DNA from: an uncultured Desulfovibrio sp.
Lineage (GTDB): Bacteria > Desulfobacterota > Desulfovibrionia > Desulfovibrionales > Desulfovibrionaceae
Direction of reading: 5' to 3'
DNA length: 41,383 bases
Assembly: GCA_944324555.1 (NCBI GenBank)
Contig: CALUWU010000165.1
Location: 1 to 41,383, forward strand
Positions 1 through 41,383 of the stretch are shown in pieces. Both the position numbers and the translations under genes were made by a program. Numbering within the stretch: position 1 is the first letter of the stretch; each line of letters opens with the position of its first letter. The notes under the pieces were generated by a model. The model was not told the origin of the DNA and did not search any database. It worked only from the letters and a program-made list of their open reading frames with translations.

Positions 1-3856
<3,856 letters not shown>

Positions 3857-3907
3857 ATAGGTACCTTAGCTTGTCGAAAGCTCGTTACAATCGTTGTCGG
3901 CAGGATG

Positions 3908-3932
3908 CCGGGGGGAGGCGGGCTCCCCCCGG
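3908..3932 (-). other. G/C-rich hairpin in the rpoB-rpoC spacer
   Basis: CCGGGGGGAG (3908-3917) and CTCCCCCCGG (3923-3932) form a perfect 10-bp stem with a 5-nt loop, 8 bases after the rpoB stop codon. No U-run follows on the minus strand, so it is not a classical intrinsic terminator. It could be a pause, mRNA-processing or stability element between the two messages. The structure is seen; the function is inferred. Confidence 0.6.
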
Positions 3933-3939
3933 AACGGCG

Positions 3940-6900
3940 TTAGTCCTGCTGCGAATCTTCGTCTTCGCGGGCTTCGCGCATGAAGCCGACGCGCTTGGGC
4001 CGTTTCTTGCCTTCTTCCTGATGCAGGGTCACGTTGAGGCCGAGGCTCATGAGTTCCTTGACGAGAACGTTGAAGGATTCGGGCAGACCGGCTTCAAGGA
4101 AGTTGTCGCCCTTGACGATCTTTTCATACATCTTCACGCGGCCCGTCACGTCGTCGGACTTGACGGTGAGGAATTCCTGCAGCAGGTAGGCGGCGCCGTA
4201 GGCTTCCAGCGCCCAGACTTCCATTTCCCCGAGGCGCTGGCCGCCGAACTGGGCCTTGCCGCCGAGGGGCTGCTGCGTCACCAGCGAGTAGGGGCCGGTG
4301 GAACGCGCGTGAATCTTTTCGTCGACCAGGTGGTGCAGCTTGAGGATGTACATGACGCCGGTGGTCACGCGGTTCTTGAAGGGAACGCCCGTGCGGCCGT
4401 CGTAAAGAACGGTCTTGCCGTCGTTGGCCATCTTGGCCTTGTCCATCCAGCCCCAGATTTCCGCTTCGGTCGCGCCGTCGAAAACCGGGGTCTGCGTAAC
4501 GATGCCGTTCCGCAGCTTCTTGACGGAGGCGATGAATTCCTCGTCGTCCATGCCGTCCACGAGGGCCGTGATATCTTCGGAATTGAAGATATCCTTCACC
4601 TCGTCGCGCAGCACCTGCACGGCGACGCCGGAATCCACCAGCTCGGCCAGCTGGCGGCCGAGTTCCTTGGCGCCCCAGCCGAGGTGGGTTTCCATGATCT
4701 GGCCGATGTTCATTCGGGACGGCACGCCGAGGGGATTGAGCACGATATCCACCGGGCGCCCGTCGGCGAAGAAGGGCATGTCCTCTTCCGGCAGGATGCA
4801 GGACACGACGCCCTTGTTACCGTGACGGCCGGCCATCTTGTCGCCCACGGAGAGCTTGCGCTTGATGGCGATGTGGACCTTGACCATGCGGATCACGCCG
4901 GGAGGCAGATCGTCGCCCTCGGTGACCTTTTCGCGCTTGGAGTCGTAGACGGCCTTGATGTATTCCACCTGCTTGTCGTACTCGCGCAGCATGTCGGCCA
5001 CGTAGTCGTTGGTTTCCTTGCTCTTGAAGAGGCCGGCCAGCTTCTTCACGGGCAGGTTGGCCAGGATCTCCTCGGTAAGGACGGCGTCGGCCTCGATGAG
5101 GGTTTCGCCCTTGCGGACGCCGGGCAGGGTCGCGGCCACCTGCTTGCCCACGATGCCGGGCGCCATGCGCTCGCGCGTGCGGCGGGAAAGGGCGCGCATG
5201 TGATCCGCTTCCTTCTGGTCGAGCACGGCGGTGTCGTGCGCCTCGATGGCGAGCGTGCGTTCGTCCTTTTCGCCGGAACGGCGGTTGAAGACCTTCACGT
5301 CGATGATGGTGCCTTCGACTCCCGGGGGAACCTTGAGCGAGGTGTTTTTCACGTCGCGCGCCTTTTCGCCGAAGATGGCCCGCAGGAGCTTTTCTTCCGG
5401 CGTCAGCTGCGTCTCGCCCTTGGGCGTGATCTTGCCCACGAGGATGTCGTCGGGCTTCACGGCCGCGCCGATGCGGATGATGCCGCTCTCGTCGAGGTTG
5501 CGGAGCATGTCCTCGCTGACGTTGGGAATGTCGCGCGTGATTTCTTCGGGCCCGAGCTTGGTGTCGCGGGCGACGACCTCGAATTCCTCGATATGGACGG
5601 AGGTGAAGGTGTCTTCCTTCACGACGCGTTCGGAAATGAGGATGGAGTCTTCGTAGTTGTAGCCGCACCAGGGCATGAAGGCCACGACAAGGTTCTTGCC
5701 GAGGGCCAGCGTGCCGTCGTCGATGCCCGGGCCGTCGGCGAGAATATCGCCTTTCTTGACGATCTGGCCGGGGTAGCACGTCGGTTTCGGGCCGAAGCAG
5801 GAGTTCTGGTTGGACTTGTGATACTTGAGCAGATCGTAGACGCGCACGCCGCCCTGCTGCGGGTAGAGGCCGCCGTCGTAGGAAACCACGAGACGGTCGG
5901 CGTCCACGTATTCCACCTTGCCCGACGCGGGCGCGACGATGCACGCGCCGGAGTCGCGGGCCACGTCCACTTCCATGCCCGTGCCCACCAGCGGCTTTTC
6001 GCTGCGGAGCAGCGGCACGGCCTGGCGCTGCATGTTGGAACCCATGAGCGCGCGGTTGGCGTCGTCGTGTTCAAGGAAGGGAATGAGCGCGGCGGAGATG
6101 GACACCATCTGGCTGGGCGAGATGTCCATGAGCGTCACTTCCTCGCGGGGGCGCATTTCCACTTCGCCGCGCACGCGCACGGTGACGTATTCGTCCAGGA
6201 GGTTGCCGTCGGCGTCCACGCGGGCGTTGGCCTGCGCCACGACCTGACCGGTTTCGCGGGTGGCGTCGAGGTGGACGATCTCGTCGGTCATGCGGCCGTC
6301 GCGAATGACGCGGTAGGGCGTTTCGATGAAGCCGAAGTCGTTGACCTTGGCAAAGGTGGTCAGCGACACGATCAGACCGATGTTCGGGCCTTCCGGCGTT
6401 TCAATGGGGCAGATGCGGCCGTAGTGCGAGGTATGCACGTCGCGCACTTCAAAGCCGGCGCGCTCGCGGGTCAGGCCGCCGGGGCCGAGGGCCGACAGGC
6501 GGCGCTTGTGCGTCACTTCGGAAAGCGAGTTGGTCTGATCCATGAACTGCGACAGCTGCGAGGTGCCGAAGAATTCCTTCAGCACGGCGGCGACCGGCTT
6601 GGGATTGATCAGATCGTGCGGCATGAGCGTGGTGATTTCCTGAAGGCTCATGCGTTCCTTGATGGCGCGTTCCATGCGGACAAGGCCGATGCGGTACTGG
6701 TTTTCCACCAGTTCGCCCACGAGGCGCACGCGGCGGTTGCCGAGGTGGTCGATATCGTCGGCCGGGCCGTGGCTGTCCTTGAGCTGCACCAGCACCTTGA
6801 TGGCCGACAGAATGTCGTAGTCGGTCAGGGTGCGGCTTTCCGTGAAGCGCGTCAGCGCCTCGCGACGGGCGGCGGCTTCGTCCTTCTGGCCTTCGGGCTG

Positions 6901-8223
6901 CTGGGCGAGCGCTTCCTTGACGTAGCCGTCGAGGAGCTTGCGGTCGTATTCGGTCAGCGGAACGTCCTCGACCTTTTCCGGGTCAACGGCCAGACGCTGG
7001 TTGAGCTTGTAGCGGCCCACCGGCGACAGATCGTAGTAATCGGTGCTGCGGAAGAGATTGTCGAAGAAGCTGGCCGCGATTTCGGCGGTCGGCGGCGAGG
7101 AGGGCCGCAGACGGCGGTAGATTTCTTCCTGCGCCTTTTCCATGTCGGGGATGCGATCCTGCGCCAGGGTGTCGCGAATGGAAGAAGACGTGTCGGTGCC
7201 CTTGGTGTGCAGCACGGCCACGCGCTGAATGCCCACCTCGCGCATGCGCTCCACCAGACCGGGGGTCAGCTCGTCGGAAGCCTCGGCCAGAACCTCGCCG
7301 GTATTGACGTCGGTCACGTCTTCGGCGAGGAACATGCCGTCCAGGGTGTCGGGACGCACCTCGATGGCTTCAAGCCCGGACTCGCAGATCTGCCGCCAGC
7401 CGCGCTTGGTGATGGGCTTGCCCGCGCGCACCAGCACCGTGCCGTCGGGGGCGAGAATGTCGGAATAGGCGTTGTCCTTGCGGTACAGATCCTTGCGGAC
7501 TTCCCAGAACAGCCTGTCGGCGTCGCCGAGGCGGTAATATTCGCGGGTGTAGAAATAGTCCAGGATGTCCGTCTTGCTCATGCCCATGGCCTTGAACAGG
7601 ATGGTGGCGGGCATCTTGCGGCGGCGGTCGATGCGGACGTAAAGAATGTCCTTGTGGTCGAAATCAAAGTCGAGCCACGAGCCGCGCATGGGGATGACGC
7701 GGCAGGAGTAGAGCACCTTGCGGCTGGTGTGGGTCTTGCCGCCGTCGTGCTCGAAGATGATGCCCGGCGAGCGCTGCAACTGGTTGACGATGACGCGTTC
7801 CGTACCGTTGATGATGAAGGTGCCCTTTTCGGTCATCAGGGGCAGGGTGCCGAAATAGATGTCCTGACCCTTGATTTCGCGCACCGTATAGGGGGCGGCG
7901 TTCTCGTCGGTATCGTAAACGACAAGATGCACCTTGATGCGGACCGGCGCCTCGTAGGTCAGGCCCTTGGCGATGCATTCGGCCTGGTCGTACTTGGGTT
8001 CGACGATTTCGTAGCCGACGAACTCCAGGCTGGCCGTGTCGTTGAAATCCTTGATGGGGAAAACGGTGCGGAAAACGCCTTCAAGCCCGACGTCGGGCTT
8101 GCGGTCGGCGGGGGCGACGCCTTCCTGCAGGAACTTTTCGTAGGAGTCGATCTGCAGGGTCAACAAGTGGGGAATGGGGAGCGATACTTTGATCTTGCCG
8201 AACTTTTTTATGAGCTGGCCCAT
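3940..8223 (-). CDS. rpoB: DNA-directed RNA polymerase subunit beta
   Basis: This is the second large core RNA polymerase subunit, 1427 residues and slightly longer than the E. coli protein. The start ATG at 8223-8221 ([15 protein letters not shown]) is preceded by a GAGGT Shine-Dalgarno. The rifampicin-binding cluster lies at about residues 550-580 ([22 protein letters not shown]). The Asp, His, Arg and Ser positions known from E. coli resistance mutants are all in the wild-type state, so no resistance mutation is visible there. The invariant [17 protein letters not shown] follows. The C-terminal [23 protein letters not shown] region is intact, and the protein ends in an acidic tail. rpoC follows downstream. 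Unusually, no rplL or rplJ gene precedes it; the next gene upstream is a divergent porin. Confidence 0.98.
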
Positions 8224-8456
8224 GAGTACCTCAAACAGGTAGCGGTTGCGCTTCGGCTGGCGCGCGGCGGGGCTGGCGTCCCGGGTTGCGCGCCGTCAGA
8301 TACGTGGCTGTGATGCGAAGCACCCCTCTTGCCGCATCACGGGGCCGTGACAGGGATCGCCTGCGTCGGCTGGGGCGGATTCCACGAAGCGTGCCGCGAT
8401 CCGAAGCGTATGTCTTCTTCGACCATATGCGCGTTCCCTGCGGAACGCGTTTTCTT

Positions 8457-8480
8457 GCGCGGCGGGCCTGCCCGCCGCGC
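8457..8480. other. Perfect GC hairpin in the rpoB leader
   Basis: GCGCGGCGGGC (8457-8467) is followed after two bases by its exact complement GCCCGCCGCGC (8470-8480), an 11-bp stem. No T-run flanks it on either strand, so it is not a standard terminator. It would fold about 235 bases upstream of the rpoB start. Confidence 0.55.
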
Positions 8481-8533
8481 GGAAATATCTTGTCGACTTC
8501 GAGCCGGGACGCGCGGCGGAAAAACACGCGCAA

Positions 8534-8585
8534 AAACGACAAAAGGCCACAGTCCGCTTGCACGGACGATGCGGCTTTGTCGTTT
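8534..8585 (-). promoter_or_regulatory. Long interrupted stem-loop in the rpoB leader (attenuator or terminator candidate)
   Basis: The outer arms AAACGACAAA (8534-8543) and TTTGTCGTTT (8576-8585) pair perfectly. Inside them GCC/GGC (8546-8548 with 8573-8575) and GTCCG/CGGAC (8552-8556 with 8563-8567) also pair around a 6-nt loop. On the minus strand the 3' arm ends in TTTTGTCGTTTTT, like an intrinsic terminator. A terminator about 310 bases upstream of rpoB could act as a leader attenuator, or end an upstream minus transcript. The structure is seen; the role is inferred. Confidence 0.5.
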
Positions 8586-8744
8586 GAAAAAGCTAGATAT
8601 GTCGCGCTGTTGGATAAGAAATCGTCAGCTTTTGCTCCCTTCGGAAAGTCGTCTCTTTCTAAGCTTTACCCCACAAAGAGGGGAAGCGCAAGGGAAAAAT
8701 ATTTCGCGCAGCGACAAATTTATGACAATTTTAGTTCAAAAAAC

Positions 8745-8773
8745 TTTACAACAGACTATGGCTGCTGTATTCT
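8745..8773 (+). promoter_or_regulatory. Porin promoter
   Basis: TTTACA (8745-8750) and TATTCT (8768-8773) are separated by exactly 17 bp in an AT-rich stretch, matching a sigma70-type promoter. Transcription would start near 8780, giving a leader of about 80 nt before the porin ATG at 8860. Confidence 0.6.
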
Positions 8774-8859
8774 ACGGCCCATCCGCAGTGAGGGGACTTC
8801 GGATGTTTGCCGCCTTGACGGTCGGCGTTTTTATAAACTCCCACGGAAGGATTTTTCCC

Positions 8860-10398
8860 ATGAAACGTATCATGACGCTCGCCCTGGCTGCCGCCATGGT
8901 GTTCGGCGCGGCGACCGGCGCTTCCGCCATCGATTTCAAGGCCTCCGGCCAGTGGATTCTCGGCATGTCCGCCGGCGAAGCCAACTTCGTCGACAAGCAC
9001 AACGGCCGCCATGCCGATAGCAATGACACCTTCTCCGCTTCCCAGCGCGTTCGCCTGCAGCTGGACGCCGTGGCCTCCGAGGCCCTGTCCGGCACCGTGT
9101 ACTTTGAAATCGGCGATCAGACCTGGGGCAACAGCAGCAGCGGCGGCGCCATGGGCGCCGACGGCACGGTCGTGGAAGTGAAGCGCGCCTACCTCGACTG
9201 GGTCGCTCCCAATACCGACCTGCAGTTCCGCATGGGTATCCAGGGCCTGGCCCTGCCCAGCGCTGCCGGCGGCAGCGCCGTGGCCGATACCGACGCGGCC
9301 GGCATCACCGCCAGCTATCAGTTCAACGACAACGTGAGCCTGACCGCCCTGTGGTCCCGCCCGGTGAACGACAACTACACCGGCAACGAATTCGGCCGCA
9401 ATTCCAACTACCTCGACAATATCGACGTCTTCGCCCTGACCCTGCCCCTGAATTTCGACGGCATTTCCGTCACCCCCTGGATCATGTACGGCATGGTGGG
9501 CAAGAACTCCCTCAATACCGGCTGGGACGCCACCACCAACACCTACAATCCGCTCCTGACCAAGGACGGTTCCGTGGTGGATACCCTGACCAGCCGCTTC
9601 GTGGGCATGAACACTGTCGACGGCCTGGCCCCCAGCACCTCCAAGGCCTACGGCTCCCTCTTCTGGGCCGGCCTGCCCATCAAGGTGACCATGTTTGATC
9701 CGCTGAACGTGGAAGTGGACCTCAACTACGGCTACGCCGAAAAGATGGGCCGCTACAACGTCTACAAGCGCGGCATGGAAATCGTCCGCGCCTCCACCGA
9801 GCGCGAAGGCTGGGTGGCCAAGGCTCTGGTCGAATACAAGATGGACTGGGGCACGCCCGGCGTCTTCGGCTGGTACGGCAGCGGCGACGACGGCAACGTC
9901 AAGAACGGTTCCGAGCGCATGCCTTCCCTGTCTCCCTTCCCGTCCTTCACCAGCATGATGGGCGGCGCCGGCATCGACTGGTCAGCCAACTCGGCTCTCT
10001 ATGAAAAGGCCGACAACTTCGACGGCAGCTGGGGCGTGGGTCTGCGCATCGCCGACATGAGCTTCGTGGACAACCTGAAGCACACCTTCATCGCCGCCTA
10101 CCGCGGCGGTACCAACAGCCCCTCCATGGTGAAATACATGAGCAGCGCCGTGGCCTGGAACCAGAGCTCCCTGACCGGCAACTCCGTGGAAGGCCCCTAT
10201 CTGACCACCAACGACGGCCTGCTGGAATTCAACCTGATCACCTCCTGGCAGATCTATGAAAACCTCGAGGCGAATCTGGATCTCGGCTATGTCGTGAACA
10301 TGGTCGACAAGGATACGTGGGAGCGCTCCTACATGAACGATTCCTTCTCCAAGCAGGACGCCTGGAAGGCTTCGCTCGTGTTCGCCTACAGCTTCTAG
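8860..10398 (+). CDS. Outer membrane porin (Desulfovibrio homotrimeric porin type)
   Basis: This 512-residue protein is predicted to form a beta-barrel diffusion channel in the outer membrane. The ATG at 8860 was chosen over longer in-frame possibilities because GGAAGG sits 9 bases upstream. It also starts a textbook signal peptide (MKRIMTLALAAAMVFGAATGASA, residues 1-23 with cleavage after ASA). The mature part is rich in alternating aromatic and polar strands and in Asn, Gly and Asp loops, with no long hydrophobic helix. It ends in AYSF; a C-terminal Phe is the usual recognition signal for barrel assembly. It is monocistronic, with its own promoter and a strong terminator. Family assignment is from overall resemblance to porins abundant in Desulfovibrionaceae; substrate preference cannot be told. 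Confidence 0.85.
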   Translation: MKRIMTLALAAAMVFGAATGASAIDFKASGQWILGMSAGEANFVDKHNGRHADSNDTFSASQRVRLQLDAVASEALSGTVYFEIGDQTWGNSSSGGAMGADGTVVEVKRAYLDWVAPNTDLQFRMGIQGLALPSAAGGSAVADTDAAGITASYQFNDNVSLTALWSRPVNDNYTGNEFGRNSNYLDNIDVFALTLPLNFDGISVTPWIMYGMVGKNSLNTGWDATTNTYNPLLTKDGSVVDTLTSRFVGMNTVDGLAPSTSKAYGSLFWAGLPIKVTMFDPLNVEVDLNYGYAEKMGRYNVYKRGMEIVRASTEREGWVAKALVEYKMDWGTPGVFGWYGSGDDGNVKNGSERMPSLSPFPSFTSMMGGAGIDWSANSALYEKADNFDGSWGVGLRIADMSFVDNLKHTFIAAYRGGTNSPSMVKYMSSAVAWNQSSLTGNSVEGPYLTTNDGLLEFNLITSWQIYENLEANLDLGYVVNMVDKDTWERSYMNDSFSKQDAWKASLVFAYSF

Positions 10399-10428
10399 TC
10401 CGGCGCGGTTTCCGACCGTCTGAGACAG

Positions 10429-10466
10429 GGACGCCGCCCCCTTTCGGGGACGGCGTCCTTTTTTTT
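10429..10466 (+). terminator. Rho-independent terminator of the porin gene
   Basis: GGACGCCG-CCCC pairs with GGGG-A-CGGCGTCC around a short CTTTC loop and is followed by eight T residues (10459-10466). It lies 30 bases after the porin stop codon. Confidence 0.9.
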
Positions 10467-10521
10467 GTCCTTTTGCCGGGGATGAAGGTTTTCCGTTCCG
10501 GAATGGGTCCCCGTCTTTGTC

Positions 10522-10557
10522 CCGCGCCCTCGGGGCGGGCGCGGCCTTTTATTTCTT
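10522..10557 (+). terminator. Second plus-strand terminator-like hairpin
   Basis: CCGCGCCC (10522-10529) pairs with GGGCGCGG (10537-10544), followed by CCTTTTATTTCTT. The tail overlaps the end of the convergent gene at 10549. It could act as a back-up stop for porin read-through or as a barrier between convergent genes. Confidence 0.5.
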
Positions 10558-11514
10558 GTCGGTCTGCGAGGGAAGGCTCCCCGCCATTTCCCGCGCCAGG
10601 CGGTAGATGCGCTTGGAACCCTTGCGGTCGAGCGGAATCCATTGCAGGCGGTTGTTGTCGTCCAGGCGCAGGCTGCGCTCAAATTTCAGCAGGATGAGGG
10701 AGCCGCCGTCCTCCTGTCGTTGCAGCGCCGTCTTCTGGGCCTGAAAGATGAAGATATCCTGATGGATGCCGAAGTGCGGAATGAAGATGACGAGAAAGCG
10801 CTCGAAGGTGCGGAGCCATTGCGCGGCGATTTCGGGCGAAAGCCGGAAGGTCGCGCCGGTGGGGGATATGGTATGCAGGCGCGGCGCGTCTTCTTCCTTT
10901 TCCTCGGACTGCCGCAGCAGGGCCTTCAGGGCCTGCAGGGTGCGGGGCAGGGTGGGAGCCAGCACAAGACGCGTCGAGGAGGGGCAGGTGCAGTCAAGCA
11001 GCGCCGGAGGATCGATGACGGGACGGACGACGGGGCGGCGCGTCAGGGAGACGACAAGACGCGCCTCGTCGACGCGCCGCTGCACCTCCCGGACAGCCGC
11101 CGTGCCGGAGACTTCCAGGCGCGTGTCCTCGTCCTTGACGGTGAAGGTATAGGAGCAGTAGTCGGCAATCGTGTCCAGCGTCGGCGGCGCGTCCAGCAGG
11201 GAGAGGGTCAGGGGCGTCTCCTGCAGCACTCGCGCGGTCAGGCGGCATTCCTTCTCGGCGCCCGACGCGGCGTTCAGCGTGCGGCAGGACAGATAGACGG
11301 GGAGCTTTTGTTCCCGGGCTGCGCGAAAGACGTCGTGGCGGCGCGAGCGCCAGAGATTGACGCCGCTGTTCTTTTTCTGCTCCTCCTCGTCGGAGCCTTC
11401 GCCGCCCGAGGTCATGAGACGCAAGATTTCCGAGATCTGATCCTTGAGTTCGGCGACGTGATTGCGCCAGAGCGTCACTTTGTCGTTGCCAAGGATGAAA
11501 TGCTGCGCTTTCAT
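10549..11514 (-). CDS. Conserved-type hypothetical protein, possible PilZ-like
   Basis: This 321-residue soluble protein has no signal peptide or membrane segment. An Arg-rich stretch (WRSRRHDVFR, about residues 55-64) is followed far downstream by HTISPTGATFRL (about 214-225). Together these loosely recall the RxxxR and (D/N)xSxxG signatures of c-di-GMP-binding PilZ domains, with a two-lobed YcgR-like layout. The spacing is not canonical and the Asp/Asn is replaced, so this is only a suggestion. Residues 35-50 are acidic and probably unstructured (GSDEEEQKKN). It lies 80 bp downstream of the gamma-glutamyltransferase gene on the same strand and may be its operon partner. I do not recognise the family with certainty. 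Confidence 0.55.
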   Translation of the reverse strand: MKAQHFILGNDKVTLWRNHVAELKDQISEILRLMTSGGEGSDEEEQKKNSGVNLWRSRRHDVFRAAREQKLPVYLSCRTLNAASGAEKECRLTARVLQETPLTLSLLDAPPTLDTIADYCSYTFTVKDEDTRLEVSGTAAVREVQRRVDEARLVVSLTRRPVVRPVIDPPALLDCTCPSSTRLVLAPTLPRTLQALKALLRQSEEKEEDAPRLHTISPTGATFRLSPEIAAQWLRTFERFLVIFIPHFGIHQDIFIFQAQKTALQRQEDGGSLILLKFERSLRLDDNNRLQWIPLDRKGSKRIYRLAREMAGSLPSQTDKK

Positions 11515-11557
11515 AAGGTGATGGCCTGTCGGTCTGAGAGGAGGAAAAACGTCGTTT

Positions 11558-11580
11558 CCGCGCGGCTTGATCCCGCGCGG
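11558..11580. other. Palindromic hairpin between two minus-strand genes
   Basis: CCGCGCGG occurs at 11558-11565 and again at 11573-11580. Because this octamer is its own reverse complement the two copies pair, with a 7-nt loop. There is no U-tract immediately after it on the minus strand. It sits in the 80-bp gap between the transferase gene and the gene at 10549. Confidence 0.4.
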
Positions 11581-11594
11581 AGCGCCTCGACGGG

Positions 11595-13250
11595 TTACCA
11601 GCCGGCGGCGATACCGTCTCCCCGGGGATCGGCGGCGCCCCAGAGAAGAGACGTTTCGGGGCTCCGCCAGATGGCGCCCGCATGCCCCATGACGTCGTCG
11701 AAGGCGGCGACGACGGCGACGTCGTGTCCGCGGCGGCGGAGTTCCGCGACGACGGAGGCGTCCATGCGCGCTTCCAGGCGGACGTTGTTGACGGCTTCGC
11801 CCCAGGAGCGGCCGTGGAGCCAGCGGGGCGCGCAGACGGCTTCCTGCGGCGTCATGCCGAAATCGACAATACGCGTCGCCAGGGCGGCCTGGGTCTGGGG
11901 CTGGCCCTCGCCGCCCATGGTTCCGTAAACGAGGCGGGGCTCGCCGTTGTCGAGAAGCATGGGCGGATTGAGCGTATGGAAGGGGCGTTTTCCCGGTTCC
12001 AGACAGTTGGGACTGGCGGGATCAAGGGAAAAGAAGCACCCGCGGTTTTGCAGCAGAACGCCGGTATTGCCGGCGACGATGCCGGAGCCGAAGTCGTGAT
12101 AGACGCTCTGGATCATGGAGACGGCCGTTCCCCGCGCGTCGACGACGCCGAGCCAGATGGTGTCGCCGTTCGGGTCCAGCGGGATCGCGGCGGGCGCGGC
12201 GCGGCGCATGTCGATGCGCGCGGCCTGCGCGGCGGCGTGTCGCGGCGAGAGCAGTTCGCGCAGCGGGATTTCCGTGAAATCGGGATCGCCAAGGTAGCGG
12301 TCCCGGTCGGCAAAGGCCAGCTTGGTGGCCTCGATGATCAGGTGGTAATAGTCCGCCGTGCCTTCGCCCAGCGATCGGACGTCGTACTGGTCAAGAATGG
12401 CGAGCAGCTCCAGCGAGGCCATGCCCTGGGAATTGGGCGGGCAGTTCAGGGCCTCAAGGCCGCGATAGCGCGAGCGCAGGGGCGTCTGCCAGTCGGCGCG
12501 GTGCGCGGCAAAGTCCCGCTCCGTCAGCAGGCCGCCGTTGGCGCGCATGTCGGCCGCGATGCGCGCGGCGATCTCGCCTTCGTAAAACGCGCGCCAGCCC
12601 TCCCGGGCCAGCAGGCGCAGGACGCCCGCCAGCTCCGGCTGGCGCAGCGGCTCCCCAAGCGCGGGGACGCCGCCGTCCGGCGTGCAGAAGACGCGGCGAA
12701 AGCCGGAAAAACGCTGGAGATTGCGGGCCTCGCCGGCGTCCGTGCGCGTATCTTCCCGCAGCCAGCGCGCCAGAGAGGAGGAGACGGGCGCGCCCTCTTC
12801 CGCGTAGAAGACGGCGTCCTCCAGCAGTTCCGCCCATGAAAGCGGCGATCCAAGATGTTCGCGGCTCCAGGCGTGCGCCTCGCCCCAGCCGGAAACCATG
12901 CCCGGAACGGTGACGGCCGCCAGCCAGCCGCGTTCGGGTATTCGTCCCAGCTTCTCGAAGGTCGCGCGGCAGGCGGCGCCCGCGGCCCGTCCGCTGGCGT
13001 TGAGCGCCCGGCTTTCGCCGCTGCGCGGGTCATGAATCAGCCAGAAGGCGTCGCCGCCGAGCCCGCACATTTGCGGATAGACGACGGCCAGCACGGCGGC
13101 GGCGGCAACGGCGGCGTCCACGGCCGTTCCGCCCTTGCGGAGAACGGCCAGACCGCTCTGGCTGGCCAGATGGTGCGGCGTGGAAATCATGCCGCGTCCC
13201 GCGACGGGGTTGGTGCGCCGGGACAGGGTTTCGCTGTCGGAGAGGGGCAT
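11595..13250 (-). CDS. ggt: Gamma-glutamyltransferase family protein, cytosolic YwrD-like type
   Basis: This is an Ntn-hydrolase of the gamma-glutamyltransferase family, which cleaves or transfers gamma-glutamyl groups from glutathione-like substrates. It has 551 residues. The ATG at 13250-13248 (MPLSDSETLS) was chosen because AGGAGGT lies about 7 bases upstream. The open frame continues 57 codons further but that part is Arg/Pro-rich and not protein-like. Family marks are GGTAVDAAVAAAAVLAVVYP near the N-terminus, CGLGGDAFW, and NGDTIWLGVVD, where the Thr is the expected self-cleavage nucleophile. FGSGIVAGNTGVLLQNRG and PGKRPFHTLNPPM follow. The GDTIW context and lack of a signal peptide resemble the intracellular YwrD branch rather than secreted GGT. 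The actual substrate is unknown. Confidence 0.88.
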   Translation of the reverse strand: MPLSDSETLSRRTNPVAGRGMISTPHHLASQSGLAVLRKGGTAVDAAVAAAAVLAVVYPQMCGLGGDAFWLIHDPRSGESRALNASGRAAGAACRATFEKLGRIPERGWLAAVTVPGMVSGWGEAHAWSREHLGSPLSWAELLEDAVFYAEEGAPVSSSLARWLREDTRTDAGEARNLQRFSGFRRVFCTPDGGVPALGEPLRQPELAGVLRLLAREGWRAFYEGEIAARIAADMRANGGLLTERDFAAHRADWQTPLRSRYRGLEALNCPPNSQGMASLELLAILDQYDVRSLGEGTADYYHLIIEATKLAFADRDRYLGDPDFTEIPLRELLSPRHAAAQAARIDMRRAAPAAIPLDPNGDTIWLGVVDARGTAVSMIQSVYHDFGSGIVAGNTGVLLQNRGCFFSLDPASPNCLEPGKRPFHTLNPPMLLDNGEPRLVYGTMGGEGQPQTQAALATRIVDFGMTPQEAVCAPRWLHGRSWGEAVNNVRLEARMDASVVAELRRRGHDVAVVAAFDDVMGHAGAIWRSPETSLLWGAADPRGDGIAAGW

Positions 13251-13427
13251 GCCGGAAACCTCCTGCCTTTCTGTGGATCGCGGTCCGTGTCGGGAATCGT
13301 CCCGGAAATTCCGGGGGGAGCGTTTCGTCGAAAAGCCGGGTTTCCGGCGCCGTCGCGACGGCATGGCCGTCGCGGCCGGTCCTTGCCCGGGGGCTGAGGC
13401 CCGTCCGGGCGACAAGGGCAAGACGCC

Positions 13428-13670
13428 CTAGAGAAAGTCGGGGTCCACGGCCGCGCGACCGTTGGCCAGCATGATGCGAACGTAATGCAGGCTGCGCTCG
13501 TCGACGGGCACAATGGGGAAGGGCTGGCCGCAGGCGTCGCAGTTGACAAGCTGCGGGCTGACGGGGTTGACCTGCGGCACATGACGCCCGCAGTTGGGGC
13601 AGGGATAGAAAAAGAGAATTTCCATCCCTTCAGGATGCACGGGCGTCTGGGGCTTTTGCGATGTTTTCAT
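13428..13670 (-). CDS. Small zinc-ribbon hypothetical protein
   Basis: This 80-residue protein contains CPNC (about residues 24-27) and CDAC (about 44-47) about 16 residues apart, the arrangement of a rubredoxin-like or zinc-ribbon knuckle pair. It has no signal peptide or membrane segment. The ATG at 13670-13668 follows AAGGAA. It sits between gpmI and the transferase gene on the same strand, but the terminator at 13749-13795 separates it from gpmI. Between its stop and the transferase start are about 175 bp with several GC-rich inverted repeats. The function is unknown; protein or nucleic acid binding would be a guess. Confidence 0.75.
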   Translation of the reverse strand: MKTSQKPQTPVHPEGMEILFFYPCPNCGRHVPQVNPVSPQLVNCDACGQPFPIVPVDERSLHYVRIMLANGRAAVDPDFL

Positions 13671-13748
13671 GCGAAGATTCCTTGACGGAAAGGTCGGAGA
13701 CGGCGGTCGCGGCGGCCTTGCGCGCGCCGGGAAAGGACGCGGTCGAAG

Positions 13749-13795
13749 AACCCGCGCCGCCGGGCGCCGGCCGGGCCGTCCCGGCGGCGCGGGTT
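13749..13795 (-). terminator. Terminator-like hairpin after gpmI
   Basis: AACCCGCGCCGCCGGG (13749-13764) pairs perfectly over 16 bp with CCCGGCGGCGCGGGTT (13780-13795). On the minus strand the hairpin is followed by TTCTTCG, so it most likely ends the rsfS-gpmI transcript. On the plus strand it is followed by GCTTTTG. Confidence 0.65.
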
Positions 13796-13836
13796 GCTTT
13801 TGACGAAAAAGACGGCGGAGGGGAACGGCGTCGGCC

Positions 13837-15363
13837 CTAGGCTTGCAGCAGGCTGTTCCCGCTCATGGCGTCGGGCCGGGGCAGGTTCCACAGATCCAGC
13901 AGGGTCGGGGCCACGTCGGCCAGCTTGCCGTCGCGCAGGCGGCGCGCGGCGCCGTCGCCTTCAAGCAGAAGGCAGGGCACGGGGTTGGTCGTGTGCGCGG
14001 TGAAGGGCGCGCCGTCGGGGCCGCGCATGACCTCGCAATTGCCGTGATCGGCGATGAGCAGCATGCGGCCCCCGCGGGCCCGGACGGCCTCGGCCATGCG
14101 GCCGACGCACCGGTCGACGGTTTCGCAGGCGCTTATGGCGGCGTCAAGCACGCCGGTATGTCCCACCATGTCGCCGTTGGCCAGATTGCAGACGATCAGA
14201 TCGTGCTTGCCCTCGTTCCAGTCGGCGAGAAAGGCGTCGGCGATTTGTTCCGCGCTCATGGCCGGGGCCAGGTCGTAGGTCGGCACGTCGCGGCGCGAGG
14301 GGATGAGCAGGCGATCCTCGCCGGGGAAGGGCGCTTCCACGCCGCCGTTGAAGAAATAGGTGACGTGAGCGTACTTTTCCGTTTCGGCAAGGCGCAGCTG
14401 GCGATATCCCAGCCCGGAAAGATATTCGCCCAGACCGTTGCGGACGGACTGCTTGGGAAAGGCCGCCGGCAGGGGCAGCTCCTCGTCGTACACCGTCATG
14501 GACGCCAGCGCGGCGAGGGCCGGGCGGCGGCCGCGCTCGAAGCCGTCAAAGGCGTCGTCGCAGAAGGCGCGCGCCAGCTCCCGCATGCGATCGGCGCGGA
14601 AATTGAAGAAGAACAGGACGTCGCCGTCGGCCAGCGCGGCCGTGTCGGAAAGGACGGTCGGGCGGACAAATTCGTCCGTCACGCCGGCGGCGTAGGAGGC
14701 CTTGAGGGCTTCGACCGCGTCGTCGGCGCGGACGCCCTTGCCGTGAACGAGCATGTTCCAGGCCTCGGCGACGCGATCCCAGCGTTTGTCGCGGTCCATG
14801 GCGTAGTAGCGCCCCGCGAGGGTGACCGCGGCGGCGTCGGGAAGGGCCGCGAGCGCCCGCTGCAACTCCGCCGCATAGCCGGCGCCGCTTTCGGGAGCGG
14901 TATCGCGGCCGTCCATGAAGCAGTGAACGCGCACGGGAACGCCGGCCCGGGCCGCCGCGGCGCAGAGCGCCTCGAGGTGGCGGATGTGGCTGTGCACGCC
15001 GCCGTCGGAGAGCAGGCCCGCCAGGTGCAGCCTGCCGCCGGAGGCGCGCGCGGCGTCCAGCAGGCCGACAAAGACGGGGTTCGCGCTCAGCGATCCGTCT
15101 TCCACGGCCATGTCGATGCGGGTCATGTCCTGATAGACGACGCGCCCGGCCCCGATGTTGAGGTGTCCGACCTCGGAATTGCCCATGTAGCCGTCGGGCA
15201 GGCCGACGGCGCGGCCCGACGCGTTCAGGCGCGCGTGGGGGCAGGAGGCGAACAGCGCGTCCAGACTGGGCGTGCGGGCCGCGGAAGGCGCGTTGTACGG
15301 GCCGGCGGGCGCGATGCCCCAGCCATCAAGAATGAGCAGCAGGGTCGGCGTGAGGGCGTTCAT
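13837..15363 (-). CDS. gpmI: 2,3-bisphosphoglycerate-independent phosphoglycerate mutase
   Basis: This Mn-dependent enzyme interconverts 3- and 2-phosphoglycerate in glycolysis and gluconeogenesis. It has 508 residues, the normal length. The ATG at 15363-15361 (MNALTPTLLLILDGWG) has GGAAGGATAA upstream. Metal- and phospho-site motifs are all present: LDGWG (Asp13), MGNSEVGHLNIGAGR with catalytic Ser63, SDGGVHSH, FMDGRDT, GRYYAMDRDKRWDR, FNFRADR, EKYAHVTYFFNGG, NGDMVGHTG and ADHGN. It follows rsfS after only 7 bp, so the two are co-transcribed, and a strong hairpin lies downstream. Confidence 0.97.
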   Translation of the reverse strand: MNALTPTLLLILDGWGIAPAGPYNAPSAARTPSLDALFASCPHARLNASGRAVGLPDGYMGNSEVGHLNIGAGRVVYQDMTRIDMAVEDGSLSANPVFVGLLDAARASGGRLHLAGLLSDGGVHSHIRHLEALCAAAARAGVPVRVHCFMDGRDTAPESGAGYAAELQRALAALPDAAAVTLAGRYYAMDRDKRWDRVAEAWNMLVHGKGVRADDAVEALKASYAAGVTDEFVRPTVLSDTAALADGDVLFFFNFRADRMRELARAFCDDAFDGFERGRRPALAALASMTVYDEELPLPAAFPKQSVRNGLGEYLSGLGYRQLRLAETEKYAHVTYFFNGGVEAPFPGEDRLLIPSRRDVPTYDLAPAMSAEQIADAFLADWNEGKHDLIVCNLANGDMVGHTGVLDAAISACETVDRCVGRMAEAVRARGGRMLLIADHGNCEVMRGPDGAPFTAHTTNPVPCLLLEGDGAARRLRDGKLADVAPTLLDLWNLPRPDAMSGNSLLQA

Positions 15364-15370
15364 GGGGGCG

Positions 15371-15763
15371 TTATCCTTCCCGGGGAGCCGTGCGCGCGGA
15401 CGCGACCGCGCCCCAGAGATTTTCGAGTTTGTAGAGTTCCCGGGTCGCGGACTGGAAGATGTTGACGACGACATCGTTGCAGTCCACAAGAATCCACTGG
15501 CCCGCGGCGTACCCTTCCATGCGGAGGTATTCGAGGTTTCGTTCGCGGCAGTACGCGCCGATGCCGTCGGCGAGGCTCTGGGCATGGCGGACGGAGGTGG
15601 CCGTCGCCACGATCATGCCTTCGGCAAAGGCGCCCGTTCCCGCGAGATCGAGGACGGTCACTTCGAGGGCCTTGTGTTCTTCCAGCCAGTCGCGGATGCC
15701 GGCGAGCTTTTCGCCCGTCGGCATCGTGGAAAATTGCTTGGGTTTTTCAGTAAGGGTTTGCAT
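15371..15763 (-). CDS. rsfS: Ribosomal silencing factor RsfS
   Basis: RsfS binds ribosomal protein uL14 and blocks joining of the 30S and 50S subunits when nutrients are scarce. The protein has 130 residues. Recognisable parts are the KALEVTVLDLAGTGAFAEGMIVATATSVRHAQ block and the family signature GQWILVDCNDVVVNIFQ near residues 88-104. The latter normally reads WxLxDxxDVxVHxF, and here Asn replaces the usual His. The ATG at 15763-15761 is the first possible start after an in-frame stop. Its Shine-Dalgarno is poor (GAGGG only one base away), so the true start is a little uncertain. gpmI follows after 7 bp. Confidence 0.93.
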   Translation of the reverse strand: MQTLTEKPKQFSTMPTGEKLAGIRDWLEEHKALEVTVLDLAGTGAFAEGMIVATATSVRHAQSLADGIGAYCRERNLEYLRMEGYAAGQWILVDCNDVVVNIFQSATRELYKLENLWGAVASARTAPREG

Positions 15764-15925
15764 GCCCTCGATCTACAGGAAAGCGGCGGCGAGGGCAATG
15801 GGCGGGAGAGGGAAAAGGGCGGCGTGTCGCGGCGTTTCTCCCCCTTGACCGGCAGGGCTATTTGGGGCATGCCAGTAGACGCGAGAAACGCAAGGCATGG
15901 TGCATGACAGCCAAGGAGTACAACC

Positions 15926-17230
15926 GTGATTTTCGATATCCGCAAGGAAACGCTGCCTCGTGAGGAGATCGAGGCGTTGCAGTTGCGTCGTCTGCGCGAC
16001 ATGTGCGCTCGCGTCTATGCCAATGTTCCCTTTTACCAGAAGCGGTTCAAGGAATCCGGCATTACGCCCGCGGACATAAAGACGCTCGCCGACCTCAGGA
16101 ATCTGCCTTTTACGGAAAAGCAGGATCTGCGCGATTATTATCCTTTCGGTCTGTTTGCCGTGCCGCGCGAGAACATCGTCCGCCTGCATGCGTCGAGCGG
16201 CACCACGGGCAAGGCCGTGGTGGTGGGCTATACGGCGAGAGACCTGGAAAACTGGGCCGAGGCCGCGGCGCGCAGCCTTGCGGCGGCGGGCGTGAGCCAT
16301 CTGGACACGGTGCACGTGGCCTACGGCTACGGCCTGTTCACGGGGGGGCTGGGCGCGCACGGCGGCGCCGAGCGGCTGGGGGCCACGGTCGTGCCCGCTT
16401 CCGGCGGCGCGACGCGGCGTCAGGCCATGCTGCTGCGCGATTTCGGCGCGACGGCCCTGTGCTGCACGCCTTCCTACGCCCTGCATCTGTGGGAGGCCGG
16501 GCAGGAGATCGGCATCGACTTCAAGGACCTGCCCCTGCGGACCGGCGTGTTCGGCGCGGAGCCCTGGTCCGAGGAAATGCGCCGCGACATCGAGCAGAAA
16601 ATGGGCATTAACGCCCTGAATATTTACGGTCTGTCGGAAATCATGGGGCCGGGCGTGGCCATGGAATGCGTGGAAGCCAAGAGCGGCATGCACCTCTGGG
16701 AAGACTTCTTCCTGCCGGAAATCATCGATCCCGTCACCGGCGAGCAGCTGCCGCCCGGCGAGGTCGGGGAACTGGTGCTGACGACCCTGACGAAGGAAGG
16801 CATTCCCATGGTCCGCTACCGCACGCGCGACCTGACCAGCCTGGACTATACGCCGTGCAGCTGCGGGCGCACCCATGTCCGCATCACCCGTCTGCGGGGA
16901 CGCACGGACGACATGCTGATCATTCGCGGCGTGAACGTCTTCCCGCAGCAGATCGAGGGGCTGCTTGTGGAGCAGCGCGTGCTTTCGCCCAACTATCAGC
17001 TTGTGGTGGATCGGGTAAACAATCTGGATACGCTTGAAGTCCGCGTGGAAATGGGCGAGCACCTGTTTGCCGACGAGATCGGCAAGCTGCAGACGCTGGA
17101 GCGGACGCTGCAGAAGAACATCAAGGAATACCTGGGCGTCACCGTAAAGGTGCGTCTCATGGAACCGCATTCCATCGAGCGTTCGGAAGGCAAGGCCAGG
17201 CGTATCGTGGACAATCGGCCGAAGGAGTGA
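15926..17230 (+). CDS. paaK: Phenylacetate-CoA ligase (AMP-forming)
   Basis: This enzyme activates phenylacetate or a related aryl acid to its CoA thioester using ATP. It has 434 residues, the usual length. The start is GTG at 15926, with AAGGAG 7 bases upstream. The P-loop-like ATP motif SSGTTGK is at residues 90-96. [10 protein letters not shown] (about 232-241), YRTRDLT and [20 protein letters not shown] (the hinge and C-terminal domain) are all present. In anaerobes PaaK often serves in aromatic amino-acid catabolism together with indolepyruvate-type oxidoreductases; no iorAB genes are in this window. It is divergent from rsfS across 162 bp, and a small membrane protein gene follows on the same strand. 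Confidence 0.95.
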
Positions 17231-17304
17231 TCGGGCGGCCAGTCGCGTTTCCCGCCGCGCGCGGGGAGGCGCGACGCGCCGTGCAGCATTCCGCAGGAGG
17301 TAGC

Positions 17305-17397
17305 ATGACTCTTGACGTACTGAACACGCTGGCCATTACCGTCATCGCCGTCGGCGCGCTGTTCCTGTTTGCCCGGCTGGGCAGGGGCGGCTGCTGA
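17305..17397 (+). CDS. 30-residue single-span membrane microprotein
   Basis: This short open frame starts at ATG 17305 and has an excellent Shine-Dalgarno, CAGGAGGT, 5 bases upstream. It encodes 30 residues: an N-terminal MTLDVLNT, one hydrophobic helix (about residues 8-23, AITVIAVGALFLFARL) and a short basic tail ending GRGGC. The strong ribosome site, the clean transmembrane segment and the intrinsic terminator 77 bases downstream support a real gene. It lies 74 bp after paaK on the same strand and is probably co-transcribed. I do not recognise the family. The terminal Cys may be functionally relevant. Confidence 0.65.
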   Translation: MTLDVLNTLAITVIAVGALFLFARLGRGGC

Positions 17398-17473
17398 GGG
17401 CCGCGTCCTTCATCCCGGCGGGATGACGACAGAAGAAAGTAGACCGCGCGTCTTGCGCCATTTCTGAAATGGC

Positions 17474-17519
17474 AACGGCTCCGGCGACTGCGAAAGGCAG
17501 TCCCGGAGCCGTTTTGTTT
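17474..17519 (+). terminator. Terminator of the paaK/microprotein transcript
   Basis: AACGGCTCCGG (17474-17484) pairs with CCGGAGCCGTT (17503-17513). Inside it GACTGC (17486-17491) pairs with GCAGTC (17497-17502) around a 5-nt loop. The T-rich tail TTGTTT follows. Confidence 0.9.
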
Positions 17520-17590
17520 CGAAAGGGCGGGGGCGTTCAAATAGAAAGTGCAGGCTGCGCAGGGCCCTTGAAAGGCGTCCCCTTTATATT

Positions 17591-17685
17591 AAAAAAATGT
17601 CCATCTTTGCCTGTATGTCAGGCGCGGGTTTTGGGGAAGAGGGGGGAGTGTGAGGGGGAAGAAACGCAATGAGTCCTGAACCTAG
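17591..17685 (+). repeat. Dispersed repeat family 1, short copy
   Basis: This shares TCCATCTTTGCCTG, GCGCGGGTTTTGGGGAAGA, GGGGGAGT, TGAGGGGGAA and a terminal GAACCTAG with the copy at 32692-32872. Compared with that copy it lacks the inner segment and the right inverted arm. Its terminal CTA supplies, on the minus strand, the TAG stop codon (17684-17682) of the diguanylate cyclase gene. Confidence 0.8.
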
Positions 17686-19274
17686 CCCAGGGGGATACGC
17701 GCGCGCACGCAGTCCCGGCCGTCGGTCTTGGCCCGGTAAAGGTGGGTGTCGGCCTGCCGCAGCAGCGTCTCGTTGGAGCAGTAGTCTCCTTCGTCGCGCA
17801 CGGCCACGCCGATGCTCACCGTCAGCACTCCCGGGGGGTTGCCCGGATGGGGGATTTGCAGGGCGCGCACGCCGAGGCGGATTTCTTCCGCCAGCCGCGC
17901 CGCGTCGCGCGCCTGCTCGCCGGAGATGAGCGCGCAAAATTCTTCTCCGCCGTAGCGGTAGAAGGCCCCCTTGTCGCCCAGGGCTGCCGCGCCGGCCTGA
18001 GCGACCATCCGCAGCGCCTCGTCGCCCATCTGATGCCCGAAGGTATCGTTGTAGGCCTTGAAGTTGTCCACGTCCAGCAGGAGTACGCCGAGGGCGCAGC
18101 GCGGTTCCATTGCGGCAAGGGCCGCGTCGAGGCTGCGGCGGTTGGGGACGCCGCTCAGCTCGTCCATGAAGCTCATCTGACGGAATTCGCTGCACTCTTC
18201 GGCCAGATTGAGGGAATGGGCCTTCATTCCCGCGATAAGCTCCCTCAGGCGCGGCAGCATGCCGACCAGATCGTCAAGCTCGCGTATGCGGCTTGGGGGC
18301 GGCGTTTCGCAGTCGCCGCTCGCTTCGAGCCGCCGCAGCTGCTGCGAGGCGAGAGAAATGGGGCGTATCACCTTGTGCAGGAAGATCAGGAAGCAGAGAA
18401 TGCCGGCAATCGAAATCACCACGATGGAAATGATGACGACCAGTTCAAGGTGACAGTGTTCCACGTCCATCGTTTCGACGGCGTCGCGAATGGCCTGATT
18501 GTTGGCTGCTTCAAAGCGGGAAAACCAGTCGCGCAGGCGGAAATCTATGGCGGAGCTCAGGTTGTAGACGACGATTTGCGCCTGATGCTGCCGCTGCCAG
18601 GCCTCTTCAAGGAGATTCAGGCCGGCGGCGACTTCCCGGCAGAGATGCGTCCCCTTCAGGGCGGGGCTGGTTTTGCACAGCTCAAGGGGCTCTTGAAAGC
18701 CGCGGAGCGATTCGCGAAAGCGCGCCTCGGCCGAACCGAGATCCAGTTCGCTGTAGGGGCTGGCGGCCGGAATTTCCGGGGCGGCGAACATCCGGCCGGA
18801 CACGGCGGACAGGCGGTTCGTCCGGCGCGCGAGCCTTGAGGATATGCAGATGAAATCGGCCTTTTCCCTGCTCGCGGTCAGCTTCGCGCTTTCGAGATCG
18901 TCCAGAAAGCGGCGCAGCTCGTCGGTATCCGCGGACGACAGCGTCCTGTCGACAAAGGTCTTGTCCAGTTGCAGGCGGGCGTCGGCCAGCGCCCTGCGGC
19001 ACAGATCCATGTTGTCGGAAAGACGCACGCTGAGAACCGCCCGCCGCAGGGCCTCCACGCGTCTTTGCAGGGGGTGGCGCGCCTGATAGTCGGGCAGATA
19101 TTTTTCGCTGATGAGCAGCGCGGCGGTATCCATTCTGTGAAGGCCGTTGACGAGCAGGCCGAATGCCGCGGCAATGAGAAGGATGATGGGAAAGGCCAGC
19201 AGAATGCAATACCAATAGACGCCCAGTTTCCGTTGCTTTCGGAAAAAAGAGCGGACAGGCGAGGGGCCCGGCAT
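17682..19274 (-). CDS. Membrane-bound diguanylate cyclase (GGDEF domain)
   Basis: This enzyme makes cyclic di-GMP from two GTP. It has 530 residues. The first membrane helix is at about 20-42 and a periplasmic helical sensor region spans roughly 43-275. The second helix is at about 277-298 (VVIISIVVISIAGILCFLIFL), followed by a HAMP-like linker. The catalytic domain occupies about 360-525 and carries FMDELSGVPNRRSLD, LLDVDNFKAYNDTFGHQMGDEALR and YGGEEF near residue 440, so it should be active. The product-inhibition I-site is absent: the position four residues before the Arg of RYGGEEF is Gly instead of Asp. The start ATG follows GGAG. It lies 18 bp after moaA on the same strand. The sensed signal is unknown. 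Confidence 0.92.
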   Translation of the reverse strand: MPGPSPVRSFFRKQRKLGVYWYCILLAFPIILLIAAAFGLLVNGLHRMDTAALLISEKYLPDYQARHPLQRRVEALRRAVLSVRLSDNMDLCRRALADARLQLDKTFVDRTLSSADTDELRRFLDDLESAKLTASREKADFICISSRLARRTNRLSAVSGRMFAAPEIPAASPYSELDLGSAEARFRESLRGFQEPLELCKTSPALKGTHLCREVAAGLNLLEEAWQRQHQAQIVVYNLSSAIDFRLRDWFSRFEAANNQAIRDAVETMDVEHCHLELVVIISIVVISIAGILCFLIFLHKVIRPISLASQQLRRLEASGDCETPPPSRIRELDDLVGMLPRLRELIAGMKAHSLNLAEECSEFRQMSFMDELSGVPNRRSLDAALAAMEPRCALGVLLLDVDNFKAYNDTFGHQMGDEALRMVAQAGAAALGDKGAFYRYGGEEFCALISGEQARDAARLAEEIRLGVRALQIPHPGNPPGVLTVSIGVAVRDEGDYCSNETLLRQADTHLYRAKTDGRDCVRARIPLG

Positions 19275-19292
19275 GACAGCTCCAGAAAAATG

Positions 19293-20339
19293 TTAGCCGC
19301 CGATACCCACCATGTGCTTGGAGGCAACGGCAGCCCCCTGACGGGCGGCAAGCAATTCCGCGCCCACCGGCTTGAGGCGGCAGGCTTCGCTAATGGTACG
19401 CGCTATGAAAGCGTCGTCAAGACCGGGCGTCCGCAGCATGCCCCGCAGGGCGTATTCCTTGTCGGCAAAGAGGCAGGTTCGCACGTTGCCGTCGCTGGTC
19501 AGGCGCAGCCGGTTGCAGGTGGCGCAGAAATGATTGCTCAGGGGAGAGATGAAGCCAAGACGGCCCTTGCCGCCCGCAAGACGGAACATGCGGGCCGGGC
19601 CGCTGGTGTCCTTGCCGTCGTCGTCGGGGATCAGGCGCGCGAGGCGCCCGGCCTCGGCGCGGATGTCGTCGGCGGACCAGAAGTGCCGTTCGTCCCAGCG
19701 CGTGCCGCTGCCCATGGGCATGAATTCGATGAAGCGGACGTCCACCGGGAGCGTCATGGCCGCATGGACGAAATCGTCCAGCTGGCCGTCGTTGACGCCG
19801 CGCAGGGCAACGGCGTTGATTTTTACCCGCAGGCCGGCGACGAGCAGGCCGTCCACGGCGGCCAGCACGGCGGGCAGCAGATCATGCCCCGTCACCCTGG
19901 CGAAGGTGGCGCGATCAAAGCTGTCCAGGGAAATATTGACCACGCTCACGCCCACGCGGCGCAGGAGGGGGATGTGGGGTTCCAGCAGGGTCGCGTTGGT
20001 CGTCAGGCGCAGATCGAGATCGTCGTGGCGGCGGTGCAGCATGGCCAGAAAGTCGTCGCAGCCCTTGCGGGCAAAGGGCTCGCCGCCGGTGAGACGCACC
20101 TTGCGGACGCCCATGGCGCGCACGATGCGCACCACGCGCGCCATTTCCTCATAGCGCAGGATATGATCGTGCGGAATGAAGTCGCGCTGTTCCACGCTGC
20201 GGCAGTAAAGGCAGTGCAGATTGCAGCGATCCGTCACCGACAGGCGGAGATAGCGCACGCTGCGGCCGTGCGCGTCGTGGAGCGGGGAGGCGGAGACGGT
20301 GTTGCCAAGAGAAGGGAATGGATTTACAGAAGTCGCCAT
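19293..20339 (-). CDS. moaA: GTP 3',8-cyclase MoaA (molybdenum cofactor biosynthesis)
   Basis: This radical-SAM enzyme performs the first step of molybdopterin synthesis, converting GTP to 3',8-cyclo-GTP. It has 348 residues. The N-terminal cluster motif is CNLHCLYC (Cys39, 43, 46) and the C-terminal second cluster motif is CATCNRLRLTSDGNVRTC. The protein ends in the double Gly that MoaA needs for catalysis. The ATG at 20339-20337 was chosen because it gives a normal MoaA N-terminus, no other start lies between it and the conserved YLRLSVTDRCN, and AGG lies about 8 bases upstream. This start overlaps the start codon of a divergent gene within CATG. Its product is needed by molybdoenzymes such as the one encoded at 30382. 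Confidence 0.96.
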   Translation of the reverse strand: MATSVNPFPSLGNTVSASPLHDAHGRSVRYLRLSVTDRCNLHCLYCRSVEQRDFIPHDHILRYEEMARVVRIVRAMGVRKVRLTGGEPFARKGCDDFLAMLHRRHDDLDLRLTTNATLLEPHIPLLRRVGVSVVNISLDSFDRATFARVTGHDLLPAVLAAVDGLLVAGLRVKINAVALRGVNDGQLDDFVHAAMTLPVDVRFIEFMPMGSGTRWDERHFWSADDIRAEAGRLARLIPDDDGKDTSGPARMFRLAGGKGRLGFISPLSNHFCATCNRLRLTSDGNVRTCLFADKEYALRGMLRTPGLDDAFIARTISEACRLKPVGAELLAARQGAAVASKHMVGIGG

Positions 20340-20616
20340 GAGATACCTGCTTGCCTGCTCGGCCGTGGCCGCATGTCTGGGAATTCCCGCCATCCTGTAC
20401 GCATGGGACGGATTCGACGCCGCCACGACGGACCTTGTGGAAGTCCTGCCCGACGCGCTGCCCTCCAGAGGGGACGCCGTTGACGTTCGGGACTATGTCA
20501 CAGACACGGTGCAGACCTGTCTGGTGGAGAATGTGACGCGCAACGCACGCACCGTGGAACTGTCCGTTCGCACGCCGGAAGGGCGCTGGCGGACGCTGGT
20601 CATGGAGGGAAGATAG
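20338..20616 (+). CDS. Small exported hypothetical protein (DUF5334-like)
   Basis: This is a 92-residue protein with a signal peptide (MRYLLACSAVAACLGIPAILYA, cleavage likely after residue 22). A mature domain of about 70 residues follows, beginning WDGFDAATTDLVEV and ending with a repeated-strand pattern (ARTVELSVRTPEGRWRTLVM). The overall pattern WDG..D...VEV...V.D......V..V....R.VE..V....G..R.L.M resembles small periplasmic proteins grouped as DUF5334, but I am matching by eye. The ribosome site is weak (AGAAG). The ATG at 20338 overlaps the moaA start codon on the other strand. A terminator follows 52 bases downstream. The function is unknown. Confidence 0.7.
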   Translation: MRYLLACSAVAACLGIPAILYAWDGFDAATTDLVEVLPDALPSRGDAVDVRDYVTDTVQTCLVENVTRNARTVELSVRTPEGRWRTLVMEGR

Positions 20617-20668
20617 CACGCATGCCCGCAAAAGGGAACGCTCGCCGCGCTCTTCCTTTCCTGAAAAA

Positions 20669-20700
20669 AACGCCTTGCGGCATTCGCAAGGCGTTTTCTT
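20669..20700. terminator. Bidirectional terminator
   Basis: AACGCCTTGCG (20669-20679) and CGCAAGGCGTT (20685-20695) form an 11-bp stem with a 5-nt loop. The plus-strand tail is TTCTTCC. The minus-strand tail, from 20670 leftwards, is a run of T residues. It can serve both the small exported gene and the convergent minus gene at 20815. Confidence 0.85.
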
Positions 20701-20710
20701 CCTTTCCGGG

Positions 20711-20808
20711 GCCGTCCGGCCAGAAGCGAGCGGAAAAACAGCGCTTTTTCCGAAAAACGACAGGCCGTACGGTTTGAAACGCGCCGCGTTTCAAACTGAA
20801 AATGCGCT
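20711..20808 (-). repeat. Dispersed repeat family 2, diverged copy
   Basis: Read on the minus strand this begins AGCGCATTTTCAGTTTGAAACGC. It continues with GCGCGTTTCAAACCGTACGGCCTGTCGTTTTTCGG and AAAAAGCGCTGTTTTTCCGC, and ends CTGGCCGGACGGC. It aligns over about 98 bp with 35827-35924 on the plus strand. The distal part and the CTAG ends of that copy are missing here. Confidence 0.85.
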
Positions 20809-20814
20809 GGGAAC

Positions 20815-21378
20815 CTATTCTCCGGCGTCGCGTTCGTAGCCGGGCAGCAGCACGCTCGCGGCCTGGTTCTGCCCCTGCCCCTTGGGGCACTGGTTCTGGA
20901 GATGACAGATCTCGCAGCCGCCCTTGAAGGGGAAATGCGTCACCACGGCAAAGCGGCGGTCGAGCGTGGCCGCGCCTTCCTTGTAGCGCAGGCCCAGCTC
21001 GTCCAGCGCGGCCTTGAGGGCCTCGGTCGGCCGGGGCGCGGGGGCGCAGCCCGCGTCCTCCACCTGCGGCAGCAGCTCGCGCACGGCCGCCATGCAGAGG
21101 AACTGGGCGAGGTTGTTGTCCTGCCAGCCGTCGGACGGGGATTTTTCCCAGGCGGCGTCGACCTGCCGTTCCACGGCTTCGGGGAGCCAGACGACAAGAT
21201 AGGAAATTGCTCCCGCGGCGATTTCCCGCGTCTTGAGCAGGGGCAGCCATTCGCCCCACAGCTTTATGAGGCGCTCCAGCGTCGCGCCGCCAAGACGGCT
21301 TTCCTGGCACATGACCATGAAGCCTTCCATATCAAAATAGGGTGCAACCTCGTGTTCGACAATGCGGGTTTCGCTCAC
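20815..21378 (-). CDS. Hypothetical protein with C-terminal cysteine motif
   Basis: This 187-residue soluble protein has no signal peptide. Most of it is predicted alpha-helical. Near the C-terminus (about residues 155-164) it carries GGCEICHLQNQCPKG, that is C-x2-C-x5-C, which could bind an iron-sulfur cluster or zinc. A further Cys lies near residue 110. The start is GTG (21378-21376) with AAGGAG 7 bases upstream. A perfect 7-bp hairpin (21397-21413) sits just above it in the leader. It is divergent from the miaB operon and stands alone. I do not recognise the family. Confidence 0.7.
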   Translation of the reverse strand: MSETRIVEHEVAPYFDMEGFMVMCQESRLGGATLERLIKLWGEWLPLLKTREIAAGAISYLVVWLPEAVERQVDAAWEKSPSDGWQDNNLAQFLCMAAVRELLPQVEDAGCAPAPRPTEALKAALDELGLRYKEGAATLDRRFAVVTHFPFKGGCEICHLQNQCPKGQGQNQAASVLLPGYERDAGE

Positions 21379-21396
21379 GCTCGTCTCCTTCTTGCT

Positions 21397-21413
21397 CGGC
21401 GTTCTGAACGCCG
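21397..21413. other. Hairpin in the leader of the gene at 20815
   Basis: CGGCGTT and AACGCCG pair perfectly around CTG, immediately upstream of the AAGGAG ribosome site of the minus-strand gene starting at 21378. It could be a translational control element; no further evidence is visible. Confidence 0.4.
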
Positions 21414-21473
21414 GATTCTGTGCGGGGTATTGTAGTCACGGCCGGGGCCGCGTCAAGGGCGCGCGCAAGGCGC

Positions 21474-21502
21474 TTTACTTCACGCCCCGTCTTTTTTACC
21501 AT
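21474..21502 (+). promoter_or_regulatory. Possible promoter of the miaB operon
   Basis: TTTACT (21474-21479) and TACCAT (21497-21502) are spaced 17 bp apart, about 50 bases before the first gene. The -10 element is a poor match. A 10-bp GC hairpin (21509-21530) follows in the leader. Confidence 0.3.
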
Positions 21503-21552
21503 TGCACGCCCGCGCGCCCCGGCGCGCGGGAAAATTCGTTACAGGAGCCCAC

Positions 21553-21927
21553 ATGAGCCCACTCCGTCATCCCAACAGGATTCGCTATCGCTATTTCATG
21601 GACAAGGACGCCCGCCTGCAGACGGCGCACGGCGTCTGGGGCGGCATCAATCCCCAGGGCGAAATCGAACTCAATTTCTATCATGAAAGCGACGCCCTGC
21701 CCCAGAGCACGGAATGCGTTGTCGCTCCCGACGGTTCTCTCGGGCCGGAAAATCTGCCTGAAGGCTTTGAACAGCGCGATATCATCCGGCAGATACATTC
21801 CCGCGTCCTGCTGAACTACGAAACGGCCCGCGCCGTGCTGGAATGGCTTGAGGAGCGCGTGGCCGCCCTGGAAATGGAGGACGGCGAGGCGCCGCTGTTC
21901 TCCGGGCATTCTGGACGCGAGCAATAA
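21553..21927 (+). CDS. Hypothetical protein, first gene of the miaB operon
   Basis: This 124-residue soluble protein starts at ATG 21553, with AGGAG 5 bases upstream. The middle has a beta-rich stretch (HGVWGGINPQGEIELNFYHES). A helical C-terminal half follows (LLNYETARAVLEWLEERVAALE). This strand-then-helix pattern distantly recalls DUF3467-type small proteins, but the match is weak. It ends 4 bp before the miaB start, so the two are translationally linked. The function is unknown. Confidence 0.72.
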   Translation: MSPLRHPNRIRYRYFMDKDARLQTAHGVWGGINPQGEIELNFYHESDALPQSTECVVAPDGSLGPENLPEGFEQRDIIRQIHSRVLLNYETARAVLEWLEERVAALEMEDGEAPLFSGHSGREQ

Positions 21928-21931
21928 GCGC

Positions 21932-23290
21932 ATGCGGGAACGTAGCTACCATATCATCACCTTCGGCTGCCAGATGAACGTCCACGACTCCCGCTGGCTG
22001 GGAAGCGCGCTGCGGCGCCGGGGCTTTTCCGAGGCGCCGCTGCGGGAGGCGGAGGTCGTCGTCGTGAACACCTGCTCCGTGCGGGAAAAGCCGGAGCAGA
22101 AGGTCATGAGCGCGCTCGGGCGCATCCGGCAGGAGACGAACGCCAGTCCCGACGTGCTGGTGGTCGTGACGGGCTGCGTGGCCCAGCAGATGGGCGAGGA
22201 ACTTTTTCGCCAGCCCCAGGTGCGACTGGTGGCGGGCAGCGACGGCATCGCCGGCGCGCCGCAGGCCATCGAGCGCCTGCTGGAAGAGCCGGGGAGCAGG
22301 CTGTCGCTGCTGGACTTCACCTCCGGCTATGTCGAGCGGGAGGAGGGCGCGCGCGGTCCGGCCGGGGCCGTGGCCTACGTCAACATCATGCAGGGCTGCG
22401 ACAACTTCTGCGCCTACTGCATCGTTCCCTATACGCGCGGGCGCCAGAAGTCGCGCCTTACGCCGGCGATTCTGGACGACTGCCGCCGGGCGCTGGAGGA
22501 CGGCACCCGGGAAATCTGCCTGCTGGGCCAGAACGTCAACGCCTTCGGCCGCGACGCGCACGGCGACGGCGTCAGCTTCGCGGAGCTGCTGCGGCAGACG
22601 GCGGCCCTGCCCGGTCTGGCCCGCCTGCGCTACGTGACGCCGCACCCCAAGGACATGGGGCCGGAAGACGTCGCCCTGTTCGGCGAGCTGCCCAATCTTT
22701 GCCCGCGCCTGCATCTGCCGTTGCAGGCCGGTTCCGACGCCGTGCTGGCGCGCATGGGGCGCAAGTACGACGCCGCGCGCTTTGTGGAGCTTGCCGACGC
22801 CCTGCGCGCCGCCCGACCGGATCTGGCGCTATCCACCGATCTCATCGTGGGCTTTCCCGGCGAGAGCGAGGAGGACTTTCAGCAGACGCTGGCGCTCATG
22901 CGCCGCTGCGGTTTCATGTCCAGCTTTTCCTTCTGCTATTCGGATCGTCCCGGCACGCGGGCCTCGCGCTTTCTCGACAAGATCGCGCCCGACGTGCAGC
23001 AGGATCGCCTGCTGCGCCTTCAGGCCCTGCAGGAAGAACTCGGACAGGCCTGGCTCGACGCGCGCGTGGGGACGGAAACCGACGTGCTCATTGAGGGCGA
23101 AAGCCGCCGCGACGCCGAAAACGACGGCCTGAAGAGCATGCAGGGGCGCGACCCCTACGGCGCGCCGGTGCATGTGCGGCTGCCGGCGGCGGACGACGGC
23201 GCCTCCCTGATCGGGCGCATGACGCGGGTACGCATTACCGAAGCAAAGAAACACAGCCTCATGGGGCAACAGGCGGGCGCAATATGGTAG
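21932..23290 (+). CDS. miaB: tRNA-2-methylthio-N6-isopentenyladenosine methylthiotransferase
   Basis: This radical-SAM methylthiotransferase adds the 2-methylthio group to i6A37 in tRNAs that read U-starting codons. It has 452 residues, the normal size. The N-terminal MTTase domain holds the auxiliary-cluster cysteines in FGCQMN (Cys13), NTCSVREKPEQK and VTGCVAQ. The radical-SAM motif is CDNFCAYCIVPYTRGRQKSR (about residues 155-174). The C-terminal TRAM segment ends GRMTRVRITEAKKHSLMGQ. The ATG at 21932 begins MRERSYHIITFGCQ; longer in-frame starts lie within the upstream gene and are rejected. It overlaps the next gene by 7 bp. Confidence 0.96.
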   Translation: MRERSYHIITFGCQMNVHDSRWLGSALRRRGFSEAPLREAEVVVVNTCSVREKPEQKVMSALGRIRQETNASPDVLVVVTGCVAQQMGEELFRQPQVRLVAGSDGIAGAPQAIERLLEEPGSRLSLLDFTSGYVEREEGARGPAGAVAYVNIMQGCDNFCAYCIVPYTRGRQKSRLTPAILDDCRRALEDGTREICLLGQNVNAFGRDAHGDGVSFAELLRQTAALPGLARLRYVTPHPKDMGPEDVALFGELPNLCPRLHLPLQAGSDAVLARMGRKYDAARFVELADALRAARPDLALSTDLIVGFPGESEEDFQQTLALMRRCGFMSSFSFCYSDRPGTRASRFLDKIAPDVQQDRLLRLQALQEELGQAWLDARVGTETDVLIEGESRRDAENDGLKSMQGRDPYGAPVHVRLPAADDGASLIGRMTRVRITEAKKHSLMGQQAGAIW

Positions 23291-23868
23291 AAATGCAGGT
23301 AGACGGCCTGACGCTGGATCCGGACACCAAGTCTCCGCTCGTTATTCTGCGCGAGGCGGACGGCGGCGCGTTCCTGCCGCTGCTGGTCGGCCCCATGGAG
23401 GCCATGTCGCTGACCTTCGTGCTCAACGGCGAACGCCTGCCCCGTCCTCTCACGCACGATCTGCTTCTCATGACCGTGCAGGCGCTTCAGGGCAAGGTTG
23501 TCGGCGTGGAAATCGTGGATCTCAGGGATGGCGTCTATCATGCCGCCCTGCTGCTGCGGCGCCGGGAGGGGCTGGCCCGCGTGGACTGCCGGCCTTCGGA
23601 CGGCATCGCGCTCGCCCTGCGCGCCGGGGTGCGTATCCGCGTGCATGAGCGCGTGCTGCAGCTGGCGCAGGACGAACGCCGGCAGCAGCGCCTGCGCGCC
23701 GACGCGGCCATGGACATGCTGCGCGAGGCCGACGCCCGGAGAGAAGCCGACCGCCTCTCCGGGGAGCTGTCGCGGGGCAACTCCCTCGACGGGGAAAACG
23801 GCGGCGACAGCGCCGTCTATGAAAACCTCCTGCGCTCGCTGGAGCCGGAAACCAATCACAAGATGTGA
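23284..23868 (+). CDS. Bifunctional nuclease family protein (BFN/DUF151)
   Basis: This 194-residue member of the bifunctional nuclease family (named for a plant protein with DNase and RNase activity) is common as a single domain in bacteria. The core domain spans about residues 1-125: VEMQVDGLTLDPDTKSPLVILRE, LPLLVGPMEAMSL, RPLTHDLLLMTVQAL and ARVDCRPSDGIALALR are family-typical blocks. After about residue 130 an Arg/Glu/Gln-rich helical tail follows. The start codon overlaps the end of miaB by 7 bp and the gene ends 7 bp before the next one. This makes it the third gene of a tight operon. Its biochemical role in bacteria is poorly defined. Confidence 0.88.
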   Translation: MVEMQVDGLTLDPDTKSPLVILREADGGAFLPLLVGPMEAMSLTFVLNGERLPRPLTHDLLLMTVQALQGKVVGVEIVDLRDGVYHAALLLRRREGLARVDCRPSDGIALALRAGVRIRVHERVLQLAQDERRQQRLRADAAMDMLREADARREADRLSGELSRGNSLDGENGGDSAVYENLLRSLEPETNHKM

Positions 23869-23875
23869 GGCCCGC

Positions 23876-25294
23876 GTGCCCGCGCACCGTCCCATTTCCG
23901 TCATGCTGCTGAGCCGCAGCGAGAGCCTTGCCTCGGTGGACAAGCGCACGCTGCGGGAAGCCGGCGCCGCGACCCGGTGGAGTCTGACTTCCGGGGTGGA
24001 GGCCGCGCGCCTGCTGGACGGGCTGGCGTCCGGTTCCCGGCCGGAAACTCCCGACGTCATCGTCTGCCATCAGGAGCTGGAAGACATGGACGGCGAGCAG
24101 TTCTGCGCCATGCTGCGCCTGCATCCCCGTCTGGTGTCGCAGCCGGTGCTCCTGCTGCTGGCCAATGACGACGAGGCCCAGCAGATGGCCGCGCTCGGCT
24201 GCGGGGCGAGCGCCCTCTTGTCGCGCCCCTATTCCGTGGAGGCGCTTCGCCGCCAGCTGGACGCCCTGACCGCCTACGCTCCCCATGAGCGGCGTCTGGA
24301 AAAGGCCGCCGCCGACGCCGACGCCAGCGCCTTCAACGAGGCTCTGGCCTCGTACGCCATGCTGCTCAAGCCCGCGCGCCAGCCGGAGGACTATTTCAAC
24401 GCGGCCCTGCGCTGTCTGGAAGCCGGCCAGTGGACCACGGCCATAGCCGCCTTTCAGCGGGCCCTGCGCGCCGAACATATCAAGGGAGAGGCCGAACTCG
24501 GCATCGCCGCCGCCTACAAGGGCAAGGGCGACATGGCGCGCTACCGCGCCTGGCTTGCCCGCGCGGCCGATACCTTTGCCCGCGCGCGGCGCTGGCACAA
24601 GGCGCGCGCCGCCTATATCCGCCTTCTGCAGGAGAATCCGCGCGCGCCCAATCCGATTCTGGCGGCGGCGCAGCGCCTGCTGCGGCAGGGCGATCCCGAG
24701 GGCGCGGCGCAGGCCCTGGCCGCCGTCCATGATATTGCCGATACCGCCGCCATAGCCGACAAGATGGCCCAGACCTGCCTTGCCTCGGCGGCGGAAGACA
24801 GCGACGGGGACGACAACGCGCTCCGCATCCGCGCCGAAAGCGACGAGCTGATAGCCCGGCTGGAAAATCACCTTCAGGGAGAACTGGGCGACGAGGCCCT
24901 TTCCCTGAGTCTGGAAATCAGGAAGCAGCTGGCCGTGCTGGCGCAACAGCGGGAAGAACGCCTGCGGCAGGCGGCCGAGGAACGGCGCAGGGAAGCCGCG
25001 GCCTTTCAGCTGTGGCGGGAACGCCAGGCGGCCCGCAACGAGGAAACCCCGGAAGACGAGGCCGCGCCCCCGGCTCCCGTTCCCGCGCCGCCGCCCCCTC
25101 CGCCCGTCGCGCCGCCGCCGGACGTCGCCCCCATATCCCCGCCCCATCTTGACGCGTTCCCGTCGAGCTTCGACGCGGACGAAGACGAAGAAGACGCGGG
25201 AGAAGAACGCCGCGTTTCCAGCAATCCCCTGCTCAACGACGTGCTTTCCGTCATCCGCTGCACCTGGCAGCTGTCGCGCCGCCGCAGGAAGTAG
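23876..25294 (+). CDS. Pseudo-receiver / TPR-repeat protein
   Basis: This cytoplasmic 472-residue protein has an N-terminal response-regulator-like domain (about 5-130). The phospho-acceptor Asp is replaced by His65 (VIVCHQELEDMDG), the acidic pair is lost and the conserved Lys is Arg (SRPY). It therefore should not be phosphorylated normally. TPR-like helical repeats follow at about 140-310 (NAALRCLEAGQWTTAIAAFQRALRAE and others). After a helical Glu/Arg/Ala stretch comes a proline-rich linker (PAPPPPPPVAPPP) and an acidic stretch. The protein ends in a short basic tail. The start is GTG 23876 with TGAGG upstream. It is the last gene of the miaB operon. It is probably a scaffold or adaptor, but its partner is unknown. 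Confidence 0.75.
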   Translation: MPAHRPISVMLLSRSESLASVDKRTLREAGAATRWSLTSGVEAARLLDGLASGSRPETPDVIVCHQELEDMDGEQFCAMLRLHPRLVSQPVLLLLANDDEAQQMAALGCGASALLSRPYSVEALRRQLDALTAYAPHERRLEKAAADADASAFNEALASYAMLLKPARQPEDYFNAALRCLEAGQWTTAIAAFQRALRAEHIKGEAELGIAAAYKGKGDMARYRAWLARAADTFARARRWHKARAAYIRLLQENPRAPNPILAAAQRLLRQGDPEGAAQALAAVHDIADTAAIADKMAQTCLASAAEDSDGDDNALRIRAESDELIARLENHLQGELGDEALSLSLEIRKQLAVLAQQREERLRQAAEERRREAAAFQLWRERQAARNEETPEDEAAPPAPVPAPPPPPPVAPPPDVAPISPPHLDAFPSSFDADEDEEDAGEERRVSSNPLLNDVLSVIRCTWQLSRRRRK

Positions 25295-25396
25295 CGCCGC
25301 GAACGGCGCGCGGTTCGCGGGCGACGCCCTCGGGTTCGGAAAAATAGAGGGAAACCGCACGCGGAAGGTCTCGACCACGTTCTCAAAGAATGTTAC

Positions 25397-25442
25397 TCTG
25401 ACGACATTCAGACAAGATGCCGATCCGGCATTGTCAGGAATG
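25397..25442 (+). promoter_or_regulatory. Leader hairpin with alternative pairing
   Basis: A long imperfect stem forms from CATTC-A-GACA-AG-ATGCCG (25405-25422) and CGGCAT-TGTC-AG-GAATG (25426-25442). An alternative stem, TCTGA (25397-25401) with TCAGA (25408-25412), uses the 5' arm of the first, so the two exclude each other. This is a switch-like arrangement in the leader of the symporter gene. No known riboswitch consensus was recognised. Confidence 0.4.
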
Positions 25443-25505
25443 ATTCCCCCGACGTCTTCATCCGCTGCACGCAACAGCGGGTGACGGTATATGCGTCCGT
25501 GTTCC

Positions 25506-25578
25506 GAAGAGCAGCCTGTAAATGGCTGGTGCCCCTGCCTTCCCCGTGCCTGACGGCATCACGAACTTTCTGCTCTTC
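25506..25578 (+). ncRNA. Candidate structured RNA domain closed by a 9-bp stem
   Basis: GAAGAGCAG (25506-25514) pairs exactly with CTGCTCTTC (25570-25578). Within the 73 nt, CAGCC/GGCTG (25512-25516 with 25524-25528, sharing three bases with the outer stem) and CGTG-CC/GGC-CACG (25545-25563) can also form. It lies about 80 bases before the symporter ATG and could be a leader aptamer or a small RNA. It is not a tRNA and I do not match it to a known family. Confidence 0.35.
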
Positions 25579-25655
25579 CCTTGACCTCTTGGGGCGTCGC
25601 GTTTCGCGCGGCGGTCCGACAGGGATCACGTCTTTACTCGTCAGGAGGAAAGTGC

Positions 25656-27020
25656 ATGGAGTTTCTTAATTCGCTGGTCGGCGACATCAACAGCGTTCTC
25701 TGGGGCGTCTTCGTCCTGATTCCCCTGCTGTGCGGCACCGGTATCTTCTATACCATCAAGCTGCGCTTCGTTCAGGTGCGAAAGTTCGGTCTCGCGGCCC
25801 GTTTCCTCTTCGGCGGCGCGACGCTCTTCGGCAAGAAGGCCGACAAGACCGGCATGAGTTCCTTCCAGGCCCTGGCAACCGCCGTCGCGGCGCAGGTCGG
25901 CACGGGCAACGTGGCCGGCACGGCCACGGCGCTGGTTTCCGGCGGGCCCGGCGCCCTGTTCTGGCTCTGGGTCGCGGCCTTCTTCGGCATGGCCACCATC
26001 TTTGCCGAGGCCGTGCTGGCGCAGACCTTCAAGGGAACCGACGAACACGGCCACGCCGTCGGCGGCCCCGCCTACTACATCACCAAGGGGCTCGGACCCA
26101 AGTTCAAGCCCCTTGCCGTCTTCTTCTCCATCGCCATCATCATCGCCCTCGGCTGCATCGGCAACATGGTGCAGTCCAACTCCATTTCGCAGGGCATGTA
26201 CACGGCCTTCAACATCCCGCTCATCGCGACCGGCGTCGCGACCGCCATCCTGGCGGGCATCGTCTTCTTCGGCGGCGTGGGACGTCTTGCCAGCGTGACG
26301 GAAAAGCTCGTGCCCTTCATGGCCGCCATCTATCTGCTGGGCGGCACCTACGTCATCCTGTCCAACGCAAGCCAGATTATCCCCGCCTTTGAACTCATCT
26401 TCACGGCCGCCTTCAATCCGCAGGCCGTGGCGGGCGGCGCGCTGGGCCTTACCGTGGCCAAGGCCATGCAGTTCGGCGTGGCGCGCGGTCTCTTCTCCAA
26501 CGAGGCCGGCATGGGCTCCACGCCGCACGCGCACGCCATCGCCAAGGTGGAACACCCCGCGGAACAGGGCCTTGTGGCCATCTTTGGCGTGTTCACCACC
26601 GTGCTGATCGTGACCTTTACCGGTATCGTCATCCTTGTGACCGGCGTTCTGGATTACCAGACCACCGGCATTGAACTTACCCAGAAGGCCTACAACCTCG
26701 GTCTCGGCAGCCTGGGCATGAGCTTCGTCGCCATCTGCCTCTTCTTCTTCGCCTATTCCACCATCATCGGCTGGTACTTCTTTGGCGAGCAGAACGTGCG
26801 CTTCCTCTTCGGCGACAAGGGCCTTCTGCCCTACCGCGTCATCGTCTGCGCCTTCATCGTTGTCGGCGCGACCCTGAAGGTCGATCTTGTCTGGGCCCTG
26901 GCCGACCTCTTCAACGGTCTGATGGTCATTCCCAACCTGATCGCCCTGCTGGCCCTGCACAAGATTGTGGGCTCCACGCTTCAGGACTTTGAAGAGAAGC
27001 TGGCCCAGATAGGAAAGTAG
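25656..27020 (+). CDS. AGCS-family amino acid:cation symporter
   Basis: This is an inner-membrane carrier that imports alanine or glycine with Na+ or H+. It has 454 residues with about 10-11 hydrophobic segments spread over the whole length, typical of the AGCS family. Family blocks are FYTIKLRFVQVRKF, SSFQALATAVAAQVGTGNVAGTATAL, GGPGALFWLW, GGPAYYI and ARGLFSNEAGMGSTPHAHA. The ATG at 25656 has AGGAGGA 6 bases upstream; longer in-frame starts lie in the leader and are rejected. It is monocistronic, behind a structured leader and before a strong terminator. Whether the substrate is alanine or glycine cannot be told. Confidence 0.93.
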   Translation: MEFLNSLVGDINSVLWGVFVLIPLLCGTGIFYTIKLRFVQVRKFGLAARFLFGGATLFGKKADKTGMSSFQALATAVAAQVGTGNVAGTATALVSGGPGALFWLWVAAFFGMATIFAEAVLAQTFKGTDEHGHAVGGPAYYITKGLGPKFKPLAVFFSIAIIIALGCIGNMVQSNSISQGMYTAFNIPLIATGVATAILAGIVFFGGVGRLASVTEKLVPFMAAIYLLGGTYVILSNASQIIPAFELIFTAAFNPQAVAGGALGLTVAKAMQFGVARGLFSNEAGMGSTPHAHAIAKVEHPAEQGLVAIFGVFTTVLIVTFTGIVILVTGVLDYQTTGIELTQKAYNLGLGSLGMSFVAICLFFFAYSTIIGWYFFGEQNVRFLFGDKGLLPYRVIVCAFIVVGATLKVDLVWALADLFNGLMVIPNLIALLALHKIVGSTLQDFEEKLAQIGK

Positions 27021-27047
27021 ACCGCGCCCGATGGCCCGGCTTTTCCG

Positions 27048-27074
27048 GCCCCCGGCATTTGCCGGGGGCTTTTT
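27048..27074 (+). terminator. Terminator of the symporter gene
   Basis: GCCCCCGGC (27048-27056) pairs with GCCGGGGGC (27061-27069) around a 4-nt loop and is followed by TTTTT. Confidence 0.9.
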
Positions 27075-27201
27075 GTTTGCCCGGAACGGCCTCGCGGAGA
27101 GCGGGCCGGGCGGCCGCCGCCCCGGAAGAGGGAGGAGAAATCCCCGCCGCCAGGGGCCTTTGTTGCTCAAACCTCGCGGTTCCATTGAAAAAATTTTTCC
27201 C

Positions 27202-27246
27202 TTGCCGAAACCGCCGCTTGTTCTTTAAATCACAAATTTATATCTA
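27202..27246 (+). promoter_or_regulatory. acs promoter region, two overlapping candidates
   Basis: TTGCCG (27202-27207) with TTAAAT (27225-27230), and TTGTTC (27218-27223) with TATCTA (27241-27246), both have 17-bp spacers. Either would give a leader of about 170-190 nt before acs. The DNA is markedly AT-rich compared with its surroundings. Confidence 0.45.
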
Positions 27247-27305
27247 ATTGAATTTATTTCCATAAAATGCTCCCGCAAAACAGGGTAAGGAAAAAAGACA
27301 CAACG

Positions 27306-27398
27306 ATGACTGAAAGCACAAACAAGTTGCGGGTTCTTGACGCGCGCGCCCAAAGCCGCTACGCCGATAGAATGGCGGCATGTTCACGCCATATCTGA
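27306..27398 (+). CDS. Possible 30-codon upstream open frame before acs
   Basis: ATG 27306 to TGA 27396-27398 encodes a 30-residue basic peptide (MTESTNKLRVLDARAQ..., no membrane segment). The only purine-rich site, AAGGAA, is 13 bases upstream, so translation would be weak. The end of the frame runs through the hairpin at 27372-27392. It could be a leader peptide, or chance. Confidence 0.2.
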   Translation: MTESTNKLRVLDARAQSRYADRMAACSRHI

Positions 27399-27426
27399 CA
27401 TATCGTAGCAGAGAAGGAGCAGAAGA

Positions 27427-29499
27427 ATGTCACAAGAGCGCCTCACAACCTTGTTGACGGAACAGCGCAGCTACCTCCCCCCCCAGCACGGCAAGTCGTC
27501 GGCCTGGGTTTGCGGAAGCGAAGAAGCCGAAGCCCTGTACAGGGCCGCCCTGGACGACCCCAACGACTTCTGGGCCGCCCGAGCTTCGCAGCTGCTGCAC
27601 TGGTTCAAGCGCTGGGACAAGGTGCTGGAGGCTGACGAAGAGCGGCACAAGTACCGCTGGTTCACCGGAGCCAAGCTCAACGCTTCGTTCAACTGCATCG
27701 ACCGCCATCTCTTTTCCGGCCGCCGCAACAAGGCGGCGCTCATCTGGCAGGGCGAAAAGGAAATGGACGTGCGCTGCTTCACCTACCAGATGCTGTATAC
27801 CGAGGTGTGCCGGGTCGCGCATGCGCTGAGTTCCCTGCGCATTCGCAAGGGGGATCGCGTGGCGCTCTACATGCCGATGATTCCCGAGCTCGTCATCGCC
27901 ATGCTGGCCTGCGCGCGCATCGGCGCCATCCATACCACCATCTTCTCGGGCTACGCCGAAGGCGGCGTCCGCAGCCGCATCCAGGGCGCCAAGGCCAAGG
28001 TCGTGATCACGGCCGACGCCGCCATCCGCGCGGGCAAGATGAAGCCCCTCAAGGCGAATCTTGACCCCATCATCGAAAAGTGCCCCTCCGTGGCGCACGT
28101 GGTCGTCGTCAACCATGCCGATCTCTACGACGTGAAGATGACCCCGAACCGCGATATCTGGTGGCACGATCTCATCGAGGACTTTACTCTCGACGTGGAT
28201 TTCCCCTGCGAAAGCATGGAAGCCAACGACCCGCTCTTTCTGCTCCATACCAGCGGCAGCACCGGAAAGCCCACGGGCATCATGCATTCCACCGGCGGCT
28301 ATCTCACCTATGCGGCCCACACGACCCAGTGGATATTCGACATGCGCGACGACGACGTCCACTGGTGCACCGCGGATATCGGCTGGATCACCGGCCACAC
28401 CTACGGCGTGTACGGCCCCTTGTCGCTGGGCGCGACGACCATGATGTTCGAGGGCGTTCCCAACTGGCCAAAGCCCGACCGTTACTGGCGCATGGTGGAA
28501 AAGTTCCGCGTCAACATCCTCTATACCGCGCCCACCGTCATCCGCTCCCTGATGCGTATGGGCGAGGCCTGGACGGAACGCTACGATCTCGGCACGCTCC
28601 GCATTCTCGGCAGCGTGGGCGAGCCCATGAATCCCGAAGCCTGGCACTGGTATCACAAGAATATCGGCGGCGGCGAACTGCCCATCGTGGATACATGGTG
28701 GCAGACGGAAACCGGCGGGGCCATGATTTCGCCCTTCCCCTACGCCACGAAGCTCAAGCCCGGCTCCGTCACCAAGCCCCTGCCCGGCGTTGACGCCGCC
28801 GTGCTGCGCGACGGGCAGACGCCAGACATGGATACCAGCGAGGGACGCCGTTCCGGGCATCTCGTCATCCGCAGGCCCTGGCCCGGCATGATGCTCGGCG
28901 TCTACAACGATGAAGAAAAGTATCAGTCCTATTTCCAGCGCTTCGGCTGCTACGAATCCGGCGACGGCGCGGAAGTGGACGAGGACGGCTATTTCTGGAT
29001 TCTGGGACGCATCGACGACTCCATCAACGTTTCCGGGCATCGCCTTTCCACCGCCGAAATCGAGGCCGTGCTGGCGTCCTGCCCCGAAGTGGCCGAGGCC
29101 GCCGTGGTGCCCATGCCGCATCCGCTCAAGGGCGAGGGCATCTACGCCTACGTTGTGACCCGCGACGAAGTGCCGTGGAGCGACGACGTCCGCAAGAAGC
29201 TGCGCGACACTGTCCGGCGGGATATCGGCGCCCTGGCGTCGCCCGAATACATCCAGTTTGCCGAGGCCCTGCCCAAGACCTGTTCCGGCAAGGTTATCCG
29301 CCGCATGCTCCGCAAGATCGCGGGCGGAACGTACGACGAACTGGGCGACACCACCTCTCTGGCAAGGCCCGAAGTTCTCAAGCCGCTGATCTTCGGCCAT
29401 CAGAATCTCCTGCTGGGGCAGCATGAGACCGCCTCCGCCGCCGCGGAGGAAGGCGCCCGGCAGGACGGCGCTTCCACTGCGGAGCAAAAGCAGGGCTAG
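27427..29499 (+). CDS. acs: Acetyl-CoA synthetase (AMP-forming)
   Basis: This enzyme activates acetate with ATP and CoA to acetyl-CoA via acetyl-AMP in the cytoplasm. It has 690 residues, slightly longer than the usual 650 because of an Ala/Glu-rich C-terminal tail. The ATG at 27427 has AAGGAG 7 bases upstream. Motifs are [10 protein letters not shown] (P-loop-like), [49 protein letters not shown] and [17 protein letters not shown]. The regulatory lysine region, normally PKTRSGK, reads PKTCSGK here (about residues 615-621). The Lys that is acetylated in other Acs proteins is kept but the neighbouring Arg is Cys. A terminator lies about 90 bp downstream. Confidence 0.96.
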
Positions 29500-29587
29500 T
29501 CCCCTCCCGACCTTTACGACGAGGACGCGCGGCGAAAATCCTCCCGTTTGCCGCGCGTCTCCCCCTCCGGGGCAGGCCGCAGTGGAC

Positions 29588-29626
29588 GCGGGGAAAGGGA
29601 AGCGTTTCCCTTTCCCCGCTTTTTTT
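29588..29626 (+). terminator. Terminator of acs
   Basis: GCGGGGAAAGGGAA (29588-29601) pairs perfectly over 14 bp with TTCCCTTTCCCCGC (29606-29619), with a 4-nt loop and a run of seven T residues. Confidence 0.95.
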
Positions 29627-29659
29627 GTTTGCCGCGCGCGATTTACGTTGGATTCGCTC

Positions 29660-29688
29660 TTGATCGCGCGCGCCTTCCCGGCTATACC
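29660..29688 (+). promoter_or_regulatory. Promoter of the exported HhH protein gene
   Basis: TTGATC (29660-29665) and TATACC (29683-29688) are separated by 17 bp, a reasonable sigma70-type promoter. The resulting leader is about 175 nt. Confidence 0.5.
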
Positions 29689-29871
29689 ACCTCCAGCCCG
29701 CGGAATATCCGTCCGATACCGCTTTCCGCGCGCGGCGCGCGCGAGACGGCCTGGCCCGGGCGGCCGGAGCGGGTCGGGGGAGGAGGCCGTCGGGCCCCGC
29801 GCCGAAACCTCTCTCCCGGAAAAGGGGCGCTTTCCCCCCGGAAAGCCCTCAAAGCATCAACGGAGGATCGC

Positions 29872-30180
29872 ATGAACAAATTTCTTCTGTCCGGCATGCT
29901 GATTGGCGCCTTTGTCATGGGCGGCATGACCTGCGCGCCCGCCGACCTTCAGGCCGCCGAGGCCGCCCGCATGCAGCTCAACCGGGCGACGGCGGACGAA
30001 CTGGCCGCCTCCGGCGCCGTGGACAAGGCTACCGCTGAAAAGATTGTGAAGCTGCGCGAAGACCTCGGCGGCTTCCAGTCCTACGACGATCTGGAAGAAC
30101 TGGGCATTCCCGCGGAACAGATGCAGAAACTGCGAGACGCGACCACCATCCAGAGCGCCGACGCCGACTGCAACTGCTAG
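29872..30180 (+). CDS. Exported helix-hairpin-helix protein (ComEA-like)
   Basis: This 102-residue protein has an N-terminal export signal (MNKFLLSGMLIGAFVMGGMTCAPADLQAAEA). The Cys in GGMTC could be a lipobox, though the pattern is poor. Residues about 34-95 form a ComEA/PsbU-type helix-hairpin-helix: MQLNRATADELAASGAVDKATAEKIVKLREDLGGFQSYDDLEELGI. In ComEA this fold binds incoming DNA without sequence specificity. The protein ends DADCNC, with two Cys close to the terminus. The ATG at 29872 has CGGAGG upstream, and the gene has its own promoter and terminator. No competence genes are in the window, so a role in DNA uptake is only possible. Confidence 0.82.
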   Translation: MNKFLLSGMLIGAFVMGGMTCAPADLQAAEAARMQLNRATADELAASGAVDKATAEKIVKLREDLGGFQSYDDLEELGIPAEQMQKLRDATTIQSADADCNC

Positions 30181-30290
30181 ATTTCGACATGAGGAAACCG
30201 GAACGGACGGCGGCCTGCGTCAGGCGTCGTCTTTTCCCGAGTTTTCCATGCCGGGTTCCGGCAAAAAATATGTGATCTGATCGCATGTCG

Positions 30291-30318
30291 ACGGCACGCC
30301 TTCCGGCGTGCCGTTTTT
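30291..30318 (+). terminator. Terminator after the HhH protein gene
   Basis: ACGGCACGCC (30291-30300) and GGCGTGCCGT (30305-30314) form a 10-bp stem with loop TTCC, followed by a T-run. A second hairpin, TGCCTGC/GCAGGCA (30322-30340), lies between it and the molybdoenzyme gene. Confidence 0.85.
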
Positions 30319-30381
30319 ACGTGCCTGCCCCGCGCAGGCAGTCCCTTTTCCGGCGTCTCGCACGCCGCACCATTGCAACGC

Positions 30382-32553
30382 ATGAAAGAATCCTGTTCTC
30401 GTCGAACCTTCCTCAAGCTCGGCGCGGCGCTGGTTTCGGGCGGCGTTGCCGCAAGCGCGCCCCGCGCCGCTTCCGGCATGGGCTTCCGCCCGGCCGTCGC
30501 CGACGACGTCGTTACCACAGGCCGGGGCTACTGTCCTTTCTGTCAGGTCCGCTGCACCTATGAGGCCCGGCTGCGTAACGGGCGCGTCGAGAGCCTGAGC
30601 GGCCTTGTCGGCAACCGCTGGACCGGGGGCGCCATGTGCCCCAAGGGCTTGTCCATTCTGGAACTGATGCGCAGCCCGGAACGTCTGACGCATCCCCTCC
30701 GGCGTCTTCCGTCCGGGCAGTGGGAGCGCATTTCCTATCAGGACGCCGTGGAGCTGACGGCCGAGCGCCTGCTGGCCTGCATGCGCGCGCACGGCGACAA
30801 GGCCGGGGATCGCGTGGCCATGACCATGCCTCTCTGGGATTGCCGCGAAAGCGAGATCGCGGCCCTGCTGGCGCTGCGCGCCGCGGGCAGCGTCCATGCC
30901 ATGCCGCCCGGGGAATCCTGCGTTTCCAGCGCGTCCAACATGCTGGGCGACATGCTGGGCGTCTACAGCGGCACCGTCAAGGTGCATGAAGTGCTGAAGA
31001 CGCAAACGCTCGTTCTCTGGGGCGCCAATGTGGCGGAACTCTATCCCCCCTATAGCCGCTGGCTCGCGCAGGCGGCGGCGCGGGGCGTGCGTATCATTTA
31101 TATAGATCCCCGGACGACGCGCACCAGCGCGCTCGCCCATACGCAGCTGCGGCCGCGCCCCGGTACGGACGGCGCGCTGGCGGCGGGGGCGCTGCGCGCC
31201 ATCCTCGCCGGCGGCGCCTACGACCCCGAACAGGCCCGGGCGCTGCTGGACGGCTTCGATCAGCTCGCCGGCGATGTGGAACGCTATACGCCGGAGATGG
31301 TTTCCGCCGCGACCGGCCTTGGGCTGGAAGAAACGCGCGCCTTTTATGACGCGCTGGCGAAAAGCCCGCGTACCATCGTCTGGCTCGGCGGTTCGCTTTC
31401 TCGCTACACCAACGGCATCACGACCCTGCGCGCGATCATTCTCGCGCAGGCGCTGCGCGGCAACGTCATCGGCGAAGGCCGGGGACTGCTGACCTTCCAG
31501 AGCGGCAAGCCCGACGGCGACGAGGAATTCGTCGATCACTTCTTCGGTCCGACGCAGCGGCGCAAGATGAACTTTCGCCGCCTCCGCAGCGCCATGCGGC
31601 GGGGCAATCTGGACGTGCTCTTTCTCAATTCCAGCTATCGGCGCTATCCCGATGCGAAAGGGACCCTGGCGGATCTGAAAAAGATTCCCTTCATCGCGCA
31701 CATGGGCTTTTTCATGACCGAAGAGTGCGAGGCCGCCCATCTTTTCATTCCGGCGACCTTCGGCCCGGAAAGCGCCGGCACGGGGTACGGCAACGAGCAG
31801 CAGGTCGTCTGGCGCGATCAGCTGGAAACGCCTCCCGGCGAATGCGTTCCCGGCTGGCGCTTCTACCGGGACGTGGGGCGGCTGGTTGATCCCCGCCGCT
31901 ATCCCGACTTTGCCGATCCGGAAGATCTCTACAGGCAGTTCGCCGCCGTGGTTCCTTCCTGGAAGGGCATGGATCTGGACGCCCTGCGCGCCTCGCCGGA
32001 CGGTCTTGTCTGGCCGCTGTACGCCCGGGGAGACGCCGAGCGTCTGGACTGCGTGTTCCGCGATGGCAGGCTGCTGACCCCCGACGGCAGGATGAAGGTC
32101 GTCGACGGTCTTTTCGGCCGGGTTTCCGAATGGGACTATCCGCGCGGCTACCCCGGAGGGAAGGACGGTTCCGCCGAATTCCCTCTTGTTCTCCTTCAGG
32201 GCAAGGTCCTCTGGCACTGGCAGCAGACCCTGACGAATTTTTCGCCGTCGCTGGCGGAATTTTCCGCGGGGCGCCTTGTGGCCGTGCATCCGGAAACCGC
32301 GCGCGCGTACGGGCTCCGGCAGGGGGATCGCGTCATGCTGGAAACTTCGGCGGGCGCGCTTGAGGGCTGGGTGGACGTCAGCGAGACCGTTCTCCCCGGC
32401 ATGGTCTTCACCCCCTCCCACCTCGGCGCGACCGCTCCGCTGGAACGCAACCGGGGGGAACATATCAATACCATCCTGCCCAACTACTGGGATCGCATCT
32501 CCTGCCAGCACAACGGCGTGGGGTGCCGTCTCCGCAGCCTGGAGCGGGCCTGA
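30382..32553 (+). CDS. Tat-exported molybdopterin oxidoreductase catalytic subunit
   Basis: This periplasmic catalytic subunit of the DMSO-reductase superfamily has 723 residues. A Tat signal (SRRTFLKLG, residues 6-14) is followed by a [4Fe-4S] motif, Cys51-x2-Cys54-x3-Cys58-x27-Cys86. The likely Mo ligand is Cys180 in PPGESCVSSASN. The C-terminal dinucleotide-binding domain contains VHPETARAYGLRQGDRVMLETSAGALEG. The size and the downstream anchor and cytochrome b genes resemble PhsABC thiosulfate reductase or a compact FdnGHI formate dehydrogenase. The formate-type Cys/Sec-His motif is absent. The ATG at 30382 has no clear Shine-Dalgarno; a TTG three codons upstream is possible. The substrate is undetermined. 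A 330-bp gap holding a repeat separates it from the next subunit. Confidence 0.88.
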   Translation: MKESCSRRTFLKLGAALVSGGVAASAPRAASGMGFRPAVADDVVTTGRGYCPFCQVRCTYEARLRNGRVESLSGLVGNRWTGGAMCPKGLSILELMRSPERLTHPLRRLPSGQWERISYQDAVELTAERLLACMRAHGDKAGDRVAMTMPLWDCRESEIAALLALRAAGSVHAMPPGESCVSSASNMLGDMLGVYSGTVKVHEVLKTQTLVLWGANVAELYPPYSRWLAQAAARGVRIIYIDPRTTRTSALAHTQLRPRPGTDGALAAGALRAILAGGAYDPEQARALLDGFDQLAGDVERYTPEMVSAATGLGLEETRAFYDALAKSPRTIVWLGGSLSRYTNGITTLRAIILAQALRGNVIGEGRGLLTFQSGKPDGDEEFVDHFFGPTQRRKMNFRRLRSAMRRGNLDVLFLNSSYRRYPDAKGTLADLKKIPFIAHMGFFMTEECEAAHLFIPATFGPESAGTGYGNEQQVVWRDQLETPPGECVPGWRFYRDVGRLVDPRRYPDFADPEDLYRQFAAVVPSWKGMDLDALRASPDGLVWPLYARGDAERLDCVFRDGRLLTPDGRMKVVDGLFGRVSEWDYPRGYPGGKDGSAEFPLVLLQGKVLWHWQQTLTNFSPSLAEFSAGRLVAVHPETARAYGLRQGDRVMLETSAGALEGWVDVSETVLPGMVFTPSHLGATAPLERNRGEHINTILPNYWDRISCQHNGVGCRLRSLERA

Positions 32554-32883
32554 GGGCGGGCGTCTTCCCGGGCTGAAATCCCCACGCCTGCCGGGGCCGG
32601 GAAGTCTGGAACCTGGGGGCAGAACTCATTATCAAGCGCTGTTTTCCTGCGGGATAACATGCAAAAAAATATCACTACACTACATGTTATGAAAAATATC
32701 CATCTTTGCCTGGCAGTACATTATGCGCGGGTTTTGGGGAAGATGGGGGAGTTTGAGGGGGAATTACGGGAACGCCTTTCCTCGCTTCGCTGCGGAAAGG
32801 CTGGGCCCTTTTTGCCGCAAGCAAAAGGGGTTTCTTCCCCCTCAAGAAAACCGTACTGAGCCCAGAACCTAGAGGAGGGCGCC
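32554..32883 (+). other. Intra-operon spacer holding a repeat
   Basis: This 330-bp gap separates the molybdenum subunit gene from the iron-sulfur subunit gene. It contains a GC-rich segment, then repeat family 1 (32692-32872), and the ribosome site GAGGAGG (32873-32879). The frame of the upstream gene stays open beyond its TGA for some distance, but the sequence there is repeat DNA without protein-like composition. Confidence 0.6.
32692..32872 (+). repeat. Dispersed repeat family 1, long copy
   Basis: It starts AAAAATATCCATCTTTGCCTGG and ends AGAACCTAG, like the copy at 17591-17685. In between, TGAGGGGGAA (32754-32763) and TTCCCCCTCA (32835-32844) are perfect 10-bp inverted arms enclosing 71 bp. 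That inner part includes GCCTTTCC...GGAAAGGC and GGGCCCTTTTTGCCGC, terminator-like and shared with 38939-39009 on the other strand. The short copy lacks the inner part. Confidence 0.85.
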
Positions 32884-33615
32884 ATGCCGCGCTATGCCAT
32901 GATTATTGACGCATCCCGCTGTATCGACTGCAAGGCCTGCCTGCTCGCCTGCCGTCAGCGCAACAACGTGCCGCAAGGATACAGCCGCAACTGGGTGCAT
33001 CCCTTTCCCGACGCCGCCGCGCCGCTGGGGCTCCACTTTCAGCCGGGGGCCTGCATGCACTGCGACGACGCGCCCTGCGTGCGGGCCTGTCCCACGCGCG
33101 CGACCTACAAGGCGGCGGACGGCTCGGTTCGCATTGACCTCGCCCGCTGCGCCGCCTGCGGCGGCTGCATCGAGGCCTGTCCCTACAACGCGCGCTACCG
33201 GCATCCGCAGACCGGCCTGCCGGACAAGTGCGACTACTGCGCCGGGACGCCGGACATGTCCCCCGCCTGCGTGCAGGTCTGCCCCATGCGCTGCCGCGCT
33301 TTCGGCGATCTTGATTCGCCCGGCAGCCCCGCGGCCGTCGCCCTGGCCGCCGGCAATCCCGTGCAGCGGGTGCGCCCGGCCGACAACGATACCCGGCCGA
33401 CGCTTGCCTACGTCAACGGAACCGCGCCGCTGGACTGGCCGCAAAGCCGGCCCCGTCCCCTGCCGCTGGAGGCCATGAGCTGGGTTGCCGGAGCCGTGAC
33501 CGTTCTGGGGGGCGTTTCGCTGGCGGGCTGCGCCGCCGTCCTGCTGAAAAATCGTCTGGCCCCCCCGACTGAAAACGATACCGTCTCCCGAGGAGATCGC
33601 CATGACCATGATTAG
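32884..33615 (+). CDS. Four-cluster iron-sulfur electron-transfer subunit with membrane anchor
   Basis: This beta subunit passes electrons between the molybdenum subunit and the membrane cytochrome b. It has 243 residues. Sixteen cysteines fall in four groups: CIDCKACLLAC (Cys13, 16, 19, 23), CMHCDDAPCVRACP, CAACGGCIEACP and CDYCAG...SPACVQVCP, fitting four [4Fe-4S] clusters as in FdnH, HybA and PhsB-type proteins. A single hydrophobic helix (about 201-222, WVAGAVTVLGGVSLAGCAAVLL) near the C-terminus probably anchors it, as in FdnH. It has no own signal peptide; such subunits are usually exported together with the Tat-bearing subunit. GAGGAGG precedes the ATG. It overlaps the next gene by 14 bp. 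Confidence 0.93.
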   Translation: MPRYAMIIDASRCIDCKACLLACRQRNNVPQGYSRNWVHPFPDAAAPLGLHFQPGACMHCDDAPCVRACPTRATYKAADGSVRIDLARCAACGGCIEACPYNARYRHPQTGLPDKCDYCAGTPDMSPACVQVCPMRCRAFGDLDSPGSPAAVALAAGNPVQRVRPADNDTRPTLAYVNGTAPLDWPQSRPRPLPLEAMSWVAGAVTVLGGVSLAGCAAVLLKNRLAPPTENDTVSRGDRHDHD

Positions 33616-34315
33616 ACGGCATTCCGCCCCGGCAGTCTTCATGCACTGGTGCAACGCCTGCTGCTGGCTTCTGCTGACGTTCACGGGCTTTGCCCTGCTT
33701 GCCAATCCTGAAATGCAGCCCGTCGGCCGCTGGTGGAGCGATCTGTGGCATGAGCTTTTCGGCGGGCTGGGCCTGCTGCGCCTGCATATCTTCGCGGGGC
33801 TTTTCTGGCTGGCGGCGTATATCGTTTACATCCTGGCGCGCTGCAAGGCTGATGTGCTGCCCTTCTTGCGGGAGATTCTTGCCGTTCGGCCCGCGGCCGA
33901 TCTGCGCTGGTGCGGGCTCAAGGCCCTCTGGCTCACAATCGGCCCCCGGGGAATGCGCCGGCTTGGCCTGTCGGGCGAACTGCCGCCGCAGGGCTTCTAC
34001 AATGCCGGCCAGAGGCTGGTCGCGCTGATCGCGGTCGTCTGCGGCGTCATGCTCGCGCTGACGGGGCTGGTCCTGCTCTTCCTGTCGGGGGCTTCGGCTT
34101 CCGCGTCGGCGCTGCGCTGGTGTCTGCTGCTGCATTTTTGCAGCGCCGGCGTCATGGCCGTTCTTATTCCCGTACATATCTACATGGCGGCCCTTGCTCC
34201 CGGAGAAGGCCCCGCGCTGCGTTCCATGCTGACCGGCATGGTTCCCCTTGCCCATGCGCGCGAACATAATCCCCTCTGGGCGCGCCGCCTCGAAGCAGAA
34301 GAAAGGCGTTCGTGA
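33602..34315 (+). CDS. Cytochrome b subunit (FdnI/PhsC family)
   Basis: This integral membrane di-heme cytochrome b links the periplasmic oxidoreductase with the quinone pool. It has 237 residues and four hydrophobic segments (about 18-34, 58-80, 147-170 and 180-203). Candidate heme-ligand histidines are His15 (FMHW), those in LWHELFGGLGLLRLHIFAG, and those in LLLHFCSAGVMAVLIPVHIYMAA. GFYNAGQRLVAL matches the family's YNxxQ block. The start ATG 33602 lies inside the end of the iron-sulfur gene, with GAGGAG 6 bases upstream, so translation is coupled. FdnI-type cytochromes occur with formate dehydrogenases and PhsC with thiosulfate reductase, so the family does not settle the substrate. Confidence 0.9.
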   Translation: MTMIRRHSAPAVFMHWCNACCWLLLTFTGFALLANPEMQPVGRWWSDLWHELFGGLGLLRLHIFAGLFWLAAYIVYILARCKADVLPFLREILAVRPAADLRWCGLKALWLTIGPRGMRRLGLSGELPPQGFYNAGQRLVALIAVVCGVMLALTGLVLLFLSGASASASALRWCLLLHFCSAGVMAVLIPVHIYMAALAPGEGPALRSMLTGMVPLAHAREHNPLWARRLEAEERRS

Positions 34316-34374
34316 CGCCGTCGCCGGCGTCGCGGATTTTTCATCTTAACCCCTTACCTAATGGAGGCTGGAAC

Positions 34375-35829
34375 ATGTTGCAGAAACATGCTGCCGTTGC
34401 CCTGACGCTGGCGGCCATGCTGTGCATGGCCGGCACGGCGTCCGCGGCGTCGCGTCCCGCCGTCATGGCCTCGCCGAGCCCGTCCGCCGCGATGGTGATC
34501 GGCATGCCGGGCATGGTCAACGGCGTCAAGCTCAAGACCATCAGCGGCGTCGTCAAGACGCAGTGGGACGGCGTCGTCCTGCGGAAAACGCGCGTCACCT
34601 CGAAAGGCGTCGTCATTCCGCCGTCCGGAGCCTATATCACCATCCGCTCCGGCAACTGGAAACCGTTCGACAACGAACCCATCACCCTGGGCGGCAAGCC
34701 GTTCTATTACATCAATCAGCGCTCCGTGCGCGACGTGCTGCATGATGTGACGTTCACGCCCGGCGAAACCAAGGCCATGAACCACAAGAGCCGCGGCTGG
34801 CAGCTGACGCAGGTGGAAAAGGACCCCTTCTTCATGGAAGGCGGGTATGTGGCCACCTTCAAGCTGGTGAAGGCCACCGGCAACTATTATGGCGAAGCCT
34901 TCCCCGTCATGGCCGGCCCCCGCGTCAACAATGACGGAAGCAACGGCGTCGCCGCCGCCAAGAACTACGAGGAAGCCGGGGTGTCGGAACGGAAAGGACG
35001 CCTGGACGACTTCATCATGGGCAAGAACGTTTCCGCCGACGGCCGCACCTATGTCGTCGTTGACAGCGTGACCCCCGACGAGGTCAAGGTGCGGGAAATG
35101 GGCACGGACAGCATCACCGACGCCTGGATTTCCGCATCCGCTCCGATGATGACCTCCTGTCGCGCCGGCGACAAGTTCGTCGTTGGCGACGCCGAGGTTC
35201 AGGTGACCATGATTTCCAACGACGCCGCGACCATCCTCATTTCCGAGGGCGGCAAGACCGTGGAAAAGACCTTTGGCCCCTGGAACGCCGATACCCGCTC
35301 GAAGCTCTTCCTGTCCGAAACGGTTCGCGATTCTTTCTGGACGCTGTCGCCCAGCGGCAAGCAGATCGTGCATCTCAACGTCAACGGCAAGGAGTCGCCG
35401 CTCGGGAACGGCAAGGTGTCTCTGGTTGCCTACAAGGACGTCATCGACATTCAGGACGGTTCCCTCTGGCCGTATGATCCGCGCTTCATCGCGCGGCCCG
35501 AGACCTGAGCGACCTGCTCCTTTATCCATGAGATCACCCTTGAGAACAAGGATGAAATCATTCTGGATAAGACCAGCAACGTGTTTGCTGGACCGCACGA
35601 TTATTTCAAGGTTGTTCTGGACGAATTCGACGGCAAGAAAGTGTCCGCGTGGCACTTCGAGGACAAGGACGGCAACAAGACCGGGAACCTTGCCGAACGC
35701 GGCAAGGGCGCGCACATCGATCTTGTGGTGGGGCAGCAGTGCCGTTCCACCGCCCATTTCTTCAGCCGCATCTATCCCGCCCTCTACAGGGAAGCCGTGG
35801 AGAAGCTGAACGGGAGCGCCCGTCCCTAG
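34375..35829 (+). CDS. Candidate exported selenoprotein, UGA-encoded Sec at codon 378
   Basis: A Sec-type signal peptide (MLQKHAAVALTLAAMLCMAGTASAA) starts this frame; GGAGG lies 7 bases before ATG 34375. The mature part is beta-rich and fits no family I know. An in-frame TGA occurs at 35506-35508, after FIARPET. The same frame continues for 107 codons with the same GC-rich codon use and clearly protein-like sequence (ATCSFIHEITLENKDEI, then DYFKVVLDEFDGKKVSAWHFED) to TAG 35827-35829. No ribosome site or good start lies after the TGA. Reading UGA as selenocysteine gives a 484-residue protein with the redox motif U-A-T-C (Sec378, Cys381). A SECIS-like stem-loop follows at 35528-35561. It is the fourth gene of the molybdoenzyme locus, 59 bp after the cytochrome b gene. 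The alternative is a recent nonsense mutation. Confidence 0.7.
35506..35508 (+). other. In-frame UGA, probable selenocysteine codon
   Basis: This TGA is codon 378 of the frame starting at 34375. Three codons later is TGC, giving Sec-x-x-Cys, a common arrangement in redox selenoproteins. If read as a stop, the protein ends at 377 residues and the next 107 codons are left without a start. Confidence 0.65.
35528..35561 (+). promoter_or_regulatory. SECIS-like stem-loop
   Basis: ATGA-GA-TCA-C-CCTT (35528-35541) pairs with AAGG-A-TGA-AA-TCAT (35548-35561): 4, 3 and 4 bp separated by small mismatches. The apical loop is GAGAAC (35542-35547). The loop is 33 nt downstream of the UGA and has G as its first base. 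Both fit the general bacterial SECIS pattern recognised by SelB (short stem, G at the start of the loop, loop roughly 16-37 nt from the UGA). Confidence 0.55.
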
Positions 35830-35971
35830 AGCAATTTCAGTTTGAAACGCTGCGCGTTCCAAACCATACGGCCTGTCGTTTCGCGGAAAAACGCTGTTTT
35901 CCCGCCCACTTTGGGCCGGGCGGCGCGCCGCCGCCTCGCGTTTCACCTTTTTCAAAGGTGAGACGCTCTAG
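35826..35971 (+). repeat. Dispersed repeat family 2, complete copy with CTAG ends
   Basis: This 146-bp element begins CTAGAGC (35826-35832) and ends GCTCTAG (35965-35971), perfect 7-bp terminal inverted repeats. The left two thirds (TTTCAGTTTGAAACGC, CCATACGGCCTGTCGTTT, AACGCTGTTTTCCCGC, GGGCCGGGCGGC) match the copy at 20711-20808 on the other strand. The left end supplies the TAG stop of the selenoprotein gene. It looks like a miniature inverted-repeat element and encodes no protein. Confidence 0.8.
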
Positions 35972-36007
35972 TCGGGACGTCTTCTGAAAACGCAGCGAAG
36001 TAAAAAC

Positions 36008-36058
36008 GGCGCGCCCCGGCGATTTCCTCAGGGAGTCGCCGGGGCGCGCCCCTTTTTG
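36008..36058 (+). terminator. Terminator of the molybdoenzyme/selenoprotein locus
   Basis: GGCGCGCCCCGGCGA (36008-36022) pairs perfectly over 15 bp with TCGCCGGGGCGCGCC (36036-36050), followed by CCTTTTTG. It ends the plus-strand transcript about 180 bp after the selenoprotein stop. Confidence 0.9.
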
Positions 36059-36156
36059 ACGCCGGAGACCGCCTGACGCGTCCGGCTTCGTTCGCGTTCG
36101 GGGAGCCCGGTCGCGCGCCTTCTCCGGCGCAAGGGCGCGGAACAGGGATTTCCGGG

Positions 36157-36191
36157 CAAAGAAAAAGGGCCCATGTTTTGAACATGGGCCC
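36157..36191 (-). terminator. Terminator of tRNA-Ser
   Basis: GGGCCCATGTT (36167-36177) and AACATGGGCCC (36181-36191) form an 11-bp stem. On the minus strand it is followed by TTTTTCTTT. It lies about 40 bases downstream of the tRNA 3' end. Confidence 0.92.
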
Positions 36192-36228
36192 GATATCTTG
36201 AGCGATTTCTCAATCGCTTCATCGGCAC

Positions 36229-36320
36229 TGGCGGAGAGGAAGAGATTCGAACTCTTGGTACGCTTTTAACGTACACACGATTTCCAATCGTGCTCCTTCG
36301 ACCAACTCGGACACCTCTCC
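36229..36320 (-). tRNA. tRNA-Ser (anticodon GGA)
   Basis: On the minus strand the sequence starts GGAGAGGTGTCCGAGTTGG and ends in encoded CCA (36231-36229). The acceptor stem GGAGAGG/CCTCTCC is perfect. The anticodon arm reads CACGA-TTGGAAA-TCGTG, giving anticodon GGA. A long variable arm (GTACGTTAAAAGCGTAC) marks it as class II. The T-arm is AGAGTTCGAATCTCT. The 92-nt length is typical for tRNA-Ser. Confidence 0.97.
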
Positions 36321-36701
36321 GTGCTGACTTGGTCTTTATAGGCGAAAGCCCCGGCTCTGGCAAGTCTTTTTGGCAAAAAAAATTTTTATTTTTATGTTGA
36401 AATAAAAGAATTTAAATTGTTAAAAGCTACGGCGGGGCGCGCTTGCGCGCGCGTCTTTTCGCGCGGGCTTGTCCGGCGGGCGGTCATTTGCAAGATGCTT
36501 CTAATATTTTTCAGGAGGCTGCCGAATGAAAAAGATGATGCGTCACACTGTTTTCCCGAGAAGATTTTTCATACCGCCAGCGCGCATTCGTTCGGACGCC
36601 GCATCCGCGTCCGGACGCCGGGCGGCGAGCCCGTCAGCATGGAAAGAAGACTTCCCCCGGGAAGTCTGGTCATTGATATTCCCAATGTGGAGGAGGAACA
36701 C
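36321..36701 (+). other. Promoter and leader region of the chemoreceptor gene
   Basis: After the tRNA 5' end (its minus-strand promoter must lie here) comes a very AT-rich block (36365-36425), then about 280 bp of leader. It contains a possible small open frame with a good ribosome site at 36526. Confidence 0.6.
36397..36425 (+). promoter_or_regulatory. Chemoreceptor promoter candidate
   Basis: TTGAAA (36397-36402) and TTAAAA (36420-36425) are spaced 17 bp apart within strongly AT-rich DNA, a good sigma70-type match. I did not find a convincing sigma28 motif. The leader to ATG 36702 would be about 270 nt. Confidence 0.5.
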
Positions 36702-36729
36702 ATGCAAGTTACCATCGGTAAAAAGATAG
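36526..36729 (+). CDS. Doubtful small open frame overlapping the chemoreceptor start
   Basis: ATG 36526 is preceded by AGGAGG at ideal distance. It opens a 67-residue basic, Arg/Ser/Pro-rich frame ([15 protein letters not shown]...) that overlaps the first 28 bases of the chemoreceptor gene. The good ribosome site argues for translation, while the residue composition argues against a folded protein. It could be a leader peptide coupling translation, or a relic. Confidence 0.25.
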
Positions 36730-38825
36730 GAGGCGGATTTTTCTTTCTGCTTCTGCTTGCCACAGTCGTAAGCGTGATCATGTATCTCGCCATCCAGAGC
36801 GCCATGGATGTTTCAAAAAATATAAATACGGAGCGATTCCCGCGCTACAGCATAAATACAAAATTACAGAAGGAGCTTTTGACGGCGGGATATCGCGCGC
36901 GCATCTATTTTGACAACGCTTCGGAAGACTCGCTCAAGGAGTATCGCGCCAGTATCGCGTTGAGCGACGCGACGCTGAAAGAACTCGCCGCATTCAATGA
37001 AAGGATTCCCGGAAAGCTCACGACGAATTTCCTGAAAGAGTTCGGCGCCGAATATGGAAATTTCCAAAAGTATGTGGAAGAAACCATAGAGCTTGTCAGA
37101 AACATGGGCAAGACCAAGGGGGAAGTCGTTCTCGCAAGCACGAAGGCGAGAAGCCTGCTCAAGACTCTCAATGCGACGATGAGCCAGACGCTCACAAACT
37201 ATATCAATGCGGGGCAGATGGAAGAAAGCCGCCTGTACGCCGCGAACATGGCGCGCGTCGCTTCCGTGCTGGAAAACGCCTCTTCGGCCCTGCAGAATCT
37301 GCTGCTCGGCGTGGAAAGCAAGGATATCAAGCGCATCATGAAGGTCCAGGAGGATTTCGAGAACCTGCTCGAAGAAATGGCGGATATCCGCCAGTATCTC
37401 CTGCGCGAGGAATGCCGCGTCATGTTCGACGAGGCGTCGTCGGCGCTTGAAGCCTTCAAGGTGCATGCGACGGCGCTTTCAAAGCTCCTTATGAAGAACG
37501 ACGAGCTCATGCGGGAGCGTCTTGAGCATTACGGCGCGGCGTTGCAGCTCATCGACAAGTACAATCAGGATCTTACGGGTATTCTTGTCAACGTCCTCGA
37601 AGACAGCGACACCAGGCTGGAACGCTCCAGCTTCACCGGCCTGATTTTTGTCTGCATGATGGTCGTCATCGGCGTGTTCTTCTCCATCGTCATCACGCAT
37701 ACGATTACCCGGCCCCTGCGGCAGACGCAGCAGTTTGCCCAGGCGGTCGCCGAGGGCGATCTGGACAGGGAGCTGACCGTTTCCAACGCCGATGAAACCG
37801 GCATGCTGGCCGATTCCCTGCGGCACATGGTCGCCGGGCTTCGCGCCAATATCAAGATGGCCGAGGAAAAGAGCGCCGAAGCCGAGGTCAAGGGGCGCGA
37901 AGCCACGCAGGCCATGATGGCGGCGCAGGAAGCCCAGAAGAATGCGGAAAACGCCCGTCGCGAGGGCATGCTGACCGCCGCGCAGCGCCTTGAAAGCGTT
38001 GTCGAGGCCATTTCCGCCGCGTCCTCGCAGCTGTCCACGCGCATAGATCAGTCCGATCAGAGCGCCCAGACCGCGACGGCGCGTCTCTCCGAAGCGGCGA
38101 CGGCCATGAACGAAATGAACGCCACCGTGCAGGAAGTGGCCCGCAACGCGGCGCAGGCTTCCTCCATATCGGCCAATACGCGCACCAAGGCGGAAGAGGG
38201 CGCCAACATCGTGCAGCATTCGCTGGCGAGCATCAGCGCCGTCCATGACATGAGCAACGCGTTGAAGAGCGATATGGCGCAGCTCAACGACCACGCTCAG
38301 TCCATCAACGATATCATGGGCGTTATTTCCGATATCGCGGATCAGACGAATCTGCTGGCGCTCAACGCCGCCATTGAGGCCGCGCGCGCGGGCGAAGCGG
38401 GCCGCGGCTTTGCCGTCGTGGCCGACGAAGTCCGCAAGCTGGCCGAGAAGACCATGGCCTCGACGACGGAAGTCGGCAACGCCATCCGCTCCATTCAGGA
38501 CAGCACGGCCAAGAGCATGCACTCCATGGATCTTGCCGTGGAACAGGTGGAACAGGCGACCGGCTTTGCCAATCAGTCCGGGGAGGCCCTGCAGCAGATA
38601 GTGCAGGACGCCGAAACGACGGCCGACGAAGTCAGCGCCATCGCCGCCGCCGCGGAAGAACAGTCCGCCGCCAGCGACGAGATCAACAAGACCATCATTC
38701 AGATCAATGATATCGTCGCCCAGACGGCCGCGGCCATGAACGAAGCCGCCACGGCCGTCAACGCCCTCACGGAGCAGGCGCACGGTCTGGGCGAGCTCAT
38801 CGAAAGCATGAAGCGGCAGGATTAG
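36702..38825 (+). CDS. Methyl-accepting chemotaxis protein
   Basis: This transmembrane chemoreceptor signals to CheA/CheW. It has 707 residues. The first membrane helix is at about 10-32 ([20 protein letters not shown]). A large periplasmic helical ligand-binding domain spans about 33-300. The second helix is at about 307-330 ([21 protein letters not shown]), followed by HAMP ([20 protein letters not shown]) and a long coiled-coil signalling domain. The invariant hairpin tip reads [41 protein letters not shown]. The ATG at 36702 was chosen because GGAGGAGGAA lies just upstream and the membrane helix starts soon after. There is no C-terminal CheR-binding pentapeptide. It is monocistronic, with a strong terminator. 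The ligand is unknown. Confidence 0.95.
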
Positions 38826-38861
38826 CGCCTTTTCCGCACGAACCCCTTTCTCCGCATTGCC

Positions 38862-38899
38862 GGGGCGGCCGCGCTGTCGCGGCCGCCCCCTTTTGTTTT
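38862..38899 (+). terminator. Terminator of the chemoreceptor gene
   Basis: GGGGCGGCCGCG (38862-38873) pairs perfectly with CGCGGCCGCCCC (38878-38889) around CTGT, followed by CTTTTGTTTT. Confidence 0.9.
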
Positions 38900-38938
38900 C
38901 CCTATTCTTTCAGGCAACGGGATTCATGATGTTTTTTG

Positions 38939-39009
38939 CGGGGGAAGGAACCCCTTTGGCTCGCGGCAAAAAGGGGCCCGGCCTTTCCGCTGGAAAGGCC
39001 GGGCCCCTT
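38939..39009 (-). repeat. Repeat family 1, partial copy acting as terminator
   Basis: AAGGGGCCCGGCCTTTCC (38971-38988) and GGAAAGGCCGGGCCCCTT (38992-39009) form a perfect 18-bp stem with a 3-nt loop. On the minus strand the T-run and GCCGCGAGCC, AAAGGGGTTCCTTCCCCC follow. That string matches the inner part of the repeat at 32794-32841. It lies about 100 bp after the stop codon of the minus gene at 39113 and probably terminates it. Confidence 0.8.
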
Positions 39010-39112
39010 GCGCGCCGGCCGCGACCGAAGGCGGCCGCAGGCCGTGCCCGGTGCGACGAAGATACTACGAGCATCGACAACAGAGCAGGGGAGTCCCCCC
39101 GGAAGAACACGC

Positions 39113-41383
39113 CTAGTGCCGGAGGCTTTCGTCGGGCTGGTTCTGATCGCGGCGGTCCAGTTCTTCCTGAAGGCGGCTGTGCGCCACGGACATGAAGAGC
39201 TTGACCCGGTTGAGCTGGTTGGCAATGCTGCTGCCGGGATCATAGTCCACGGCCATGAGGTTCGCCCTGGGCCGCTGCCGCTTGAGTTCCTTCATGACGC
39301 CCTTGCCGGTAATGTGGTTGGGGAGACAGCCGAAGGGCTGAAGGCACAGGACGTTGTTGACGCCGTGATCGATGAATTCCAGCATTTCCGCCGTCAGCAG
39401 CCAGCCTTCTCCCGCCTGATTGCCCCGGGAAACGATGCCTTCGATGCTGCGGGCAAGATCGGAAATGCGGGCCGCGGGCAGGAAGGGGCTTCCTTCCAGC
39501 GCGCGACGCATGTGGCGGCGCAGGGACTCCACGCGGCGGATGACAAGCCAGCTGCTCAGGGCGGGCAGGAACGTGCCGCCCAGATGCCGCCAGCTGTAGA
39601 CCGGGTCCATGAAGCAGTAGAGGAAGAAGTCGGCAAGATCGGTGGAAACGGGTTCGCCGCCTTCCTCCATGATGCTGCGCGCCACATGGTTGTTGGCGTC
39701 GGGGTGATACTTGAGCAGGATTTCGCCCACGATGCCGACCTTGGGGCGGGGAATGCCGTCCAGCGGCACGGCGGCGAAATCTTCCACGATTTCCCGCATG
39801 TGGCGCTTGAACTGGGAGATATCGCCGGCGGCGACCACGGCGCGCGCGCGGGCGGTCCAGTCCGAGAGAAGATCGTCGGCGGAACCGCGGCGGGCCTCGT
39901 TGGCCCGGACGTGCATGCTGACGCGTTGCAGCATGTCGCCGTACAGGCAGGCGATGGTCAGTTTCTGGAAGAGCGAGAGAGACAGGCGGAATCCCGGCTG
40001 TTCCGTAACGGAAGCGCTTGTCAGGGCAAGGACGGGAACATTGGGGAATCCGGCCTCGCGCAGGGCCTTGCGAAGCAGGGCGGTATAATTGCTGGCGCGG
40101 CAGGGGCCGCAGGTCTGGGCCAGCATCAGGGCCGTTCGTTCCGGATCGTAATTGCCGCTGCGGAGCGCCTCCAGCAGCTGGCCGATGACGACGATGGCCG
40201 GATAGCAGGCGTCGTTATGCACGTAGGCAAGCCCCGTTTCGATGGCCTGCGGGCTGACGGAAGGCAGCACCGAAAGGCGATAACCGGCGCTGGTGAAGGC
40301 GCTTTCGATGATGCGGAAGTGCAGGGGCGCCATTTGCGGCGCAAGGATGGTGTAGCTGTCGCGCATGGCGCCGGTAAAGACGGGAACGCGGCGGTTCGGG
40401 GGCGTTGCCGGACGAAGGCCGGCGTTCTCTTCCCGCCGTTCGCGCACGGCGGCCAGCAGGGAGCGGATGCGGATGCGGGCCGCGCCCAGCGACGCGCCTT
40501 CGTCTATCTTGATCAGGGTGTGCAGCCGCCCTCCCTCTGCCAGTGTTTCGGAAACCTGATCGCTCGTGATGGCGTCCAGACCGCAGCCGAAGGACGTAAG
40601 CTGCACCAGTTCCAGCAGGGGATTGTTGCGGACAAGGGCCGCGGCCCGGTAGAGGCGGGAATGGTAGCGCCACTGGTTCACGACGCGCAGGGGCTCGTCC
40701 AGCGAACCGAGGTGGGCGACGCTGTCTTCGCTCAGGACGGCCGCGCCCAGCGAGGCGATATATTCCGGCAGGCCGTGATGCACGGCCGGGTCCACATGGT
40801 AGGGGCGGCCGCAGAGAACGATGCCGAGGCCGCCCGTTCTCTCCACCTCCGCCAGAACGCGCTCGCCTTCGGCCCGCAGGGCGGCGCGGTAGTTTTCCTG
40901 CTCCTGTTCGGCGGCCCTGACGGCCGCGCGCACTTCGTTGCGCGGAATGTCCAGCAGCTCGTGCAGCACCTGGGCGAGCTTGTCCGGGGCGGCGAGGGAG
41001 ACGAAGGGCGTCAGCAGCTCCGTGCCGCTTTCGCGCAGCTCGTCGGTATTCAGCCGGATGACTTCCGGGTAGCCGGAAACCACGGGGCAGTTGTAGCGGC
41101 TGTCTTCGGAAAGACTTTCGCGCGGCAGGCATGGATAAAATATCCGGCGGACGCCCTGCCGGATCAGGGCGGTCACGTGGCCGTGCGCCATCTTGGCGGG
41201 GTAGCAGACGGTCTGCGACGGCATGGAGGAAAGGCCGAGATCAAAGACGTCCTTGCCGGAGGTCGGCGAAAGCTCCACGCGAAAGCCCAGCGCGGTGAAC
41301 AGCGTGAACCAGTAGGGATAGTGCTCGTACATGTTGAGCACGCGCGGAATGCCGATGCGGCCGCGCGGCGCGTCTTCTTCCGG
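39113..41383 (-). CDS. 2-hydroxyacyl-CoA dehydratase activase-related protein (DUF2229 type), C-terminal part
   Basis: This is the C-terminal 756 codons of a large protein whose start lies beyond the right edge; the frame is open to the last base. Proteins of this kind are often around 1400 residues, with an N-terminal ATPase (activase) domain related to HgdC. That domain would be outside the window. Visible blocks are GRIGIPRVLNMYEHYPYWFTLF, CYPAKMAHGHV, RIFYPCLPRE, GLGIVLCGRPYHVDPAVHHGLPEYI, TSFGCGLDAI, YPAIVVIGQLLEAL, QTCGPCRASNYTALL and LKYHPDANNHVARSIMEEGG. The conserved cysteines suggest iron-sulfur binding. The family is linked to ATP-driven radical or reductive chemistry on CoA esters, but the substrate here is unknown. 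It ends DESLRH. Confidence 0.88.
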   Translation of the reverse strand, partial: PEEDAPRGRIGIPRVLNMYEHYPYWFTLFTALGFRVELSPTSGKDVFDLGLSSMPSQTVCYPAKMAHGHVTALIRQGVRRIFYPCLPRESLSEDSRYNCPVVSGYPEVIRLNTDELRESGTELLTPFVSLAAPDKLAQVLHELLDIPRNEVRAAVRAAEQEQENYRAALRAEGERVLAEVERTGGLGIVLCGRPYHVDPAVHHGLPEYIASLGAAVLSEDSVAHLGSLDEPLRVVNQWRYHSRLYRAAALVRNNPLLELVQLTSFGCGLDAITSDQVSETLAEGGRLHTLIKIDEGASLGAARIRIRSLLAAVRERREENAGLRPATPPNRRVPVFTGAMRDSYTILAPQMAPLHFRIIESAFTSAGYRLSVLPSVSPQAIETGLAYVHNDACYPAIVVIGQLLEALRSGNYDPERTALMLAQTCGPCRASNYTALLRKALREAGFPNVPVLALTSASVTEQPGFRLSLSLFQKLTIACLYGDMLQRVSMHVRANEARRGSADDLLSDWTARARAVVAAGDISQFKRHMREIVEDFAAVPLDGIPRPKVGIVGEILLKYHPDANNHVARSIMEEGGEPVSTDLADFFLYCFMDPVYSWRHLGGTFLPALSSWLVIRRVESLRRHMRRALEGSPFLPAARISDLARSIEGIVSRGNQAGEGWLLTAEMLEFIDHGVNNVLCLQPFGCLPNHITGKGVMKELKRQRPRANLMAVDYDPGSSIANQLNRVKLFMSVAHSRLQEELDRRDQNQPDESLRH

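Follow-up and report, generated by a model that had tools for sequence, protein, structure and literature searches.

The window, a stretch of 41,383 nucleotides from the genome of an uncultured Desulfovibrio sp. (Desulfovibrionaceae; GenBank assembly GCA_944324555.1, contig CALUWU010000165.1), carries on its forward strand, in this order, genes for a small helix-hairpin-helix (HHH) protein, a molybdopterin enzyme, an Fe-S subunit, a cytochrome b subunit and a candidate selenoprotein, with strong terminator-like hairpins at both ends. All features described below lie on the same strand. The first of these hairpins (29588-29619) precedes the HHH gene (29872-30180; PF12836), whose 102-residue product, which we take to be ComEA-like, has a putatively exported N-terminus. 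The molybdopterin oxidoreductase gene (30382-32553) begins with an ATG at 30382 within an open reading frame that opens at 30373 with TTG, shows by eye a twin-arginine start (SRRTFLK) and ends in TGA. It is followed by the gene for the Fe-S subunit (32884-33615; PF13247), in which a C-terminal membrane helix was recognized by eye, and by that for a cytochrome b561-type subunit (33602-34315; PF01292), which is similar to the gamma subunit of formate dehydrogenase and also ends in TGA. At 34308-34337, between the genes for cytochrome b and the selenoprotein, is a terminator-like hairpin that may attenuate or separate the two, and the strong hairpin that follows the selenoprotein gene occupies positions 36008-36050.

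The selenoprotein gene (34375-35829) has a GGAGG upstream of its ATG. Its translation consists of 377 residues, a TGA as codon 378 (35506-35508), 106 sense codons and a TAG stop at 35827, for a total of 484 residues with selenocysteine (Sec) included; the TGA and the TAG are the only in-frame stops. A putative signal peptide (approximately residues 1-25; 34375-34449) ends by eye in ASA, and the AlphaFold model has a helix at residues 2-19. Three codons past the TGA lies the codon of Cys381 (35515-35517), the second residue of a U-x-x-C motif that reads U-A-T-C in the translation and is invariant at this Cys in a 19-member alignment. The Cys456 codon (35740-35742; QQCRST) corresponds to Cys in 10 of the 19 aligned members, so it is not a general feature. 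The first-pass annotation had described the signal-peptide frame with its single TGA, the open continuation and the nearby Cys, and our translation agrees. It had also claimed that no start follows the TGA, which is right for ATG and TTG, both of which are missing in frame, but slightly overstated, since five in-frame GTG codons occur there. A second frame (35273-35809) overlaps the TGA. Under a first-order Markov null with local composition, an open run of 106 codons after the TGA has a chance probability of 8.5%; the open tail by itself is thus poor evidence and comparison with homologues is needed.

When 60 relatives were searched with the joined protein, one other genome (G039) matched, and none of 36 genomes of the same genus did. 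The G039 relative has a Cys codon exactly at the TGA position (RPET-U-ATC in the window, RPDV-C-GHC in the relative). A profile search across the order (348 genomes) found the family in 36, including three more from the window's genus; copy numbers are lower bounds because at most four candidates were scored per genome. It was also present in 10 of 395 genomes sampled from the phylum, the window's own genome counted, and scanning GTDB genomes with names turned up 14 loci under titles that include Mailhella, Desulfoplanes, Pseudodesulfovibrio, Desulfovibrio and Desulfomicrobium. The distribution is patchy, and TGA reappears in the phylum outside the window's own taxonomic family, in families f21 and f15, as well as in locus L056, which the tree tool labels Myxococcota.

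Across 84 distinct DNA contexts, several of which are near-copies and which are therefore not independent, the codon at the site is TGA in 26 (window included), TGC in 27 and TGT in 4. The remaining 27 contexts (15 AAC, 7 AAT, 4 AGC and 1 GAT, for Asn, Ser or Asp) all come from tandem proteins, as first domains without the motif; the Cys of these proteins is in the second domain. These contexts represent the fetched relatives with identical DNA collapsed, minus 15 rows in which the site is not covered and one tandem match (G238:C48); all 84 are given since our rule put every row with TGA or Cys into the motif class. Among the 31 Cys contexts, a divergent one (L107/L114/L118) has no second Cys. 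In genome G399 this divergent relative (L118, approximately 6967-8295) has kept the first Cys (CPQGHG), and the same genome has a TGA copy (L117).

The first-pass annotation had looked to homologues with TGA or a Cys codon at this position, conserved on both flanks, as support for Sec, and to Trp, Arg or Gly codons as evidence against it. Both kinds of expected codon were found, and Trp, Arg and Gly occur in none of the 84 contexts. In five pairs of TGA genes, dN/dS equals 0.06-0.32 both before and after the TGA (0.32 and 0.30, respectively, for the window gene and L058) and third codon positions are the least conserved, pointing to purifying selection on both sides. The residues invariant in the 19-member alignment include Sec/Cys378, Cys381, D368, R370, F371, W426, H427 and E429, among others. 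The case for selenocysteine is carried by the relatives, whose TGA or Cys codons line up with the TGA of the window gene; on this comparison the codon at 35506-35508 is almost certainly decoded as Sec, to give Sec378-x-x-Cys381.

The machinery for such decoding, which the first-pass annotation had proposed to look for, is complete in the window's genome (2.89 Mb in 192 contigs, 88% complete). We found selA (504 bits), selB (330 bits, or 351 with its neighbour, above the cut-off), selD (310 bits, with an in-frame TGA of its own) and, for selC, a tRNA-Sec with anticodon TCA (82 bits). Two formate dehydrogenase-like genes of this genome also contain an in-frame TGA; the second of them (L126, G000:C13) reads CARL-U-HGP at its TGA and has a textbook SECIS hairpin.

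The expected bacterial SECIS stretch of the window gene (35509-35568) allows hairpins, though not canonical ones. The best hairpin conforming to the bSECIS rule, our own version of the published bacterial rule, has -11.4 kcal/mol and an AGAA loop at 34 bases, and its loop does not begin with GG, as the loops of three known Sec genes from this genome do (GGC, GGC and GGTCT). Within the family, the hairpin is of textbook form in L056 and L120, where a GGTCT loop lies 21 bases past the TGA, and plausible in L068 and L070, with an AGGT loop at 22 bases; in most other TGA members it is weak. The rule fits 11 of 26 TGA and 7 of 26 Cys sequences (the 26 TGA being loci here, not the 26 TGA contexts above), and so does not separate the two. 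Mean folding z-scores against synonymous-codon shuffles were -0.37 for TGA and -0.29 for Cys sequences; as the known Sec genes used as controls were not picked out either (-0.41, 1.13 and -1.79), this comparison has little power. No hairpin common to the family after the TGA emerged from MFE folds, the bSECIS rule, group-wise alifold or the shuffles. The Rfam SECIS_1 model is uninformative, with no match in the window's genome or in any of 14 control genomes, and at its gathering threshold Rfam gave no SECIS in L056, L120 or L002. According to PMC13188914, some bacterial SECIS elements depart from the model. Its weak SECIS makes this family a test case for message recognition by SelB in this group.

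A family tree was built from 45 rows, with L071, L074, L078 and L080 skipped as short and seven near-copies dropped by hand; the four short members were assigned to the window's branch by motif and similarity, outside the tree. Two changes between Sec and Cys are needed on this tree, which is also the minimum forced by its well-supported branches. The Sec forms L056 and L120 group near the tandem Cys forms on a long branch, and the tree tool warns that long branches meet, so that the direction of the Sec/Cys change is not fixed. L066 and L067 are single-domain Cys forms nested inside the Sec group. Their genomes (G250 and G253) also hold TGA copies (L078 and L062, respectively).

The tandem-doubled Cys form (L044-L055, L057, L012 and L121-L123) is mostly ~970-1000 residues long. 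It keeps C-x-x-C in the second domain and lacks it in the first in all 27 contexts read. A gene for a PF03601 transporter, a family whose proteins are called sulfate exporters, adjoins the tandem gene in 17 of 17 loci. The same stretches, which differ in length, contain an HHH protein gene in 14 loci and an arylsulfotransferase-like gene in nine, while a Mo gene at >=40% identity is nearby in three (L054, L122 and L123).

The neighbouring Mo/Fe-S/cytochrome b module occupies positions 30382-34315 of the window. None of the 25 NCBIfam matches listed for its Mo subunit reaches the cut-off (best 204 versus 666 bits). The catalytic Cys is followed by Val or Ile, with no His, in 7 of 7 sequences read in frame (7 of 10 counted; L063, L081 and L122 were left out). 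A TOBE-domain protein and an FmdE/MoCF_biosynth fusion occur beside the module in several loci (L064, at 8510-11444; L060, L061, L069, L074 and L079), hinting at molybdenum handling or regulation. The HHH protein, found with the tandem Cys genes as well, travels with this module, an odd companion for a periplasmic redox system.

In the branch of the window, 12 of 16 loci have a Mo gene in the stretch that was fetched, with varying gene order. Contig ends truncate two of the remaining loci (L060 and L074), and the other two (L059 and L071) have no Mo gene nearby. Three of the corresponding genomes (G251 for L060, G238 for L059 and G157 for L071) have a Mo gene on another contig; the fourth (G247 for L074, 76% complete) gave no Mo subfamily member at E 1e-120 despite its cut-off copy of the window's branch. 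No Mo gene at >30% identity was found in the 11 fetched stretches around TGA loci of other branches or in those of L066 and L067. Over the 348 genomes of the order, the family occurs in 36, the Mo subfamily (E 1e-120) in 22 and both in 19 (hypergeometric 1e-18, uncorrected for relatedness of the genomes); Mo copy numbers are lower bounds, as at most three candidates were scored per genome. Conversely, 17 of the 36 family genomes lack the Mo subfamily at E 1e-120, and G121, G182 and G167 have the module but not the family, G182 and G167 on short contigs.

The full-length AlphaFold model (pLDDT 79.4, pTM 0.76; 22 rows) is nearly all beta, and residues 378-383 form a turn between strands 368-377 and 384-391. 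A second model, of residues 217-460, reached pLDDT 82.0 and pTM 0.69 (15 rows). Foldseek gave no PDB match at E <=0.001 for the full-length model or the C-terminal half; TM-scores stayed below 0.3 among the 50 matches listed for each model, with no thioredoxin among them. A new fold is a possibility on these models rather than a finding. The profile search of PDB sequences returned a single match at E 1.5, which is no relative; neither Pfam nor NCBIfam release 20.0 (E 0.01) assigned a family to any of 19 members; and the 110 pattern matches in viral contigs included no relative.

Table 1 of PMC13188914 (2026) tabulates 119 prokaryotic selenoprotein families, none of which resembles the window protein by name or motif; those with Pfam or NCBIfam models gave no profile match, and those with cd or PTHR models only were compared by name and motif. 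For Desulfomicrobium orale DSM 12838 (2,783,374 bases), PMC12013277 reports six known and no new selenoprotein genes, and PMC8318568 gives 34 predicted selenoproteins in a marine deltaproteobacterium. Among the matches listed in open-licence PubMed Central literature, we found no paper on this protein. The statement of the first-pass annotation that no described selenoprotein is of this kind thus held against Pfam, NCBIfam and that Table 1. A new selenoprotein family is well supported by the comparison of homologues, and we consider it very probable. It is absent from the profile libraries searched and from Table 1 of a recent inventory (PMC13188914), yet it is spread over Desulfovibrionales and turns up again in further families of the phylum and in a single MAG that carries the label Myxococcota; annotation easily cuts selenoprotein genes at the TGA.

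As for function, we propose that SelA, SelB, SelC and SelD would decode codon 378 as Sec to yield a 484-residue precursor, which is presumably exported and trimmed of its signal peptide. The mature protein is predicted to be mostly beta, with Sec378-Ala-Thr-Cys381 in a turn between two strands. The likely core of this proposal, which does not depend on the partner, is an exported selenoprotein whose U-x-x-C is redox-active. In the periplasm, a reversible selenenylsulfide may form between Sec and Cys, or the pair may carry a sulfur or an electron-poor substrate. For the window's branch, the likeliest partner would be the neighbouring molybdopterin enzyme along with its Fe-S and cytochrome b subunits; this complex would exchange electrons with the quinone pool, and the selenoprotein would serve as its redox or sulfur relay. 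Such a periplasmic partnership is our best functional guess, a tentative one, and the relay chemistry as proposed is more doubtful. The linkage in 12 of 16 loci, the 19 genomes with both systems and the Mo gene near three tandem Cys loci argue for the partnership; the absence of a Mo gene from the TGA loci of other branches, the 17 family genomes that lack the Mo subfamily, the three genomes with the module alone and the hairpin at 34308-34337 argue against it. The broadest formulation is possible but speculative: the window protein would found a new selenoprotein family whose fold is absent from the PDB, its Sec-x-x-Cys beta turn acting in the periplasm as redox or sulfur carrier for an undescribed Mo respiratory complex linked to quinones, while the tandem Cys version would work with the PF03601 transporter and arylsulfotransferase-like proteins.

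The same distribution bears on a role apart from the Mo complex, for example as a general periplasmic thiol oxidoreductase or antioxidant, with linkage incidental in one lineage. The Mo-free TGA loci of other branches (0 of 11), the 17 family genomes without the Mo subfamily and G121, with its module but no family, speak for it. Linkage that persists through varying gene order in the window's branch and reappears in 3 of 17 tandem Cys loci speaks against it, and we regard it as unlikely, although the strongest competitor of the Mo partnership. Somewhat less likely is a selenoprotein whose U-x-x-C turn binds metal or heme or is structural, with no redox or relay function. A beta turn with Cys-x-x-Cys is reminiscent of metal knuckles, and two residues of the same half of the protein, His427 and Glu429, are invariant. 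They are, however, the only two such ligands that are invariant, the third Cys being present in 10 of 19 members. Metal-handling selenoproteins are known, but Sec mostly serves redox chemistry (PMC13188914).

Decoding of TGA as Cys, Trp or another residue without selenium, whether through a suppressor tRNA or an altered code, is very improbable. The lack of a canonical SECIS in most members and the Cys at the site in homologues would suit it, but the genome has SelA, SelB, SelD and a tRNA-Sec with the TCA anticodon, and Trp is found at the site in 0 of 84 contexts. Genome-wide reassignment of TGA was ruled out, as TGA is the normal stop of the neighbouring Mo and cytochrome b genes. A true stop, whether a recent nonsense mutation, an assembly error or frameshift, or a gene end before an unrelated 3' gene, might draw on the 8.5% chance of the open run and on an assembly in 192 contigs, but has a negligible probability and was ruled out by the same TGA in 26 distinct contexts aligned with Cys in homologues, by protein-level constraint past the TGA and by the missing in-frame ATG.

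Complexes of the formate dehydrogenase-N type have the same subunit make-up as the neighbouring complex (Mo, Fe-S and cytochrome b), and formate dehydrogenases are the top matches of the Mo subunit among those listed for NCBIfam and the PDB. Formate dehydrogenase has Sec or Cys followed by His at the Mo ligand (UHxP in Table 1 of PMC13188914), whereas the neighbouring enzyme has Cys-Val/Ile; its identity as a formate dehydrogenase was ruled out by the cut-offs and the missing His. Polysulfide/thiosulfate reductase (PsrA/PhsA; PDB 2vpw) belongs to the same superfamily, but the Mo subunit scores 144 bits against the PhsA profile with a cut-off of 694. Through its neighbourhood, the family draws attention to a molybdenum complex, so far uncharacterised, in genomes of Desulfovibrionaceae and Desulfomicrobium. 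Among selenoproteins, the uncharacterised NCBIfam groups (TsoA/B/C/X/Y, OS_HP3, OS_HP5, GOS_B/C and hypothetical DG/DW/DF, as named in PMC13188914) are alike in having been predicted from an in-frame TGA with Cys homologues, and several come from the same phylum (PMC12013277); they differ in that no NCBIfam family matches any of the 19 members studied here. The known U-x-x-C selenoproteins (thioredoxin, glutaredoxin, Prx-like and DsbG-like, among others; PMC13188914, Table 1) share Sec-x-x-Cys and the interchange of Sec and Cys. The window family has no Pfam or NCBIfam match to them, and in the model its motif sits in a strand-turn-strand rather than at a helix start. The thioredoxin motif is located at the start of a helix. 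The window family would add a selenoprotein family with a U-x-x-C site that is not of the thioredoxin type.
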